In this document: piece after piece, positions 1-64,000 of the stretch
Position numbering within the stretch: the stretch's first letter is position 1
Layout: the number at the start of each line of letters is the position of its first letter
From: Planctomycetota bacterium
GTDB taxonomy: Bacteria; Planctomycetota; Planctomycetia; Planctomycetales; Planctomycetaceae
Assembly: GCA_030836185.1 (NCBI GenBank)
Contig: JAURQH010000039.1
Span: 1-64,000, forward strand
Length of the DNA: 64,000 nucleotides
Direction of reading: 5' to 3'
Program-made: the position numbers and the translations under genes
Notes under the pieces: generated by a model
The model's input: only the letters and a program-made list of their open reading frames with translations
The model's database searches: none
Told to the model about the DNA's origin: nothing

Positions 1-1
1 A

Positions 2-160
2 GGCACACCTGTGATTCAGCCAGTTTTTGTAGGGCCGGTTCCACCGGCCAAGAATTATATTGTCAGTTATTTTGACTCATGGCCTGTTGAAGAAAGACGA
101 CCGCTGCAACGTGAGAAAGGAGGCGATTTCGCGTGGCGTGGAAGGTACGTCCACAGCTAA
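2..160 (+). CDS. possible 3' end of a gene entering from the left edge
   Basis: A frame is open from the first complete codon at 2 to a TAA at 158-160, giving 52 residues with several Pro and aromatic residues (it ends WRGRYVHS). It has no start inside the window, so it would be the tail of a gene that begins to the left. A frame this long occurs by chance fairly often, and two other plus frames are open nearby, so support is weak. I do not recognise the protein. A 7-bp inverted repeat (GGCCGGT/ACCGGCC, 33-49) lies inside it. Confidence 0.22.
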   Translation, partial: GTPVIQPVFVGPVPPAKNYIVSYFDSWPVEERRPLQREKGGDFAWRGRYVHS

Positions 161-375
161 ATCATCATCTCTCCAAAACGAGATCGTCGGCGCAAACCAA
201 TGGATGCCAACCACTTGCTCAAGAGTACACAACATTTGGAATAAAGATTCGGGAAGATTTGATTCAACATTTGGTCAAGATTCGGTCAAGGTGTGTCCCC
301 GAATCTCCAAATCTTGACATCTTGAAAATGGTGTTCAGCGTTTGGGAATGGCTGGGTGCGCCAAAGTCGCTGTCA
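161..375. other. intergenic stretch at left end, nothing recognised
   Basis: No convincing gene is seen between the doubtful frame ending at 160 and the stop of the beta-propeller gene at 376. Two overlapping plus frames (60-317 and 133-402) have no recognisable composition and one runs into the 3' end of the propeller gene, so I treat them as chance. Confidence 0.4.
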
Positions 376-1710
376 TCATTCGAGGCCGAAGCAGTACAGT
401 GACTGTTTCGTTCTGACAAACAGGCGGCCATCGATAGCCGCAGGGGACGCCATGATGTCGGAATCGAGTTTGTTGGTTGCCAACAGATGAAATTTATCCC
501 CCGGATTCAGTACCAGCATTTCACCCGCCTGATTTCCGACAAAGATCTTCCCATCCGCCAGCAAAGGCGACGAAGAATACTTGCCACCAATCCGTTCGGT
601 CCAGACGGCGTCACCCGTCTCAATATTCAAGCAGGTGGCCACGCCACTGTCGGCTACCATCAGCAAGCGGTCCTCGAACAATACCGGCGAAGGCATTGTG
701 GGAACTTGCCGAGCGACCTCCCATTGCACGCGAGACGCTCCGTACTTGGACGGCGAACCGGACAAATCGACCGCCAGCATGCGGCCTTTCATGAATCCGG
801 TGGAGAAGTAGACATGCTCCTTACGAACGACGGGACGCGGGACCGTCGAGAAACCGAGTCCACCATAGGGAACTTTGAAGATTTCTTCACCAGTAGCCGG
901 ATCGTACAGGTACATCCAGTCTGCTCCGGTGGAAATGAGCCGAGGTTGCCCTTTGATGGTTGTTAGCAAAGGTGTGCAAAACGCTTTCTTCATTTCCGGT
1001 TGATCGTTCATCTCACCAGAGCGTTTGGTTTGCCAAGCGAGTGAGCCGTCATTCGTGTTGAGAGCCACAATCGATTGTGTGTCGGTCCCATCGGCGTGGA
1101 AGATCAGTCGGTCCTCGAAGAGAACCGGTGATGAACCTGGTCCCGTGGAATGACTCAAGTGAATCTTGTCATTTCGCCATAACACGTCTCCCGAGAGAGC
1201 GTCGACGGCGGCGGTCCCGAAGGTTCCGAAATGGCAATAGACGACCGGAGTACCATTCGCTCCGGCACCGATGCAGGGAGTTGGTGAAGCGTAGGTGTTG
1301 AGGCTGTGGATCGTGTCGGGCTGATCAACTTTGAACAAGGGGACTTCGTTGGTTGGCTTTCCCGTTTTGCGATCAAACGCCACGAGCAGCAAGTCAATCG
1401 ATTCATAGGTGAATATCTTACCCGCCGAACTCTTTTGTTCGGTTCGTTCCCCGTGCGGACGAGCCACCGTAATCCAGACGCGATCCTGCGTCAGCACGGG
1501 TGACGACCAGCCATCTCCTGTTACGGTTGCCTTCCAGAAGAGGTTGTTCTTATCACTAAACACGACGGGTAATTTTCCCGCGTCCTCGGCAACACCCATA
1601 CCATTCGGTCCTCGAAATTGAGGCCAGGGTGAAACGGCAGGCGACTGTCCCCATGCGGAGGATGCTGCGAGAGAAAGGCCAATCATAATGAAGGCGAGAT
1701 GTCGAATCAT
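376..1710 (-). CDS. secreted PQQ-like beta-propeller repeat protein
   Basis: A 444-residue protein with an N-terminal signal peptide (MIRHLAFIMIGLSLAASSAWG, cleaved near Ala-Trp-Gly). The rest is made of beta-propeller blades of the PQQ/BamB type: repeated phrases such as LVAFDRKTG, ALNTNDGSLAWQ, YLYDPATGEEI and CLNIETGDAVW, each pairing an Asp/Gly turn with a Trp. Such proteins are periplasmic or surface exposed; in planctomycetes most have no assigned substrate, and PQQ binding cannot be assumed because the fold is also used as a scaffold. The start at 1710 has an AGGAAACAG element just upstream. It is the closest relative in this window of the gene at 22298-23554 (both share GWSSPV and a similar order of blades). 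The ThuA-like gene at 1964 is divergent, so the two may share a control region. Confidence 0.9.
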   Translation of the reverse strand: MIRHLAFIMIGLSLAASSAWGQSPAVSPWPQFRGPNGMGVAEDAGKLPVVFSDKNNLFWKATVTGDGWSSPVLTQDRVWITVARPHGERTEQKSSAGKIFTYESIDLLLVAFDRKTGKPTNEVPLFKVDQPDTIHSLNTYASPTPCIGAGANGTPVVYCHFGTFGTAAVDALSGDVLWRNDKIHLSHSTGPGSSPVLFEDRLIFHADGTDTQSIVALNTNDGSLAWQTKRSGEMNDQPEMKKAFCTPLLTTIKGQPRLISTGADWMYLYDPATGEEIFKVPYGGLGFSTVPRPVVRKEHVYFSTGFMKGRMLAVDLSGSPSKYGASRVQWEVARQVPTMPSPVLFEDRLLMVADSGVATCLNIETGDAVWTERIGGKYSSSPLLADGKIFVGNQAGEMLVLNPGDKFHLLATNKLDSDIMASPAAIDGRLFVRTKQSLYCFGLE

Positions 1711-1963
1711 CGAACTGTTTCCTGGAACGGAGAATAGCCAAGCTGGAGTCAGTAAGGTATCAGAATAACAGAAATAAAGCAGGGATGTCGCGTGTGGTTT
1801 TGAAGAAAATCTCTTTCGTGGTTGACGATGTCCTCAAGAGGTTGTGGCCGTTTTTCCTTACGATCTCTGTCGATAAATCTGGGAAACGAAGACGTGAATT
1901 GTTATGCTGGCAGGGTTGTTTTGCTCTTTCAAACTAATCGTTTCCACCACACCGGATCAACTC

Positions 1964-2716
1964 ATGATTTCCCGTATTGCTCTTTTCACCTTGGGCGTTT
2001 GTTTCACATTCTTCTCCATGTCGGCTGCCGAAGTGCAGGGGGCTGAGCCGTTGAAGGTGCTGCTGATTACTGGTGGCTGTTGTCACGATTATGACTTTCA
2101 GGCGAAGGCTCTTCAGAAAGCGGCCACTGATCGAGGTGTCAAAATTGAATGGACCGTGGTTAATGATGGCGGCAAAGGGACCGAGGCCGAGATTGATTTG
2201 TATCAGAACGAAAAATGGGCAGAAGGCTACGATGTCGTCATCCACAACGAATGCTTCGCCAACACTAAAAATCCTGAGTACATCCGCCGCATCACCAAGG
2301 CTCATTATGATGGTGCCAATGCGGTCGTGATTCACTGTGCCATGCACACCTATCGAGGTGCGGAAATCGACGATTGGCGGAAGATGCTGGGTGTCACAAG
2401 TAAGCGGCACGAACACAAAAGCAACTACGCGGTCAAAAACGTGAAGCCCGACCATGCCGTGATGAAGGACTTTCCCAAAGAGTGGACGACGCCCAAAGAC
2501 GAATTGTACGTGATCGAAAAAGTCTGGCCGGGGACTGAAGTGCTGGCGACATCGGTCAGCGAAAAAACGGGCGATCTGCATCCTGTGATCTGGACCAATC
2601 AATATGGTAAAGCACGTGTGTTTGGGACGACTTATGGCCATGCTAATGAAACCTTTGCAGACAAGGTGTTTCTGGATGTGGTGATCAATGGCGTCAAATG
2701 GGCGGCTGGGAAGTAG
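1964..2716 (+). CDS. secreted ThuA-like domain protein
   Basis: A 250-residue protein with a signal peptide (MISRIALFTLGVCFTF..., cleaved around AEVQGAEP) followed by a ThuA-like domain. The core begins VLLITGGCCHDYDFQ and continues through VVIHNECFAN and VVIHCAMHTYRG, with HANETF near the end; these fit the class I glutamine amidotransferase-like fold named after trehalose-utilisation protein ThuA. In planctomycetes such proteins are abundant, secreted and without proven chemistry. An in-frame ATG at 1904 exists, but the ATG at 1964 places the hydrophobic leader at the true N terminus, so I chose it. It is single and divergent from the propeller gene at 376-1710. Confidence 0.88.
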   Translation: MISRIALFTLGVCFTFFSMSAAEVQGAEPLKVLLITGGCCHDYDFQAKALQKAATDRGVKIEWTVVNDGGKGTEAEIDLYQNEKWAEGYDVVIHNECFANTKNPEYIRRITKAHYDGANAVVIHCAMHTYRGAEIDDWRKMLGVTSKRHEHKSNYAVKNVKPDHAVMKDFPKEWTTPKDELYVIEKVWPGTEVLATSVSEKTGDLHPVIWTNQYGKARVFGTTYGHANETFADKVFLDVVINGVKWAAGK

Positions 2717-2852
2717 CGAAAGCGATTTTCGATTGGTGCTATGTCTTTCGTGTACACGGGCATCTATGGGCGCAATGTTCGAGTTCTGCTAAGAATCGGT
2801 CCGGTCAGTTGATGTCCTGTATTCACCTGCGTGATCCGCAAAAGGAGTTGCG

Positions 2853-3524
2853 ATGCGACATGTTTTCCGTTTCTCAATACTCGTGCTAGTTGCTCTTAAT
2901 GCTCAGTTGTCGGCGGATGATTTCGTGGGTATCCCCAATGAAGAATTCGCAGAGCATTATCGGGCGCAAAAAGGCGAGTGTTTATGCTGGGCAACTTGTG
3001 CGGAAATGGTTCTCTCGCATCAAGGCATCACACTTCCCGCTGATGCGATTGTGGAAAAAATCAAAGGTTATAAGGCTGATGAAACTGGCAATCATGGTGA
3101 AATGATTAAAGCGACGAACGGTATCTTTGCAGACGAGAATGATCAGAAGGTGATGGTTTCAGGACAAATGGTGCTGGGGGATCCCATCTCGACCGTGCTC
3201 TACACATCTCTCAAAAATCAAAAGCCGATCATTCTGCTTTATCAAAACGGGCCGACTATCGGACACGCAGTTGTGATTACGGGAGCCGATGTTGAAGTGA
3301 ATACCTCGACCGACAAAGTGACCGTGCGCAAATGGCACGTCTTCGATCCTTATAGCTATCGTCGTGTCGCAGATTTCACTCAACTCAAGGGCTATCGATT
3401 GGAAGAGGATGCCTCTCTCGTTCGCAAAGAATATCATCCCCGCCAAAACTTCTCGAATGGTCGCATCCAAATCGAAGCGGGAGTCGTCACCGCCGTGATC
3501 ATTATTGAAGGGGCTGAAATTTAA
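2853..3524 (+). CDS. secreted papain-like cysteine protease
   Basis: A 223-residue protein with a strong ribosome site (AAAAGGAG, 6 bases from ATG) and a signal peptide ending near ALNAQLSA. The motif GECLCWATCAEMVLSHQGI fits the active-site Cys of papain-like/C39-like proteases, where CWA begins the catalytic helix; a later GHAVVITGAD supplies the His and HVFDPY the likely Asp/Asn. Bacterial relatives are annotated as papain-like or C39-family peptidases acting in the periplasm or outside the cell. The order Cys-His-Asp and the size fit a single catalytic domain with no C39 transporter next to it. The substrate is unknown. It could also be a non-proteolytic transglutaminase-like fold. Confidence 0.75.
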   Translation: MRHVFRFSILVLVALNAQLSADDFVGIPNEEFAEHYRAQKGECLCWATCAEMVLSHQGITLPADAIVEKIKGYKADETGNHGEMIKATNGIFADENDQKVMVSGQMVLGDPISTVLYTSLKNQKPIILLYQNGPTIGHAVVITGADVEVNTSTDKVTVRKWHVFDPYSYRRVADFTQLKGYRLEEDASLVRKEYHPRQNFSNGRIQIEAGVVTAVIIIEGAEI

Positions 3525-3602
3525 GTCGCGCCGTGTAGGCATGGTGCTGAGCTTCAACGGCTTAATTTCGTGCCATCTTCGGGTTCCTTGATTGCGGAAG
3601 TT

Positions 3603-5186
3603 TCACTCACCCACAGATTTCTGGCTCCACTTGCCGTCGATGAGACGCCAACAATCTTTGATGGAATTATTGTCCTGCAAGACGGCTGGTAAGCGGTGCG
3701 GACGCACGTTGTCGAAACATTGCAGCATCGAAAATCGCTTGATCGAAGCAGGAATACCCACGGACGTAAACATAGGGTGCCCCGTCGCAGGGAAAGGGCC
3801 GCCATGATTCATGGCCGGACTGACGGCAACGCCTGTCGGCATTTTGTCGTTGAGCAAGCGGCCCACCTTTTGCCGCAACAATGGAGCGACCTGATCGTAG
3901 AGGGAATCGTCCTCTCCTTCTGATTGACTGTAGATACAGCCGGTCAAGTTCCCTTCAAACGTACGGATCACTTGTTTGAGTTCTTTGGCAGAGTTGGCGA
4001 TGATATACAACGAGGCGTTTCCGAAGACTTCTGTTTGCAGCTTGCCCGGATTGGCGAGGAAGTCGAGAGCGCTCACTTTCAGAAGAGTGTTTTTGACGCA
4101 ATAGCCGTCTCCACCACCCGCTTCACCGCCGGTCAGTAGATCGGCTCCTGCCGATTGCAGAGTGATGATCCCTTCTGTCAGCCCCTTTTGAGCGCCACCG
4201 CTTAACAGTGTGCCGACGGCTGCCGCTTGAAACTTACCTACAGTCGCCTCAATGAATTGATCGGTGGCTTCTCCCGCCAGCAACAAGACGATGCCGGGAT
4301 TGGTGCAAAATTGACCGGTCCCCATCAGGCAACTGGAGGCAAAATCGGCTGCGATTTCATCACCGCGTTCTTTGAGGGCACCAGGCAGCAGGCAGACAGG
4401 GTTGATGCTCGACAGTTCCAGATAAACGGGCTTGCCTGCTTTGTCGGCTGCTTCTTTGATAACGAGTCCTGCGTGACGACCTCCCGTGTAACCACATCCT
4501 CCCATCAACGGATGAGAAACCAGCTTTGCACCATCTTCGTGATTGGTCCGATAAATCATTTGGACAAAACCGGGAGGCATGGCTGTTTCTTGAGCAGCTT
4601 GATGAGCGGCTTCCGCAAACAGACGAGACGTTTCAGGATGAGACGAATGGCCTTTACCGATGACGGGGTTCCCGGCGGCGACAGCAGCCGCGAAATCACC
4701 CCCGGAGATGCCATTGAAGGCGAACGGGAAATTGTTCGGTCCGAACACAACAACAGGCCCCAATGGACCGTACATGGCACGGATGCCATTCGCGGTGTCG
4801 ATGGTCGCTTCTCTCCAGGACTCAGACTCAGCAGCATCAGCAGCTTGCCGAAGTTGTCCCGTTGTGCGGGGAAGTTCGCCATCTTTCAGGCGAGGGCTGA
4901 CAGGCAACGCGGTTTCGGCATGAGCGGCCTTCACCAGTGCATCGGCTCGCTGTTCGATCAGATCGGCATATTTTCGCAGAAAGTCGGCAAACCGACTTCC
5001 GGGCCAGCTTCTGACCACTTCGGCCGCTTTCGCCGCCGATTGAACCGCTTCGTCGATTTCGGTCCACGGACTGACCGGAAATTCTTCGGGGAGTTGCTCT
5101 TTGGTGGCTGGATTGAAAGCATGAAAGGTCTGGGGGCCGGAAGAGTTTTTCCACTCTCCGTTGATGAGGACTGGTTTAACGCTCAT
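3603..5186 (-). CDS. aldehyde dehydrogenase, alpha-ketoglutaric semialdehyde type
   Basis: A 527-residue NAD(P)-dependent aldehyde dehydrogenase. It carries FGPNNFPFAFN (the nucleotide-binding and substrate channel stretch), GNPVIGKGHSSHPET, LELSSINPV with the general-base Glu, and GTGQFCTNPG with the catalytic Cys. The length and the form of these motifs match alpha-ketoglutaric semialdehyde dehydrogenase (2,5-dioxovalerate dehydrogenase), which oxidises the semialdehyde made when pentoses, hexarates or hydroxyproline are broken down without phosphorylation. The usual partners (a dehydratase or dihydrodipicolinate-synthase-like enzyme) are not next to it. The ATG at 5186 overlaps by four bases the stop of an unexplained open frame upstream (5183-5390), and the ribosome site is weak. 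Confidence 0.88.
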   Translation of the reverse strand: MSVKPVLINGEWKNSSGPQTFHAFNPATKEQLPEEFPVSPWTEIDEAVQSAAKAAEVVRSWPGSRFADFLRKYADLIEQRADALVKAAHAETALPVSPRLKDGELPRTTGQLRQAADAAESESWREATIDTANGIRAMYGPLGPVVVFGPNNFPFAFNGISGGDFAAAVAAGNPVIGKGHSSHPETSRLFAEAAHQAAQETAMPPGFVQMIYRTNHEDGAKLVSHPLMGGCGYTGGRHAGLVIKEAADKAGKPVYLELSSINPVCLLPGALKERGDEIAADFASSCLMGTGQFCTNPGIVLLLAGEATDQFIEATVGKFQAAAVGTLLSGGAQKGLTEGIITLQSAGADLLTGGEAGGGDGYCVKNTLLKVSALDFLANPGKLQTEVFGNASLYIIANSAKELKQVIRTFEGNLTGCIYSQSEGEDDSLYDQVAPLLRQKVGRLLNDKMPTGVAVSPAMNHGGPFPATGHPMFTSVGIPASIKRFSMLQCFDNVRPHRLPAVLQDNNSIKDCWRLIDGKWSQKSVGE

Positions 5187-5390
5187 AGCGGTCTCTCTGT
5201 AGCAAATTCAGGGTGATTAGGCGTGGCTTGCATCTTATCGGGAACAGGCTCTGAAACCAACAATCTCCCCAAAATCGCGTGAACCTGCCGATCATACGAG
5301 GTGTCTTTCGAATAGGCTTCAATCGCAGGAGTTCCGTGGATCGAAGTTGTAATTTGACCAGAGGTTGCAATCTGGAGCGATTTTTCCTCA
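5183..5390 (-). other. open frame without ATG start, overlapping the dehydrogenase start
   Basis: On the minus strand the frame is open for about 68 codons and stops TGA at 5183-5185, giving an ATGA overlap with the dehydrogenase start. The only in-frame ATG would yield about 17 residues; otherwise a TTG would be needed. The composition (for example AIEAYSKDTSYDRQVHAILG, then TPNHPEF) looks like real protein, so this may be a decayed C terminus of a former operon partner, or chance. A shorter 71-codon frame with an ATG in another phase here is very basic and less likely. Confidence 0.25.
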
Positions 5391-5416
5391 CGTCAGTAAA
5401 ATCAAATTCCGATCTA

Positions 5417-5444
5417 TTGATTTTGCAGCCAATCCCGTTACATT
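5417..5444 (+). promoter_or_regulatory. likely promoter of tRNA-Asp
   Basis: TTGATT at 5417-5422 and TACATT at 5439-5444 are separated by 16 bases and lie about 37 bases before the tRNA. They fit a sigma-70-like -35/-10 pair. A TGTGGGA/TCCCACA inverted repeat (5450-5468, loop CACGT) lies between the promoter and the tRNA and would be in the 5' leader of the transcript. Confidence 0.4.
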
Positions 5445-5480
5445 AAAGATGTGGGACACGTTCCCACAAACTAGCGATAC

Positions 5481-5554
5481 GGCCCTGTAGCTCAATTGGT
5501 TAGAGTATCGGACTGTCGATCCGAGGGTTGCGAGTTCAAGTCTCGTCGGGGTCG
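5481..5554 (+). tRNA. tRNA-Asp (anticodon GUC)
   Basis: A complete 74-base cloverleaf without an encoded CCA. The acceptor arm is GGCCCTG paired with CGGGGTC (one G-U near the top, one U-G near the base); the D arm is GCTC/GAGT; the anticodon stem is TCGGA/TCCGA around loop CTGTCGA, giving anticodon GTC; the T arm is GCGAG-TTCAAGT-CTCGT. The discriminator is G73, as expected for aspartate tRNA. In bacteria G34 of this tRNA is usually changed to queuosine. It is the only tRNA I see in the window. Confidence 0.95.
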
Positions 5555-5558
5555 CTAC

Positions 5559-5598
5559 AAAACACCCATTGTCACATATTGGCAGTGGGTGTTTTTTT
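5559..5598 (+). terminator. intrinsic terminator after tRNA-Asp
   Basis: A 15-bp stem (AAAACACCCATTGTC with GGCAGTGGGTGTTTT, two G-U pairs) around a 7-base loop, followed by a run of T. It begins 4 bases after the tRNA. The left side also has a short A run, so it may slow the minus-strand transcript of the flavoprotein gene as well. Confidence 0.8.
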
Positions 5599-5620
5599 GT
5601 GCCTTGCCAAAGTGTTCTTG

Positions 5621-7120
5621 TCACTTCACCGAGGTGTAACGGTACATATTCGGGGCATCCGGCCTGAACAGACCAACGTGATTGTAAGGAGCCAGATCAA
5701 TCTCTAAATTTTTGCAGAATCTGGCCACTTGTTCTTCAGTGATTGATGGCTGGTCAGATAGTCGAATGATTTTGGCGGAATATCTGTTGGTCAGATCGAC
5801 GAATCTTTCGTCCTCCGCGCAGAGATATCCGGTCTCGGTTTTAGCCCCCCCCTTCCAACACTGCTCAAACTTGGTCGCTGCTGCGAAGTAGATCATGGAG
5901 AAGGCGGTAAAGAGGCGGAAATCGTTGAGTCCGGCATAACAACCGGCAACCAGACGATCAATGAGCAGAAACTCGTTCAGAACTTTTGCGGAGTAGCTTT
6001 TCAATGCCATAGTTCGTCCTTCAGAAGGTTGTCCAAGCAGAGTTTTGGCAAGTCGATTAACGCCGTGCAGTGTCTGAGCGATGCCTGTACTATGAAGCGG
6101 ATCAATAAAACCGACTGTAAACGGGAGTGCGGCCCAGTCCTCTCCGGCAGCCGTTCCCCATAATCTTTGCAGTTTCCCCGATTGAAATAATTTTCCCGGA
6201 ATCTCTGACAACTGTGCTGTGCCAATAACTTCTTTGATGATGGGATGTTGATCGAGAATTTGATTCCAGAATCGGTCTGCGGACTCCGAATCGTTCGATG
6301 GACTTCCCTGTGAAACAAAACCGACGCTCTGCAGGTTGTTCTCGAATCGAATCTGCCAGAGCCAGCCATCCTTGAACAGATGATGAATCGCGGAATCTTT
6401 GACCGGGTAGGGGTAGTTTTTAGTATCGGCTTTTTGATCCATCAGCCAATCATCAATCGGATGCACTTTGTCCCAATGGCTGTAGACGGCATGAGACTCG
6501 GTTGAAAGCTGATCGGTCCAGTCAGGAAGATTCAGCTCATTCAGAAGAACTCCCGCCGGACCGCTGGCATCAATGAGAAATTTTGCCTCCCAATTGTATT
6601 CACACTCAATTTGCTGGAACGTGAGCCGCCAATCATGCGTCGTTAGATGGTCAATTTGGGTGACTTCTGAATTGTCGAAATAGGTAACGCCTCGCTTTTG
6701 GGCCATCTCCACAAAAAACGGATCTACATCTGGGCGATACCATTGTGTATCAGCTTGACTACGCGAACGATTCGCCGTGACCAGTAACTCGTGTTGGTGG
6801 TCGACCGTCGCACAAAACCCGTTTTCCGATCCGTGCCAGAAATAGCTAAAGCCTCGTTTACAACCACACAGTAAATCGGGATGTGTTTCTCTCCAACTTC
6901 CGAACTGAGTGAGCGGTTCGAGTTCGTATAAACCGTAAGTTGACGCGATCTCACCTAGCAAATAGTCTGCCGCTGGTGTCGAAGATTCTCCAATCGTAAA
7001 TCGAGGATGCGATGTCTTATCGATCAGTCCGACGGAGAGCCCCGAAGATTGAAGGATCGTGGCCATCAAACTCCCCCCGAATCCCGCGCCCATCACAATC
7101 ACATCGAATGACTGATTCAT
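5621..7120 (-). CDS. FAD-dependent halogenase-like oxidoreductase
   Basis: A 499-residue flavoprotein starting at the ATG at 7120; the frame is open further upstream, but this start gives the Rossmann core FDVIVMGAGFGGSLMA at the N terminus (GAGFGG at 11-16) and the ATGA overlap with the preceding gene. GESSTP (44-49) and GFIDPLHSTGIAQTL (337-351) are typical of the tryptophan-halogenase/geranylgeranyl-reductase-like group. The flavin halogenase WxWxIP signature appears as WLWQIR (253-258), without the Pro; a Lys at 88 (GCKRGFSYF) could be the halogenating lysine but the alignment is uncertain. It is the last gene of the overlapping four-gene operon. It could halogenate an aromatic or carrier-bound substrate, or be a reductase or hydroxylase. 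Confidence 0.8.
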   Translation of the reverse strand: MNQSFDVIVMGAGFGGSLMATILQSSGLSVGLIDKTSHPRFTIGESSTPAADYLLGEIASTYGLYELEPLTQFGSWRETHPDLLCGCKRGFSYFWHGSENGFCATVDHQHELLVTANRSRSQADTQWYRPDVDPFFVEMAQKRGVTYFDNSEVTQIDHLTTHDWRLTFQQIECEYNWEAKFLIDASGPAGVLLNELNLPDWTDQLSTESHAVYSHWDKVHPIDDWLMDQKADTKNYPYPVKDSAIHHLFKDGWLWQIRFENNLQSVGFVSQGSPSNDSESADRFWNQILDQHPIIKEVIGTAQLSEIPGKLFQSGKLQRLWGTAAGEDWAALPFTVGFIDPLHSTGIAQTLHGVNRLAKTLLGQPSEGRTMALKSYSAKVLNEFLLIDRLVAGCYAGLNDFRLFTAFSMIYFAAATKFEQCWKGGAKTETGYLCAEDERFVDLTNRYSAKIIRLSDQPSITEEQVARFCKNLEIDLAPYNHVGLFRPDAPNMYRYTSVK

Positions 7121-8067
7121 GCTGTACACTCCGGGCAGGAGATCGAATGCGACAGCTCTTGGTAAAGATTCATGTGATGCAGACGGTTGAGACGTTGTTT
7201 GCGACATAAGACACAAGGAAAGAAACTATCAACATCCCACAAGTCCACAAATACTCGGCCACGTTTGAGTTGTAACCCCTGTTCCAACACATATTCCAGA
7301 GATTCTCCCCGAGGTGGTCTGAATTCTTTCCTGCTAGCAAGATCATCCATGATGCCATTCCCCGTGCGTGTGGGGATGATTGCGCAGCAGTTTACGTGAT
7401 GATCGAAAGCATAGCTGACTGATTTGAGTGTCCATTCGACTGCTTCTGATTCCTCCATAAAGGGTGACTTCAGGAGTAAAAAAGCTCGGGTCCGAATCTT
7501 GGCAACGTGAAGAAATTCAGCCGCTCGCTCAAAGTCTGCGAGTGTCATTTGCTTGTTGAGAGAACGAAGCCCCTCTGGGTGGCAGGTTTCCAAACCCATC
7601 GCAATTTCGAGCTTCGCAGGGGCAATCAAATCTCGAAAACTGAGACATCGATCATTGCAGAGGTTAGGATGATTTTCGACGATGACTGTCTCGAAGTCAC
7701 GGACAAGATCGGCAATCTCGGAATAGTCTTCAGGGAGAATCGCTTGGGAGTCAAAAAAGTTGCCGCTGTTGTAGAGTTTGATTTCGCGAGCTGGCTGTAA
7801 TTGATCAAGACTCCAGCGGATTTGCTCAGGAATATCACCCATCGAGACAGATTCAGTCAGTGTGTGCTTCCAGAGGTCGCACATCAGGCAGCGGAACGGG
7901 CACTCTCGATTCGTGAGAAACAGGGTCGCGACATCGACCACATCCCCAGTTGCATTATGCTCCTTTTCGACAAAAAAGCTGTATGGCCGGCGAGGGTCGA
8001 GTTTTTCCCTTTCGGGTCTGCGTTCCACGATTTCTTGAGTGGAGTAGAGAGGAAACGATTCAGGCAT
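7117..8067 (-). CDS. radical SAM enzyme with C-terminal CxxC pairs
   Basis: A 316-residue protein from the ATG at 8067, which overlaps the stop of the upstream gene by 8 bases. The radical SAM cluster motif is CPFRCLMC (56-63), followed by a TIM-barrel-like pattern: LYNSGNFFD, EIAMGLETCHPE, RAFLLLKSPFMEE and IIPTRTGNG. This resembles the group defined by TIGR01210, which includes the archaeosine synthase beta subunit RaSEA, but sequence memory alone does not settle it. Four further Cys lie at the end (CVLC at 285-288, CPEC at 311-314) and could hold a second Fe-S cluster or zinc. It overlaps the flavoprotein start by ATGA. The substrate is unknown. Confidence 0.85.
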   Translation of the reverse strand: MPESFPLYSTQEIVERRPEREKLDPRRPYSFFVEKEHNATGDVVDVATLFLTNRECPFRCLMCDLWKHTLTESVSMGDIPEQIRWSLDQLQPAREIKLYNSGNFFDSQAILPEDYSEIADLVRDFETVIVENHPNLCNDRCLSFRDLIAPAKLEIAMGLETCHPEGLRSLNKQMTLADFERAAEFLHVAKIRTRAFLLLKSPFMEESEAVEWTLKSVSYAFDHHVNCCAIIPTRTGNGIMDDLASRKEFRPPRGESLEYVLEQGLQLKRGRVFVDLWDVDSFFPCVLCRKQRLNRLHHMNLYQELSHSISCPECTA

Positions 8068-9511
8068 AAAGTTTGGCAAACACTTTCCGGTATTCGGATT
8101 CTGATGAGGGGAACAGTGACGCGAAGTCGGATTCCGATGCAGCCCCTTGTTGAAAACGGCGTTTCTCGAAAATAGGCATCTCGAAACCAGTGATTGATTC
8201 AATGCCTCGCCCGACGATCTCTCCTTTCAAAGAATACAAGCGTTCGTGGTCCCAGTCGGTTAGTTCGATGAACGGAATTCCTTCCGCGACTTCAATGACA
8301 TTAGGGAGTGCATAGGGGCTAAACCCCTTGAAACCAAGGTTTCGAGCGGGAGCCCAAGAACGGATATGGCCGCGAGATTGTCCTCCCGAATAAGTGAGAG
8401 AATGTTTGACGGCATCAATTCCCCAACCTTCCTGATAGAGCATGCAGTTATTGAGAACACTGCGAATAGTGAGTTCTGGATTCTCTTCAATAGGGTAATC
8501 TTTCAAATTTTCATCCCCGCCATCTCCGTCAACGAGCCATTTCCAGTCAGGATACCGTTGGCGGATTCCGCGACAGAGTGCCAGTCCCATTGCGGCCGCT
8601 TGCACATCGAGCGGCTTGTAATCTTCGATGATGCGGATCACCTCTTGATAATCGATTTCTGAAGCGGGAACATCAATCGTCTCCAGGAAAATGCCAAGGT
8701 CGAGTGTCTGCAAAAACTTGGCGGCTTGAGTCGCATCGGTTCCCGAACCTCCAATATTTAAGGTGAAGGCTTTCAGACGCGAGGGGGATTCTCCCCGTTT
8801 TAACATTAGGTGATAAAGGACAAGAAAGATCGATCCACTATCGACGCCTCCTGAAAACATCACGCCAACAGGATCGGCACTCGGAATCGAATCGAGCCAA
8901 TGGTGACATTCCGTGGCTAATGCACCGATGTAAGATTCTCCGATTTTATCAAGATCGGTGGCTTGCTGATTTTGCTGAGGACTAAAGAAACGTCGATAGT
9001 CGGGATTTGGATCGGGACAGCCAATTAGTTTGAGTTCTGTAATAAAGTGTGCAGGAACCATGCGGGTATAGGAGGGATGGAATTGATCGGCAAGCCCTTC
9101 CTCTTCGAGAAATGTACGGATTTCATCGATGCGTTCTGCGACGACGAGACAAGGGCCTTCTGTGCGTTTTGCGAGAAAGTATCGCAGGGGGCGTCCAAGC
9201 GAACGTGCCATTTTGACGGATTGATCTTCTTTGTGAAGAAGTGCGAAATGGCCATCAATTTCTCGAACCCGATTCACATCACCTGAACTCAATCTCTCTA
9301 CGGCTTCCTCAACCGACATATTGAGAATTTGATTGTGTTCGGAATCAAGCAGATTGACGAGTCGTTCGACGTATTGAAAATTACTCATATTGAACTCGAT
9401 ACTGAATGTTTTGTGACGGAGTGATGATAGATTCTCAAGCAAACCGATTCTCTTAGCAAGAACTGAGTGGTAAAGATCTCCGTAATCACCAGACTCAAGG
9501 CTCCTCATCAT
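8060..9511 (-). CDS. asparagine-synthetase-like protein lacking the N-terminal Cys
   Basis: A 483-residue protein. The C-terminal half is an AsnB-type ATP pyrophosphatase domain: VMFSGGVDSGS (PP-loop, SGGVDS at 220-225), VDGDGGDEN (329-334) and a Lys near PIFEKRRF (about 450) in the place of the catalytic lysine. The N-terminal half keeps the outline of the glutaminase fold (IDGHFALLHKED, LGRPLRYFL, VVAERIDEIR) but does not begin with Met-Cys, so glutamine hydrolysis is not expected. Such proteins (beta-lactam synthetase, lasso-peptide cyclase) adenylate a carboxylate and let an amine attack it. It starts inside the end of the thioesterase gene (17-base overlap) and runs into the radical SAM gene. 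Confidence 0.85.
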   Translation of the reverse strand: MMRSLESGDYGDLYHSVLAKRIGLLENLSSLRHKTFSIEFNMSNFQYVERLVNLLDSEHNQILNMSVEEAVERLSSGDVNRVREIDGHFALLHKEDQSVKMARSLGRPLRYFLAKRTEGPCLVVAERIDEIRTFLEEEGLADQFHPSYTRMVPAHFITELKLIGCPDPNPDYRRFFSPQQNQQATDLDKIGESYIGALATECHHWLDSIPSADPVGVMFSGGVDSGSIFLVLYHLMLKRGESPSRLKAFTLNIGGSGTDATQAAKFLQTLDLGIFLETIDVPASEIDYQEVIRIIEDYKPLDVQAAAMGLALCRGIRQRYPDWKWLVDGDGGDENLKDYPIEENPELTIRSVLNNCMLYQEGWGIDAVKHSLTYSGGQSRGHIRSWAPARNLGFKGFSPYALPNVIEVAEGIPFIELTDWDHERLYSLKGEIVGRGIESITGFEMPIFEKRRFQQGAASESDFASLFPSSESEYRKVFAKLYA

Positions 9512-9920
9512 TCGAGATCAGAATAAATGATTCCCCTACTTCTTTGGGAATCCGTTTTGGCATCTGACGACTTAGACTGATAAACGCCCAGTTGGTCTCC
9601 GCAACCGCCAAAACCGTGTCGTCAGCCGGACGAATTATTTTGTATTTTCGGCGGGACGTGATTTTCTTCAGATCACTGATCCATGTGAGAACCACGATTT
9701 GATCCCCCTCATAGGAGGGTTGTAGATATTCGATGAAATGTGTCCTGGCGACCCAGGCTGCATCGATTTCCTGATAGCGGGCCGAGTTCCACCCTCGTTC
9801 TTGAGAGTGAGCAACCGCCGCATCCTGCATCCAGCGAACATAGGAGACATTGTTCGCGTGTCCCATGCCATCAATGTCATTCCGCGTGACGAGATAGTGG
9901 TGTTCGTAGAGGGCCGACAT
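9495..9920 (-). CDS. hotdog-fold acyl-CoA thioesterase (4HBT/YbgC-like)
   Basis: A 141-residue single-domain protein. NDIDGMGHANNVSYVRWMQDAA is the typical 4-hydroxybenzoyl-CoA thioesterase pattern, with the catalytic Asp equivalent in the DIDGMGH loop and the helix that follows; THFIEYLQPSYEGDQIVVLTWI forms the central sheet. Such enzymes release acyl groups from CoA or from an acyl carrier protein. It is the first gene of the four-gene minus operon, and its last codons are shared with the next gene. Here it could release or proofread the acyl part of the product. There is no ketosynthase or carrier protein in the window. Confidence 0.88.
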   Translation of the reverse strand: MSALYEHHYLVTRNDIDGMGHANNVSYVRWMQDAAVAHSQERGWNSARYQEIDAAWVARTHFIEYLQPSYEGDQIVVLTWISDLKKITSRRKYKIIRPADDTVLAVAETNWAFISLSRQMPKRIPKEVGESFILISNDEEP

Positions 9921-10042
9921 GCGGTGTTCCGGTCTGTTTTTGAGGAAATATTTGGCGATGTTAACTTTTGAGGGTTGTTGGGATTATAAGGAAGCGAACT
10001 CTTCTACTGAAACCCGGAATAATTCCGGTCGATCATCCTACT

Positions 10043-10417
10043 ATGATCCTCGAAACCTCGCCGACAATATTACGTGCCAATCCCCAGTATCACTTGCTAC
10101 TTGCTGCCTACCTCGAACGTGATCAACGCGAGCGAGAGCAGCAGGAAGAGTTCAGTGGGTGGCTTTCTCGTGTCAATTCCGTCGAGGGGATTGAACCGGA
10201 TGTGATGTCCCGAATACACGGCAAACTGATTTCACTGGGATTACTGAAATTCGAGTTGGGCGACCGATTGGAAGGTATTCGCTATCAACTTTCTGATGAC
10301 GCCAAGCGTTCTTTGAAACAATTGGCCGAATCGGGAACCTCTCCCGAGGAGTCAGAAGAGTTTGACGACGACGAATTTCTGGATCTGGAATCTCAGAACT
10401 CGAATGAAGCTGCCTGA
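10043..10417 (+). CDS. small conserved protein, possible winged helix
   Basis: Taken from the ATG at 10043 this is 125 residues; the frame is open further left from a TTG at 9968. The middle (LLLAAYLERDQREREQQEEFSGWLSRVN, then MSRIHGKLISLGLLKFEL and YQLSDDAKRSLKQL) reads as a short helical domain with a winged-helix flavour (helix, turn, LISLGLLKFEL... YQLS wing). The tail is acidic (EEFDDDEFLDLE). No enzyme motifs. It is divergent from the four-gene operon, with about 120 bases between the starts, so a role in regulating it is possible but not shown. Confidence 0.7.
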   Translation: MILETSPTILRANPQYHLLLAAYLERDQREREQQEEFSGWLSRVNSVEGIEPDVMSRIHGKLISLGLLKFELGDRLEGIRYQLSDDAKRSLKQLAESGTSPEESEEFDDDEFLDLESQNSNEAA

Positions 10418-11169
10418 CAATAAAAAAAAGGCCACAGGGCTTGTCCTTACCCACATTTATCTCGCATCGTTTCGTAACCCCGCAGGGCTATCAGAAAAAC
10501 GCGATCCTAAAACATAACCCTGCCGCGCGACAGGATTTTGCATGCGTTGTTGTAAGTTGATTTTGAGCAAACTGTTTGGGTGGCTGTGGATGACCGTCAG
10601 GTCACCCACAGAGCATGAATCTGTCTGGGGGCTTCGCTACGCTACGTCCGCCAGCCACCGCCAGCCACCCTCCACTTTCAACGGTGAGTGATTACGCTAT
10701 CTCAGATCTCAATCAGGATTTACGTTGATCGATGCAAAATGCTGGTGAGCGGCGGGGGGGTGAGCATGAACGCAATTTTTTTATGAAACATTTAACATCG
10801 CTCATGCCGACAGAGGACTGTAGGCCTTCGACAACACGTACACTTGGTCAAACATCACGGCCTCTTGTGCCTGCGACACCCCGTTTGACGAGCAAACGTG
10901 GCGACCCATTTTTGCTCAGCGTCTTCGCGCCGCTGCGTGAGTTATTCTTCAACTTCAAACTAATTCTTATCGACGCTATCAGCCGGGACCGGGAGGTACT
11001 ATTTCTAGCGCCCAGCGGCTGATTTCGTCACTCTGTCAATTGAAAGCGAGCCGAGGATCATGCCTTCGATCATGTGGTCTTGTGAAATTTATTCGCGAGA
11101 TCTGCGATTCTTTTTTTCTGGATGGCCACAGGAATCACAAAAGGCTACAGATGGCCACAACTCCAATCA
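10418..11169. other. 750-base gap with hairpin and degenerate sequence
   Basis: No convincing gene. A frame at 10732-11022 starts after a G-rich run and has no recognisable composition. A 12-bp stem with one mismatch lies at 10584-10611 (CTGTGGATGACC, loop GTCA, GGTCACCCACAG). Two copies of ATGGCCACA lie near 11122 and 11152, and GGTGAGC is repeated near 10744 and 10757. This could be the remains of a lost gene or an intergenic repeat family. Confidence 0.5.
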
Positions 11170-12573
11170 TCAGCCGAAAAGATCCATGATCGGTTGGCCG
11201 GTGGTCAATTGGCGAGAGATGCCGCTGGCGTCGGTCGGGTCGTTAATCGGAATATCGAGGGCGTGATAGATGGTCGCCGCCAATTCTTCGGGACGGACCG
11301 GATTATGAGTGGGATGTTCGCCGTATTTGTTCGACTTGCCATACACTTTTCCTCCAGCGATACCCGCCCCGGCGATGATCGAAGAAAAGCACTTGGGCCA
11401 ATGTTGTCGTCCGGGGGGATCCTGCTTGAGAACATAAGGCGTCCGACCGAATTCTCCCGTCACGACGACCAAGGTGTCGTCCAGCATGCCGCTTTCTTTG
11501 AGGTCAGAGAGCAGCGCGGACAATGCCTGATCCAATCGTGGCAAACAGAACCCCATGCCGTAAGAGCCGTTACCGAAGGCGTTGCCCATGCCCATGTTGC
11601 CGCCGTGCATGTCCCAACTGCTGCTGGGCGGTCCTTTTTTGTCATGCTCGGCTTGTCCAGTCCAGCCGTTGACGGTCACAAAACGGACTCCCGATTCGAC
11701 CATGCGGCGGGCGAGGAGCAGATTTTGCCCGAGAGGATGCCTGCCGTAGCGATCACGAACTTTGTCCGGTTCTTGATTGAGATTAAAGGCTTGCCGGCCT
11801 TCTGATCGCGTGAGCGCTTCGTAAGTTTTGGCCCGCATATCGGACCAGTCTTTGACTTTCTGATCCTTATCCAATCGGTTGGATTCGAGTTGCCCGAGGA
11901 GTGACTTTCGGACTTCAAAACGCTGTTCGTCGTAGGCATCGTAAATTTGTGGCGGCTTGAAATCGTCCATCGCAGGGTGATTATTGGCCGAACCAACAAA
12001 GACGGGAGCATAGGCCGAGCCGAGATAGCCGCCGATATCGATATTGGGTGCGCAGAACACAGGGGGGCCGACACACTTGATGAGCCAGGCATTCGAGACA
12101 AAATTGCGCGTGCTCGGTTTGTGCTTGGCGACAAATGAACCGAGATAAGGATGTTCGTTCGGCACGCCCTGCTGGACTCGTTTTTCAGACTGGCCACTGA
12201 GCAAATTATGCATCGCGTCGAAGTGATTGCTGATCGCTCCCGGATGCGACATCGAATTGATGAGCGTAAAGTGATCGGTCAGCTTGGCAAGTTCCGTATG
12301 CATCTCGTTCAGACGCATGCCGGGGACTTTGGTTTCAATCGGCTCGTACGGTCCGCGATAATCCATCGGAGCGTCGGGCTTCATATCCCAAGTATCAACG
12401 TGGCTTGGTCCACCACATAACAGAATAAAGATACAGGACTTATCCGAAGCGACCGCGTTGCCGGAAGCATCCAGCTCGTCACTTCCCATGACCGCGCCGG
12501 GCATTCCGAGACTGAGAGTTCCCAAGCCGCTGGCAATCATCGCCTGCCGTCGATTCATCTCAAACTGATTCAT
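11170..12573 (-). CDS. DUF1501 secreted protein
   Basis: A 467-residue protein from the ATG at 12573 (GAGG seven bases upstream; a TTG two codons earlier is less likely). The leader MNRRQAMIASGLGTLSLG looks like a Tat signal. The body shows the DUF1501 family pattern: LCGGPSHVDTWDMKPDAP, INSMSHPGAISNHFDAMH, GVRFVTVNGWTGQAEHD, VVVTGEFGRTPYV, GRQHWPKCFSSIIAGAGIAGGKVYG. DUF1501 has an alkaline-phosphatase/sulfatase-like core and is very common in planctomycetes, normally after a DUF1549/DUF1553 gene with a haem domain; that partner is absent here. Function unknown. Confidence 0.9.
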   Translation of the reverse strand: MNQFEMNRRQAMIASGLGTLSLGMPGAVMGSDELDASGNAVASDKSCIFILLCGGPSHVDTWDMKPDAPMDYRGPYEPIETKVPGMRLNEMHTELAKLTDHFTLINSMSHPGAISNHFDAMHNLLSGQSEKRVQQGVPNEHPYLGSFVAKHKPSTRNFVSNAWLIKCVGPPVFCAPNIDIGGYLGSAYAPVFVGSANNHPAMDDFKPPQIYDAYDEQRFEVRKSLLGQLESNRLDKDQKVKDWSDMRAKTYEALTRSEGRQAFNLNQEPDKVRDRYGRHPLGQNLLLARRMVESGVRFVTVNGWTGQAEHDKKGPPSSSWDMHGGNMGMGNAFGNGSYGMGFCLPRLDQALSALLSDLKESGMLDDTLVVVTGEFGRTPYVLKQDPPGRQHWPKCFSSIIAGAGIAGGKVYGKSNKYGEHPTHNPVRPEELAATIYHALDIPINDPTDASGISRQLTTGQPIMDLFG

Positions 12574-12737
12574 GCTCAACCTCGCTTCTTTGCGGTTTGC
12601 TCAACAACAGGTAACTCGGACATATCAGCAAGATCACATATTAACCATCCGGGGCCGCGATGTCACTTTTTCTTTTGCTGGAAGCGAGTTTTCAGGCTGA
12701 GGCCATTAAGTCATAAATACCTTAAGTCATCTGACCG

Positions 12738-13841
12738 TCAGCGATAACGACTTTGCTGCGTATCATTGGGTGGAGAGAGAACTCGTTCGGGAACGGCGGG
12801 TGCGCGGGCTGCGAAGTAGATGTAAGGCGAGATTGCGGCTGCCAGACTCGGGCGAGAGATATAGTCTTCCCAGTTGTGGTTCTTGCCCATCTCGCGTGTC
12901 ACATCCATTTGATGAATACGATGAGCGAGAGGCCCCATTGATTGATAGTCTCGTTTTGTGAACCCAGCACGACCGGTCGCCTGTTTGCTGTTGAGTGTGC
13001 GGAGATGATAGAAGCCGAGCGCCCAATCTCGTTGGTTCACCAGATTCAATAACGCTTCCGTTCGGCATAAAGCCCCACCATATCGTTGACCGGGATTCAA
13101 CCAGTCATGATCGATGGCCGCAGCAGTGAACACCACACGAATCTGATGCCCACGTTCTACGCCTGTTGGTAAACGATAGCCTTGCACACTGCCCCCTGAC
13201 ATGAGGTGCAAAAGCGACGTGATTGATCGTGTCCCCTGACTGTGCCCGATCAACGACACGGGAGACTCTGCCGGAACCTGTTGGAGCAGGCGAGAGAGAT
13301 AAAAACCGTTCCGAGCGGCGCGCGGACCAAGGACATTGAAATCGACATGAGGCAGGAGTGTCATGGCATCGCTGGGCCAACTGTAGAAAATCACATGCAA
13401 TGGTTGGCCGGGGCGTCCACGTCTTAACCAGCGAAATGTCTTCCAACTATACTCGATAGCAGTTTGCCATTTCACATAGCTGCCATGCACGACAATACAA
13501 ACCGGGACACCGGGCGTGAGTGACTGTGACAGTATTGACTCTCGGTTCGGACAACGATTGATCTGAGGTTTCACATTGGCGGGAGGACATGGGCCTAAAC
13601 ACTGCGGGCAATCCACCGACCAGACATCGAGAGGACCACACCCGATCTGCCCATCACTTTGTGGAACGCGCCGACTACTGACAATCCAAAAACGATCATC
13701 CACATAGTTTGACACCGACGAAGGCTCTGATTGCGCAGGTGACGGCAAGTCGGCCAGCGCTGCGGGAGCGGGAGGCTGTGCGCAGGCCATCAGTGGAAAC
13801 AGTGCCGGCAAAGCCGTCAGCAAGAACAGTCGACGGAACAT
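12738..13841 (-). CDS. lipoprotein-like alpha/beta hydrolase
   Basis: A 367-residue protein. The N-terminal leader ends PLFPLMAC-like (LMAC at the leader end), which is close to a lipobox, so lipid anchoring is possible. PVCIVVHGSYVKW begins the hydrolase core, SLIGHSQGTRSI carries the nucleophilic Ser (GHSQG), and FTAAAIDHDWLNPG follows with a likely acid. A cysteine-rich part lies before the core (GCGPLDVWSVDCPQCLGPC). The fold resembles DUF900/esterase-like hydrolases; substrate unknown. It lies 165 bases upstream of the DUF1501 gene on the same strand, with no shared motif. Confidence 0.75.
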   Translation of the reverse strand: MFRRLFLLTALPALFPLMACAQPPAPAALADLPSPAQSEPSSVSNYVDDRFWIVSSRRVPQSDGQIGCGPLDVWSVDCPQCLGPCPPANVKPQINRCPNRESILSQSLTPGVPVCIVVHGSYVKWQTAIEYSWKTFRWLRRGRPGQPLHVIFYSWPSDAMTLLPHVDFNVLGPRAARNGFYLSRLLQQVPAESPVSLIGHSQGTRSITSLLHLMSGGSVQGYRLPTGVERGHQIRVVFTAAAIDHDWLNPGQRYGGALCRTEALLNLVNQRDWALGFYHLRTLNSKQATGRAGFTKRDYQSMGPLAHRIHQMDVTREMGKNHNWEDYISRPSLAAAISPYIYFAARAPAVPERVLSPPNDTQQSRYR

Positions 13842-14179
13842 AGACCAGGATCATAGGCGGTGTATGAGCACTCCGGCCTCCGGTCCGAGATCGCACTCTG
13901 AGTTATTCATCCGCCATCAATCGGCGGAGACTCCATCAGGAAGGAGCAAAACGCTCCTGAGCATAATGGAGATCGGTCATTTCTGCCGGTGGAAGCGACT
14001 CAAAATCGACTCTTGCCATATTCTTGACTCATTCCGAGCCTGTTATGAGAAAGGCGGGAGAGAGTGAATTATGGCAAACTCTGACGGATGTTACGACTTA
14101 AAAAGCGGTCCACTGGGCATCGGTTGCTGTTTGTATTAGTCTGTAAGACTATTTTCAGGCCAGTTACAGGAGCCGTTCC
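13842..14179. other. 338-base divergent intergenic region with two hairpins
   Basis: Contains TCCGCC-N7-GGCGGA (13910-13928) and AGGAGC-AAAAC-GCTCCT (13942-13958). The second shares its right arm with an alternative stem TCAGGA/TCCTGA (13937-13960), so the two stems exclude each other. The region separates divergent genes. No gene is seen. Confidence 0.45.
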
Positions 14180-14770
14180 ATGCGTGTTGGCATCTTTGCC
14201 GATTCTCACGATCATCTCGACCATGTCCGCCGTGCCGTAGATACTTTCAACGAGTATGCCTGCGAATTGGTGGTCTTTGCGGGGGACTTTGTATCACCCC
14301 TGGTCATCCCACCATTGCGAAACTTACGTTGCCCGATGATTGCCTGTTTTGGCGATAATGATGGCAACAAAGTCGGCATTCAGGGTGGGATGAAAATTGT
14401 CGGCACTCTCGCAGAACCTCCGTTCGGATTCGTCGCAAAAGACGGCACAAAGTTCCTCGTCACTCACATGCTGGATCAACTCAAAGGATATGTTGATGGT
14501 TCGGATGTTGTGATCTTCGCCCACACTCATCGTCCGAGTGAAGTGACCGACAAGCACGGCCGGATGTTTATCAATCCGGGTGAGACGGGTGGCTGGTTCT
14601 TTCGCGAACCCAACGTCACGATTCTTGATACTCAGACACGCGATATCTGTAAGGTCAATCTCAACCCCGAGATGAAAATGCCACTTCCTCAAGGTCCGGT
14701 AGCTTTGAAAGCAGATGCGGAGTCCCCTTCTTCTTCCGATGAAACGACCGAATCACCTTCTCAATCTTAG
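14180..14770 (+). CDS. YfcE/MJ0936-family metallophosphoesterase
   Basis: A 196-residue calcineurin-like phosphoesterase with all metal motifs: GIFADSHDH (D-x-H), VFAGDF (GD), CFGDNDGN (GDND, general acid region), LVTHMLDQ and FAHTHRPS (the two H motifs). It is the short soluble YfcE-like form, which hydrolyses phosphodiesters or small phosphate esters in the cytoplasm; no physiological substrate is assigned. The C-terminal 25 residues are Ser/Glu/Pro-rich and low complexity. The ribosome site AGGAG is close to the ATG. The rhomboid gene follows after 24 bases and is probably in the same operon. Confidence 0.93.
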   Translation: MRVGIFADSHDHLDHVRRAVDTFNEYACELVVFAGDFVSPLVIPPLRNLRCPMIACFGDNDGNKVGIQGGMKIVGTLAEPPFGFVAKDGTKFLVTHMLDQLKGYVDGSDVVIFAHTHRPSEVTDKHGRMFINPGETGGWFFREPNVTILDTQTRDICKVNLNPEMKMPLPQGPVALKADAESPSSSDETTESPSQS

Positions 14771-14794
14771 AGCTCTTCTGAAAATCACTCAAAC

Positions 14795-15712
14795 ATGCGA
14801 CACGTCGGCGATCTTCCCACCCAACAACAGGCTCAACAGTTTGTTGATTATCTTCTCGTAGAGGGCATCAAAACCCAATACGAGCAGGAGGGAGATCAAT
14901 ACGCATTGTGGGTCATTGAAGAGGACGACGCCGAACGTATCAAAGAAGAACTCGAACTGTTCCGCGATAACCCTGACGACTCACGTTATCAGGGACACCA
15001 TAGCAAAGCCGACAAACAACGAAAAGCGGAAGAGAAAGCCGCCCGCGAATTCAAAAAACGTCAGGTTGATGTTCGGACTCGCTGGCGTGGTAACGGGACG
15101 GGATTGAAAGCCGGTCCCGTCACCAAGTCGCTGATTGGCATCAGCATTCTGGTGGCACTGTTGACGGGCTTGCGGACCTCCGAAAACGAGGCTCTCTTTC
15201 TCCTGCTGTTCGAAAAGCTGCAACCGGTCCAAGATGGATTTCTGAGAAGTGGGACGACAGCTATTATGCAGGGTGAAGTCTGGAGAATCTTCACTCCCAT
15301 GTTTATCCACTTTGATCCCTTGCATATCCTGTTTAATATGATGTGGCTGTATCAACTCGGAAATCAGATGGAACCGCGGCTTGGTCAATGGAAATACCTC
15401 ATCATCGTTCTCCTGATTTCAGGGATCTCAAACTACGGTGAGTTTGCTTGGGCACAGTGGAATAATCATTTCTCCATCTTTGGAGGGATGTCGGGCGTTG
15501 TGTACGGCATGTTGGGCTTCATCTGGATGCGGTCTCGCTATCTTCCTGAAGAACGATATTTTTTGCCGCAACAAACAGTCATCTTCATGCTGGGATGGCT
15601 GGTTCTGTGCATGACAGGCATGATGGGTAACATCGCCAATGCCGCCCACTTGATTGGCTTGATTGCCGGTTGTGCGATTGGTTATGCCCCAGTGATTCTC
15701 GGCAAGAAATAG
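14795..15712 (+). CDS. rhomboid-family intramembrane serine protease
   Basis: A 305-residue protein. The first 95 residues form a soluble N-terminal domain like that of GlpG (VEGIKTQYEQEGDQYALWVIEEDDAERIKEEL), followed by six predicted membrane segments. The rhomboid motifs are present: FIHFDPLHILFN (His177, Asn181), GGMSGVVYG with the catalytic Ser233, and ANAAHLIGLIAG with His285. It cleaves membrane-spanning segments of other proteins inside the bilayer; the substrate is unknown. It follows the phosphoesterase gene after 24 bases and ends close to the convergent glycosyltransferase gene. Confidence 0.94.
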   Translation: MRHVGDLPTQQQAQQFVDYLLVEGIKTQYEQEGDQYALWVIEEDDAERIKEELELFRDNPDDSRYQGHHSKADKQRKAEEKAAREFKKRQVDVRTRWRGNGTGLKAGPVTKSLIGISILVALLTGLRTSENEALFLLLFEKLQPVQDGFLRSGTTAIMQGEVWRIFTPMFIHFDPLHILFNMMWLYQLGNQMEPRLGQWKYLIIVLLISGISNYGEFAWAQWNNHFSIFGGMSGVVYGMLGFIWMRSRYLPEERYFLPQQTVIFMLGWLVLCMTGMMGNIANAAHLIGLIAGCAIGYAPVILGKK

Positions 15713-15718
15713 CAGCGT

Positions 15719-16633
15719 TTATTTGAATAGCGTTTTGAGGACCGTCAGCGGAAAACTGAGTAAGTATTTCCACGCTCCCTGCCTGACATGCACCCCGAAC
15801 GACGCCCGGTATAACTTCCAGGCTCCTGCAAGATCTCCCACGCGCAAGCATGCCAGTGATACGGGACGAACATGCCGACTGAGAATCCGCCGGCGTTCGC
15901 TGGCACGTCGCCTTCCACCGGGAAAGTATCCTTCTCTCTCTCGCTTCAACAGAAACTCAATCCCCTCGCGAGTTTTGGAGGTTTGAGCTGTTAACGAATT
16001 TGCGTGACGGCGATACATCAAAGTGGGGGGCGAGACGATTTGTACGAAGACAGGAAGCGTGCCAAGCCGAATGGCCATATCATGATCCTCTCCGTTAATT
16101 CGCTCTTCCGTAAAGCCCCCCGATACAAGAAAGAGATCCTTTTGGACAACCATCATGCCAGCCCCCAGAATGACCTCAGAGTTTCGTGAACTGGCGAGAT
16201 AATCATCATACCGGCTCATCTCGATTTGATCGTCACTTGCGATCTCTGGACTCGGCTGGAATCCTTGATCAAACTCAGAGACAGATGCTGCCAGTAACGA
16301 TGCCTCTGTTTGAGTGATCACTTCGATGTACGTCGCCAATGTGGTCGGAACCATCAGATCATCGGAGTCCAGGAAGACCAGGTAACTGCCAATTGCTTCC
16401 TGAGCCCCCCGATTACGAGCGACCCCCGGACCGGCATTCTCCTGCTGAATGAGTTTGGCTCCCGCACCTTCTACAATTTGAGCGATCTTTTCTGCCTCTT
16501 TGTCGGAAGAGCCATCATCGACAACCAGAATCTCCGCGGGTGACATCGTTTGCGCATTGACCGAAGCCAGCGTTTCAGTAAGAAACTCACTGCGATTATA
16601 GATCGGGATGATGACGGAGAAATTGAGAGTCAT
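15719..16633 (-). CDS. glycosyltransferase family 2
   Basis: A 304-residue GT-A fold glycosyltransferase: FSVIIPIYNRSEFL, ILVVDDGSSDKEAE, AGPGVARNRGAQEAIGSYLVFLDSDD (DXD-like), and GGFTEERINGEDHDMAIRLG (the ED of the acceptor site). It is cytosolic and would transfer a sugar from a nucleotide-sugar donor; the acceptor and product are unknown. The C terminus is basic with a short hydrophobic stretch. The gene is convergent with the rhomboid gene (6 bases between the stops) and single. Confidence 0.9.
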   Translation of the reverse strand: MTLNFSVIIPIYNRSEFLTETLASVNAQTMSPAEILVVDDGSSDKEAEKIAQIVEGAGAKLIQQENAGPGVARNRGAQEAIGSYLVFLDSDDLMVPTTLATYIEVITQTEASLLAASVSEFDQGFQPSPEIASDDQIEMSRYDDYLASSRNSEVILGAGMMVVQKDLFLVSGGFTEERINGEDHDMAIRLGTLPVFVQIVSPPTLMYRRHANSLTAQTSKTREGIEFLLKREREGYFPGGRRRASERRRILSRHVRPVSLACLRVGDLAGAWKLYRASFGVHVRQGAWKYLLSFPLTVLKTLFK

Positions 16634-16865
16634 AATTGGCTAAACAATTGAGATCGGGGAGCCTCCTAAGATACGAGATTTTTCACAAATAATTCCTAAA
16701 AATCGTGAAACAACGAATCGGCAAACGTAGTTTGGGGTTTATGAGTCCACCTGTTGCGATTATACCGGAGATCTACGAAGTTTTTTGAAACCGGGTCGCC
16801 GGCTCTGGGGTATCTTATTGTTGTCCCAAATGCTCATTGCGGAACTTTTTTCACAGGTTGTCCTC

Positions 16866-18866
16866 ATGAAGTGGAATGTTCATATTCTGATCGCCATCAC
16901 ACTGACGTTAGCGATCATTGCGACCGACTCGCTCTCCGCAGCAGATGCTCCTGCATCATCGCCAGAACGGAACATCGCCAACTTCCAGCTCACGGATTAT
17001 CGTGGCAAGCAAGTCGAACTCAACGACTTCGCCTCTCACGATGTTGTCGTCGTGGCGTTTCTGGGAACAGAATGCCCGCTCGCCAAACTCTACGGTCCAC
17101 GCTTGCAGGATTTGTCAGCAGAATATGCAGATCGCAATGTTCAGTTCATCGGCATCAACGCCAACCGTCAAGATACACTCACAGAAATCGCTGGTTGGGC
17201 TCGACTGCACAAAGTGACGTTTCCGATTCTGAAAGACCAACGAAACAAAGTCGCCGATTTATTCGGAGCAGTTCGCACGCCGGAAGTTTTTGTTCTTGAT
17301 CAACATCGTCAGGTACGATATCGGGGACGAATCGACGATCAATATGGCATCGGCGTGATCCGCGATAGAGTGGACCATACCTGGCTGAAGGACGCCGTTG
17401 ACGCGGTTCTCGCGGGAACTTCTCCCGAAGTCACCAACGTGGAAGCTCTCGGCTGCCACATCGGTCGCGTTAAAGAACCAAAAGTAGATTCACCCGTCAC
17501 GTATTCCAATCAGATTGCTCGCATCTTTCGGGATCGTTGTGTCGATTGCCACCGTACGGGAGAAATCGGACCGTTTGAATTGACAGATTATAACGAAGTC
17601 GTCGGCTGGGCGGAAATGATTCGCGAGGTGGTCAACGACAAACGAATGCCGCCGTGGCATGCAGACCCCGCGCATGGGACTTTTGAAAATGATTTCAGCC
17701 TTACCTCTGAGGAAATTGCACAGATCGATTTGTGGGTCCGTAATGGTGCGCCCGAAGGGAACTCCGCCGATCTCCCCAAACCGAATACTTACACCACCGG
17801 TTGGCAACTCCCCCGCGAACCGGATGCCGTCTACAACATGCGAGACACTCCCTTCAAAATCGCGGCAGAAGGAGAAATCAAATATCAATACTTCAAAGTT
17901 GATCCGGGATTCACCGAAGACAAATTCATCTCGGCGGCTGAAATCATTCCCGGCAACCGCGAAGTGGTCCATCACATTTTGATCTTTGCCAAACCACCCG
18001 GCAAACGATTCCCGCTTGGTGGCGGAGGCGGTGAATTCCTGGTCGGTTACGTGCCGGGCTCACGATTCAAACCGCTCCCAACCGGCATGGCGAAACTGGT
18101 TCCCAAAGGCTCTGAACTGATTTTCCAGGTTCATTACACCCCCACGGGAACCGAACATCTCGACCGTAGCAAAGTGGGCTTTATCTTTGCTGAACCAGAA
18201 GATGTCACCGACATTGTCATTACACAGCAAGCCATTCAACATCGGTTCGCCATTCCGCCTCACGACAATAATTACGAAGTCAAATCGCGATCAGCAACGG
18301 CTCCCGTAGCGATCCAGGTTCTGAATCTCATGCCTCACATGCATCTGCGGGGCAAATCGTTCTCGTACACTCTCGTCAATCCCGATAACTCTCGCGAAGT
18401 GTTGCTCGATGTTCCCGGGTATGACTTCAATTGGCAAAATGCCTATCGCTTAGCTGAGCCAAAAACGGTTCCTGCTGGCGGATACATTGAGTGTGTGGCC
18501 CATTTCGATAATTCGGCGGATAACTTCGCCAACCCCGATCCAACAGCCACCGTCAAATGGGGCGATCAAACCGATGATGAAATGATGATCGGTTACTTCG
18601 ACATCGTGGTCGATAAAGCTCACATTGTGGGGGATGAATCGGCGGGTAGACTCTCTGTGACACCCAAAAAACGAATCCAGAGTAAAGTGGCCGAGGTGAT
18701 GTTCCTGAAGCTGGACAGCAACAAAGACAAATTCATCAGCCGAGATGAATTGACGAACCCGAAACACAAACCGTATTTCAACCTGTTTGATGTCGATAAG
18801 AACGACAAGCTGACTCAGCAGGAACTGGAAGCCGGCCTCGCGAAGCTCGAAAAACTTCGGAATTGA
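16866..18866 (+). CDS. redoxin / cytochrome-like / copper monooxygenase-like / EF-hand fusion
   Basis: A 666-residue secreted protein from the ATG at 16866 (an upstream in-frame ATG at 16785 lacks a leader). Order: signal peptide; AhpC/TSA-like redoxin (about 35-185) with one active-site-like Cys (FLGTECPLA); a haem-like CVDCH (225-229) followed by planctomycete-type RMPPWHADP; and a copper type II ascorbate-dependent monooxygenase-like region with VVHHILIF (369-370), QVHYTPTG (423), PHMHLRG (491-493) and DEMMIGYF (583-584), fitting His/His, His, His/His and Met ligands; then two EF-hands (DSNKDKFISRDE and DVDKNDKLTQQE). The domains suggest extracellular redox chemistry with copper and calcium. 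Substrate unknown. Confidence 0.85.
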   Translation: MKWNVHILIAITLTLAIIATDSLSAADAPASSPERNIANFQLTDYRGKQVELNDFASHDVVVVAFLGTECPLAKLYGPRLQDLSAEYADRNVQFIGINANRQDTLTEIAGWARLHKVTFPILKDQRNKVADLFGAVRTPEVFVLDQHRQVRYRGRIDDQYGIGVIRDRVDHTWLKDAVDAVLAGTSPEVTNVEALGCHIGRVKEPKVDSPVTYSNQIARIFRDRCVDCHRTGEIGPFELTDYNEVVGWAEMIREVVNDKRMPPWHADPAHGTFENDFSLTSEEIAQIDLWVRNGAPEGNSADLPKPNTYTTGWQLPREPDAVYNMRDTPFKIAAEGEIKYQYFKVDPGFTEDKFISAAEIIPGNREVVHHILIFAKPPGKRFPLGGGGGEFLVGYVPGSRFKPLPTGMAKLVPKGSELIFQVHYTPTGTEHLDRSKVGFIFAEPEDVTDIVITQQAIQHRFAIPPHDNNYEVKSRSATAPVAIQVLNLMPHMHLRGKSFSYTLVNPDNSREVLLDVPGYDFNWQNAYRLAEPKTVPAGGYIECVAHFDNSADNFANPDPTATVKWGDQTDDEMMIGYFDIVVDKAHIVGDESAGRLSVTPKKRIQSKVAEVMFLKLDSNKDKFISRDELTNPKHKPYFNLFDVDKNDKLTQQELEAGLAKLEKLRN

Positions 18867-19048
18867 TCTGTCGCAGGGTCAACCTATTCAATTCTTTGCT
18901 AGCATATCGTCTCCGCATTCCACGGCGAGCTGAGAATCATGGCGACAACCGCTTCCATTTCCTGATTTTTCGTTTGGCTCTAAAATTGCTCCTCGTTATG
19001 ATACAGGTCTTCCATTTTACCTCCCTGAAGACAAGGATTGTTCCCGCC

Positions 19049-20260
19049 ATGTTGAGAAGCACTCTATTTTGCCTACTCGCCATCCTTGCTACGACAAGCA
19101 TTTCTGCTGAAGACAACTGGCCACGCTGGCGCGGCCCACAGCAAGATGGACATTACTCCGGCACCGATGTGCCACTCAAGTGGAGTACTTCGAACATCGT
19201 TTGGCGAACAGAACTTCCCGGCAGCGGTCAATCGGCCCCCTGTATCTGGGGAGATCAGATTTTCCTCACGGCTAACAACGGACAAGGTGCCGAGCGGATC
19301 GTCTTTGCGGTCGACAAAAACAGTGGCAAGATTCTGTGGGAACAATCTGTCTGGAAAGGACAGCCAGAACCATCGCACGCCCTCAATGGTTGGGCTTCAG
19401 CCAATTGTGTGACCGATGGAGAACATCTCTATGCCTTCTTCGGAATCGGCGGTTTACATTGTTTGACTTTGGGCGGCGAAAAAGTCTGGAGCAAAGATCT
19501 CGGCAACTTTGAAGGACCGTGGGGAACGGCGGCGTCTCCGGTCCTCATTCGCGGAATGCTCATTCAAAACTGCGATGCCGATTCGAACGCTCGCCTGATC
19601 GCCTTCGACAAGAAAACCGGCAAAGAACTTTGGACCACCAAACGAGAAAACGCCCGAGGTTGGAGCACGCCGGTATTGATCAATGTCGATGGACATGAAG
19701 AATTGGTCCTCAACGGCGATTCAAAAGTCACCGCTTACAATCCTGACACGGGAGAAGAACTGTGGTTTTGTAAAAGCTTTAATGGACGCGGCGCGCCCAC
19801 TGCGACTTTCGCCAATAATCTGATTCACATGATCAATGGTAAACCGGGCGAATGTTATGCAGTTCGCCCCGGTGGAAGCGGAGATGTCACCGATTCTCAC
19901 ATGGCCTGGCACGCACGTCGTCCCGGTGGACGCGACCTGCCTTCTCCGGTTGTCATTGGAGAATTCATGGTGACAAACAATATGGATGGTGTTTACTCCA
20001 CCTTCAATTCGCTCACCGGAAAAGAAGTCTGGCGAGAGCGAGTGGGCGGCAAGCATGTTGCCACGCCCGTTTCCTATGCCGGGAAAGCGATCTTCGTCGA
20101 CGAAGCAGGCGTGAGTACCGTCGTTGATCCGATCAACAAGATTGAGTCTCGAAACTCGCTTGGCAATCGTCCCGGAGAAATCTTTCGTTCCACGCCGGTT
20201 CCGAACGAGGGGCATCTTTATATTCGCTCAACAGGCGCACTCTACAAAATCGGGAAGTGA
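19049..20260 (+). CDS. secreted PQQ-like beta-propeller repeat protein
   Basis: A 403-residue protein from the ATG at 19049, chosen because MLRSTLFCLLAILATTSISA is a clear signal peptide; the in-frame ATG at 18863 adds a poor leader. The repeats read as blades: VFAVDKNSGKILWEQ, AFDKKTGKELWTT, AYNPDTGEELWF, TFNSLTGKEVWRE. It lacks the first-blade GWSSPV phrase shared by the other two propellers, so it is a different subfamily. It follows the copper/haem fusion gene after 182 bases on the same strand, so co-transcription is possible. Confidence 0.9.
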   Translation: MLRSTLFCLLAILATTSISAEDNWPRWRGPQQDGHYSGTDVPLKWSTSNIVWRTELPGSGQSAPCIWGDQIFLTANNGQGAERIVFAVDKNSGKILWEQSVWKGQPEPSHALNGWASANCVTDGEHLYAFFGIGGLHCLTLGGEKVWSKDLGNFEGPWGTAASPVLIRGMLIQNCDADSNARLIAFDKKTGKELWTTKRENARGWSTPVLINVDGHEELVLNGDSKVTAYNPDTGEELWFCKSFNGRGAPTATFANNLIHMINGKPGECYAVRPGGSGDVTDSHMAWHARRPGGRDLPSPVVIGEFMVTNNMDGVYSTFNSLTGKEVWRERVGGKHVATPVSYAGKAIFVDEAGVSTVVDPINKIESRNSLGNRPGEIFRSTPVPNEGHLYIRSTGALYKIGK

Positions 20261-20269
20261 TCGAGCGGA

Positions 20270-20653
20270 TCAATAACTGTCGCGGGCGAGTGAACGACGG
20301 CGACGGCGGCGACGATAGCGGTGCATCCAGCCTTCCCCATCTTCGGATTCTGCAAAGTAGGTCCCTGAGAGTAGCTTATAGAAGAAGAGAATCACAAACG
20401 CGCCGACTGTCCCCGCACAAAAACCGACGACACTGATCGGTGTGATACGAGCTCCCTCCCAAAAGAACAAAGTGCAACCACAGCCGATCACACTTCCGCC
20501 GATCCCCATCATTAAAGTGGCGACGGCTCCACCGGGATCGCGTCCCGGCATAATGGCTTTGGCGGCGAGGCCGACGAGAGTTCCGAACCCGACCCACAAC
20601 AGCATGTCGTGAACGGCGTTCTCAATGATTAGCATCAAATCTTCGTTAATCAT
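20270..20653 (-). CDS. GlsB/YeaQ/YmgE-like membrane protein with poly-Arg tail
   Basis: A 127-residue protein from the ATG at 20653 (a GGAG lies ahead of it). Three hydrophobic segments with glycine-rich turns (LVGLAAKAIMPGRDPGGAVATLMMGIGGSVIGCG; ITPISVVGFCAGTVGAFVILFFY) match the transglycosylase-associated/GlsB family, a stress-linked small inner-membrane protein. The cytoplasmic C-terminal tail ends RYRRRRRRRSLARDSY with seven consecutive Arg, which I have not seen described for this family; it may bind nucleic acid or acidic lipid. Convergent with the propeller gene, stops nine bases apart. Confidence 0.8.
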   Translation of the reverse strand: MINEDLMLIIENAVHDMLLWVGFGTLVGLAAKAIMPGRDPGGAVATLMMGIGGSVIGCGCTLFFWEGARITPISVVGFCAGTVGAFVILFFYKLLSGTYFAESEDGEGWMHRYRRRRRRRSLARDSY

Positions 20654-20813
20654 CTCTGCTCTCCAACCGTGTTTCGACGATGGCGACAAGCGCACTCTCA
20701 GCACCACAAAAGGCGCTCTATGGGGAAGATCGGCACACCCCGACCGCTAACTTTGGGAGAACAGTCTCAGCCCGCAGAGTTTAACATTTTCGGCAATAGA
20801 TCGACAAAAACGA

Positions 20814-22244
20814 CTATTTCTTCTTCGATTTTGGAAGTTGCCAACGAGGATTGGGAACATGAGCCTCTTCAATGGCGGCTTTCAACCGCTGGACGATTTT
20901 GGGGTGTTTGGCGGAGATTTCGTGTTCCTCAGCCAGATCGTCTTCGATGTTATAGAGTTCGAAGTTGTCGCTGCCGAACGGCTTGACGATCCCCTTCCAT
21001 GGCCCCATACGCACACCTTGAGCGTTCTTGCCTTCGTAAAATTCCCAGTAAAGGTATTCGTGATCCTGCTGCTGGCTGTTTTCTCCCAATAGAGTCGGCA
21101 GAAAGCTGATACTGTCAAACTCTTGATCGGTGTCCGGCTCGACGTCAGTCAAATCGGCACAGGTCATCATCAAGTCACCAAAATAGCCAACGTGATCAGT
21201 GACCGCTCCGGCTTCAATCGTCCCCGGCCACCAAGCAATCGTGGGAACACGAATGCCACCCTCATACAGATCGCGTTTCGTCCCCCGTAACGGACCATTG
21301 GAATCGAAGATCTCGGCCTTGTGGCCACCTTCCGCATGCGGACCGTTATCCGAAGTAAAGATGACGAGAGTATTGTCGGCGATGCCGTACTGTTTCAGCT
21401 TCTTGATGATACGCCCAACTTCCGCATCAGTCCGTGAGACCATCGCGGCGAACTGCTTGTGACGTTCGGGCCAGTCCTTGTCTTTGTAGACTGCCAAGTC
21501 TTCAGGAATGGTTTCTAAGCCATCACCTCGACCTTCGTTATTGGCATGGGGAAGCGTCATGGCATAATAGATAAAGAACGGTTTCTCGTGATTGTTGTCG
21601 AGAAAGTTGTGCAACTGGTCGCCGATCAAATCCGCCGAGTAATCGACTTTCTTGGAGGCCACACCTTGACCATATTCACCTGCATTGGGAACGACATTCC
21701 GCAATTTGACTCTCTTCTCGTTATGAACGAGAAACGTCGGATAGTAATTGTGGGCATGGTGCTGATCGAGATAGCCATAGAACTCGTCAAACCCCTGTTT
21801 GTTGGGGACACCTTCTGAGCCAAAATGACCGATGCCCCATTTCCCAAACAGGCCGGTGGTGTAGCCGGCTTGCTTCATCAATTCACCAACGGTGAAATGC
21901 TCCGGCTTCAAGTTATCTTTCCCGTTTCCACGAATGAAGGTATGACCAAGATGCTGCCCCATCATCAAGACACAGCGTGAGGGAGCACAAACGGTGGAGC
22001 CCGCATAAAAGTCGGTAAACTTCATTCCCTCTGCGGCCATGCGGTCGATATGAGGAGTGCGAAGTTGTGTTTGCCCGTAACAGCCGAGATCGCCGTAACC
22101 CAAATCATCCGCCATGATGAAGATCACGTTCGGTGGCGTTTTGTGGGCAACGGTTGCGGTGCAATCTTCAGCAATCAGCGATGACGCGGCAAAACTGAAA
22201 CTGACGGTAAAGAAAGTGGCCAAAAAAAGATGTCGAGCACGCAT
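20814..22244 (-). CDS. secreted type I arylsulfatase
   Basis: A 476-residue sulfatase with a signal peptide ending around SSLIA. FIMADDLGYGDLGCYG supplies metal ligands (Asp46, Asp47) and CAPSR at 86-90 is the formylglycine site (CxPSR), with GKWGIGHFG and FTSDNGPHAEGG for the metal and sulfate pocket. The Cys needs to be turned into formylglycine by a maturase, which is not in the window. It would remove sulfate from polysaccharides or small sulfate esters outside the cytoplasm. The start at 22244 lacks a strong ribosome site; the frame is otherwise clear. Separate from its propeller neighbour at 22298. Confidence 0.95.
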   Translation of the reverse strand: MRARHLFLATFFTVSFSFAASSLIAEDCTATVAHKTPPNVIFIMADDLGYGDLGCYGQTQLRTPHIDRMAAEGMKFTDFYAGSTVCAPSRCVLMMGQHLGHTFIRGNGKDNLKPEHFTVGELMKQAGYTTGLFGKWGIGHFGSEGVPNKQGFDEFYGYLDQHHAHNYYPTFLVHNEKRVKLRNVVPNAGEYGQGVASKKVDYSADLIGDQLHNFLDNNHEKPFFIYYAMTLPHANNEGRGDGLETIPEDLAVYKDKDWPERHKQFAAMVSRTDAEVGRIIKKLKQYGIADNTLVIFTSDNGPHAEGGHKAEIFDSNGPLRGTKRDLYEGGIRVPTIAWWPGTIEAGAVTDHVGYFGDLMMTCADLTDVEPDTDQEFDSISFLPTLLGENSQQQDHEYLYWEFYEGKNAQGVRMGPWKGIVKPFGSDNFELYNIEDDLAEEHEISAKHPKIVQRLKAAIEEAHVPNPRWQLPKSKKK

Positions 22245-22297
22245 AGCAAATCTTTCAGAGAATAACTAAGTGATATTCGGAAGGCAGTATAATGTTT

Positions 22298-23554
22298 TCA
22301 TTTTCCGATACGGTACAGATGCGTTTCCGTTCGCAAGATCAGATCGTCACCTACGACACCGGGGGAAGCCATAAAACCCGCATCGAGATCATTTTCCGCC
22401 ACGATCTCGAATTCTCGTGCCGCTTTGAAAACCGTCGCTTTGCCTTCTTGCGAGAAGACATAGATATTGCCATTCGCATAAAGCGGTGAGGACGAATAGT
22501 TCCCACTCACTCGTTCCTGCCAGACAATGTCTCCCGACTCGGCATCAACGCAAGTTGCCACTCCTTGATCGTGGATCATAAAAATCAAACCGTCCACAAG
22601 AATGGGTGTCGGTTTGGAGGGAACACTTTTGGCTTGAACCCAACTGACATGGGTCTCAGTCACATCTCCTTGACCGCCTTCTTTCACGGCCATCAATTTT
22701 GCTTTACTGAATCCCGTGTTGATGTAGAACATGCCGTCTCGATAGATCGGCTTGGCAGTGGCAGAGTGTTCTTTGAATGTCACTTTCCACAATTCCTCAC
22801 CCGATTCCAGATCGTAACCGACTGTCGCTCTCGCGGCGGGGCTGACCACCTGCATCTTGCCGTCAACTTCCACGACGATGGGCGTGCAATACGCTTTCAT
22901 CTGGTCCCCATTGTCGGTCATGAAATCGATGTAGGGGGCGCGGTCTTTCTTCCAGATTGTTTCGCCCGTATTTTTATTCATGGCGATGATGTACTGAAAG
23001 TCGAAGCCATCATAATGCAGGATCAATTTCTCACCGTGAATGACGGGCGATGAGCCCGGGCCGCGCCAGTGATGACAGGGAAGATCGGTTCGTTCCCAGA
23101 TCTTCTTGCCGGTTTTGACATCGAGACAAGCCGTGCCATAACTGCCAAAGTGGACATAAGCGCGTCCGGGTTCCAAGATCGGAGTGGGCGAGGCGTAACT
23201 GTTGAGTTTATGAATCTCGCGCGGTTCTTCGATTTCAAAGAGTTTGATATCGTGAATTGTCTTTCCGGTTTTCGCGTCCACGCAGACGGCAAACATTTCA
23301 TGCCCGTCGGGAGTCGCCGTTCCCATCCAAATCCGTCCTTCCAATTCCACGGGAGACGACCAACCTCGCCCATGAATGGGAACTTTCCATTTCACATTTT
23401 CAGTCTCACTCCATTTAACGGGGAGTTTTTGAGACGCAGATCGACTTTCTCCGGTGGGACCAAGAAATTGATACCAATGTTCGGCAGACGACTGTGTATT
23501 GATAGAACATGTAAACAGGCACAGGGTGGCGATTATCGTTGAGATTCTCATCAT
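22298..23554 (-). CDS. secreted PQQ-like beta-propeller repeat protein
   Basis: A 418-residue protein from the ATG at 23554 (a second ATG is next to it; the ORF is open further upstream but this start places MMRISTIIATLCLFTCSIN at the N terminus as a signal peptide). Blades: CLDVKTGKKIWE, AMNKNTGETIWKK, GYDLESGEELWKV, CVDAESGDIVWQE. It shares with the gene at 376-1710 the early GWSSPV phrase and the same blade order, so it is its paralogue in this window. It lies beside the sulfatase with 53 bases between and the same direction (this gene upstream), which suggests an operon. Confidence 0.9.
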   Translation of the reverse strand: MMRISTIIATLCLFTCSINTQSSAEHWYQFLGPTGESRSASQKLPVKWSETENVKWKVPIHGRGWSSPVELEGRIWMGTATPDGHEMFAVCVDAKTGKTIHDIKLFEIEEPREIHKLNSYASPTPILEPGRAYVHFGSYGTACLDVKTGKKIWERTDLPCHHWRGPGSSPVIHGEKLILHYDGFDFQYIIAMNKNTGETIWKKDRAPYIDFMTDNGDQMKAYCTPIVVEVDGKMQVVSPAARATVGYDLESGEELWKVTFKEHSATAKPIYRDGMFYINTGFSKAKLMAVKEGGQGDVTETHVSWVQAKSVPSKPTPILVDGLIFMIHDQGVATCVDAESGDIVWQERVSGNYSSSPLYANGNIYVFSQEGKATVFKAAREFEIVAENDLDAGFMASPGVVGDDLILRTETHLYRIGK

Positions 23555-23675
23555 TTTGGTGGGAACTTCTCTGGAGGGTGGTTTCGGAGTGATTCTTGAG
23601 CAATGGTTCTTCATAATATCCCAAAACCAGACGTAAGTCGATTACTTTGATTGGCTTCTCAACCAGATAATTCCA

Positions 23676-25031
23676 ATGTCAAATCCTCTCTCACGAGCCA
23701 ATCATGTGTTGTCAGCCCTGTTGACACCCGCGCGAAACGCGATGCTGGCAATAATTCTAACTGCTTTTCTCTTGGGCGGATATTACCAATTGCGTGGCTG
23801 GATGACAGTTCCTCCCGGAATAACGGGAGATGAACCGTCCTATATTTCCATTGGTTGGGAATCAAGCCAAGGAAACGGCTATCAATTGGATTTTTCGTCC
23901 TCTGAACTCCAACAGCTCTACAAATCCCACGGCACGACTCCCCCCAAACCTTCAATTGCTGATCGCTCCCCCGACACCACACGCCCACCCCTATTGCCAT
24001 TCATCATTGCCGTTCTTGACTGGTTGACTCCGGGGAAAGAGCTGTGGTCGATTCGAATCTGGAACATCCTCTGTCTTGCTCTCACCTGCGGGTTGGTTGT
24101 TCGGCAGATCACAAAACGCTACGGTCCCATCGGAGGATTGCTGGTGATCCCGCTGTTTGTGGGACTCGATCTGAATACCCGCTTGTACGGTCGAGCGATT
24201 CTGACAGAAGCGACGGCCACTCTGCTCATCGCGTTGCTGTCACTCTCTTTGATGAGATTCTCCGGAATGGCTCGCTATTTTCGCATGGCTCATCTTAAAA
24301 CAGCCGGGATGGCCGGACTTTGGATGACTCTAGCGATATACGACCGCACGAGTTTTTTATTGTGGGTGCCCATCGTCTTGACGGGAATGGTCATTTCTTT
24401 GAGGCAGCATGACCGGAAACGCTGGTTGAAAGAATCCACAAAAGCAGCAACCGTTTTCTTCGGGATCGTCATCGTAGGTTTTGCTCCGTGGGCGGTCCGA
24501 AACATAATAGTCACGGGCGAATTCATGCCGACCGGAACTCAAGGGGCGACTCAACTTTCTGCCGCATACAGCGACATCGCTTGGGAATCTCAGGGAGTCT
24601 GGAGCAATCTGGAAGATCACCATTTTTTCGACAAGATCAACGACATCGAGATGAGTCCGCTGGAATCGCGAATTGCCAAAGCGAAATTCAGTCAACAAGC
24701 CGCCAATGACTGGATCGGTAAGCATCCTGTGAAAGCGGCAATTTTGCCAGCCATGAAAGTCTGGCAGTCCGTGAAACCACGCTCGATTTCACAACTGATA
24801 CTACTGTTCTTTGCCCTCATTGGGTTTTGGAGCTGGCAGAGCGATCCTTTGAAATCCGCGTTTCTCATCATTCTCACCGCCTGTTTTACGGGAATCGGAA
24901 TGACGTGGTCCGTGGAAGGGCGTTTTCTGGTCCCCGTTTTGTTTGTGTGGCATTGTCTAGCCGCTGCCGGTATTTGTCGAACTTTGGGACTGAAAACGAG
25001 TGAACAGATCCCTGAAAAGACGGTTCATTGA
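23676..25031 (+). CDS. GT39/ArnT-like membrane glycosyltransferase
   Basis: A 451-residue multi-pass membrane protein with about 10-11 hydrophobic segments. After the first segment comes GITGDEPSYI, the Asp-Glu that marks the catalytic loop of GT-C enzymes such as the mannosyltransferase and ArnT families; the periplasmic loop that follows is long. Such enzymes move a sugar from a polyprenyl-phosphate donor to a protein, lipid or glycan on the outer face of the inner membrane. Substrate unknown. There is no start of the polyprenyl sugar pathway nearby. The ribosome site is weak. Confidence 0.82.
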   Translation: MSNPLSRANHVLSALLTPARNAMLAIILTAFLLGGYYQLRGWMTVPPGITGDEPSYISIGWESSQGNGYQLDFSSSELQQLYKSHGTTPPKPSIADRSPDTTRPPLLPFIIAVLDWLTPGKELWSIRIWNILCLALTCGLVVRQITKRYGPIGGLLVIPLFVGLDLNTRLYGRAILTEATATLLIALLSLSLMRFSGMARYFRMAHLKTAGMAGLWMTLAIYDRTSFLLWVPIVLTGMVISLRQHDRKRWLKESTKAATVFFGIVIVGFAPWAVRNIIVTGEFMPTGTQGATQLSAAYSDIAWESQGVWSNLEDHHFFDKINDIEMSPLESRIAKAKFSQQAANDWIGKHPVKAAILPAMKVWQSVKPRSISQLILLFFALIGFWSWQSDPLKSAFLIILTACFTGIGMTWSVEGRFLVPVLFVWHCLAAAGICRTLGLKTSEQIPEKTVH

Positions 25032-25103
25032 GAGGATCGGCTCGCTTGCGACCAGATCGGACTGCCAGTACCCTGAAATTGTTCACATTGAGGAGAAAAA
25101 ACG

Positions 25104-25949
25104 ATGTCACAAGTCATTACTGAAATCAAAGTGGGCCACAGCCCCGATCCCGACGATGCGTTTATGTTTTACGCGCTCGCCAAGGACAAAATTAATACCG
25201 GCAGCTACAAGTTCACTCACGAATTGCAGGACATTGAGTCCCTCAATCGCCGAGCGTTCACCGGGGAGTTGGAACTGACCGCCGTCAGCCTGCATGGTTA
25301 CGCCTATCTCGCCGACAAGTATGCAGTCTGTGCGTGTGGAGCCAGCATGGGTGACAATTACGGCCCGATGGTGGTGGCTCGGGAAGAAATGTCGATCGAC
25401 GATCTTCGTGGTAAAAAGATCGCCGTTCCCGGCACTTACACCACGGCATTCTTGGGTCTCAAATTACTGTTGGGTGACGACTTCGAATTTGAAGTTCATC
25501 CCTTCGACGAAATCCTCAATGTCGTTGAGCAAGGCAAAGTCGATGCCGGGCTCTGCATTCATGAAGGACAACTCACCTACGAAGACCAGGGGCTCAAGCT
25601 CGTGGTCGATCTCGGTGTCTGGTGGTACGAAGACACAGGTCTTCCCCTTCCTTTGGGAGCGAACGCCATCCGTCGCGACATGGGACAACAGGCGATGGAA
25701 GAAGTGACTGCACTCCTCAAAGAGAGTATCCAGTACGGCCTCGACAATCGTAAGGCTGCCCTCGACTATGCCGCTGAATTTGGTCGCGGCTTGAACGACG
25801 CCAAAGCCGATAAATTTGTCGGCATGTACGTCAACGACTGGACACTCGACTTTGGTGAGAAAGGTCGCGAGGCAGTAAAACTGCTTCTGGACCGAGGCTT
25901 CGAAGCGGGCGTCATTCCTCACAAGGTCGATGTCGATTTCATCGGATAG
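25104..25949 (+). CDS. mqnD: MqnD, 1,4-dihydroxy-6-naphthoate synthase
   Basis: A 281-residue protein with a GAGGAG ribosome site. The start GHSPDPDDAFMFYALAKDKI and the later GLCIHEGQLTYEDQGLKL are typical of the MqnA/MqnD family with a periplasmic-binding-like fold, and the SPxPDD version with length near 280 fits MqnD, which converts cyclic de-hypoxanthinyl futalosine to 1,4-dihydroxy-6-naphthoate in the futalosine route to menaquinone. This implies menaquinone is made without the classical MenFDHCEB pathway. The partners MqnA, MqnB, MqnC are not in the window. An SDR follows after 98 bases. Confidence 0.88.
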   Translation: MSQVITEIKVGHSPDPDDAFMFYALAKDKINTGSYKFTHELQDIESLNRRAFTGELELTAVSLHGYAYLADKYAVCACGASMGDNYGPMVVAREEMSIDDLRGKKIAVPGTYTTAFLGLKLLLGDDFEFEVHPFDEILNVVEQGKVDAGLCIHEGQLTYEDQGLKLVVDLGVWWYEDTGLPLPLGANAIRRDMGQQAMEEVTALLKESIQYGLDNRKAALDYAAEFGRGLNDAKADKFVGMYVNDWTLDFGEKGREAVKLLLDRGFEAGVIPHKVDVDFIG

Positions 25950-26047
25950 CCCCAATCGCCGAAGTTCGATCATTGAACGACGGAGGCCACTGCTGGCTCG
26001 TCCAGCAGTGGAATTTGTTTTCTTCACACGCACACGAAATTATCATC

Positions 26048-26836
26048 ATGACTCCTGCCGACTACCTGCTTGATCTTTACGGCTTGTCCGAGAAAACTGC
26101 CATTGTCATCGGAGGAACGGGAGTCTTGGGTGGAGCCATCGCGGATGCCTTGGGGGGTGCCGGAGCACACGTCATCATCGTGGGACGAAGTCCAGAGCGC
26201 GGTGGTGAAGCGGCTCAAAAAATCATAGCAGCCGGTGGCTCGGCAGAATTCATGGCCGCCGATTCCACCAGTCGTGCAGATCTTGAAGCCATCGTTGAGC
26301 ATCTGAAAGCCAACAACCGACAAGCCGACGTGCTTGTGAACGGTGCGGGTGTGAACGCCGCGACTCCGTTTCTCGATATTCCAGAGGAAGAATGGGACCG
26401 CATCTTTAATGTAAATCTCTCGTCGGTGCGGCTTGCCTGTCAGGTCTTTGGTAAGTTCATGCTCGACAACGAGACCAAAGGGGCAATCATCAATGTCGCC
26501 TCGGCATCCGCCATGACTCCTCTTTCGCGTGTCTTCACCTATTCCGCGTCGAAAGCCGCCGTGTTGAACCTGACTCAAAACCTGGCTCGCGAATGGGCCA
26601 AAGACGGCATCCGCGTCAACGCCCTCTCTCCGGGATTCTTTCCTGCCGAGCAAAACCGAAAAGTTCTCACACCAGATCGAGTCGAAAGTATCATGCGGCA
26701 CACGCCGGCAGATCGTTTTGGTGACGCCGAAGAACTCGCGGGAGCCGTCGTACTGATGGCCTCCCCAAAAGCGGGCAGCTTCATGAATGGTGCGAACATT
26801 GTCATTGATGGCGGCTTCAACGCCATGACGATTTGA
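26048..26836 (+). CDS. SDR-family NAD(P)-dependent oxidoreductase
   Basis: A 262-residue short-chain dehydrogenase from the ATG at 26048. Motifs: VIGGTGVLGGAIADAL (TGxxxGxG-like), LVNGAGVNA (NNAG-like), IINVASASAMT with Ser, YSASKAAVL (YxxxK) and PGFFPAEQNR after the active site. The form (VNGAGVN, FPAEQNR) resembles D-mannonate oxidoreductase/gluconate-5-dehydrogenase-like SDRs, so a role in sugar acid reduction is possible. The gene lies downstream of mqnD with 98 bases between, probably unrelated in function. A very long antisense frame is a composition shadow. Confidence 0.92.
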   Translation: MTPADYLLDLYGLSEKTAIVIGGTGVLGGAIADALGGAGAHVIIVGRSPERGGEAAQKIIAAGGSAEFMAADSTSRADLEAIVEHLKANNRQADVLVNGAGVNAATPFLDIPEEEWDRIFNVNLSSVRLACQVFGKFMLDNETKGAIINVASASAMTPLSRVFTYSASKAAVLNLTQNLAREWAKDGIRVNALSPGFFPAEQNRKVLTPDRVESIMRHTPADRFGDAEELAGAVVLMASPKAGSFMNGANIVIDGGFNAMTI

Positions 26837-27049
26837 GAACGACTTTATTGTCGGCTCAAACCTCTTAGAAATTGTACGCGCTCTCAGGCCATCGCTCACT
26901 CTCGAATGGCACTGATTCTCGGTTCTCTCCTCTCTGCAAACCAAAATCAGTTTTCCGGGCAGAGAAAGGCAGAGTCTGCTGAACAAACAAGGGAAATTGT
27001 GAGTCTGTTTGACTATACTGGATGACCTCTTACCAACAGGACTCAACAC

Positions 27050-28669
27050 TTGAATCCACAAATTGTTCACCCACCGACACGCTATCTGGTCCCATTCGAC
27101 CCCAAGCGTGTCCCTCATATGTTCGCCGACGTTCTCATTTTGGGCGGTGGTATTGCCGGTTTACGCGCAGCGCTTTCCATTGATCCACGATTGCGAACCG
27201 TCGTCGTCACAAAAGATCAACTCGTGCTTTCCAATAGCTCGTGGGCACAGGGAGGAATTGCCGGCGTCCTCGACCCACTCGATAATGTCGCCAATCATGT
27301 TTCAGACACAGTGTCTGCCGGCAAAGGACTTTGCCAACAGGATGTGGTCGAAGCCGTCATCAAGGAAGCGCCGCAGCGAATCCGTGAATTGATCGAACTT
27401 GGAACAAAGTTTGATCGAGAAGATGGCGAAATTGCGCTCACGCAAGAAGGAGGGCATTCCCATCGCCGCATCGCTCACGCTTTGGGAGACGCAACCGGTA
27501 AAGAAATTATGCGGGCGATGATCGAAACGGTCCGCGCTAAAGATAATGTCGAAATCTGGGAGAACACATTCAGCATCGACCTTCTCACGCATGATGAGAC
27601 ATGCCGAGGGGCTCTCGTTTGGAGCAATTCTCACGGCAAGACGTTTGTCTGGGCCAAACAGACGATCATCTGTACGGGAGGAGCCGGGCAACTTTATCGT
27701 GAAACGACAAACCCCGATATTGCCACAGCCGATGGACACGCGATTGCATTTCGCGCGGGAGCCGAACTGCGGGATATGGAGTTCATGCAATTTCATCCGA
27801 CCGTTCTGTACATCGCTGGTAGCTCTCGCCATCTGATCACCGAAGCGGTACGTGGAGAAGGCGCCTATTTGGTCGATGTCACGGGGCATCGATTTATGGC
27901 CGAGTATCACGAGATGGGCGAACTGGCACCACGCGATGAAGTCTCCCTCGCGATTACTGCCCAAATGGAGAAAACAAAGCATCCTTGTGTCTATTTGGAT
28001 CTGACACATCTGCCCAACGAACTTGTGAACGAGAGATTCCCACACATCAAGAAGGTGTGTGAAAAATTCGGAATCGATATCACTCATGAACGAATTCCCG
28101 TTCGTCCAGGCGCCCATTACATGATTGGCGGTGTCACCGTCGATCTTCAGGGGAGAACCACACTTGACGGGTTGTGGGCAGCCGGAGAAGTCACTTCCAC
28201 CGGATTACACGGAGCCAATCGCCTCGCCTCCAACAGCCTGCTCGAAGGATTGGTGTATGGATTACGGGCCGGCGAGGGTGCTTCACAACGAGCATTAGAG
28301 ATCCCAGATAACTTCACCGTTCCATCACTTGATTCGCCCCCCCTCGAAACTTTACCGGAAGAAGAGTTGAAAATTGAGGATATGCGAAATTCACTGTCGA
28401 GTTTGATGTGGAGACAGGTGGGAATCCAACGGAGTGAAAACGATTTACACTCGGCCCTGAAACAGATTGAGTTCTGGGATCGCTATGTCTCTCGTCAGGA
28501 GTTTCATAGTGTGGCGGGCTGGGAATTGCAGAACCTGTTTCTGGTCGCAAGAATTGTTATCGCGGCGGCTCTTGCACGACAAGAAAGTCGCGGCGTCCAT
28601 ACTCGCAGTGATTACCCGGAAACAATGGACACCTTTGCGAAACACATTCTGATTCACTCTGTGATTTAA
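27050..28669 (+). CDS. nadB: NadB, L-aspartate oxidase
   Basis: A 539-residue FAD enzyme that oxidises L-aspartate to iminoaspartate, the first step of bacterial NAD synthesis. FADVLILGGGIAGLRAAL is the FAD-binding Rossmann site; SSWAQGGIAGVL, EGGHSHRRIAHALGDATG, MEFMQFHPTVLY, and RPGAHYMIGGV with the catalytic region are typical, and the C-terminal part MWRQVGIQRSENDL has the helical domain. The start is a TTG at 27050 with AACAGGA eight bases before it; the next in-frame ATG at 27119 would still hold the FAD domain but lose the N-terminal 23 residues, so the TTG is a choice, not certain. NadA and NadC are not in the window. Confidence 0.95.
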   Translation: MNPQIVHPPTRYLVPFDPKRVPHMFADVLILGGGIAGLRAALSIDPRLRTVVVTKDQLVLSNSSWAQGGIAGVLDPLDNVANHVSDTVSAGKGLCQQDVVEAVIKEAPQRIRELIELGTKFDREDGEIALTQEGGHSHRRIAHALGDATGKEIMRAMIETVRAKDNVEIWENTFSIDLLTHDETCRGALVWSNSHGKTFVWAKQTIICTGGAGQLYRETTNPDIATADGHAIAFRAGAELRDMEFMQFHPTVLYIAGSSRHLITEAVRGEGAYLVDVTGHRFMAEYHEMGELAPRDEVSLAITAQMEKTKHPCVYLDLTHLPNELVNERFPHIKKVCEKFGIDITHERIPVRPGAHYMIGGVTVDLQGRTTLDGLWAAGEVTSTGLHGANRLASNSLLEGLVYGLRAGEGASQRALEIPDNFTVPSLDSPPLETLPEEELKIEDMRNSLSSLMWRQVGIQRSENDLHSALKQIEFWDRYVSRQEFHSVAGWELQNLFLVARIVIAAALARQESRGVHTRSDYPETMDTFAKHILIHSVI

Positions 28670-28704
28670 GCATTAACCATTCTGACAACGAGAAAGAACC
28701 AAAT

Positions 28705-29478
28705 ATGCTGCCGGGAATCAAACTTTTCGACCTGACCGATCAAGTGGCCATCATCACAGGCGGATCCAAAGGGCTCGGCGAAGCGATGGCCGAAGGCTTG
28801 GCGTCGGCGGGAGCGAATGTCGTTTTGAGCAGTCGGAATCAGGCCGAAGTGGAAAGCGTGGCAACACGCATCGCCCAAGAGTATGGCGTCAAAACATTGG
28901 GAATCCAAGCCGATGTCGCATCAACCAACGAGGTTCAAAATCTCGTCGAGAAAACCATCGAAGAATTCGGAAAAATCGACATTCTGATCAATAACGCGGG
29001 GATCAACATCCGCGGCCCCATCGACGAACTGACTTACGAGGAATTCCAAGAGGTTCAACGCATCAATGTTGACGGCATCTGGCTCTGTTCCAAAGCCGTC
29101 ACGTCACACATGAAAGACGCCCAGTCTGGAAAAATCATCAATATGGCGAGCACACTGGGTCTGGTTGGTTTAGCAAACCGGACTCCCTACGCGACCAGCA
29201 AAGGGGCCGTCGTTCAAATGACTCGCGCGTTGGGCTTGGAACTGGCCGAGTTTGGAATCAACGTCAACGCGATTTGCCCCGGACCATTTTTGACTCCCAT
29301 GAACGTGCCAATTGCAGACACAGAAGAGGCGAAGAAATTCATCATCGGAGCCGTCGCGATGGAACGCTGGGGAGACCTTGCGGAAATTCAGGGAGCGGCG
29401 ATTTTTCTGGCGAGTGCCGCTTCAAACTTCATGGTGGGTTCGATGGTCACAGTCGATGGCGGCTGGACAGCCCGATAA
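28705..29478 (+). CDS. SDR-family oxidoreductase, gluconate 5-dehydrogenase-like
   Basis: A 257-residue short-chain dehydrogenase: AIITGGSKGLGEAMAEGL, NNAGINIRGP, IINMASTLGLVG, YATSKGAVVQMT (Tyr and Lys), then ICPGPFLTPMN and the closing VDGGWTAR. It is of the classical NAD(P) type, and the pattern matches gluconate 5-dehydrogenase or 2-deoxygluconate dehydrogenase relatives, but the exact substrate is not readable. It starts 35 bases after nadB on the same strand. There is a weak ribosome site (AGAAAG). Confidence 0.92.
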   Translation: MLPGIKLFDLTDQVAIITGGSKGLGEAMAEGLASAGANVVLSSRNQAEVESVATRIAQEYGVKTLGIQADVASTNEVQNLVEKTIEEFGKIDILINNAGINIRGPIDELTYEEFQEVQRINVDGIWLCSKAVTSHMKDAQSGKIINMASTLGLVGLANRTPYATSKGAVVQMTRALGLELAEFGINVNAICPGPFLTPMNVPIADTEEAKKFIIGAVAMERWGDLAEIQGAAIFLASAASNFMVGSMVTVDGGWTAR

Positions 29479-29494
29479 CTCAGGATAACACAAG

Positions 29495-29863
29495 ATGAAA
29501 CGATTCCTAACGACGCTTAGCCTGATCGGATTGATGACGAGTCCTGGCATGGCTCAAGTGATCCAACAACCCGTGGTCGGCGTCAACTCGGTGCAGACAG
29601 TCGTCTCTGTCCCTGATCGCGGATCGGCATTTCTGGGAGGCGTTTCGAGAGCCCGGTCCTCGTCAAATCATTTCGGATTTTCACCGTTCGGTTCATCGGT
29701 CGGAGGCGGAGTTTCGAATTCGTCACAAAGAGTCTTTGTAACGATCCATGATTTTGAAGAAGCCGACCGACAGCTATTGTCAGTAGAGAGAGCACCAAAT
29801 GACATCTTTCGGAACCCACGCGCCAAAAACGCGTGGAAACAGATCAGCCAACAACAAAATTAG
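29495..29863 (+). CDS. small secreted hypothetical protein
   Basis: A 122-residue protein with a signal peptide (MKRFLTTLSLIGLMTSPGMAQ, cleaved after Ala-Gln or nearby) and a CAGGA ribosome site 16 bases after the SDR stop. The mature part is Gly/Ser/Val-rich (FGFSPFGSSVGGGVSNSSQ) and then helical (VFVTIHDFEEADRQLLSVERAP). No domain recognised. It is probably the last gene of the nadB-SDR transcript and is convergent with the gene at 29868, with stops four bases apart. Confidence 0.72.
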   Translation: MKRFLTTLSLIGLMTSPGMAQVIQQPVVGVNSVQTVVSVPDRGSAFLGGVSRARSSSNHFGFSPFGSSVGGGVSNSSQRVFVTIHDFEEADRQLLSVERAPNDIFRNPRAKNAWKQISQQQN

Positions 29864-29867
29864 CGTC

Positions 29868-30137
29868 TCACAAAGAAGGAGCAGCCAACTGTACATGCAG
29901 CTTGTCGAATCGCTCACCGCGTGCGTTGTAGAGGTAGAGGTCGCATTTATCCTGGACCCAAATTGCCGTCAAACGAACGGAACGAGGGCCATGTAAAACA
30001 TACTGCCGGCCGCATTCACGGCCTCCCTGTACCAAACGGGATTCAGTGAGTGGGAACTGATCAGCCAGTAAATTTTCACAACTGCCAAGTTTTTGCATGA
30101 CTAATTCACGCAACTGTTGAAATGATGAAACCGTCAC
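29868..30137 (-). CDS. small conserved-looking hypothetical protein
   Basis: An 89-residue frame, starting GTG at 30137 (an ATG at 30098 would give about 76). It has protein-like composition: SFQQLRELVMQKLGSCENLLADQFPL, then RSVRLTAIWVQDKCDLYLYNARGERFDKLHV, with alternating strand-like and helical parts. I do not recognise a family. Convergent with the secreted protein at 29495, stops four bases apart. Confidence 0.6.
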   Translation of the reverse strand: MTVSSFQQLRELVMQKLGSCENLLADQFPLTESRLVQGGRECGRQYVLHGPRSVRLTAIWVQDKCDLYLYNARGERFDKLHVQLAAPSL

Positions 30138-30484
30138 AATGATCTCACTACATAAAACAAGTTACTGGAGGGTCAATCTCGTTGATCTTCGTTGATGCAG
30201 AATCCATTCCGGCAAGAACTCTTATCGACCATATTCCGTGGCCGACAAAGGGGTTTTCTTTCCTCGACTCATGACCGATTTGACTCTCGACTTTTCACCA
30301 TCTCTCACAATCGGAACTGAACAAATTATTTACACGGTCTTTGAACCATAAAAACTCAAAAGACTCCTCCAAATCATTCGCCGACAATTCGGAAGCCGGG
30401 GTTTGGCAACGAGCCTGACGAACAGTAAAACTTTAACGATTACTACAGTTCTCATAGAATTCATACCACCTGAAAGGGATTAAC
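30138..30484. other. 347-base intergenic region, nothing recognised
   Basis: Between the divergent starts at 30137 and 30485. A+T-rich in its middle, with no clear gene, hairpin or well-spaced promoter that I would defend; promoters for both genes must lie here. Confidence 0.5.
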
Positions 30485-31543
30485 GTGCCGCAGATTGACA
30501 CTGATTCACTCCAAAAATTCTCCGCAGCTCTCCTCGAAGCGGGCGGAGCCACCACTAATGACGCAGCAGTCGTCTCTGAATCTCTGGTTCAGGCAAATCT
30601 GCGCGGGCACGACTCTCATGGCGTCATGCGTATCCCGTCCTATCTCCAAAATGTCGCAAATGGACGGATCAACCCCGGACAATCGCTGGAAATCATCAAA
30701 GAGTCTCCCGGCGCAATTGTCGGTGATGGTGGCTGGGGATTTGGACAAGTCATCTCACATGAACTGATGGACCGACTGATTGAAAAAGCGGCCACTCAGG
30801 GAATCGCGAGTGGAACATTACGCCGCACAGCCCACATCGGTCGCTTGGGAGAATACGCGGAACTCGCGGCGTCGAAAAACATGGCTTCCATGATTATTGC
30901 CAACACTCACGGTGCCGCTCATCGTGTTGCTCCGGTCGGAGCCAAAGCCCCTCGGCTCGGGACTAACCCCATTTGTATGGGAGTACCGGGAGGAGAAAAC
31001 GGCCCATTCGTGATGGACTTTGGAACGAGTGCTACGGCAGAAGGAAAAGTTCGTGTCAAAAAAATTGCCGGCGAACAAGTTCCACCGGGATTGATCCTCG
31101 ACTCCGAAGGAAACCCGTCGACCGATCCGCATGTCATCTACGGCGACCCTCCGGGGACGATTCTGCCAATGGGAGGTGATCAAGCCTACAAAGGATTCGG
31201 ACTCGCGTTTATGATCGAAATGCTATCCGGTGGATTGTCGGCCGGTCAATGCTCGTTCTCTGATCCTCCTGCACCGTTAGGAAACTGTGCGGTGTTTGTA
31301 TTGTTTGATCCCGAAATGTTTGGCGGGTTTGATCACTTGCATCGAGAAGTCTCGCAATTGGAAACTTATGTCCGCAGTTCACCTGCCATCGATCCTGCAA
31401 AACCCGTAACACTTCCCGGAGATCCCGAACTTCGCACGCTGGCCGCTCGGACGAAGACTGGTATTCCTCTCGATGAAGGAAACTGGAACGCGTTGACCGA
31501 TCTGGCCAAAGAGTTGAGCGTGACGGTTCCTGTTGGAGAATAA
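30485..31543 (+). CDS. Ldh-family (malate/L-sulfolactate-type) dehydrogenase
   Basis: A 352-residue NAD(P)-dependent dehydrogenase of the YlbC/YiaK/malate-L-lactate family, which is unrelated to classical malate dehydrogenase. The start is a GTG with AAAGGG upstream. Motifs: NLRGHDSHGVMRIPSY, GDGGWGFGQVISHEL, RRTAHIGRLGEYAELAA (the His and Arg of the substrate site), GAKAPRLGTNPICMGVPG, and AYKGFGLAFMIEMLSGGLSAG. The substrate may be malate, L-lactate, ureidoglycolate, 2,3-diketogulonate or sulfolactate; the sequence does not decide it. A small gene follows two bases after its stop. Confidence 0.92.
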   Translation: MPQIDTDSLQKFSAALLEAGGATTNDAAVVSESLVQANLRGHDSHGVMRIPSYLQNVANGRINPGQSLEIIKESPGAIVGDGGWGFGQVISHELMDRLIEKAATQGIASGTLRRTAHIGRLGEYAELAASKNMASMIIANTHGAAHRVAPVGAKAPRLGTNPICMGVPGGENGPFVMDFGTSATAEGKVRVKKIAGEQVPPGLILDSEGNPSTDPHVIYGDPPGTILPMGGDQAYKGFGLAFMIEMLSGGLSAGQCSFSDPPAPLGNCAVFVLFDPEMFGGFDHLHREVSQLETYVRSSPAIDPAKPVTLPGDPELRTLAARTKTGIPLDEGNWNALTDLAKELSVTVPVGE

Positions 31544-31545
31544 TC

Positions 31546-31794
31546 ATGACAGACGAATCGATTCCTGAAATCGACCATCGAATTTACGTTCCGTTACCCG
31601 ACTCATGGACGGCACACGCAAAACGAGACTCGGTGAAAGAATATTGCCACACCAAATCAGAGGGAGAAGAGCACTTCCACCTATTGATGAAGGGAGAAAT
31701 CTACCTCATGCACCAAGGCGAAAAATACTGTTTGAATTGCGCCTTGAAGCAGGAAACCATCACAACAGACCGCCTACATTGGAAACGCTCCTGA
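31546..31794 (+). CDS. small hypothetical protein coupled to the dehydrogenase
   Basis: An 82-residue protein starting two bases after the stop of the Ldh gene, with a GGAG site inside that gene's last codons, so it is probably translated together with it. It holds PLPDSWTAHAKRDSVKEYCHTKSEGEEHFHLLMKGEIYLMHQGEKYCLNCAL: His residues and a CLNC pair near the end could bind a metal. No family recognised. It reads like a normal small soluble protein. Confidence 0.6.
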   Translation: MTDESIPEIDHRIYVPLPDSWTAHAKRDSVKEYCHTKSEGEEHFHLLMKGEIYLMHQGEKYCLNCALKQETITTDRLHWKRS

Positions 31795-31941
31795 ACAATG
31801 TTCACTTGTACTTACCCTATGAAACGAAGGTTTTTCCAAGATTGGTGGTGACGACCATGCCGACATCACCTACCCTAAACGGGTCTGTTAACATTACTTT
31901 CTTGAGCAGTCTCCATTTCCTGCTGCAACTTGAGGAAACGA

Positions 31942-32991
31942 ATGTCAGAAGATGCTAATCCCCCTGAAGAACTTCTCAAAGAGGCCCAAAAGCTGTTTCG
32001 AAAAAAACAGTTTGAGAGTTCCGTGGCTGCTTTTCAAAAAGTTCTCTCGCTTGAACCCAATCATCTCAAAGCGCTCCGCGGACTTGCAGCGGCATATGCA
32101 CAGCTCGGTCAAATTGATCCAGCCATCGAACAGTATCTGAAACTGACTCAAATTGATTATTCCAACGGTGTTGCTTGGTTGAATCTCGGTGCACTCTACA
32201 ACTCTCAGGAACGATACCAAGCGGCCGCAAAAGCCATTCGCGCAGGTTTACTGAAAGAGAAAAAATCTGTCATCGGATATCTGTATCTGGGCGAAGCCCA
32301 CCTGGGGCTCAACCAAAACTCAATGGCAATGACGGCTTTCAAAGAAGCCATCAAAATCGATCCCGATTTGCTGGAGGCGAACTTATACCTGGGGCGTATC
32401 TATATAGAAATGAAGAGTTACGCTCAGGCCATTCGTCATTTCGAGCATGCCGCAAAAACTCACCCTGATTCGGAAGAAGCTGCTAAGGCATTACGTGAAG
32501 CGCGACAAGATCAAGAAGAGAAACGCGATGCCGTGAATCCTTTCGGACGTCTGGTCGATATGGACAACATGGGCCTCAAAGGCAATGTTGTGATGAATCG
32601 CGAACTAAGCGTGGAAGAACAAATTCATGATCGCCAAATGATCCGCAGCCTCTCTCGTGACTTATTGGTTGAGACCGAGAATTGCATTCTCGGCATCAAA
32701 GACGAAGTCGAACCCGCCTTGCTGTCGATCACTCGAACCTTGGCAGAAGGTGGAGAGTCACCGACAAATTTACTTTCGTCAATTAAGAAACTGCAAGATG
32801 CGATCACTTCAATCAATAAAAAACGCAAAGAGATGCGATCCAAGGTCACATTGATTCGTGGGCATGAAGAAATCGTGAATACTCCTGAGTTCGGCGGTGA
32901 ATTTGGAATTCCATCGACATTTCAATCCAACCTGGATAATGATGACGCAGCTCAAAATGATGACGCAGATCAATCAGACACCGACGATTGA
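31942..32991 (+). CDS. tetratricopeptide-repeat protein
   Basis: A 349-residue protein from the ATG at 31942, which has GAGGA just upstream; the frame is open from a TTG four codons earlier. Residues about 7-185 hold four or five TPR helix pairs (AAYAQLGQIDPAIEQYLKLTQ, LNLGALYNSQERYQAAAKAI, LYLGEAHLGLNQNSMAMTAFKEAI, LYLGRIYIEMKSYAQAIRHFEHA), a protein-binding scaffold. The C-terminal part is helical and acidic at its end (DNDDAAQNDDADQSDTDD). It shares 22 bases with the end of the convergent comEC gene. Partner unknown. Confidence 0.88.
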   Translation: MSEDANPPEELLKEAQKLFRKKQFESSVAAFQKVLSLEPNHLKALRGLAAAYAQLGQIDPAIEQYLKLTQIDYSNGVAWLNLGALYNSQERYQAAAKAIRAGLLKEKKSVIGYLYLGEAHLGLNQNSMAMTAFKEAIKIDPDLLEANLYLGRIYIEMKSYAQAIRHFEHAAKTHPDSEEAAKALREARQDQEEKRDAVNPFGRLVDMDNMGLKGNVVMNRELSVEEQIHDRQMIRSLSRDLLVETENCILGIKDEVEPALLSITRTLAEGGESPTNLLSSIKKLQDAITSINKKRKEMRSKVTLIRGHEEIVNTPEFGGEFGIPSTFQSNLDNDDAAQNDDADQSDTDD

Positions 32992-35456
32992 GACCTCAAG
33001 GTCCTCCATTGCACACCACCTGATTTCGGCACCTCCATGATCACATCTCCATCTCGATGAGTGATGTATAACCCCTCTGTCTGAGCGTAAAAGTCTTCCA
33101 GAAAATCGAGCTCGAATCGATAACCAGTCGAGACGACCACATGTTTTGGTTGGCACCAGTTGGCTAACTCTGCCGTGTTTGCGGCTCGGCTTCCATGATG
33201 GGGAGAGAGAAGATAATCGACGCTTCCAATGGATTGATCCATCAGTGAATCGAGACCTTCTGCTTCAACGTATCCGGTTAAGAGGATTCGTTGTCCTCGA
33301 CAAGTGAGTAACAGCACCAAACTGGCCGCATTATCGGAGGAATATCGAAGACCCTGTTTCGGATGCAAGATTTCAATTTGAAAATCCTTGGCAACCTCTT
33401 CCTGATCGCCAAGTGTCGCAACTTGCACCCGACATTCGGACTGTCGTATCAATTCTTGGAGATATCGCAAGTTCGACTCTGAAGACGACATCAATGCTTC
33501 GGTCGTGACCACTGCATCGATTTCAATCTCTTCCAGTAAATCGGGAAACGCGGAATAGTGGTCGAGATCAGCGTGGGACAGATAAACACGATCCAGATGA
33601 TGAACTCCGCGCATTCTGAAATCATCCAGAATCGCCCGTGCCGCATTGTGTCCTCCATCATTCGATCCACAATCATATAAAAATCGTTTGCCGTCGGGAA
33701 ACTCCATCAGGATCGCGATTCCATGACCGACTGAGTAGGTCGTCAATCGAAATGTCTCTTTCTGAAACGACGATTGGCTGATGAGAACATGCAAGCCACA
33801 CCAAACGAACATTCCAACCCACAGTCGGAGCTGAAAACCACGCGATAACAGTATCGCCATGACAACCATCAAATACCCCATCAACCACCACCACGAGACC
33901 TCAGCCAATGTCCAGGTCACGACCGAATAATCACTCACGATTTGCGGAATGGCGGAGATCAGAATCAACGCCTGTTCCATCATCCCCCCAAGAGCAGGAC
34001 AAACGACCGGAAGCACCAACGATGCAACAAGCAACACACATCCCAAGCCAAGCAAAACGGTTACGAGAGGAATCATCAAGATTGTTAACGGGACGCCCCA
34101 GATGGGAAAGAGATGAAAGTTTTTTGCGATCACGGGAAATGTGAACAGACTGACGGCAAGGCCAATGATGACACCATCATAAACAGCGGCCCTCAGAAAA
34201 AGGATCACCGGCTCGTACCAGGGACGTGTTAAACCTGCGGTCGCTCTTTCATAAAGCGAATGAGGCGAATGATTCACCAATAGCAACGGCCTGACAGCAA
34301 GGATTCCCAGAACGGATAAAAACGAAAGCTGAAACCCACTGTTAAAAAGAGTCATTGGATTCATCAACAACAAGAGGAATGCCGTCAGCCCCAAACTATT
34401 TAAGGGCGACGATTCACGTCCTAAGAGACGTCCAATCAAATATATCACCAGAAATAATGTCGCACGAAAAACACTCGGACGTAACCCCGTAACCGATGCG
34501 TATCCAATCATCAAGAATATCACAATCAATGAGGAGTGACGTAGCGACAGATTAAGGATCGACAATAGTCGAGAAAGCATGATCGCAATGATTCCAATAT
34601 GGAGACCCGAAATCGCCAACAAATGGAACACACCACTTTGGATAAATGCCCGTTTGATCTCATCCGGTAAGTCCGCACGATCTCCTAACAGCAACGCGCG
34701 AGCAATGGCGCGAGAGTCGGAAGATTTCAAGTATTGATCAAGTCTGCCTGCGAGCCACTCCCGAGATCGTGACATCAGATGTCCAACGGAAGATGACGAG
34801 TCCGCAATCACCTCGACATGTCGGGGGTGTTCGACACTCATACTGCCCAGATATTCCTGAAGGACCATCCACTTCTGAAAATCGAACTCTCCAGGGTTAG
34901 CAGGTTTTGCGGGTCGCCCAAATTGACCGGAAAGGTCCACCACATCTCCCGCACGCGGGCCGATCAAATGACCGCGTACGGAGACCAAAACTTTTCCCGG
35001 CTCAATCTCTTTCCCATTCCATAACAGGCATTCCGCTGGAAAGAGAGTTCGATCTGTGACACGCCAGGCGGGAGTAAACTTACGTCGAGTTTTGCGACTG
35101 ATATGAGGCGATTCCAGTAATCGCACCCGCATTTGTGCAGTTGTCCATTCTGTTTCCGACAAGCCCGACAAAGGATGAGAGGCCATCTTTTGTGTTCGAT
35201 AAGCGTGATACATCCCTCCCACTGCTATCCATAACAGGACAATCACAAGTAGCAATGTTTTGGGCTTTTGAGACTGACGGATCAGCGCAAAACTGATGGC
35301 CGTTAGAAAAGCAATTCCCCCCCATAGGTATGAGAACTCGCGAAACTGCTGATCCAAAAAAATACCGCTCGCAAAACAGACAAACAGCAACAGCAAGGGG
35401 CGCTGGTTGAGTGCGAAACGCTCAGAGAGCCGTGGTTGAGTGAATGATGTCTTCAC
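32970..35456 (-). CDS. comEC: ComEC/Rec2-type DNA uptake channel with metallo-beta-lactamase domain
   Basis: The frame is 871 codons; the first ~40 residues do not look like a leader, so I place the start near a GTG at 35456, giving about 828 residues, with no clear ribosome site. The order is: N-terminal membrane segments with the OB-like DUF4131 region, the competence domain (LLGDRADLPDEIKRAFIQSGVFHLLAISGLHIGII), more membrane helices, and a C-terminal metallo-beta-lactamase fold (YDCGSNDGG, LSHADLDHYSAF, SPHHGSRAAN). The family passes single-stranded DNA through the inner membrane during natural transformation. There are no other competence genes here. The last 22 bases overlap the TPR gene. 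Confidence 0.9.
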   Translation of the reverse strand: MKTSFTQPRLSERFALNQRPLLLLFVCFASGIFLDQQFREFSYLWGGIAFLTAISFALIRQSQKPKTLLLVIVLLWIAVGGMYHAYRTQKMASHPLSGLSETEWTTAQMRVRLLESPHISRKTRRKFTPAWRVTDRTLFPAECLLWNGKEIEPGKVLVSVRGHLIGPRAGDVVDLSGQFGRPAKPANPGEFDFQKWMVLQEYLGSMSVEHPRHVEVIADSSSSVGHLMSRSREWLAGRLDQYLKSSDSRAIARALLLGDRADLPDEIKRAFIQSGVFHLLAISGLHIGIIAIMLSRLLSILNLSLRHSSLIVIFLMIGYASVTGLRPSVFRATLFLVIYLIGRLLGRESSPLNSLGLTAFLLLLMNPMTLFNSGFQLSFLSVLGILAVRPLLLVNHSPHSLYERATAGLTRPWYEPVILFLRAAVYDGVIIGLAVSLFTFPVIAKNFHLFPIWGVPLTILMIPLVTVLLGLGCVLLVASLVLPVVCPALGGMMEQALILISAIPQIVSDYSVVTWTLAEVSWWWLMGYLMVVMAILLSRGFQLRLWVGMFVWCGLHVLISQSSFQKETFRLTTYSVGHGIAILMEFPDGKRFLYDCGSNDGGHNAARAILDDFRMRGVHHLDRVYLSHADLDHYSAFPDLLEEIEIDAVVTTEALMSSSESNLRYLQELIRQSECRVQVATLGDQEEVAKDFQIEILHPKQGLRYSSDNAASLVLLLTCRGQRILLTGYVEAEGLDSLMDQSIGSVDYLLSPHHGSRAANTAELANWCQPKHVVVSTGYRFELDFLEDFYAQTEGLYITHRDGDVIMEVPKSGGVQWRTLRSQSSVSD

Positions 35457-35641
35457 AGACTGATTAGAGACGCCAAGCGTAAGGGGACAATAATGTATCA
35501 CAGTATGCAGAGGCAAATCAAAAACTGCACTGGGAATTCTCCCAGATTCGGCATTTCTTGAGTTTTTTGGGAACTCCTTTCCCACTAGAGGCCTCTCACC
35601 TGTATGCAGTCACCAAATCCCATCGATTCAAGGAGATTCCG

Positions 35642-36805
35642 ATGAGACGAAAGATCCTCTTTCCACTCCTGTTTTCTGTATCAACGCTGATACTTTCCAT
35701 TTCAATCACTCATGCCGAAGACCAACCGAAGGCTGAACGAAAAGCCAAGAAATCAAAAGTTCAAATCGCAATCCTCCTTGATACCAGTGGAAGCATGGAA
35801 GGCTTGATTCACCAAGCTCGAACGCAGTTGTGGAAAATTGTGAATGACTTCGAGAACTGTCGAAAAAACAAACGCCGCCCTGACCTCGAAGTCGCTTTGT
35901 ATGAGTATGGCAAGAGCTCTCTTCCGGTCACCGAACACTACCTGAAACAAATCGTTCCCTTCACGGGCGACTTGGACATTCTCTCCGAAAAACTCTTTGA
36001 ACTGAGGACCAACGGTGGTCAGGAGTATTGTGGTGCTGTCATTCATGACGCGGTTCTCAATCTGGAATGGAGCAAACGACCTGACGATCTCAAAATGATT
36101 TTCATCGCCGGGAACGAACCTTTCTCACAAGGCCCGATCGATTTTCGATCAAGTTGCCGATCAGCCATCTCGAATGGAGTGACGATTAACACCATTCACT
36201 GTGGCTCAGAGGCGGAAGGCAAACGTGGTTTTTGGGCCGAAGGAGCATTGCTAGGTGAAGGGGAGTTCCTGAATATTAACCACAACGATGTGCGTCCCGT
36301 GCCAAGCACTCCCTACGACAAGCGGCTGATGGAATTAAGCAGCCAATTAAACACCACTTATGTGCCGTACGGCCAAAAAGACAAACAAGAAAGTTTTCTG
36401 AAGAGGCAAGAAGCTCAAGATGCCAATGCCTCGGAAGCAGCCCCCTCCGTTGCAGCGGGACGTGCAGCGACGAAAAGTTCTGGCTTCTATCGAAATTCGA
36501 CCTTTGATTTGCTGGACGCTATTGAAGAAGGAAAAGTGAAGTTGAAGTCTCTTAAGGAAGACGAACTGCCACCGGAGCTCAAAAAGCTGAGTCCCGAGAA
36601 ACGAGACGAATATCTTGCTCAAAAGAAAAAGGAACGTCTCACTGTTCAGAGCGAGATCAAAAAGCTCAATAAGCAACGAACTCAGCACTTGGCAGAATTG
36701 ACTGAGGCCACTCCTGATGGAGAAACCCAGTTTGATGATGCTGTCCTCAAGACCGTGCGAACTCAAGCAAAAGCACGCAATTTTGAGTACGCAACACCTG
36801 AGTAG
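35642..36805 (+). CDS. secreted von Willebrand factor A domain protein
   Basis: A 387-residue protein from the ATG at 35642 with AAGGAGA upstream; an earlier in-frame ATG exists but lacks this site. A signal peptide ends near ITHAEDQ. The vWA core follows: QIAILLDTSGSMEGLI (MIDAS DxSxS), LRTNGGQEYCGAVIHDAV, and MIFIAGNEPFSQGPIDF. The region after it (about 270-385) is charged and helical with EELKKLSPEKRDEYLAQKKKERLTVQSEIKKLN. vWA domains bind partner proteins through a metal ion. It is divergent from comEC and followed by a likely terminator. Confidence 0.9.
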   Translation: MRRKILFPLLFSVSTLILSISITHAEDQPKAERKAKKSKVQIAILLDTSGSMEGLIHQARTQLWKIVNDFENCRKNKRRPDLEVALYEYGKSSLPVTEHYLKQIVPFTGDLDILSEKLFELRTNGGQEYCGAVIHDAVLNLEWSKRPDDLKMIFIAGNEPFSQGPIDFRSSCRSAISNGVTINTIHCGSEAEGKRGFWAEGALLGEGEFLNINHNDVRPVPSTPYDKRLMELSSQLNTTYVPYGQKDKQESFLKRQEAQDANASEAAPSVAAGRAATKSSGFYRNSTFDLLDAIEEGKVKLKSLKEDELPPELKKLSPEKRDEYLAQKKKERLTVQSEIKKLNKQRTQHLAELTEATPDGETQFDDAVLKTVRTQAKARNFEYATPE

Positions 36806-36842
36806 ACGCTGACTTTTTTCAAAGGCAACCCTTTCCTAGAAT

Positions 36843-36876
36843 GGGAGACAGTATTTCTGTCTCTCATTCTTTTTAT
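36843..36876 (+). terminator. probable terminator after the vWA gene
   Basis: GAGACAG (36845-36851) and CTGTCTC (36857-36863) form a 7-bp stem with a 5-base loop, followed by a T-rich tail (TCATTCTTTTT). This ends the vWA transcript 38 bases after its stop and just ahead of the next gene. Confidence 0.6.
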
Positions 36877-37825
36877 GTTGCCAACTATGACAATCAAATC
36901 TTTCTGCTCTTTCATTGCCTTTGCTCTCCTCACCTCTAATCCGGTCTTGGCCCAGGTTGAAGATCTCGCATTATTCCCGAAAACACTCACCTCCTTCGAG
37001 CCTTACTGTGACAACCCCATTTTCACAGCGAGCACCAAGGAGCAATGGGATGCACGTCTCCGAGAGCGTGGCTGGATTTTAAAATCTCGTAATCAGTGGT
37101 GGTTGTGGTACACCGGCTATGATGGTGAACGCTCCAGCATCAAATCCCTCGGGCTTGCCACGTCAAAAGACGGAATTCACTGGACCCGACATCCCCAAAA
37201 CCCATTAATTTCCAATCTCTGGGTTGAAGACATGATGGTGGTTGAGCACCAAGGAACCTTCCACATGTTCGCGGAGGGACGAGGGGATCAGTCTCATCGA
37301 CTGACTTCCAAAGATGGCGTTCACTGGAAATCCGCAGGCCAACTCGATGTGCGGCTCACCAATGGACACCCCATTCCCGCTGGACCGTTCGGCACACCGA
37401 CTGCTTACTTCGAAAACAACACCTGGTATCTTTTTTATGAACGTCGCGATGCTGGCATCTGGCTGGCCACGTCAAAAGACCTGAAACTGTGGACCAACAT
37501 TCAAGACGAACCCGTCATGACACCGGGACCAGAATTATTCGATCAAGATCTTATTGCCCTCAATCAGATCTTCAAATTTCAGGGAAATTATTACGCCTCG
37601 ATTCATGGAGCATCGAACAATCACGACCCTCGATTGTGGGCTTCAGGAATTGCCGTTTCGGACGATCTTATTCACTGGAAAAAACACACTTATCCACTTC
37701 GTCCCATCACTGAAAACAAGTCGAGCGGCCTTTTTATTCAAGACGGAACCCACTTTCGCTTCTACACAATGCACGACAAAATTGACCTGCACTTGCCATC
37801 CAAAATAGATCGAGACCAGAAATGA
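36875..37825 (+). CDS. secreted GH43-like five-bladed propeller protein
   Basis: A 316-residue protein (or 312 from the ATG at 36887) with a signal peptide ending NPVLAQ. Repeated blades with the pattern DGIHWTRHPQNPLI, KDGVHWKSAG, KDLKLWTN, DDLIHWKKH are those of glycosidase-like beta-propellers (GH43/GH32/GH130 and unclassified relatives). TGYDGERSSIKSLGLA and FGTPTAYFENNTWYLFYERRD are similar. Catalytic acidic residues cannot be placed with certainty, so activity on a sugar is likely but not shown. It overlaps the PaaI gene by ATGA (stop at 37825). Confidence 0.78.
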   Translation: MLPTMTIKSFCSFIAFALLTSNPVLAQVEDLALFPKTLTSFEPYCDNPIFTASTKEQWDARLRERGWILKSRNQWWLWYTGYDGERSSIKSLGLATSKDGIHWTRHPQNPLISNLWVEDMMVVEHQGTFHMFAEGRGDQSHRLTSKDGVHWKSAGQLDVRLTNGHPIPAGPFGTPTAYFENNTWYLFYERRDAGIWLATSKDLKLWTNIQDEPVMTPGPELFDQDLIALNQIFKFQGNYYASIHGASNNHDPRLWASGIAVSDDLIHWKKHTYPLRPITENKSSGLFIQDGTHFRFYTMHDKIDLHLPSKIDRDQK

Positions 37826-38244
37826 CATCGAAAGACTGGCACTTCCCCGAAGCTCTCAAACGTGGCGAATTTCCCTTCCTGAATCTCCTCGGGATTGAAG
37901 TCGGAGAAATCGAGAGCGGAAAGGCGATCATCCACTTAACCATTGAAGAAAAACATTTGCGATCACTCGGAATGGCGCATGGTGGAGTGACTGGCACTTT
38001 GCTCGATTCCGCGTTGGGTATTGCGGGAGCCTCCCAGGCTCCCGACCAGCATCATGCAGTCACAATGCAACTCAACATCAATTTCACGAAGACGGTCAAA
38101 CAGGGTGACCGCCTCACAACGACAGGCCGTTGCCTCCATCACGGCACGAGAACTGCCGTCTGCCAAGGAGAAACAACCGATCAAGAAGGGCAAATTGTTG
38201 CGACGGCCACATCGACTTTGATGTTTCTTCCGCTAGAGCGCTAA
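37822..38244 (+). CDS. PaaI-family hotdog thioesterase
   Basis: A 140-residue protein overlapping the previous gene by four bases (ATGA), so they are translationally coupled. GMAHGGVTGTLLDSALGIAG is the signature of PaaI-like hotdog thioesterases, with the helix that binds the CoA ester; ITVQL-like strands (HHAVTMQLNINFTKTVKQGDRL) follow. It would hydrolyse an acyl-CoA, often a phenylacetyl-type or other aromatic acyl group, in the cytoplasm. The neighbour secreted propeller is unrelated in chemistry, so the pairing may be only positional. Confidence 0.88.
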   Translation: MTSKDWHFPEALKRGEFPFLNLLGIEVGEIESGKAIIHLTIEEKHLRSLGMAHGGVTGTLLDSALGIAGASQAPDQHHAVTMQLNINFTKTVKQGDRLTTTGRCLHHGTRTAVCQGETTDQEGQIVATATSTLMFLPLER

Positions 38245-38344
38245 CAAGAAGAGCACTCGTCTCAATATAACTCAGAGAATCCTCTTGCCGTGCGTGATTG
38301 AGACCGATAAACTCAACACATCACGTATCTTTGATGGGTTTCGG

Positions 38345-39796
38345 ATGCATCATCTCACAGATCAACACAATGAGTTTGGCCTACCATCGCTCACTCGCCG
38401 AACGATGCTTCAAGCGGGTACGGTCAGTCTGCTGGGGCTGGGTACAAACCACCTGCACGCATTGAATGAAGCGACCTTGGCGAAAGGTTCGGCCAAATCG
38501 ATTATCTATCTCTTTCTCTCAGGAGGGCTGGGACAACAAGATAGCTTCGATATGAAGCCGGAAGCCCCCGAGAACATCCGTGGAGAATTTCTGCCGATTT
38601 CAACGGCAACTCCCGGTGTTCATATTTGCGAACACCTGCCACAACTGGCTAAGCGGAGTCAACATTGGTCCCTCGTTCGTTCTCTCACGCACCCCTATAA
38701 CGAACACTCCGAAGGTCACCACGTCATGCTGACCGGCAGAACGATGAAACCTCCTTCGTTCCAAGCTAATAAACCCATGCCAGATGACTGGCCTTCCATT
38801 GCTTCCATCATTGGCGATCAACTTCCCTCCAGCAACAATCTTCCTCCAGCCGTGGTCCTCCCCGAACAACTCAAACATCGCACCGGTCGTGTGATCCCAG
38901 GGCAGTTTGCCGGACAAATGGGTTCGAAACGAGATCCCTGGTTCATTGACGCCAGTCCTTATAATTCCGTCACTTATGGAGCGTTTCCTGAGTATGAGTT
39001 TCACCACGCTCGGGGAAAAGAAAACAACACAAAACTGCGGTTCGAAGCTCCCAGCCTGACCCTTCCCAATGAACTCAATTTTCGACGGATTGATCGTCGA
39101 ATGAATCTCCTCGGACGGCTTGAAGATCAACGCATCACATTAGACACAGACGCCTCGATGACATCATTTGACCGATATCGTGAAGGAGCGGTTTCTTTGC
39201 TGACCGATCCGGGTGTGCGGAACGCATTTGATGTCACCCAAGCCGACGACAACACGCAAGATCGATATGGAAGACATTCTTTCGGCTGGTCTCTGCTGAT
39301 GGCGAAGCGATTGGTCGAAGCCGGCGTTCGTCTCGTTCAGGTGAATCTGGGAAACAATGAAACCTGGGACACGCACGGCAATGCGTTTCCAAACTTAAAA
39401 AACTTTCTGTTCCCTCCTACCGATCAGGCTGTTTCTGCCCTACTCGATGACCTGGCTGAGTCGGGGCTTCTCGATGAAACCTTAATCGTAATGGCGGGGG
39501 AATTTGGAAGAACACCGAAAGTTTTCGGGCTTCCACAACACTACAAGGACCCAGGTCGTGATCACTGGGGAGCCGCACAATCCGTCTTTCTTGCCGGAGG
39601 TGGAATCATTGGTGGCCACGTCATCGGCTCGACAGATCGTGAAGGTGGACACCCCGCTTCCGACCCACAAACCCCGGAAAACTTGGCGGCCACCATCTAT
39701 CAATGTCTGGGAATTCCCGAAACGGCTGCCTGGAAAGATGATTTGGGAAGACCTCATCACATCTATCATGGCAAGCCCATTTCAGGTTTGCTGTAG
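38345..39796 (+). CDS. DUF1501 secreted protein
   Basis: A 483-residue protein from the ATG at 38345, chosen because it places LTRRTMLQAGTVSLLGLG (a twin-arginine-like leader) near the N terminus; a TTG at 38285 and a GTG at 38294 are in the same frame and cannot be excluded. DUF1501 pattern: FLSGGLGQQDSFDMKPEAPE, RSLTHPYNEHSEGHHVMLTGR, GVRLVQVNLGNNETWDTHG, IVMAGEFGRTPKV, GRDHWGAAQSVFLAGGGIIGGHVIG. It is related to, but not the same subgroup as, the gene at 11170-12573. It stands alone, without a DUF1549/1553 partner. Confidence 0.9.
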   Translation: MHHLTDQHNEFGLPSLTRRTMLQAGTVSLLGLGTNHLHALNEATLAKGSAKSIIYLFLSGGLGQQDSFDMKPEAPENIRGEFLPISTATPGVHICEHLPQLAKRSQHWSLVRSLTHPYNEHSEGHHVMLTGRTMKPPSFQANKPMPDDWPSIASIIGDQLPSSNNLPPAVVLPEQLKHRTGRVIPGQFAGQMGSKRDPWFIDASPYNSVTYGAFPEYEFHHARGKENNTKLRFEAPSLTLPNELNFRRIDRRMNLLGRLEDQRITLDTDASMTSFDRYREGAVSLLTDPGVRNAFDVTQADDNTQDRYGRHSFGWSLLMAKRLVEAGVRLVQVNLGNNETWDTHGNAFPNLKNFLFPPTDQAVSALLDDLAESGLLDETLIVMAGEFGRTPKVFGLPQHYKDPGRDHWGAAQSVFLAGGGIIGGHVIGSTDREGGHPASDPQTPENLAATIYQCLGIPETAAWKDDLGRPHHIYHGKPISGLL

Positions 39797-39908
39797 GCCG
39801 TATGCACTTCGAGACGTACAACGTCTCTTGACCACTTTTAAGCAGAGGCCTATACCTGTCGCTGATACAAAGTTGTCATAACGTCCAATCATATATTGTT
39901 CTTTTCAT

Positions 39909-40763
39909 ATGACCGAGCCGACACCCTTGCGACCCACAGATTCTCTCCGGTTATTATGTGTGAGTTCTTCGGAACCATCTTGGATTGGAATAACGATCCA
40001 ACTCAATCACAGGCAAGTGAGCGAACCGCACTATCGCTGGTCGAGTACACCACATGAAGCTCTCACCATTCTTCGTCGAGAAATCTTTGACGCCATCCTG
40101 ATTGTCAAGGATGCGAATCCTGAAAATGACTCGTTGGAAGTTGCCAATATTCTGCAACTGTTGGAAGCGATGCGTACGAGTGGTCACGATGAACCAGTCT
40201 TGATGGTCATCGACCAGTTAGGCGATGAAGAGTGGGCCGAAATGTGCCAACAGGGATGTGACATTATCCTCAGCCAAAAGAATTGGAACACACCGGCTTT
40301 GGTCCCGTCGTTGTTGCGGTCTGTCAAACGAAACGAACTTCAAAGATCTAACCAGCGTATTGAGGCAGCGAATCGCAAATTGTCAGTCCGTGAGAAAACC
40401 GAATCACAAACGATTTTCACTCATCTCCATCAAATCATACACCACCGTGAGTTGTTACAGAGAGAGACTCACTCGTCTGAATTCCCAGAAGAAGTCAAAG
40501 ACCTGTACGGACACCTGTTGCGAACATTTTGCATGATGGGTGAGGGTACGTTAACCGCTGAACTCACACAGCTCACAAAAATCTTAACAACGGCCAATGC
40601 AACAACAGCCGAGGTCCTGAAGATGCACGTTGAACAGACACAGAAACTTGTTGCTAAACTGGGAAGCCGTGGTTCGCGACATGTTCTGGTTCGCGCCGAT
40701 CTATTAATTATCGAGCTTCTGGTGCATCTGGGTGACGAATTCCACTCTTACACCCGCTCATAA
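39909..40763 (+). CDS. degenerate receiver-like protein with helical tail
   Basis: A 284-residue protein. Residues about 12-135 have the alternating strand/helix form of a receiver domain (LRLLCVSSSEPSWIGITIQL, FDAILIVKDANPENDSL, EPVLMVIDQLGDEEWAEMCQQGCDIILSQKNW). However the acidic pair expected at the end of strand 1 is SSSE, and the phospho-acceptor position is in IVKD, so normal phosphorylation is unlikely; a Lys (SQK) may match the conserved lysine. The rest is alpha-helical without a DNA-binding domain. It may be a pseudo-receiver used as a protein interaction module. The next gene, folC, starts 140 bases later. Confidence 0.72.
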   Translation: MTEPTPLRPTDSLRLLCVSSSEPSWIGITIQLNHRQVSEPHYRWSSTPHEALTILRREIFDAILIVKDANPENDSLEVANILQLLEAMRTSGHDEPVLMVIDQLGDEEWAEMCQQGCDIILSQKNWNTPALVPSLLRSVKRNELQRSNQRIEAANRKLSVREKTESQTIFTHLHQIIHHRELLQRETHSSEFPEEVKDLYGHLLRTFCMMGEGTLTAELTQLTKILTTANATTAEVLKMHVEQTQKLVAKLGSRGSRHVLVRADLLIIELLVHLGDEFHSYTRS

Positions 40764-40903
40764 ATTCCTGCCGCACTCGTCATTCCTCTCCCCTTGTGAC
40801 TCGCCATCACTGTTTGATTTTGACAAAATTGTGTTGGTGGTCGGTTATCCTGAGACTTCTTGAGATCAACGGCCCCTCTTTTCATTCTCAGTGGACCAGC
40901 AGG

Positions 40904-42289
40904 ATGACGACATACCAGCAGGCAATGGACTTTCTCCTGAACCGCACCAACTTTGAACAAAAGCAATCCACATCGTATCGTCATACAGACTTCAAACTGG
41001 ATCGCATGAAGCAATTGCTGGAAGAACTGGGTAACCCACAACGCCTCCAGTCCATTCATATCGCGGGAACAAAAGGAAAGGGCTCAACAGCACATATGGT
41101 CGCCGCTTGCCTGCAATCTGCAGGACACCGAGTCGGGCTGTTCACATCACCACATCTGGAAAAATATGAAGAACGAATCCAAATTGATGGTGAGATGATC
41201 AACCAGAGCCAACTGATTGAACAAACCCAAGTTTTGAAAACCGCTGTTGAATCTCTACGTTCAAAATCAGATGCGCACGAACCTACTTTTTTTGAACTGA
41301 CGACGGCTCTCGCCTGGCTATGCTTTCGAGACGCTAATGTTGATGTTGCCGTCATGGAAGTCGGCCTGGGGGGACGACTCGACTCCACCAATATATGTCA
41401 TCCCCAAGTCACCGTGATCACTTCAATTGGTATCGATCACACAGAACAACTCGGAAACACGATCACGAAAATTGCCAGCGAGAAAGCAGGAATCATCAAA
41501 TCTGGCATCCCGGTGATTAGCGGATGCAAATTGCCCGATGCACAACAGGTCATCCGTGAGAAATGTCAACAACTGAACTGCCCACTCTGGGAAGTCGATT
41601 CGGAGATCACTTACTCCAGCTTTCAGTCTTCGAAAAGCGGTCAACTTCGACACAACATTAACATTGGCGATAGAAGCATTACAGACCTGTCTTTGCCATT
41701 GTTGGGTAAGCATCAGGTTCGAAACTTGGCAACTGCCTTGGGTGCTGTTTTGAAAGCCGTTGATACGATGGACAATCATCCGCCTTCTATCTCCGACGCC
41801 ACGATCAAATCAGCCATCGAAAATCTGAAGATTCTCGGTCGTCAGGAAATTCTTCACACACGTCCCCTAACTCTGTTAGATGTCGCTCACAATACCGACT
41901 CGACCCAAGCGCTCATCCAAACTCTGAAGAATCAAACACTTCCCCCAAAAGGGAGACGCGTCCTCGTGTTTGGCTCGGCTCGGGACAAACCGTATCAAGA
42001 ACAGCTTACAGATCTGATTCCACACTTTGACGATCTCATCCTCACTGCAGCCACTTCTAGCCAAAGATGCTGTCCACCTGAAGATCTCAAAGCCTCACTT
42101 CTCCCCAGCGCCGAGATCAACATCTCTATCGCGCAAACACCTGTTGAAGCAATCGAGAAAGCTCGACAACTTGCCCAAAAAACGGGCCTGATCGTTGTGA
42201 GTGGTTCCTTTTATCTGGCTGGAGAGATTCGCCCTCTCCTCAAAGCTTGGCAAGAAAAAAGGCAACCACATTCACATGTGATTGCCTGA
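40904..42289 (+). CDS. folC: FolC, folylpolyglutamate/dihydrofolate synthase
   Basis: A 461-residue ligase from the ATG at 40904 (AGG just ahead; the frame is open from 40796). GTKGKGSTAHMVAACL is the P-loop; SPHLEKYEERIQIDG the folate/glutamate region; GLGGRLDSTN, SIGIDHTEQLG and LDVAHNTDSTQ are the Mur-ligase-like centre and C-terminal signatures. It adds glutamate to dihydropteroate and to folate. The last bases of the gene also form a hairpin that probably terminates the convergent operon (see 42251-42287). Confidence 0.94.
   Translation: MTTYQQAMDFLLNRTNFEQKQSTSYRHTDFKLDRMKQLLEELGNPQRLQSIHIAGTKGKGSTAHMVAACLQSAGHRVGLFTSPHLEKYEERIQIDGEMINQSQLIEQTQVLKTAVESLRSKSDAHEPTFFELTTALAWLCFRDANVDVAVMEVGLGGRLDSTNICHPQVTVITSIGIDHTEQLGNTITKIASEKAGIIKSGIPVISGCKLPDAQQVIREKCQQLNCPLWEVDSEITYSSFQSSKSGQLRHNINIGDRSITDLSLPLLGKHQVRNLATALGAVLKAVDTMDNHPPSISDATIKSAIENLKILGRQEILHTRPLTLLDVAHNTDSTQALIQTLKNQTLPPKGRRVLVFGSARDKPYQEQLTDLIPHFDDLILTAATSSQRCCPPEDLKASLLPSAEINISIAQTPVEAIEKARQLAQKTGLIVVSGSFYLAGEIRPLLKAWQEKRQPHSHVIA
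42251..42287 (-). terminator. terminator for the minus-strand operon, inside folC
   Basis: Read on the minus strand, AGGCAA, a mismatch and CACAT pair with ATGTG and TTGCCT (42260-42287), and a T run of six, C, TT follows (the plus-strand A run at 42252-42260). This is a strong intrinsic terminator for the pilus-type operon coming from the right. It lies within the last codons of folC, 46 bases past the operon's last stop. Confidence 0.72.
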
Positions 42290-42332
42290 GTCTGATTGTT
42301 TTTAGAATTTCTCTAGCCGCTTTCAAATTGAA

Positions 42333-44423
42333 TTATGGGCTCGGAGAAGACCGTCTTCCTCGGCGACTTGTTGCAGAGCTGGGACGAGAGCCAGAGCCCT
42401 CTCCCCCACTGTAACCATCGCCGCCATACTCGCCTTCTTCTCCCATCAGAAACTGTTCAGCCGCAGAAGCTTCCTTCGCGGCTTCTGCATATTCTTTTCC
42501 GAGCTCATCTTGAAACTTCTGGAACCTTTGAGCAGTGATTCGTTTCGTTTCTCGATCATAGGGACTGATCGCAGCAAGCTGACCTTGTTCATCAAGCACT
42601 AAAATCTCATCGAACTTGGCCTTGGTCGGCACTTTGCCAAGATCGGGTAACTGAGTATCCAGCTCAAAAGTATCATTGTTCAATAAATCCACGAGCAAAT
42701 GGTCGGAGTTCACGACCACATCTTGTGCATCATAGGTTTCGTCTAATGGATTGACCACTCGGGTTTTGATCTGACCGGCAATTCGATCACCGATGGCAAC
42801 TTTCAGAGTCTCGTTGACGACTGTTCCTGTCGGTGAATTCCACTGAAATATATTGATACTGGCCATATCTTGCCGTCTCGCTCGATCAAAGTCGACGTTT
42901 GCCAGAAAGTATTCCGATTTAGGACGAACCTGTACTGCCGTCGTGGGTTCACTCCATTCAGACTTTTTCGTACGTCCCTCAGCAACATCTGGGCTTTCCA
43001 ATAACTCGATTGGCTTGGCAAAATTCGGGTTCTCAAATTCGAGTTGAACACGATATCGATAGACAACACCGGGCTCCACATCGAAATCGAAATAACGAAA
43101 TAGCAACAAACGCCCGCTCGCTTTGGAACGTGTCGTTGTCAACAATCCACCTTCTCCTGGTGACGCACCGGGAGAAGCACCGTAATACTCAGGGTTCTCT
43201 GTGTATGCACTGTTCATTTCCTCGCGATAGGAATTTTCATAATCGGCCATGTAATCGGAATTCGAACCCATTCCGAGTTCTGATTGCATGTTGCGAACAT
43301 TATAAGCCTGTCCTGAGAAACCACCTTCTTCAAGGGGGTCAAGCTGCCCAGATTGCTTTCTGATCGCTTCGTAGGCTTCGATCAGCTTTTCTTGCCGAAG
43401 AGTTTCGCGTCGAATTTCTTCTTCGGAAAGTTCAAAATTGGTCACACTTGGGTGAGTGGCATGCTTCCCCCAAATTCCGAGAACACGCCTTGGTAACGGC
43501 TCCGTGATCACGGGATCGGTAATCGTGACATCAACGGTGTCTGCCTCAAAGTCGTAAGCTTTATTCAAGACTTCAATCGAGTTTTGGATGTCCAGATCTT
43601 TCCACTCGCCACTCCAGGGGTCATCCTGAGAAACGGCTCGCTGCCTTTGAATCAGAAAATTGACAATGTCCGGTTCCACAAATGCGGCTTGATCGGGAGG
43701 CAAATTCAAAGCATCGACATATTTGGCCTTTTGAGTCTGCCAGTCGACCACACCACGAATCGAGACGAAACGATACCCTTCGCCGTTCAACTCGACTTTT
43801 TGAGTGCCACCTTCACCCATCATGCCTTCGTCGAATCCAAAACCGACTCCACCATCACCCGCATATTCACCGGGAGGAGACTCAAAGCCAGCTCCGGCGG
43901 GATCCGTTCCAAACTCACTCGCAGCAGGTGATTTATTTCTTTTTCTGAGCGCTTCGGGGATGTCTGACTCATCAATTTCTGGCTCATCTTCCGCAGCATC
44001 ATCTCCATCTACGGCTTCGTCTTCAGCAGGAATTTGCAACAGAAACTCGTCCGCCGTGGCGATCAGTTTTTCCACTGTCAGGAAATCTGGTTCGGTGATG
44101 GGTTCGCTTTTGGGATAAATCGGCGTGTACATCGGGGTGCTGAAGGCAAAATCGGAGGTATTGATTCCCTCACGCATGGCTTGCCCTCTCGCAACGATGT
44201 CCTTCTTGGGCATCAACTCTTTACGCTTTTCAGCCGGCCATTCGGACTGATCAATTTTAAGATCAGCTTCCTTAGACAATTTGACCAACTCTTGTGGAGT
44301 TCGATCATAAGGCGACCAGCGCGTACTCTTCAGTACAAACAGCGCTGCGATCACGATGAGACCGAAGGCGATTTTTTCGCCATGCTTTAAGAGGAACTCT
44401 TTGGGATTTAAGCCTTTCATCAT
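42333..44423 (-). CDS. membrane protein of pilus-type operon, Gly-rich segments
   Basis: A 696-residue protein with an AGGAGAG site before the ATG. One membrane segment near the N terminus (KIAFGLIVIAALFVL, about 18-32) is followed by a long exported part. It contains low-complexity Gly/Tyr/Glu-rich segments (GEYAGDGGVGFGFDEGMMGEGG in the first half; GEEGEYGGDGYSGGEG at the end) and a basic Ser/Arg C terminus. I do not recognise a family; position in the operon suggests a PilP-like or scaffold part. It is the last gene of the operon and is followed by the terminator in folC. Confidence 0.78.
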   Translation of the reverse strand: MMKGLNPKEFLLKHGEKIAFGLIVIAALFVLKSTRWSPYDRTPQELVKLSKEADLKIDQSEWPAEKRKELMPKKDIVARGQAMREGINTSDFAFSTPMYTPIYPKSEPITEPDFLTVEKLIATADEFLLQIPAEDEAVDGDDAAEDEPEIDESDIPEALRKRNKSPAASEFGTDPAGAGFESPPGEYAGDGGVGFGFDEGMMGEGGTQKVELNGEGYRFVSIRGVVDWQTQKAKYVDALNLPPDQAAFVEPDIVNFLIQRQRAVSQDDPWSGEWKDLDIQNSIEVLNKAYDFEADTVDVTITDPVITEPLPRRVLGIWGKHATHPSVTNFELSEEEIRRETLRQEKLIEAYEAIRKQSGQLDPLEEGGFSGQAYNVRNMQSELGMGSNSDYMADYENSYREEMNSAYTENPEYYGASPGASPGEGGLLTTTRSKASGRLLLFRYFDFDVEPGVVYRYRVQLEFENPNFAKPIELLESPDVAEGRTKKSEWSEPTTAVQVRPKSEYFLANVDFDRARRQDMASINIFQWNSPTGTVVNETLKVAIGDRIAGQIKTRVVNPLDETYDAQDVVVNSDHLLVDLLNNDTFELDTQLPDLGKVPTKAKFDEILVLDEQGQLAAISPYDRETKRITAQRFQKFQDELGKEYAEAAKEASAAEQFLMGEEGEYGGDGYSGGEGSGSRPSSATSRRGRRSSPSP

Positions 44424-44504
44424 GCTCTCCTGTGCGTGATGGAACTCGGTAAACGAGTCGTGATGGTTGTATTGTTTAAGCGTAAAATCTCTTGGATGAT
44501 CAGG

Positions 44505-46151
44505 TTAATTCTCAGTCGGGTCGGCAGGTGGTTTTTCGTTCTTCGCTTCTGAATCGCCTTCGGCATCTGTCGCCGGTTTGGCAGTTTCTTCTGCTTCAGA
44601 GTTTTCTGTCGCAGGAGCCGCTTCGGCATCGTTGTCTGATTCCGTCTCCGTATCGGCGGCGGGTACATTCTCATCCACTTCCGATACTTCGGCAGACTCT
44701 TCAGGAACTTGATCGGTGGTGGTTTCAGGTTCTGTTCCGTATCCTTCAGCCGCCTCTTCGACAGGCTGTTCTTCGATGGGACGGAATAATGTCACCAGAC
44801 CACCAATCCAAACTTCAGCTAAATTGGGATCCGTCATGGATTGCTGAATCAAGCCAGAATTTGCCAGTCCCGCACCATTCATGCGAGGAATTCCCGGACG
44901 ACTCGTGGTGAGACCGCCGCCACTTGAACCAAACGATCCGCCACTCTCCGCGCCATAGCCTTCGCCGCCAGAACCGAAACTGCTCGAACCACCAAACCCT
45001 CCTCCGGGACGAGCACCGGGAGACATACGCCCCCCCATTCGCCCAGCATCACTAAGTGTGTCGGGATTGACGGCAGCCATCTGAACCCGAATGACTTGAA
45101 TAGGCCAATCTGAACCGCTCAATTCGGAAAGAAACTTCGGTAAGTCGTCATGTTTCATAAGCACACCCAGAACAAAGGCACGTGTGCGGAACGGATAACC
45201 TTCATCGTCATCCACGTATCGATCAGGGCCTGCAGGGGCTCCTCCGTCACCACCGTCACCGGATCCATAACCACCTTCCGTCGGCATGCTGCCGTAACCT
45301 TCTCCCCCTCCCATTCCGGCACCGCCACCGGCTCCCGAGGTAGGTCCAAGTTCTTCGCTCAGGTCAAATTTTGCTGTGGCGTTCACTGTTGTCCCGCCTC
45401 CACCGCCTAAACCTCCTCCTGCGTCGTATCCATATCCTTCGCCACCAGGACTCATACCGTCTCCGCCCGCCTCAGCAGAACCGCTGGAGTAATCTCGCTC
45501 GCCTCCTCGCAGAGTTAATTCCAAGACTTGACGCACTGACGATTCGGTAATTTTATCAGCACCACGGTTCATCGATTCAATCGAATCAAGAACCGCTTTC
45601 ACCAACCAGTAATCGATTTGGGCATTCCACATTTCTTGTGTGATGGGGGGCTGGCTTGCCCATGTCCCGTCAGGAGTATGGGTATAAGCTTGCCGATCCA
45701 TCAGCAGAACGCCTTCTCCTGTTCCCGTGACCATATCAATACGACGCAGTGCTTGTTCCATTTTTGTCAGTTGTCGGTAGTACCCCAATCGATAGCGTTC
45801 GCGAGCGACGGAAGAGATTTCTCCCTCATAGGTCACATCCTCCATTAACTCCTGAACCCCGGAGGGCCAAATCATGCTTTGTTTTTGTGATTCCCAAAGA
45901 CTTCGCTGCGCCTGATCGAGCCGTTTTTGTTCGGCCGTCACGATAACATCGGCGTTCTCAACCCATCGGTCATTCGGAATTTCTCCCGAAATTTGCACGG
46001 ACTGAAACGCGTTGTTGATAGCCGTTTCGCGTTCTTCGACACCGGTCGCATAGGTTTTGGTCACGATCAACCAACCGACGAAAGGCATAATCAAAGCCAA
46101 GCCAGACAAAATCCAGAATTTCTGTTCCAGAATCGGTTTTAATTTATCCAT
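44505..46151 (-). CDS. PilO-like membrane protein with Gly-rich regions
   Basis: A 548-residue protein with GGAG upstream of its ATG. N-terminal membrane segment (FWILSGLALIMPFVGWLIVT, about 12-31), then a helical part with coiled-coil character (EQKRLDQAQRSLWESQKQS) and a domain containing LTKMEQALRRIDM, as in PilO-like inner-membrane proteins. Two Gly/Tyr/Ser-rich stretches (GGEGYGYDAGGGLGGGGG; GGSSSFGSGGEGYGAESGG) interrupt it, and the C terminus is acidic with Thr/Glu/Ala. The domain assignment is inference from size, topology and neighbours. Confidence 0.75.
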   Translation of the reverse strand: MDKLKPILEQKFWILSGLALIMPFVGWLIVTKTYATGVEERETAINNAFQSVQISGEIPNDRWVENADVIVTAEQKRLDQAQRSLWESQKQSMIWPSGVQELMEDVTYEGEISSVARERYRLGYYRQLTKMEQALRRIDMVTGTGEGVLLMDRQAYTHTPDGTWASQPPITQEMWNAQIDYWLVKAVLDSIESMNRGADKITESSVRQVLELTLRGGERDYSSGSAEAGGDGMSPGGEGYGYDAGGGLGGGGGTTVNATAKFDLSEELGPTSGAGGGAGMGGGEGYGSMPTEGGYGSGDGGDGGAPAGPDRYVDDDEGYPFRTRAFVLGVLMKHDDLPKFLSELSGSDWPIQVIRVQMAAVNPDTLSDAGRMGGRMSPGARPGGGFGGSSSFGSGGEGYGAESGGSFGSSGGGLTTSRPGIPRMNGAGLANSGLIQQSMTDPNLAEVWIGGLVTLFRPIEEQPVEEAAEGYGTEPETTTDQVPEESAEVSEVDENVPAADTETESDNDAEAAPATENSEAEETAKPATDAEGDSEAKNEKPPADPTEN

Positions 46152-46226
46152 TGTGTTTCTCCGCGATTTGTTTGCGGTACTTAATTGCTGTCAGTTGAGA
46201 ATCTTATTTCAACGAATGAAAAAAGA

Positions 46227-48392
46227 TTATTGCGTCTGTTCGAGGCCTTCTTCTTCGACGACAGGTTCTTTCTCCGGCCGTTCTTCTAATGCAGTCGGCT
46301 GCCAGACGAATTGCAACACAAAATCAAGTTGCCCAATTTCTTTGGCCGTCGATTCTTTCGTCGGGTCCAAAACTCCCGGTGGAAGTGATCTGCCGGGAAC
46401 TCCCGGACTGGGGCGTCCGAAACTGCCCCCCGGTTGACCGAACGCCGGAGGAGAAGCCCCCGAATCAAATCCTTCTCCGGCATAATCGCCGGATCCCTGG
46501 CCGGTTGGCGAACCAGGACGCCCAGTCCCGGCGTTTCGATTTTGTTCTAGCAAATAACCTTCTTTATCATAAATCTTTTGAGTCAAGGTGCTTTGAAGAA
46601 TTGTGGGATGTGAAATCCCGATTTTCCCCACAGGCACCTTCCTCCAACCTTGCCGGGGCATCACTTCAAATGACTGCAAATTTTTGAGCAAGTGATTCAC
46701 GACAAATTGAATCCCCGAATCATTGGGGGCGTGATCGGTATCGTTGTAGTAGTGGTAGCCAATGAGAGTAAACACATAGCCTTCACCCTCAGGAGCCGTT
46801 TCCTGAGCCGATTTCGCCATATGAGTTTTCTCTTGTTCAGAGAGACCATCAAACCAGGTTTTCAGATCGGCTTGTTTTTCACAGGTAATTGAAGAGAGCT
46901 TAATCCTCTTCTTATGCTCAATATTCTCTTCCTCAATTTCGTCTCCCTGCGGTCGAGGAAGACAGGCATTGATGGCCGCATAAACTTCAAGCCAATATTC
47001 GCGTGTATCGAGTGGCTCGACGAGTTGATCTTCTTTGGAGAAGATGCCTTCGAGCTCCCCTTTTTTGGAGTTATAAGTGCTTTCAAAACCAGATTTCTTG
47101 GTGACAACTTTTTTGGATTCTCCGATAGCCCCCTCGCTATCATTCCCGAAGCGATCTTCACTGACGGAATCATAAACTTGTGCGTAACCAAACGCTGATA
47201 ATGCAAAGCCGAATAGCAAAGTTGCAGCGGCGGCAACGGCCCACGGCTTTTTATGACGAATCATGCGGGCACGCACAATTTCGGGCGGTAGCAAAGTCGT
47301 CTTGAGATACGACTTCTTCATGGACTGCAATGCCAGCCCATAAGGAACCGCGAAGGTGAGAATGTTTTCTTCAAACAATGGATCGGACAGTACCGAGTCG
47401 CCGACAAGTCCCTGAAAACGATTCAGCCGAACAACTTCGTGCTGAAGATTCTGCTCGAGAAACTTCTGCAAACCCGCCATTTTGAATCCGTTGCCGACTC
47501 CGACAACTTTGGAAATTTTCGCTTCACGATTCACAGAAGAGAAATAGCCAATTGATCGTTGAATCTCGGCGACAAAATCGTTGAAGACCGGTCGCAACGC
47601 CTGAAAGACAGCTCGTGGATCGGGAGATTTGGTCGCATTACACTTCAGGTGTTCCGCTTTGGCGAAGGTGAGCTTCATCTCTTTGGAGAGTGCTCGCGTG
47701 AAGTGGTTGCCTCCGACGGGAATGTTTCTCACCCAGATTTTGCCACCATTAGTGACCAGCATGGTGGTGTTGTCGGCCCCCATGTCGATGATAATCATGT
47801 GCTCGTCGCCGGGCTCTTGATCATCTTCTGCTCCACGAATGCCTAACTGGTCGTAAAGCATGGCATTGAAGATGGCCAGCGGTGCTGACTGAATCACATC
47901 GATTTCGAGTTTCTCGTCGGTATAGGGCTTGAGGTTCTGCATCACCTGTTCGCGTTTCATTGCAAACAAGCCGACCTCAGCATCCAGCATGAATCCAGTA
48001 TCTTCATCGGCACCGCCACTGAGTGGTTGAAAATCCCAGATCACATCTTCCAATGCGAACGGGATCTGCTGACGAGCTTCATATTTGACAATCTCGGCAA
48101 CTTTCGAAGACTCAACCGGTGGAAGCTTGATGAACTTGAGCAATGATGTATTGCCGGGAACACTGATGGCCAGTTTGTCCCCTTTGACATTGTTCCGTTG
48201 CAGAAATTTTTCGAGAGCTTGTGGAATCAGCTCTTCAGGAATTGCATCGGGTTGACTCAAGATCTTCGGATGAGGGATATAATCGAACGCCACAGCGAGC
48301 GCCTGCTCGGCGGCATCGGCGTATCTTAAGCGAATGGCCTTAAGACCCGCTTGACCAATTTCGATTCCCCAGACACCTTGCGATTCGGCCAT
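46227..48392 (-). CDS. pilM: PilM fused to a PilN-like membrane domain
   Basis: A 721-residue protein from the ATG at 48392 with a GAGGAGA site; the frame is open further upstream. Residues 1-370 are PilM, an actin-like ATPase: GIEIGQAGLKAIRL, ISVPGNTSLLKFIKLP, IIDMGADNTTMLV (ATP site), IQRSIGYFSS and VVGVGNGFKMAG. PilM normally binds the N terminus of PilN. Here residues 383-404 are a membrane segment, followed by a periplasmic part with PilN-like features (coil, GYHYYNDTDH, ILQSTLTQKI), then a Gly/Pro-rich linker with GSGDYAGEGFDSGASPPAFG and an acidic tail. So PilM and PilN-like functions seem to be on one chain. It is the first gene of the operon. Confidence 0.85.
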   Translation of the reverse strand: MAESQGVWGIEIGQAGLKAIRLRYADAAEQALAVAFDYIPHPKILSQPDAIPEELIPQALEKFLQRNNVKGDKLAISVPGNTSLLKFIKLPPVESSKVAEIVKYEARQQIPFALEDVIWDFQPLSGGADEDTGFMLDAEVGLFAMKREQVMQNLKPYTDEKLEIDVIQSAPLAIFNAMLYDQLGIRGAEDDQEPGDEHMIIIDMGADNTTMLVTNGGKIWVRNIPVGGNHFTRALSKEMKLTFAKAEHLKCNATKSPDPRAVFQALRPVFNDFVAEIQRSIGYFSSVNREAKISKVVGVGNGFKMAGLQKFLEQNLQHEVVRLNRFQGLVGDSVLSDPLFEENILTFAVPYGLALQSMKKSYLKTTLLPPEIVRARMIRHKKPWAVAAAATLLFGFALSAFGYAQVYDSVSEDRFGNDSEGAIGESKKVVTKKSGFESTYNSKKGELEGIFSKEDQLVEPLDTREYWLEVYAAINACLPRPQGDEIEEENIEHKKRIKLSSITCEKQADLKTWFDGLSEQEKTHMAKSAQETAPEGEGYVFTLIGYHYYNDTDHAPNDSGIQFVVNHLLKNLQSFEVMPRQGWRKVPVGKIGISHPTILQSTLTQKIYDKEGYLLEQNRNAGTGRPGSPTGQGSGDYAGEGFDSGASPPAFGQPGGSFGRPSPGVPGRSLPPGVLDPTKESTAKEIGQLDFVLQFVWQPTALEERPEKEPVVEEEGLEQTQ

Positions 48393-48803
48393 GAATGCAG
48401 TCTCCTCAGTCTCCGGTCTGTTAAACCAAGAGGCAGTGATATTCTTTGTATGATGCGAACAGGATTTCGGGTAGAAATCACCCGCGGCGAACGCCACAAT
48501 ACGAAACAGTTAGTTTACCGTAACTTTAAGGTAACACGGGACTTCCTAAAAGGTCAAGAAATTCCTCATCGTCAAAGCCCGCTTTTTAACCTCTGCCAAT
48601 GAGACTGGGAATGTAAGTTCTCGTCGGATTATTCCTATCTTGACCGATATTCAGACAATACGACATAAGTAACCTGTATATTGTAACTTACGACTCAAGG
48701 GAAACTCAGCAGCGATAAACTCTCTCAAACTGCACCACTTGAGACGGTGACAGCCGCTCCAGAGTTCCCAAGATTTTTCAGATTATTTCTCAGGACAGTT
48801 TCG
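48393..48803. other. 411-base divergent intergenic region
   Basis: Separates the pil-type operon (minus) from the GH38-like gene (plus). It holds TTACC/GGTAA arms around 48515-48534 with a 10-base spacer, and a TATATT near 48675 that could be a -10, but no clear -35. I see no gene. Confidence 0.45.
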
Positions 48804-51746
48804 ATGGCCGAACTACAGAATGTTTCGATTTTGATCCCCACACATGGGCTGGAAGACTTTCCCACGGAATTGACCGAGGAAGAAGCCGCAGGCATTTTGA
48901 ATGCCTTCGCGGTCTGCAGATACCCTGCGCTCTTAAACAATGTCAGAACGGCTCCCGAATGGGCGCGGGCGGACGAACCACCTCATCATCTGGAGAACCA
49001 TCTCTTCTTTGTTCCCGCTTGCTGTGAAGGTTGGATGCCACACGAGTGGACCGAGCACGCGCGGTCAAACGGTGCCACCGTCATCGAAAATTGCACCACA
49101 CGGGAAGAGTACGAAAATGAATTGCGACCACTTTTGCCCGAACATCCTGAACTGACAAACGAATTGACTCAGGACTTTTATGCGTTGGGGACTGCCTGGC
49201 TTTTGATTGAGTTGCTCACCCGCAAGATGCACTACTACTCCAGCATGGATGAACATGTTTTTCAAAAGGACCAGCTCGCAGCCGCTGAAGCGGCTGTAGC
49301 GGGAGACGAAACTGCCGCGAAAGCGCATCTCAAAGGTTGTTTTGAGACTCTGCTGGAATGCCGAGAACACTTCTATCCCGTGGACTGCTATCTGCTCGAT
49401 GTCTGTTTATTACATCCTGATATGATTGATGAGCACTTTGACAAAACACTGGATCGTGAGATTCCAGTCAACTTCTTACTCAAAGGGGACCATCTGCAGG
49501 AAATTGCCAAACAACACCCCGAAGCGTTACAAAAACTCAAACAAGCAGTCTGCGATAAAAAAGTGGAAGTCTTGGGAGGAGACCGCTACGAGAAGCCGGT
49601 CTCCACGACAACCCTGCAATCAGTCCTCTGGGATCTTGAAGAAGGCCGCAAGATCTATCAACAACATCTGGGACAGACCCCAACCACCTGGGCCAGAAAA
49701 CGATTCGGTTTCACCACACAACTCCCGCAAATCCTCTCTCAATCGGGATTTCATTCGGGGCTCCATCTCGCGTTGGATGATGGCCTCTATCCTGATGAAG
49801 AACAGAGCAAACTCCGTTGGGAAGGTTGTGACGGAACGGTGATCGATGCGGTCAGTCGAATACCATTAGCGGCCGATTGTGCCGTCAGCTATCTCCGTTT
49901 TGCGGATCGCATGGCCGAGTCGATGCAGGACGATCAAGTGGCGGGAATCCTGTTTGCGCGATGGCCGGAAATCAAAGGAGTCTGGTTTCAGGATTTCCAA
50001 CGCATGCAAAGTTACGCCCCCGTCCTGGGACAGTTTACGACTCTTGATGAATTCATTCTGACCACCGATCATTCTGGTCGTCTGGCAAAGCATGAAGAAA
50101 AGGGGTATCTGAGCCCTTATCTTTTACAGTCGGTCGCTTATGAAGAAATCGATCCCATCAGTCGTTTTCGAAACTTCTTACAATTGCGACACCAATATGA
50201 TCAAACCAACTGGCTGAACCGCATTTCAGAATTTCTGCGCACACAAACTCTGACTTCGGAAGAATCTCTCAGTGAGAAGTGGGAGACCCGCATCGAACTT
50301 TCTGGGCCCGACCTCCCTTCCCACGATTCCAACTCAAGTTCTTCAGAGGGTACAGATGACGGACCCGTTGAATCCAAAGAAGAAATCAAACCAATCAAAG
50401 ATATTCAGTTAGCCGAGGAGTTCGCAGCTTGGACAGAATCAGAACTGTCATCGCTCTCGGAACTGATCACCACCAATGGCGACAACTCATCGGGACGACT
50501 CGTGATCAACACGCTTTCTGAAGATCAAACTGCGGTCATTCCCATCGACGATTTCACGAATCCACCCCAGATTGATGACCACGTCAAGGCGGTTCAGTTT
50601 GACGAACGAACCAAAGCTGCCGTAGTCGATGTTCCTGGCTGCGGTTTTCTTTGGCTGGAAGAATCCGGGACCAAAAACCAGACCAAAGCTCCTCTTCCGG
50701 CAGCGGAGGAGATGACGCTCCGTAATGAGTTCTTCGAAGTTCTGATCAACGACCAAACAGGGGGAATCCAGCACCTCAAAGGATATGGGCGTTCCCCCAA
50801 CCGTATCAGCCAACAAGTCGCCTATCGCTACCTACTAGAAAAGAGTTATTCCGCCGACCCGGAAAACCCGGACGACATTCGACGAACCAATTACAGCCTA
50901 TCCCGAATGACCAAGTCCGAGGTTCTCAGTAGTGGCCCCGCGTTAGGCGAGATCATGACTGAGATCGAGTTACTTGATCCCGAAGACCAAACAGTCCTCG
51001 GAACCGTCCGCAATCATTATCGCGTTTGGAAATCGCGGCCAGTCGTTGAGATAGAAATCGAAATTACTCCTCATCTCGAACCTGATGGTGACCCTTGGAG
51101 TTGTTATTTTGCGTCACGCTTCGCATGGAAGAGTGAATCGGCGGTCTTGACTCGTGGCCTGTTGCAAGGCGCTCACGGCATCCAAGGCGATAGATTTGAA
51201 GCTCCCTATTATCTGGAGATTGCAGATTCCGACAAACGAACAACCGTGCTGATGGATGGGCTTCCCTGCCACCGTCGATCAGGACCAAGAATGTTTGATT
51301 CGATCCTGATTCCGGCTGGTGAAACTTGTCGTAAATTTCGTTTCTGGATTGCGTTCGATGAATCTTACCCCATGCAGGCCGCACACCAGATGTTGATGCC
51401 ACCATTGTCAATCAAGACTGATCATGCACCGCGAAATAAAGCGGGCTGGTTTTTTCGGGTGAAACAAAAGAATGTCCAGATCCTTGGGTTTCAACCACTC
51501 GCTATTGATCCTATATCAGAGATTGATTCTTCGACAGAAACAGATAAAAAAGGAATCAGTGTACGACTTCTGGAAACAGAAGGACGTTCCAGGCGTGTCC
51601 AACTCAGCATGCTGATGCCTCCCAGTTCGGCTCGAAAACGAGATCTTCTAGGAAATACCATCGAAGAGTTGCCGATCAAGAAAAACTCCGTCATGATCGA
51701 AATGCGAGGCCATGAACTGGCCAACATTGACTTGAGCTTCGGTTAG
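48804..51746 (+). CDS. GH38/GH57-like protein, catalytic aspartate apparently replaced
   Basis: A 980-residue protein from the ATG at 48804. The N-terminal 400 residues have the seven-stranded barrel pattern of GH38/GH57-like enzymes: ILIPTHGLEDFP, YYSSMDEHVF, VEVLGGDRYEKPVSTTT, and WARKRFGFTTQLPQILSQSGF, which is close to the family's D-x-F-G-h-s strand but has Lys-Arg where the nucleophilic Asp is expected. So activity is doubtful or different. The C-terminal part (about 620-980) is a beta-sandwich as in alpha-mannosidases. No signal peptide; it is followed by cmk after 49 bases on the same strand. Confidence 0.72.
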   Translation: MAELQNVSILIPTHGLEDFPTELTEEEAAGILNAFAVCRYPALLNNVRTAPEWARADEPPHHLENHLFFVPACCEGWMPHEWTEHARSNGATVIENCTTREEYENELRPLLPEHPELTNELTQDFYALGTAWLLIELLTRKMHYYSSMDEHVFQKDQLAAAEAAVAGDETAAKAHLKGCFETLLECREHFYPVDCYLLDVCLLHPDMIDEHFDKTLDREIPVNFLLKGDHLQEIAKQHPEALQKLKQAVCDKKVEVLGGDRYEKPVSTTTLQSVLWDLEEGRKIYQQHLGQTPTTWARKRFGFTTQLPQILSQSGFHSGLHLALDDGLYPDEEQSKLRWEGCDGTVIDAVSRIPLAADCAVSYLRFADRMAESMQDDQVAGILFARWPEIKGVWFQDFQRMQSYAPVLGQFTTLDEFILTTDHSGRLAKHEEKGYLSPYLLQSVAYEEIDPISRFRNFLQLRHQYDQTNWLNRISEFLRTQTLTSEESLSEKWETRIELSGPDLPSHDSNSSSSEGTDDGPVESKEEIKPIKDIQLAEEFAAWTESELSSLSELITTNGDNSSGRLVINTLSEDQTAVIPIDDFTNPPQIDDHVKAVQFDERTKAAVVDVPGCGFLWLEESGTKNQTKAPLPAAEEMTLRNEFFEVLINDQTGGIQHLKGYGRSPNRISQQVAYRYLLEKSYSADPENPDDIRRTNYSLSRMTKSEVLSSGPALGEIMTEIELLDPEDQTVLGTVRNHYRVWKSRPVVEIEIEITPHLEPDGDPWSCYFASRFAWKSESAVLTRGLLQGAHGIQGDRFEAPYYLEIADSDKRTTVLMDGLPCHRRSGPRMFDSILIPAGETCRKFRFWIAFDESYPMQAAHQMLMPPLSIKTDHAPRNKAGWFFRVKQKNVQILGFQPLAIDPISEIDSSTETDKKGISVRLLETEGRSRRVQLSMLMPPSSARKRDLLGNTIEELPIKKNSVMIEMRGHELANIDLSFG

Positions 51747-51795
51747 CCCCCTTGATTTTTGGGATTTTTCACCACTCCTGGATGACGAGACTGCT

Positions 51796-52479
51796 GTGCC
51801 ATCACCTGCTCCTAACTCCATCATTGTCACGATTGACGGCCCTGCCGGCTCGGGAAAAAGTACGGCAGCCAGAACATTGGCGGCACGACTTGGCTTTGAA
51901 TTTCTCGATACGGGCGCAATGTACCGAGCAGTTGCCTGGAGTTGTCTGAAATCGGAATCATCACCCGAGGACGAGTCACTTGTTTCTGAGTTAACCCGCT
52001 CGCTCAATATTCAGTTTCAGAATGGTCGACTCCTCATCAATCAGTACGATGTCACAGACGAGATCCGTACTTCCGCTGTGAGTACAGTGGCCTCCGTCGT
52101 TGCTCAGCATCCAGCCGTCCGCGATACTCTTGTCGATCTCCAACGGGCATGTGCCGAACATGGCAATACCGTGACCGAAGGTCGCGATCAGGGAACGATT
52201 GTTTTTCCGAACGCCGATTGTAAATTCTTTTTGACAGCACGACCAGAAGTGAGAGCCCAACGTCGTTATGAGGAAATGCCAGACGATTCTGACCGACCGG
52301 AATTCGAGCAGCTCGTTGAAGAAATCCGGGAACGTGACTATCGCGATGCAAATCGCTCGATTGCTCCACTAAGGCCAGCCGACGATGCGGTATCCATTGA
52401 CACTTCTGACTCCAATTTGGAGGAAGTCGTCCAAGTGATGGAAGCCCGTGTTTGTGAAAAGTCCGGTCCGTTCAAATGA
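51796..52479 (+). CDS. cmk: Cmk, cytidylate kinase
   Basis: A 227-residue kinase starting at a GTG (51796). It phosphorylates CMP and dCMP with ATP. IDGPAGSGKSTAARTLAARL is the P-loop; DTGAMYRAVAW is the CMP-binding hairpin; GRDQGTIVFP is the conserved region, with Gln where Ile or Met is usual; RDYRDANRSIAPLRPADDA forms the lid. The gene lies 49 bases after the GH38-like gene and is convergent with the BshC-like gene. The family is essential in most bacteria. Confidence 0.95.
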   Translation: MPSPAPNSIIVTIDGPAGSGKSTAARTLAARLGFEFLDTGAMYRAVAWSCLKSESSPEDESLVSELTRSLNIQFQNGRLLINQYDVTDEIRTSAVSTVASVVAQHPAVRDTLVDLQRACAEHGNTVTEGRDQGTIVFPNADCKFFLTARPEVRAQRRYEEMPDDSDRPEFEQLVEEIRERDYRDANRSIAPLRPADDAVSIDTSDSNLEEVVQVMEARVCEKSGPFK

Positions 52480-52506
52480 CCGGCTCCTCTCGACATCAAA
52501 CAGAGT

Positions 52507-54213
52507 TTAATCGGTGAGCGCCGTCATTGCTGTTTTGAGTTTTTCTTCAGGAAACAACACAAAAGAATACTCGCGGCTGTTCAGAATTTGATTGGCATCA
52601 ATCCGGGATTGCACTTGGTCCAGTTCTTTCTGAAACTCATTCTGCTTGTGACCGGCAATCTGGGCCAGGTTCTTGTTGATCGCTTTAAGACGTCGGTAGC
52701 GTTCGCATCCCCGCCGATGATGCTCTCGCTGAGAATCTCCGAGCCGCTCTCCCGCTTCGACACGTTTTTGTTCATCAATGAGCGTCTGCTTTTCATCACA
52801 CAGCGATTGCATTTCTTCGGGAAAAGAATCTCCGAGAATTCGTTCGGGGTTATACTTCAAATCACGAAGCTCTTGTTGAAGTGACTGCTTACGATCTTCT
52901 GCGAGATCGTAAGCTGAATTGAGCGGAAGATGCCAAGTCCCCGATAAGGTCAAATATCCGGGAGCATCAACTCCATAAAAACGACTCATCAGTCGATCTG
53001 TCATCTCATCATACTTCGCACCACCGATGCCGTGTATAAACAGGTCTGATAAATACAAGCGAGCAAACAAAGTTGTCGTCAAAGCCCGAGAGCGGATTCG
53101 CCAACCCTCGTTGAACAACGTCTGGAGTTGTTCCAAGGCACGCTCGGGTTTCAGTTCCGGCGACAATTCAAGGCTGGCAAACTGATTCGCATCAGATGCC
53201 AGTAAAATTTGATGCCCTTCTTGTTTGACGAACAAGGGAAGTCGCTGAGTTGAGTTGGTATTCCACACCCAGAACGGTGACTCCAACCAACCTTCACGTT
53301 CTTTCAATTCGGGAACGGGATGTGTATGGGAACGAACTCCATTGACCTTGCGATATTCTCCCAAGACTTGATTATAGATTTCTCGAAAGCAGGGCATGTG
53401 AGAAACAAGGTGACAGAAGAACTTACGGAACGAATTTGAATCGCAAACACGACTCATCGGCAATTCGAGGTTCTCAAGCCCCCAGCGCCGCTCCATATGA
53501 TGCCGGGCCACTGTCAAACAATCGGAGAGTGGCCAATTTTTCTTCGCCGCATCCACGGCTAATGGCCAGCACTCATGAATCAAAGGCTCGACCCCACACT
53601 CGGCCATCACATCTGACACGCTTTCCCCAAACGCAGAAAACATGTTGAGATCATCAACGAGAGTTTCTTCCCAAGGCTGATCCCCATTGACTGTGGCATA
53701 GGCGATTTGCTGTTTTGTCGGAGCCGTCGTGGTATTGACGGGAACCATCACACCAGATTGCGACCAGGCATCGTTATCAACAATCAAATGTAACGGGGGC
53801 GCTTTCAGCTTTTTGGCCAAGCCACCCAGGACGAAGTTCTTCGCCCAGACACCTGAATGAAATAACAACGGTTGATGCCCGTCACAAATCAGTCCTTCAA
53901 AATCAGGACGAGTGACTGGTTCTTGTCGAATTTGCGATGTGTAAGCCACTGCGAGATCAAGAAGCTCGTCACGCGTCTGGACACGCAACTCACTCAGTGA
54001 CTCTCCTTGAATTTCGCAGTTGCAGTCTGATAACAAGTCGCGATTCTGAGCGTACAAACCGGCAACATCCGAGAGTGCTGGCCTCGCTAAAACCGCCCCA
54101 TCCTGTTGTGAAACTTTTAGAGGTTCAGCCTTCCACTCTGATTCTTCAGACTGAATCCGATCAGCACATGGATCGTGAATTTCTGAATTATGTGGAGAGG
54201 TCGTGACTGACAC
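52507..54213 (-). CDS. BshC-like conserved protein
   Basis: A 568-residue protein starting at GTG (54213). The N-terminal half contains GHQPLLFHSGVWAKNFVLGGLAKKLKAPPLHLIVDND, which resembles the GHQP and VDND region of BshC, the putative cysteine-adding enzyme in bacillithiol synthesis; the C-terminal half is a long coiled coil (LAEDRKQSLQQELRDLK; EKQTLIDEQKRVEAGERLG). Other BshC motifs are not obvious and bshA/bshB are not in the window, so a bacillithiol role is a guess. It may be a planctomycete-specific member of the same fold. Confidence 0.65.
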   Translation of the reverse strand: MSVTTSPHNSEIHDPCADRIQSEESEWKAEPLKVSQQDGAVLARPALSDVAGLYAQNRDLLSDCNCEIQGESLSELRVQTRDELLDLAVAYTSQIRQEPVTRPDFEGLICDGHQPLLFHSGVWAKNFVLGGLAKKLKAPPLHLIVDNDAWSQSGVMVPVNTTTAPTKQQIAYATVNGDQPWEETLVDDLNMFSAFGESVSDVMAECGVEPLIHECWPLAVDAAKKNWPLSDCLTVARHHMERRWGLENLELPMSRVCDSNSFRKFFCHLVSHMPCFREIYNQVLGEYRKVNGVRSHTHPVPELKEREGWLESPFWVWNTNSTQRLPLFVKQEGHQILLASDANQFASLELSPELKPERALEQLQTLFNEGWRIRSRALTTTLFARLYLSDLFIHGIGGAKYDEMTDRLMSRFYGVDAPGYLTLSGTWHLPLNSAYDLAEDRKQSLQQELRDLKYNPERILGDSFPEEMQSLCDEKQTLIDEQKRVEAGERLGDSQREHHRRGCERYRRLKAINKNLAQIAGHKQNEFQKELDQVQSRIDANQILNSREYSFVLFPEEKLKTAMTALTD

Positions 54214-54375
54214 GATGTGGTGATTCCAAACGAAATATTACTGGACGAGCAAGCTTTACTTGTATTGTGTCGGAACAAACTCTGTTTTGTCCATCATGGA
54301 ACAATTTCTCGGTTGAAGAACCTCTAAAAAACTGACCCAAATCACCATAATCGTTGAAAGTTGCCGCGTTACCAT

Positions 54376-55152
54376 TCAAAAAGAACACCCCGTCGGAGCC
54401 TCTGCTGCGGGAAACTGCTTGGGTTTGGCTTGCACCAATTCGTCCTTCCAGCGATGTTTCTCTGCTTCGAAGACCTCCAGGTAATACTTTAGCCTCTGTT
54501 CGCTATCGTCGAGCGAACCACCAAATGAACGCTCTTCCTCAAGATAAATGAGTGGCACGGGATACTCACGAAACTTCAAATTTTGTGCCACAACCTGCAC
54601 CCAAAATTGCATCGGCATGGCATATCCAAATTCGGTCACATCAAGACGAGACAACGCCGAGACTCGATAGGCTTTAAACCCGCAGAATGAATCAGTCAGG
54701 TTCAACCCCAACTCATCCTGGATGAGTTGATTGAAACGCATATTGATTGCTCGACGCGCCTCGGGGGGAGGGGTATCACCTGCAAACGATTGCAGATATC
54801 GACTTCCCGAAACAATATCAACGTCCTCGGGACTCTTCAGAGATTCGGCTAATGACGGAATCAGACACGGCTGGTGCTGACCGTCGCAATCAATTGTCAC
54901 AATCGCGTCATACTCATGTTCTTGAGCAAACTCAAACGCAGACCTTAACCCGGCTCCGTAACCGCGATTTGTGGGATGGTGAATGACGAAGAGATCAGAC
55001 AATTCGTCCAAAAGTTTCGAGGTTCCATCAGTCGAGCCATCATCGACAACCAGGATCGCCTGACTATACTTTCTCACCTCTGACAATACTGGCTCCAAAT
55101 GATTGACTTCATTGTAAACCGGCAAGGCAGTCAAAACTTTTTGACGAGACAT
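54376..55152 (-). CDS. glycosyltransferase family 2
   Basis: A 258-residue enzyme from the ATG at 55152 (the frame is open from a TTG two codons earlier). VLTALPVYNEVNHLEPVLSEV, ILVVDDGSTDGT, YDAIVTIDCDGQHQP (DXD-like) and RRAINMRFNQLIQDELGLNLTDSFCGFKAYR match dolichyl-phosphate-sugar synthase or polyprenol-phosphate-sugar-like GT2 enzymes. The C terminus lacks membrane segments. It might provide the lipid-linked sugar for a GT-C enzyme such as that at 23676, but the two are far apart. Confidence 0.9.
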   Translation of the reverse strand: MSRQKVLTALPVYNEVNHLEPVLSEVRKYSQAILVVDDGSTDGTSKLLDELSDLFVIHHPTNRGYGAGLRSAFEFAQEHEYDAIVTIDCDGQHQPCLIPSLAESLKSPEDVDIVSGSRYLQSFAGDTPPPEARRAINMRFNQLIQDELGLNLTDSFCGFKAYRVSALSRLDVTEFGYAMPMQFWVQVVAQNLKFREYPVPLIYLEEERSFGGSLDDSEQRLKYYLEVFEAEKHRWKDELVQAKPKQFPAAEAPTGCSF

Positions 55153-55312
55153 AATCAATCACTAAATGAAGGGGCTGATTTAACGACAGGCACTCCCTGC
55201 TCACAGAATTTCATTGTAGAAACCCTCTCGACACCTTCAACTCCGCAGAAATCGAACCAAGCACCTCAAAAGGCTCAACCTCACAAACAAAGCTGAAAAT
55301 CAGCACCTACAC

Positions 55313-55340
55313 TTGTGAGTTTGGCCTGTATTACTAGAAT
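55313..55340 (+). promoter_or_regulatory. possible promoter of the superoxide dismutase gene
   Basis: TTGTGA (55313-55318) and TAGAAT (55335-55340) are 16 bases apart, a sigma-70-like pair, about 125 bases before the ATG. The 5' leader would then be over 110 bases. The rest of the 313-base region between the divergent genes (55153-55465) shows nothing else. Confidence 0.4.
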
Positions 55341-55465
55341 GAAATATCAATCAGCGATCAATCTGTTCTTGGTCGACTCTTGGAAAACAGATCGAATCAC
55401 CGCTGAAATTGATTCAGGAACCGACTGACTATTTAACAACTTTGAGTGATACAGGAGAGTCTCTT

Positions 55466-56089
55466 ATGGCTTATGAATTACCAGAATTACCTTACGCCTA
55501 CGATGCCTTGGAACCACACATCGATGCTCGCACGATGGAAATCCATCACAGCAAACACCATGCGGGATACGTTGCCAAGGTGAATGCCGCCTTGGAAGGA
55601 CACGACGACCTAGCCTCAAAATCGATTGAAGAATTGATTGAAGGCGTCAACAGCCTTCCCGACAATGTCAAAGGCGCTGTTCGTAATAATGGTGGCGGCG
55701 TGGCCAATCACAACCTGTTTTGGAGCGTGATGTCACCTAATGGCGGTGGAGTTCCAACTGGCGAATTGGCAGATGCCATCAACTCTGCATTTGGCAGTTT
55801 TGATGGGTTCAAAGAGAAATTTGCTCAAGCAGCAGCAACCCGTTTTGGAAGTGGTTGGGCTTGGTTGGGCGTCAAAGATGGTGGAGTCGCAGTCTGTTCG
55901 ACCCCCAATCAGGATAATCCACTTATGGCAGGAATTGCGGATTGCAATTGCACCCCGATTCTGGGACTGGATGTTTGGGAACATGCCTACTATCTGAACT
56001 ATCAAAACCGTCGTCCAGACTACATTGATGCGTTCTGGAATGTGGTCAATTGGGACGAAGTCGCTACACGATTTGCGGCCGCAAAGTGA
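55466..56089 (+). CDS. superoxide dismutase, Fe/Mn type
   Basis: A 207-residue enzyme from the ATG at 55466 with CAGGAGAG upstream (an earlier in-frame ATG at 55409 lacks it). Metal ligands are His27 ([12 protein letters not shown]), His82 (NHNLFW), Asp169 and His173 (LDVWEHAYY). It turns superoxide into oxygen and hydrogen peroxide in the cytoplasm; it has no leader. The GGGVPTGEL-style loop leans towards Mn or cambialistic use, but this cannot be settled by eye. It is followed by a strong terminator. Confidence 0.95.
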
Positions 56090-56114
56090 TTTGCAACAAA
56101 GATTGACAAAGACG

Positions 56115-56152
56115 AAAAGCCCTTCCGAATTAACTTCGGAAGGGCTTTTTTA
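56115..56152 (+). terminator. intrinsic terminator after superoxide dismutase
   Basis: A perfect 15-bp stem (AAAAGCCCTTCCGAA with TTCGGAAGGGCTTTT) with a 5-base loop, followed by T. It is 25 bases past the stop and almost symmetric, so it may also end the minus-strand transcript of the gene at 56182. Confidence 0.92.
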
Positions 56153-56181
56153 TTTGGAGGAATATCAAATCACTGTAAACA

Positions 56182-56564
56182 TTATTTCGCTGTTTTCTGC
56201 TTTCGTGATTGAACCTCTTCCAGAATTTTACGAAGACTCTCTTTTTGCTCATCGGTCAGAGTCTTACTCACTTCTTCGGCTTCTTTTTCTTCCAACTCCT
56301 GGAGTTGTTTCTCTAGGGCTGAAATCTCTTCTTGATACTTTGCCTGAATTGCGTAGATCGTCTCTTTCTGCTTGGCACTCAAACCCAGCTTCCCATAATG
56401 ATTCGGGACACGACCACGTGGTTTTTTGCGGGCCTTCTTTGGGGGAGTTTCTGCTTGTTCTTCCTGCGCCTGTGCCAGATTGGTTAGATTTGGCAAAGCA
56501 TTAGAACTCATCGCGAAAATTGCCAAAAAGAGCAAATCAGCAGTTTCGATGTCATCATTTTCAT
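56182..56564 (-). pseudogene. Spy/CpxP-like secreted protein gene with apparent frameshift
   Basis: The long frame (56182-56535) can start only at a TTG and encodes NLTNLAQAQEEQAETPPKKARKK, then a helical EEISALEKQLQELEEKEAEEVSKTLTDEQKESLRKILEEV, like the Spy/CpxP/Zra periplasmic helix proteins. Upstream on the minus strand is ATG at 56564 with a perfect AAGGAG site, reading MKMMTSKLLICSF, then running out of frame and ending. Adding one T to the run of five T (plus-strand A5 at 56525-56529) joins them into MKMMTSKLLICSFLAIFAMSSNALP..., a complete signal peptide. Either the sequence has an error or the gene was recently inactivated. Confidence 0.72.
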
Positions 56565-56761
56565 CGACTTCTCCTTATCAAAGAGGTGAAGGAACGGAAC
56601 AGTCAAAATTATGGAGATAATGCTCGATGTGACCGCACCGAGACTGTGTTAATATGTGCAGTCTGACAGCGTCGGTCAATAGAAAAATACAGTTCTGGCC
56701 ATGTTTTCATGAAGAGGGCAATAACACTCACTTAAAAGTACCAAAAGCAAATAAGCCAGAT

Positions 56762-57205
56762 TCACTCGTTTGGCTTAAATGTTCCCGCTTCATAGAGCGG
56801 GATTGAATCTGTTGGTTCTGCGAGCAGCTCTGCTAAGGTCGATGCTGAGAGTGCTTGTTCCACCTCGGCCATGGCGTTGTCCACTCTGCGGTGTAACGGG
56901 CATAAATGAACGCCGTGAGACTTCAACCCCAACGGGCAAGTTTGAATTCGCTCGATCGGATCAACACTACTGACAATGTCCAGAATGTTGACCTCTTCAG
57001 GTTTTTTCGCCAAACGGAAACCTCCATGCAATCCGCGTTGCGAAATGACCAATCCCCCCTTTGACATGGATTGTAGGACTTTGCTGAGATAGGCCGGAGG
57101 AACTTTCGTCACCTTGGCAATCTCTTCTGTGGGCTGAGGTTTTCCAGGACTTTGAGCTAGATAAATCATCGCTCTTAATGCGTATTCGACAGTTTGTGAA
57201 AACAT
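56762..57205 (-). CDS. Rrf2-family transcriptional regulator
   Basis: A 147-residue protein with an N-terminal winged helix: MFSQTVEYALRAMIYLAQ, TEEIAKVTKVPPAYLSKVLQSMSKGGLVISQRGLHGGFRLAK. Residues around 88-105 have two Cys (QTCPLG...HLCPLH) with a nearby His, in the place where NsrR or IscR hold an Fe-S cluster, but only two Cys are obvious instead of three. It may sense nitric oxide or iron-sulfur status. The divergent neighbour is a protoglobin, with a short near-palindrome between them. Confidence 0.9.
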   Translation of the reverse strand: MFSQTVEYALRAMIYLAQSPGKPQPTEEIAKVTKVPPAYLSKVLQSMSKGGLVISQRGLHGGFRLAKKPEEVNILDIVSSVDPIERIQTCPLGLKSHGVHLCPLHRRVDNAMAEVEQALSASTLAELLAEPTDSIPLYEAGTFKPNE

Positions 57206-57237
57206 CTCGCTGCCCCTCTCTCAAACCGGACCATGAC

Positions 57238-57268
57238 ATCCTAATTGCAGTGTTGTATTTTACAGGAT
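57238..57268. promoter_or_regulatory. inverted repeats between Rrf2 and protoglobin genes
   Basis: ATCCT (57238-57242) and AGGAT (57264-57268) are opposed around TGTATTTTACA (57254-57264), an 11-base near-palindrome. It lies between the divergent starts at 57205 and 57326 and could be the operator of the Rrf2 regulator. The match to known Rrf2-family sites is not strong. Confidence 0.35.
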
Positions 57269-57325
57269 AGCTGCATTACCTGCAGGAAAGAAGACCAAAG
57301 GCGCTTTGAATAAGGCAATCAGACA

Positions 57326-57913
57326 ATGTCCAATGAATTGAAAATGATTGACGAACCGCGATTAGAATCCGACTTGGGCTATCGCTTTGAGTACCTGACC
57401 GATTTCATGGAATTTTCTTCGGAAGATATTGAGACCATTCATGGTGCTGCGGAAGCACTTGCCCCGTTGGTTCCGTCATTGGTCGATGCGGTTTACGATA
57501 AACTTTTTCAATATGACGCCACCAAACGTCATTTCGTTTCTCGCCAATCTGGCTATGAGGGGGAAGTCCCCGAGAACCTGAATGAGTTACAACTCGATCA
57601 CGAACAGATCAAATTTCGTAAGGAACACCTGTCAAACTATCTGGTGAAGCTGGTCACCGCTCCTTACGACCTCAAACTGGTTGAATATCTGGACCTCGTC
57701 GGGAAGATACACACTCCGGGACAAGGTAGCCCGCAAATCAACGTCCCGCTGGTTCAGATGAACGCGCTGATGGGATTTGTCGCCGATGCCTTCAACGCCA
57801 CGATCTTTTCTTTGGGACTTCCCGCCGATCAAACGGAACAGGCCGTTCGCGCATTCTCGAAGCTCTTGTGGCTGCAGAATGACTTAATCAACCGCCATTA
57901 CTGTGTGAAGTAA
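57326..57913 (+). CDS. protoglobin-domain haem protein
   Basis: A 195-residue protein with DLGYRFEYLTDFMEFSSEDIETIHGAAEAL and VDAVYDKLFQYDATKRHF as in protoglobin/globin-coupled sensor domains, and KIHTPG (His129) as the likely proximal haem ligand. It has no signalling domain, so it is the single-domain form that binds oxygen, nitric oxide or carbon monoxide, possibly acting as a sensor or a detoxifying enzyme. The Rrf2 regulator gene is divergent. The next gene is convergent, with the two stops 6 bases apart. Confidence 0.88.
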   Translation: MSNELKMIDEPRLESDLGYRFEYLTDFMEFSSEDIETIHGAAEALAPLVPSLVDAVYDKLFQYDATKRHFVSRQSGYEGEVPENLNELQLDHEQIKFRKEHLSNYLVKLVTAPYDLKLVEYLDLVGKIHTPGQGSPQINVPLVQMNALMGFVADAFNATIFSLGLPADQTEQAVRAFSKLLWLQNDLINRHYCVK

Positions 57914-57919
57914 TGGCAG

Positions 57920-60900
57920 TTATTCCCGATGCCCTTCCGGTACTGATTTCACTTTCAGAGAGCTGAGATATTCCACCAGATCGCGAATATCTGAGAGCGA
58001 AAGCTGCCTCACCAGATCATCGGGCATCCCCGATCGTCCTGCGACACGCTCCTCGATATCATCGACTTGCACAACCATAACAGTCCCATCATTTAGCATG
58101 ATTTTGATATGCGAGATAATGACGGTGGATTGATCTTGCACAATTCCGGTGATGACCTTGCCATTCTTCATCACGAGAACCGCTGTTTCAAAATCTTTAG
58201 CGATTTTTGCATTGGGATTCACGATCGATTCCAGAATGTACTTCCGGTCTTTTTCTTTTCCGATCATGGAAAGATCCGGTCCCACTTCACCTCCCGAATG
58301 ATTCACCTGATGACAACGCCGACAGGATGCATCACTGCGACCGAAGAAAATGTCATAACCGCGTTGTCGATCGCCTCCCTTCAGGGAAACTTGATACTTT
58401 TTTAACGGATCGGAACTATCGGCAATCTGCTGATTGTAGATCTTGGTAAGTTGCTTGAATTGTCCGCCGTTTCGCTGTTGGACAGCCTCCAACACATCGA
58501 GTTGAATCTCGGCAGGTAACTTTCCGGCGAGCAGGTTCTTGCCGAGACGTTCCAGAATTTGATTCGCCCGGGGTGAGTTCAAACCGGCAATGGCCTGAAT
58601 CGCCGCCTGTTGCTCCAGAGGTTCACCTTGTTCGATGGCACGTTCCATTTCAACCAGCGCGGCATCGAGATCGCTTTGCAACAACAGATTTCTCCCGGAA
58701 GCTCTCAACTCGGGAAGATCCGAATTGAGAGCAACCTCAACCCCATCCTGGATTTTTTCTGCCTTCAATGCGGCTAACGCTTCCAATGCCGAGATACGAT
58801 TCGTGGCTGGCTCCTTGGTGTCACGATAAATAGACCACAACAGCGGCTTCACATTTTTGACACCATATTTTGCCGCCAGCTCGATCCCCAGTGTTCTCAG
58901 TTTGTCATCTGCCGAGAAAATCCCCGCAAGATGTGATTTGATCTGTTCGCCAATCCCTTCGACGGGTTCACGCTCCAGAGGTCGCCAGGCACCGATCACG
59001 CGATCGAGTGGTCCCGGTTGATTCCAGTCTTTCAATAACTCCGCGGCGAATTTTCTAACAGGTAATGAAACCGCGTCATCGGCAGCAATCGACGCAGTTT
59101 CAGAAACATATTCGAGACTACCATTTCGATAAGCGGCGTGAAGGACTCTCCGCATCAACGGGTCGATCGTTCTCAATTCCTTCCGCGCAATGAGCGTCGC
59201 AAGTTTGTCGTTGAGTTCTTCCATCGGCTCATCATGAATCGCGCGAGCCGCTTCCAGAATCAAATCCGGATTGGGATCGCCCAGAAACTCCGCAACATAG
59301 GCGCTTTGTAAACGCCGCAATGCGAGCAACAACGCCAAACGGTCGGAATCTCCCGCACCATCGGCCTTGGATGCCATCAGGTATTGAGGTTCTATTTGCC
59401 CAATCCCGACCAACCCCATCACAACAGAATGCCGCAAAACAGCATCTTTGTTTTTGGCATCTCTCAGCATCTCTAAAAGCATGTCTGCATCCACACCTGC
59501 AGTATCACCCGCATGATCGCCGTTGTGATAGATGCGTCCCAAACTAATTGCAGCGAGATGCTTCACCCGCGGAGATTTGTCATATGCAATCATTTCTCTA
59601 AGAACGTCCAACGCCGATGCGTCATTGACATCCCCTAAAACCCGAGCCACCTGTGCGCGAATTTCTTCATCGGCATCGTTAATCAACATATTGAGCAAAC
59701 GAAATCGTTCGGGAGTCACCTCGCTCCTTAATAACTGCCCAACAGCCCAGATGCCATGCACTCTTGCGAGTTGTGGTTGATTCTCTGACAGCGCATTCTT
59801 CAGAACATCAAGAGACGGCTTACGATCCACCAAAGTAAACTGTGCCTGTTGACGGACGCGACGATCACGATGCGATAATAACTTCAGCAATATTTCGTTC
59901 TCGAACTGCTCAAAACCGGTCGCAAACATTTCAGAAACCTCATTGCGAATCGACTGATCAATCTCAGCCGAAAAGCGATAGAGTCGTCCTTTTCCGGGGC
60001 CATCCCAACCGTTGACCCAATCTGTGAGATACAAACTGCCGTCGTATCCAAAATCGACATCAGTTGCCAAAACCGACCAAAGAAACTCATGCGAGTCTGT
60101 CAGTTTGAAGGAGGCTCCTTCAGGCTTGGTAGAAAAAGATCGAATACCACTATTGGGACTCGAACCACGGAAATCGGCCATGAAGAAATGATCCGCATAG
60201 CGTTCTGGTAATCCGACGCCAGGATAAAATGTGAGACCGGAAGGCCCATCGCCTAGATTGGCGATGGGAGGAACGATGTAAGCTGGCTGTTTTTGTTGTG
60301 TCTCAGGATCGGCATGATGCGGATACCACATTCGTTCTCGGTTCCACGGCCCACGATCAGGCAGATACTGATAGTACATTCGCCATCCTGTGTCACCACC
60401 CTCGACAACATAGACCCACCGTGCCTGATCACCGCTGTCCGAATTATTATCTCCGGTAAACAGATTCCCGAAATTATCGAAAGCCAATTCCTGTGGATTC
60501 CGCAGACCATAGGCGAAGACCTCTAAATGCGATCCATCCAGCTCGCACCGAAAGACGGCACCCGTGTCAGTTTTCTTGAGACGAATACCCTCAGCCGTCA
60601 ATACATTATATCCTCGATCTCCGATGCTGAAGTAGATTCTGCCATCAGGACCAAGAGTCAGTCCGTGCATATCGTGTCCGCGAAAAGCGACTCTCACGCC
60701 GTAACCATCCTGTAAGGCTTCACGCACGTCAGCTCGTCCATCGCCATCGTTATCACGTAATCGATACAGTTTCGGAATACACGTATAAAACAGATCTCCG
60801 TCATGAGCCAAAAGCCCTGCCCCCGTCCCATCTTCAATCGCACCAAAGCCATCAGCGAAGACTGTGGCACGATCAACGACACCATCCCCGTCGACATCTT

Positions 60901-61333
60901 CTAACAATCGAATGCGATCTTGTTCTTTGGCATACTCATTCACCTTGTCCCCGAGGTGCTTTTTGAAATATGCGACTCGATCTGCGACAGACTGAGCGGC
61001 CAGATCGTCATGCAACCAACTCATATGAGAACGGTTGTCTTCCACGCCCTTCTTCTGTCGAAATGTTTCGGCAATATAAAATCGTCCCTGTGCGTCGATG
61101 CAAAAGGCAACCGGGTTCGCCAAGTCGGGTTCCGCAGCCACTAGGCTCGGCTTCAAGAACTCAGGTATCTTAAACCCTTGAATCGATTGCTCACCTTCTT
61201 TCGACGCGGCTGCAATCGGTGGCTGATATGTGGGTTTCTCCGTCGGATCGGCGGCATTAGTTTGTCTCAGAATAATGCCAAGGAGAATTGTGAAACCGAC
61301 CATCGAATTGAGTAAGCGAGTATGGGAAATCAT
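57920..61333 (-). CDS. PVC-type membrane-bound dehydrogenase with HEAT repeats and CxxCH
   Basis: A 1137-residue secreted protein with a signal peptide ending NAADPTEKP. The first half is a six-bladed propeller of the planctomycete membrane-bound dehydrogenase type (FCIDAQGRFYIAETF, VEDVDGDGVVDRATVFADG, RLRDNDGDGRADV, GLTLGPDGRIYFSIGDRG, YGLRNPQELAFDNFGNLF). HEAT-like repeats fill the middle (RVRQQAQFTLV, EIRAQVARVLGD), and the end has a haem site CRRCHQVNHSGGEVGPDLSMIG followed by a C-terminal GKVITGIVQDQ domain. Such proteins are common in Planctomycetes; substrate unknown. The final 6 bases separate its stop from the protoglobin stop. Confidence 0.93.
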   Translation of the reverse strand: MISHTRLLNSMVGFTILLGIILRQTNAADPTEKPTYQPPIAAASKEGEQSIQGFKIPEFLKPSLVAAEPDLANPVAFCIDAQGRFYIAETFRQKKGVEDNRSHMSWLHDDLAAQSVADRVAYFKKHLGDKVNEYAKEQDRIRLLEDVDGDGVVDRATVFADGFGAIEDGTGAGLLAHDGDLFYTCIPKLYRLRDNDGDGRADVREALQDGYGVRVAFRGHDMHGLTLGPDGRIYFSIGDRGYNVLTAEGIRLKKTDTGAVFRCELDGSHLEVFAYGLRNPQELAFDNFGNLFTGDNNSDSGDQARWVYVVEGGDTGWRMYYQYLPDRGPWNRERMWYPHHADPETQQKQPAYIVPPIANLGDGPSGLTFYPGVGLPERYADHFFMADFRGSSPNSGIRSFSTKPEGASFKLTDSHEFLWSVLATDVDFGYDGSLYLTDWVNGWDGPGKGRLYRFSAEIDQSIRNEVSEMFATGFEQFENEILLKLLSHRDRRVRQQAQFTLVDRKPSLDVLKNALSENQPQLARVHGIWAVGQLLRSEVTPERFRLLNMLINDADEEIRAQVARVLGDVNDASALDVLREMIAYDKSPRVKHLAAISLGRIYHNGDHAGDTAGVDADMLLEMLRDAKNKDAVLRHSVVMGLVGIGQIEPQYLMASKADGAGDSDRLALLLALRRLQSAYVAEFLGDPNPDLILEAARAIHDEPMEELNDKLATLIARKELRTIDPLMRRVLHAAYRNGSLEYVSETASIAADDAVSLPVRKFAAELLKDWNQPGPLDRVIGAWRPLEREPVEGIGEQIKSHLAGIFSADDKLRTLGIELAAKYGVKNVKPLLWSIYRDTKEPATNRISALEALAALKAEKIQDGVEVALNSDLPELRASGRNLLLQSDLDAALVEMERAIEQGEPLEQQAAIQAIAGLNSPRANQILERLGKNLLAGKLPAEIQLDVLEAVQQRNGGQFKQLTKIYNQQIADSSDPLKKYQVSLKGGDRQRGYDIFFGRSDASCRRCHQVNHSGGEVGPDLSMIGKEKDRKYILESIVNPNAKIAKDFETAVLVMKNGKVITGIVQDQSTVIISHIKIMLNDGTVMVVQVDDIEERVAGRSGMPDDLVRQLSLSDIRDLVEYLSSLKVKSVPEGHRE

Positions 61334-61438
61334 AAGACCACGATTGGAAAGGGTTCAGGAGGAAAGACAATCTTCTGCGCGACGTCTATTCTGGTCGAGA
61401 AAATCACAGGTGGCAACTCAGCCGATTGATATCACCCC

Positions 61439-63163
61439 TCATCCGGGGGCATCTTGACGAATCACGGCAGAATCAGGACCGGGAGGGGCTTCATCCTGTC
61501 GAGACACGGGCCAAACAATCGTGAATCGACTTCCTTGGCCAACTTTCGACTCCAAAGTCAATTCGCCATCGTGTTCGCGTAAGATTTTTCGAGAGACGGC
61601 AAGTCCAAGCCCCGTGCCCCGCCCACCTTTGGTGGAGTGAAACGCTTGAAAAATGATTTCCTGTTGATCCTCAGGAATCCCCGGGCCGTTATCCGCAATG
61701 GAGACAAACAAGCGATCCGCTTCGAGATCGTGACCGCATTGAATCTTGATCAAGCCGGACTCCACCTCTTCCATCGCATCCAGCGCGTTGGTCACAAGAT
61801 TGAGGACGGCACGGTGAATCGATTCTTCATCATATCGGCTTTCAGGAATCTCGGTCGTAACCTGAGAATCGATTTCGACACCTGCATCTTCGGCTCTTTG
61901 AGCAACGATTTGCACAGCATCGCGAACAGTCTTTTCCAGATCATTGAGCGTGTAATCTGGTTCTCGATCTTTACTGACGGAAAGCATGTCTTGGACGAGA
62001 TGATAAATTCGATTTTGATTGCGATCGACAATCTCCCAACCGCTGCGGATCACGTCTGGCCTCGAATTTTCCAGGCCATTATCAATCAGATAGACTCCAC
62101 CACGGATGCCTTGCAAAATATTCTTGATGTGATGACTGATGGCGGCAACAGTTTCTCCCATTGCTGCCATTCTTTCAGCCTTGATCAACGCGATTTGATA
62201 TCGTTGATTTTCAACCGTCAGTGCAACATGACGACCTACGGCCATTAATAAATGCAGTTGAGATTCCGTAAAATGGTGCTGATAAGAGCCATCAAGCGGT
62301 TCATTCCTTTGTGTTGTATCAACATAGATCACACCTACCGGTTCATACTTCCCCTGCATAGGCACACAAATCACTTCACGAATCCCCTCGCGCAGGATGC
62401 TTTGCCCGGAAGAGAATCTTTGATCCTCTTGGGCATCAGACGTTCTCACGCCCCGCTGTTCCTTCTGCACAAAATCGACAATCGTCCTGGAAACGGGAAT
62501 TTTATGAGTGGTGTTCTCATCCAGTGTCACTACGGCAGAGGCTTCCATTTCTCCGGTCGTTGAATTTTTCAACAAGATGCAACCACGATCAGCACCCACG
62601 ACCTGTAGCATTTCATCAAGAACGACTTGCAGTACTTGTTCCATTGAGCGAGAGGGACTGACCGTCTCTTCTGTAATTCGATAGAGAGCCTGTAAATTCG
62701 CCAGCGTATTTGATTCTGAAAGATTTTCGGACAACTTCTCCGTAGAGAAGACCGACTGTGCTTCATCGAAGCTTGTCTGAGAAATAATACTCGAACGATC
62801 TTGCTCAGAAGGTTCGCTGAACAAATTGATGCGATCAATGACTGCCGAAGAATGTGTCTCCTGCTGTGTGAATAAGACAGTAGTACGTCCTAATAACAGC
62901 GTGTCACCATCTTGAAGGTCGTGTTGGTTGACAGTCTGCCCATTCACGATCGTCCCATTGGAACTATTCTCATCGACAATCAGATACCGACCATTCTGCT
63001 TCTTGACCGTTGCATGGAGTCTTGAGACTTCCGTATCAGCAAGACGTATATCGGAACCGATTCCACGGCCTATTCGATAAAGAGATCTGGGCAGATCAAA
63101 TCGTGTCCCCTGATCTTCACCATGTAAGATCAGAAGAGATGCAGAATTCACATGATCATTCAA
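61439..63163 (-). CDS. FHA-GAF histidine kinase
   Basis: A 574-residue cytoplasmic kinase without membrane segments. FHA domain about 25-100 (YRIGRGIGSDIRLADTEVSRLHA, SSNGTIVNG) binding phosphothreonine peptides; GAF domain about 165-320 (ADRGCILLKN, REVICVPMQGKYEPVGVIYVD); dimerisation helix with H-box AISHHIKNIL (His344 or 345); ATPase domain with NLVTNALDAM, DNGPGIP (491-497) and GRGTGLGLAVS (514-524). The FHA module joins Ser/Thr kinase signals to a two-component kinase. No partner response regulator lies beside it. It follows the GNAT gene after 49 bases on the minus strand. Confidence 0.93.
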   Translation of the reverse strand: MNDHVNSASLLILHGEDQGTRFDLPRSLYRIGRGIGSDIRLADTEVSRLHATVKKQNGRYLIVDENSSNGTIVNGQTVNQHDLQDGDTLLLGRTTVLFTQQETHSSAVIDRINLFSEPSEQDRSSIISQTSFDEAQSVFSTEKLSENLSESNTLANLQALYRITEETVSPSRSMEQVLQVVLDEMLQVVGADRGCILLKNSTTGEMEASAVVTLDENTTHKIPVSRTIVDFVQKEQRGVRTSDAQEDQRFSSGQSILREGIREVICVPMQGKYEPVGVIYVDTTQRNEPLDGSYQHHFTESQLHLLMAVGRHVALTVENQRYQIALIKAERMAAMGETVAAISHHIKNILQGIRGGVYLIDNGLENSRPDVIRSGWEIVDRNQNRIYHLVQDMLSVSKDREPDYTLNDLEKTVRDAVQIVAQRAEDAGVEIDSQVTTEIPESRYDEESIHRAVLNLVTNALDAMEEVESGLIKIQCGHDLEADRLFVSIADNGPGIPEDQQEIIFQAFHSTKGGRGTGLGLAVSRKILREHDGELTLESKVGQGSRFTIVWPVSRQDEAPPGPDSAVIRQDAPG

Positions 63164-63212
63164 ACTAAATGTCGCCAGATAAAAACGATAAAAGAAGCAC
63201 TAAGCTGAATAC

Positions 63213-63839
63213 TCAGAATAAATTCGAGGGCTGCTGTGATGTTTGGGGCTCGGCATCGCGATACATCGTACGCACAATACGAAAACCGATTTTCTTATAG
63301 AGATCAATCGCATGACGGTTATCGGCTGTGACTTCCAACGACACGCGAGGGATCCCAATCTGTTGGAAGCCACGCAGACACTGTAAGACCAAAGCTCGCC
63401 CCAATCCCTGGCTTCGATGATCGGAAACAACGCCGATATTCTGAATCGCACCAACCATCGATGTATGTGCCAGCCCCTGGATTGTTCCGACATCATGAAT
63501 GATGTCATCAAAATTACGAAACGAAAGCAACCAGGTGGCTTCTGGTAAAAAACTGGATTGACGTGCGATATCATTCATCAACCGCAAACACCCCTCGCGA
63601 TCACCGAGACACGGAAAGACATTGGCATCGAGTTCATTCTGAAAACAAAGATGCTTGGTCTCCGCATGTCTTTCAAGAATTGTGGAGGCATAAGGATCCG
63701 TCGTCCATGCCGTCCAGAAATATCGCTCTGGTAAGACAGGAATTGGCAGCTCGACCTGACGGAGATTAATCTCCATGCGAAATCGTCTGAAATATGTGAC
63801 ATCCTTTAACATGGATGGCTGCCTGCGAGGAAAATACAT
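63213..63839 (-). CDS. GNAT-family N-acetyltransferase
   Basis: A 208-residue protein from the ATG at 63839; the frame is open further upstream. The acetyl-CoA site is clear: IQNIGVVSDHRSQGLGRALVLQCL (the R/Q-x-x-G-x-G/A pattern), then VSLEVTADNRHAIDLYKKIGFRIVRT. The N-terminal half is less conserved. Substrate unknown; it may modify an amine or a protein. It is the first gene of a run that includes the kinase at 61439. An inverted repeat lies about 80 bases upstream. Confidence 0.88.
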   Translation of the reverse strand: MYFPRRQPSMLKDVTYFRRFRMEINLRQVELPIPVLPERYFWTAWTTDPYASTILERHAETKHLCFQNELDANVFPCLGDREGCLRLMNDIARQSSFLPEATWLLSFRNFDDIIHDVGTIQGLAHTSMVGAIQNIGVVSDHRSQGLGRALVLQCLRGFQQIGIPRVSLEVTADNRHAIDLYKKIGFRIVRTMYRDAEPQTSQQPSNLF

Positions 63840-63919
63840 GGTGCGAAAATTGTTGAATTGCAGATATCTGATTTTATCACCCCCTGTGTGAAGGTCAATC
63901 AGTTTGTCTGACAATATGA

Positions 63920-63948
63920 CATAAATCACGACTCAATAGTGATTTATG
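63920..63948. repeat. perfect 10-bp inverted repeat upstream of the GNAT gene
   Basis: CATAAATCAC (63920-63929) and GTGATTTATG (63939-63948) are exact reverse complements with a 9-base spacer, in an A+T-rich region 81 bases ahead of the GNAT start at 63839. It could be an operator or a hairpin; there is no T run on either side. Confidence 0.8.
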
Positions 63949-64000
63949 CACATCAGGATGAAAACACCAACACAACACAACGCCCAATATCTATGCTGGC

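Follow-up and report, generated by a model that had tools for sequence, protein, structure and literature searches.

Three genes of a planctomycete, encoding an AsnB-like ligase that lacks the glutaminase part (ASN), a radical SAM enzyme resembling RaSEA (RSAM), and a halogenase-like flavoprotein (FAD), form a conserved set. These genes are inherited together in several phyla and, in all genomes checked, only alongside a large family of envelope proteins, the UnbV/ASPIC family, which suggests a modification, cofactor, or metabolite that has yet to be described. The sequence-only reading of the window, i.e. the whole stretch of 64,000 nucleotides analyzed here, had proposed a unit of four genes, the fourth encoding an acyl thioesterase (TE). 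The conserved unit comprises three genes, not four: the finding is real and broader than that reading showed, with TE out of the core, and the function discussed below is put forward as a hypothesis. The coordinates of the genes are gathered in Table 1.

Table 1. Genes of the cassette and neighboring features in the window
Feature	Position	Strand	Description
TE	9495..9920	-	hot-dog acyl thioesterase (4HBT_2 / Acyl-ACP_TE), upstream of ASN, co-directional, outside the conserved cassette
ASN	8060..9388	-	glutaminase-less AsnB-like amide-forming ligase, 442 aa from the conserved ATG; longest ORF to 9511
RSAM	7117..8067	-	RaSEA-like radical SAM enzyme, 316 aa; longest ORF 7117-8202
FAD	5621..7120	-	PltM-like, halogenase-like flavoprotein, 499 aa; longest ORF 5621-7216
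tRNA-Asp (GUC)	5481..5555		just downstream of the cassette; sole tRNA in the window
Aldehyde dehydrogenase gene	3603..5186	-	527 aa, beyond tRNA-Asp

All four ORFs are found on the minus strand, where they had been placed. The overlaps between ASN and RSAM (8 bases; ASN stop at 8060, RSAM ATG at 8067) and between RSAM and FAD (4 bases; RSAM stop at 7117, FAD ATG at 7120) are real. In contrast, the 17-base overlap between TE and ASN is a start-codon artefact: the alignments place the family start of ASN at the ATG at 9388, leaving a gap of 106 bases, and do not support an upstream start, although open sequence extends further upstream of the aligned start in a few homologues. In the congener locus L031, this overlap is absent whichever start is used. 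TE itself matches the Pfam hot-dog families 4HBT_2 and Acyl-ACP_TE above cut-off (8.9e-13 and 3.7e-12), in agreement with its earlier assignment, and stays below the cut-off of the YbgC/FadM family TIGR00051 (36.8 vs 68.7 bits). Among the 22 planctomycete neighborhoods compared, it adjoins ASN only in the window and in L031; TE was thus rejected as a core member, its adjacency to the cassette being seen only within the window's own genus. The joint conservation of all four families, which the sequence-only reading had set as its own test, therefore holds across phyla for ASN, RSAM, and FAD and fails for TE. The acyl part of the small molecule then envisaged stemmed from the inclusion of this thioesterase.

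ASN matches the Pfam Asn_synthase family (1.5e-11, above cut-off) and, as anticipated, is devoid of a glutaminase: alignment with E. coli AsnB reveals no counterpart of residues 1-83, so that the class II glutaminase N-terminus with its catalytic Cys1 is missing. The synthetase domain retains the PP-loop SGG[VI]DS and the family Lys409, equivalent to AsnB Lys449. The predicted model (pLDDT 88.9) is structurally as close to AsnB (Z 25.6, 3.3 A, 363 residues) as to beta-lactam synthetase (Z 25.2, 3.5 A, 372 residues), and the hydroxyamidotransferase TsnB9 is among the other fold matches; searching the PDB sequences with a profile of ASN did not return any match at 1e-5. ASN shares with AsnB and with the beta-lactam/carbapenam synthetases the fold over most of its length, the PP-loop, and a G-[D/E]-G-x-DE motif, but differs from AsnB, beyond the missing Cys1 region, by its ~20% identity, its length of 442 residues, and its location beside RSAM and FAD. 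ASN is 58-84% identical to its homologues, with a mean column identity of 69%, and is under unusual constraint.

RSAM remains under the Pfam cut-off (20.6 vs 29.5) and matches TIGR01210, the RaSEA family of archaeosine biosynthesis, at 6.6e-30. The CX3CX2C motif (C56/C60/C63, all three invariant in 53 homologues) and the radical SAM fold of the predicted model (pLDDT 96.6) assign it to the radical SAM superfamily. Among its fold matches, queuine lyase ranks first (Z 17.7, 3.1 A, 216 residues), narrowly ahead of biotin synthase, Elp3, and HydE. The extra cysteines noticed earlier form a C-terminal CX2C...CX2C pair (C285, C288, C311, and C314), and all four are kept in 45 of the 53 homologues. 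RSAM thus exhibits clear sequence homology to RaSEA together with its CX3CX2C motif, but it reaches half the curated score (104.4 vs 212 bits), is bacterial, and carries the additional C-terminal pair, and no archaeosine context was seen. Distant homologues (26-28% identity) are encoded on two Streptomyces plasmids (residing at 11923-13038 in both L027 and L028), in a cluster with P450, SHMT, carbamoyltransferase, and heptose genes.

Regarding FAD, it matches Pfam Trp_halogenase above cut-off (1.5e-15), in line with the class proposed for it, and its closest solved relative is the phenol halogenase PltM (1.5e-39), with the catalytic lysine aligned. This residue, Lys88, corresponds to the halogenase lysine located between the flavin and the substrate site and is invariant in an alignment of 38 sequences. 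FAD hence resembles the PltM and CtcP-type flavin-dependent halogenases by its catalytic lysine, its FAD motif, and its WxW. However, WxWxIP is replaced by W253xW255x[L/I][mostly R]F, i.e. the Ile-Pro pair mostly gives way to Leu-Arg and the proline occurs in 2 of the 38 sequences. The quinohemoprotein maturases QhpG, GoxB, and LodB belong to the same flavoprotein superfamily, but FAD scores 61.8, 51.6, and 45.4 bits against their respective cut-offs of 240, 400, and 400. QhpG-type systems comprise a flavoprotein and a radical SAM enzyme acting on a protein substrate; to our knowledge, no AsnB-like partner occurs in quinohemoprotein maturase systems.

Of 392 planctomycete genomes, 23 have RSAM, with a weak match in a single genome of a distant lineage; ASN occurs in exactly the remaining 22 (hypergeometric ~1e-36 for their co-occurrence). 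The two genes are adjacent in 19 of these 22 carriers and unlinked in three (G087, G216, and G365). FAD accompanies them in 21 carriers, with linkage in 9 of these but not in the other 12, and is absent only from G365, while none of 18 planctomycete non-carriers has it at E<1e-130. A search for divergent RSAM in non-carriers returned a single weak match (G167, 6.4e-7). Scanning named genomes with ASN identifies 80 loci in Planctomycetota, Bacteroidota, Acidobacteria, Marinimicrobia, and others, with RSAM nearby in 50 and FAD in 36, as counted from a listing in which many contigs are cut. In Bacteroidota, ASN is found in 18 of 296 genomes, and the three genes occur together in all 17 carriers with enough sequence. 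Their order is identical in Planctomycetota and Bacteroidota, with gaps mostly below 40 bases, and since the conservation extends across phyla, chance is excluded for this three-gene part. In a further 36 carriers, FAD is missing from the ASN locus; 27 of them have an orthologue elsewhere in the genome and nine have none. FAD orthologues are also missing from 28 UnbV/BIG genomes that do not possess the ASN-RSAM pair, bar two divergent homologues (L137 9038 in G266 and L138 9202 in G361), both in planctomycetes that have BIG and neither ASN nor RSAM. In three Bacteroidota loci, a gene of ~500 residues lies on the opposite strand between ASN and RSAM (L164 10712-12217, L165 7662-9119, and L169 7523-9016).

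No transporter, regulator, ketosynthase, or carrier protein recurs constantly in the neighborhoods compared. A RiPP precursor peptide was sought within 1.5 kb among sense-strand ORFs of 18-110 residues, and no conserved candidate was recognized; the recurrent short ORFs near the trio looked antisense to known genes. The open-access papers searched do not describe the trio, which bears out the earlier view that this is not a standard pathway, and none of them links UnbV with a radical SAM enzyme or reports the enzyme combination in planctomycetes.

Beyond the trio itself, the recurrent neighbors that stand out are UnbV_ASPIC/FG-GAP proteins, the others belonging to widespread planctomycete families or reflecting local synteny. 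The UnbV/ASPIC envelope proteins are kin of the human cartilage protein CRTAC1. The window's genome encodes 13 UnbV_ASPIC domains, and each carrier checked has at least 3 (4-17 in 22 planctomycetes, 3-22 in 24 genomes of various phyla, and 4-19 in 18 Bacteroidota). Most non-carriers have few such domains or lack them altogether, G024, G266, G167, and G377 being exceptions. In Bacteroidota, at least 4 domains are found in 18/18 carriers vs ~41/278 non-carriers (Fisher 2e-14), and UnbV_ASPIC-rich planctomycetes amount to 22/22 carriers vs 4/18 non-carriers (Fisher 1e-7), both tests ignoring phylogeny and the threshold of 4 having been picked after the counts were seen. The contrast persists within genera: in g4, G087 has 10 domains vs 0 in G105, and in g18, G333 has 7 vs 0, 0, and 1 in the others. 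Of 16 unselected Bacteroidota trio loci of ~20 kb each, 4 contain UnbV genes, where 0.4 would be expected; in planctomycetes, UnbV genes adjoin the trio in 1 of 22 loci. Alignment of the UnbV domains from carriers and non-carriers displays no obvious difference by eye.

One of the associated proteins, BIG, represents a single family of ~1200 residues that combines TPRs and FG-GAP repeats with a truncated UnbV domain and, at the C-terminus, a conserved domain of ~430 residues. In a search covering 80 genomes, BIG was found, usually as one copy, in 39/39 carriers tested (22/22 planctomycetes and 17/17 Bacteroidota), but also without the trio in 5/18 planctomycetes and in 11/23 tested UnbV-rich non-carriers of the Bacteroidota. 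The dependence is therefore one-way: the trio implies BIG, while BIG does not imply the trio. In Maribacter luteus (L127), BIG, UnbV, ASN, and RSAM follow each other with gaps of 3, 35, and -8 bases and look like one operon. The UnbV/BIG neighborhoods contain cytochromes c554, an RnfD/NqrB-like protein, and an azurin-like protein. BIG as a direct substrate with a carrier-specific residue was considered and rejected, as no alignment column splits 24 carrier from 7 non-carrier sequences. The BIG copy of the window's genome (G000) is located on contig C102 (L207 827-4477), and its C-terminal domain gave no Pfam match.

Since the trio is found only with UnbV/BIG proteins, it probably makes or attaches something that those proteins use. 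We tentatively propose, with confidence just short of evenly balanced, that ASN, RSAM, and FAD constitute one conserved pathway whose single product serves the UnbV_ASPIC/BIG envelope system. The reactions and the use of the product are modeled on family knowledge, the three proteins acting as consecutive enzymes in the cytosol. ASN would activate a carboxylate with ATP, as an acyl-adenylate, and join it to an amine or to ammonia, the nitrogen not coming from glutamine. RSAM would then cleave SAM to a 5'-deoxyadenosyl radical and bring about a rearrangement or cleavage of this amide, perhaps a C-N cleavage as in archaeosine synthesis, and FAD would oxidize or halogenate an aromatic ring of the intermediate, via Lys88 if it is a halogenase. 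The product may be a small molecule resembling a cofactor or a modification carried by a protein, used outside the cytoplasm by the UnbV_ASPIC/BIG system, and such a use would explain why the trio is found only in genomes with that system. Several observations count against a pathway serving UnbV/BIG. The proposed users are probably exported, while inspection of ASN, RSAM, and FAD reveals no obvious signal peptide; BIG and UnbV occur without the trio, no BIG position marks carriers, and UnbV adjacency is rare in planctomycetes. The nine carriers devoid of FAD and the distant RSAM homologues in unrelated Streptomyces gene clusters weigh in the same direction. The more specific version, in which the trio is a new type of maturation system that supplies BIG and the bacterial UnbV_ASPIC/FG-GAP (CRTAC1-like) proteins with a required redox cofactor, itself new, or with a protein-derived modification, we consider unlikely as it stands. 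If true, the widespread UnbV_ASPIC/CRTAC1-like family would gain a chemical function. Through the trio, the role of bacterial CRTAC1-like proteins could be put to the test by deleting single genes in cultured members of the Bacteroidota and planctomycetes.

The main competing explanation sees the product as a small molecule that diffuses freely, an oxidized or halogenated aromatic amide acting as a signal or an antimicrobial, in which case the UnbV association would be ecological and TE a genus-level addition; we rate it as doubtful, yet a serious contender. The enzyme classes are typical of natural-product pathways, the kinship of FAD with PltM fits, transporters such as MFS adjoin a few loci, and the ammosamide cluster provides a precedent, as an AsnB-like enzyme and a halogenase participate in that biosynthesis within one cluster (PMC12715798). 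On the other hand, just three genes are conserved with none of the constant accessory genes sought above, the conservation of ASN is far above expectation for a diversifying metabolite pathway, the genes are co-inherited though often unlinked, and the UnbV/BIG association is consistent. Given how constrained ASN is and how often the genes are unlinked, one fixed product fits better than a diversifying metabolite, which is an argument rather than a demonstration.

Two further readings start from features of RSAM and ASN. The trio could modify a nucleic acid, e.g. a 7-deazaguanine-type tRNA base, with RSAM acting like the archaeosine synthase RaSEA, to which it is related by its TIGR01210 match. 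The fold comparison, in which queuine lyase ranks slightly above several others and Elp3 also appears, points the same way, as does the tRNA-Asp downstream of the cassette, tRNA-Asp being a queuosine tRNA. However, the RaSEA match is below cut-off, the adjacent tRNA-Asp is an observation from this one window, the trio is patchy within genera, and FAD- or ASN-type enzymes are not known to us in such a role, which also counts against this reading; altogether, we deem it very unlikely. Alternatively, ASN and RSAM may be a functional pair with FAD as an accessory, serving hydrazine-synthase-like (HZS-like) complexes and handling a reactive N-nucleophile, e.g. hydroxylamine or hydrazine, instead of glutamine-derived ammonia. 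The FAD-less carriers and the TsnB9 fold match are compatible with such a pair, and CRTAC1 genes have been reported in clusters with HZS-like genes (PMC12758564). Beside FAD-less ASN-RSAM pairs of Bacteroidota and Marinimicrobia, an HZS alpha-like gene (L100 2450-3889) and a gene for a propeller-plus-cytochrome protein (L121 3-1901) are found; in L100, the HZS_alpha homologue and a propeller-cytochrome protein adjoin a UnbV-UnbV-ASN-RSAM-BIG array, and the L121 protein is similar. These loci share with the published clusters the UnbV/CRTAC1-type genes and, in L100 and possibly L121, the HZS-like ones, but such neighbors are confined to these two loci, most trio loci have no HZS-like genes nearby, including the annotated neighborhoods of the FAD-bearing majority, and that paper does not mention radical SAM enzymes. 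We therefore hold the HZS-related pair to be highly improbable and retain the single-product pathway for UnbV/BIG as the preferred reading.

Lastly, an aldehyde dehydrogenase gene lies beyond tRNA-Asp in the window, and in three g3 genomes (L131, L132, and L142), where FAD is unlinked, one is also found next to FAD, possibly by chance.
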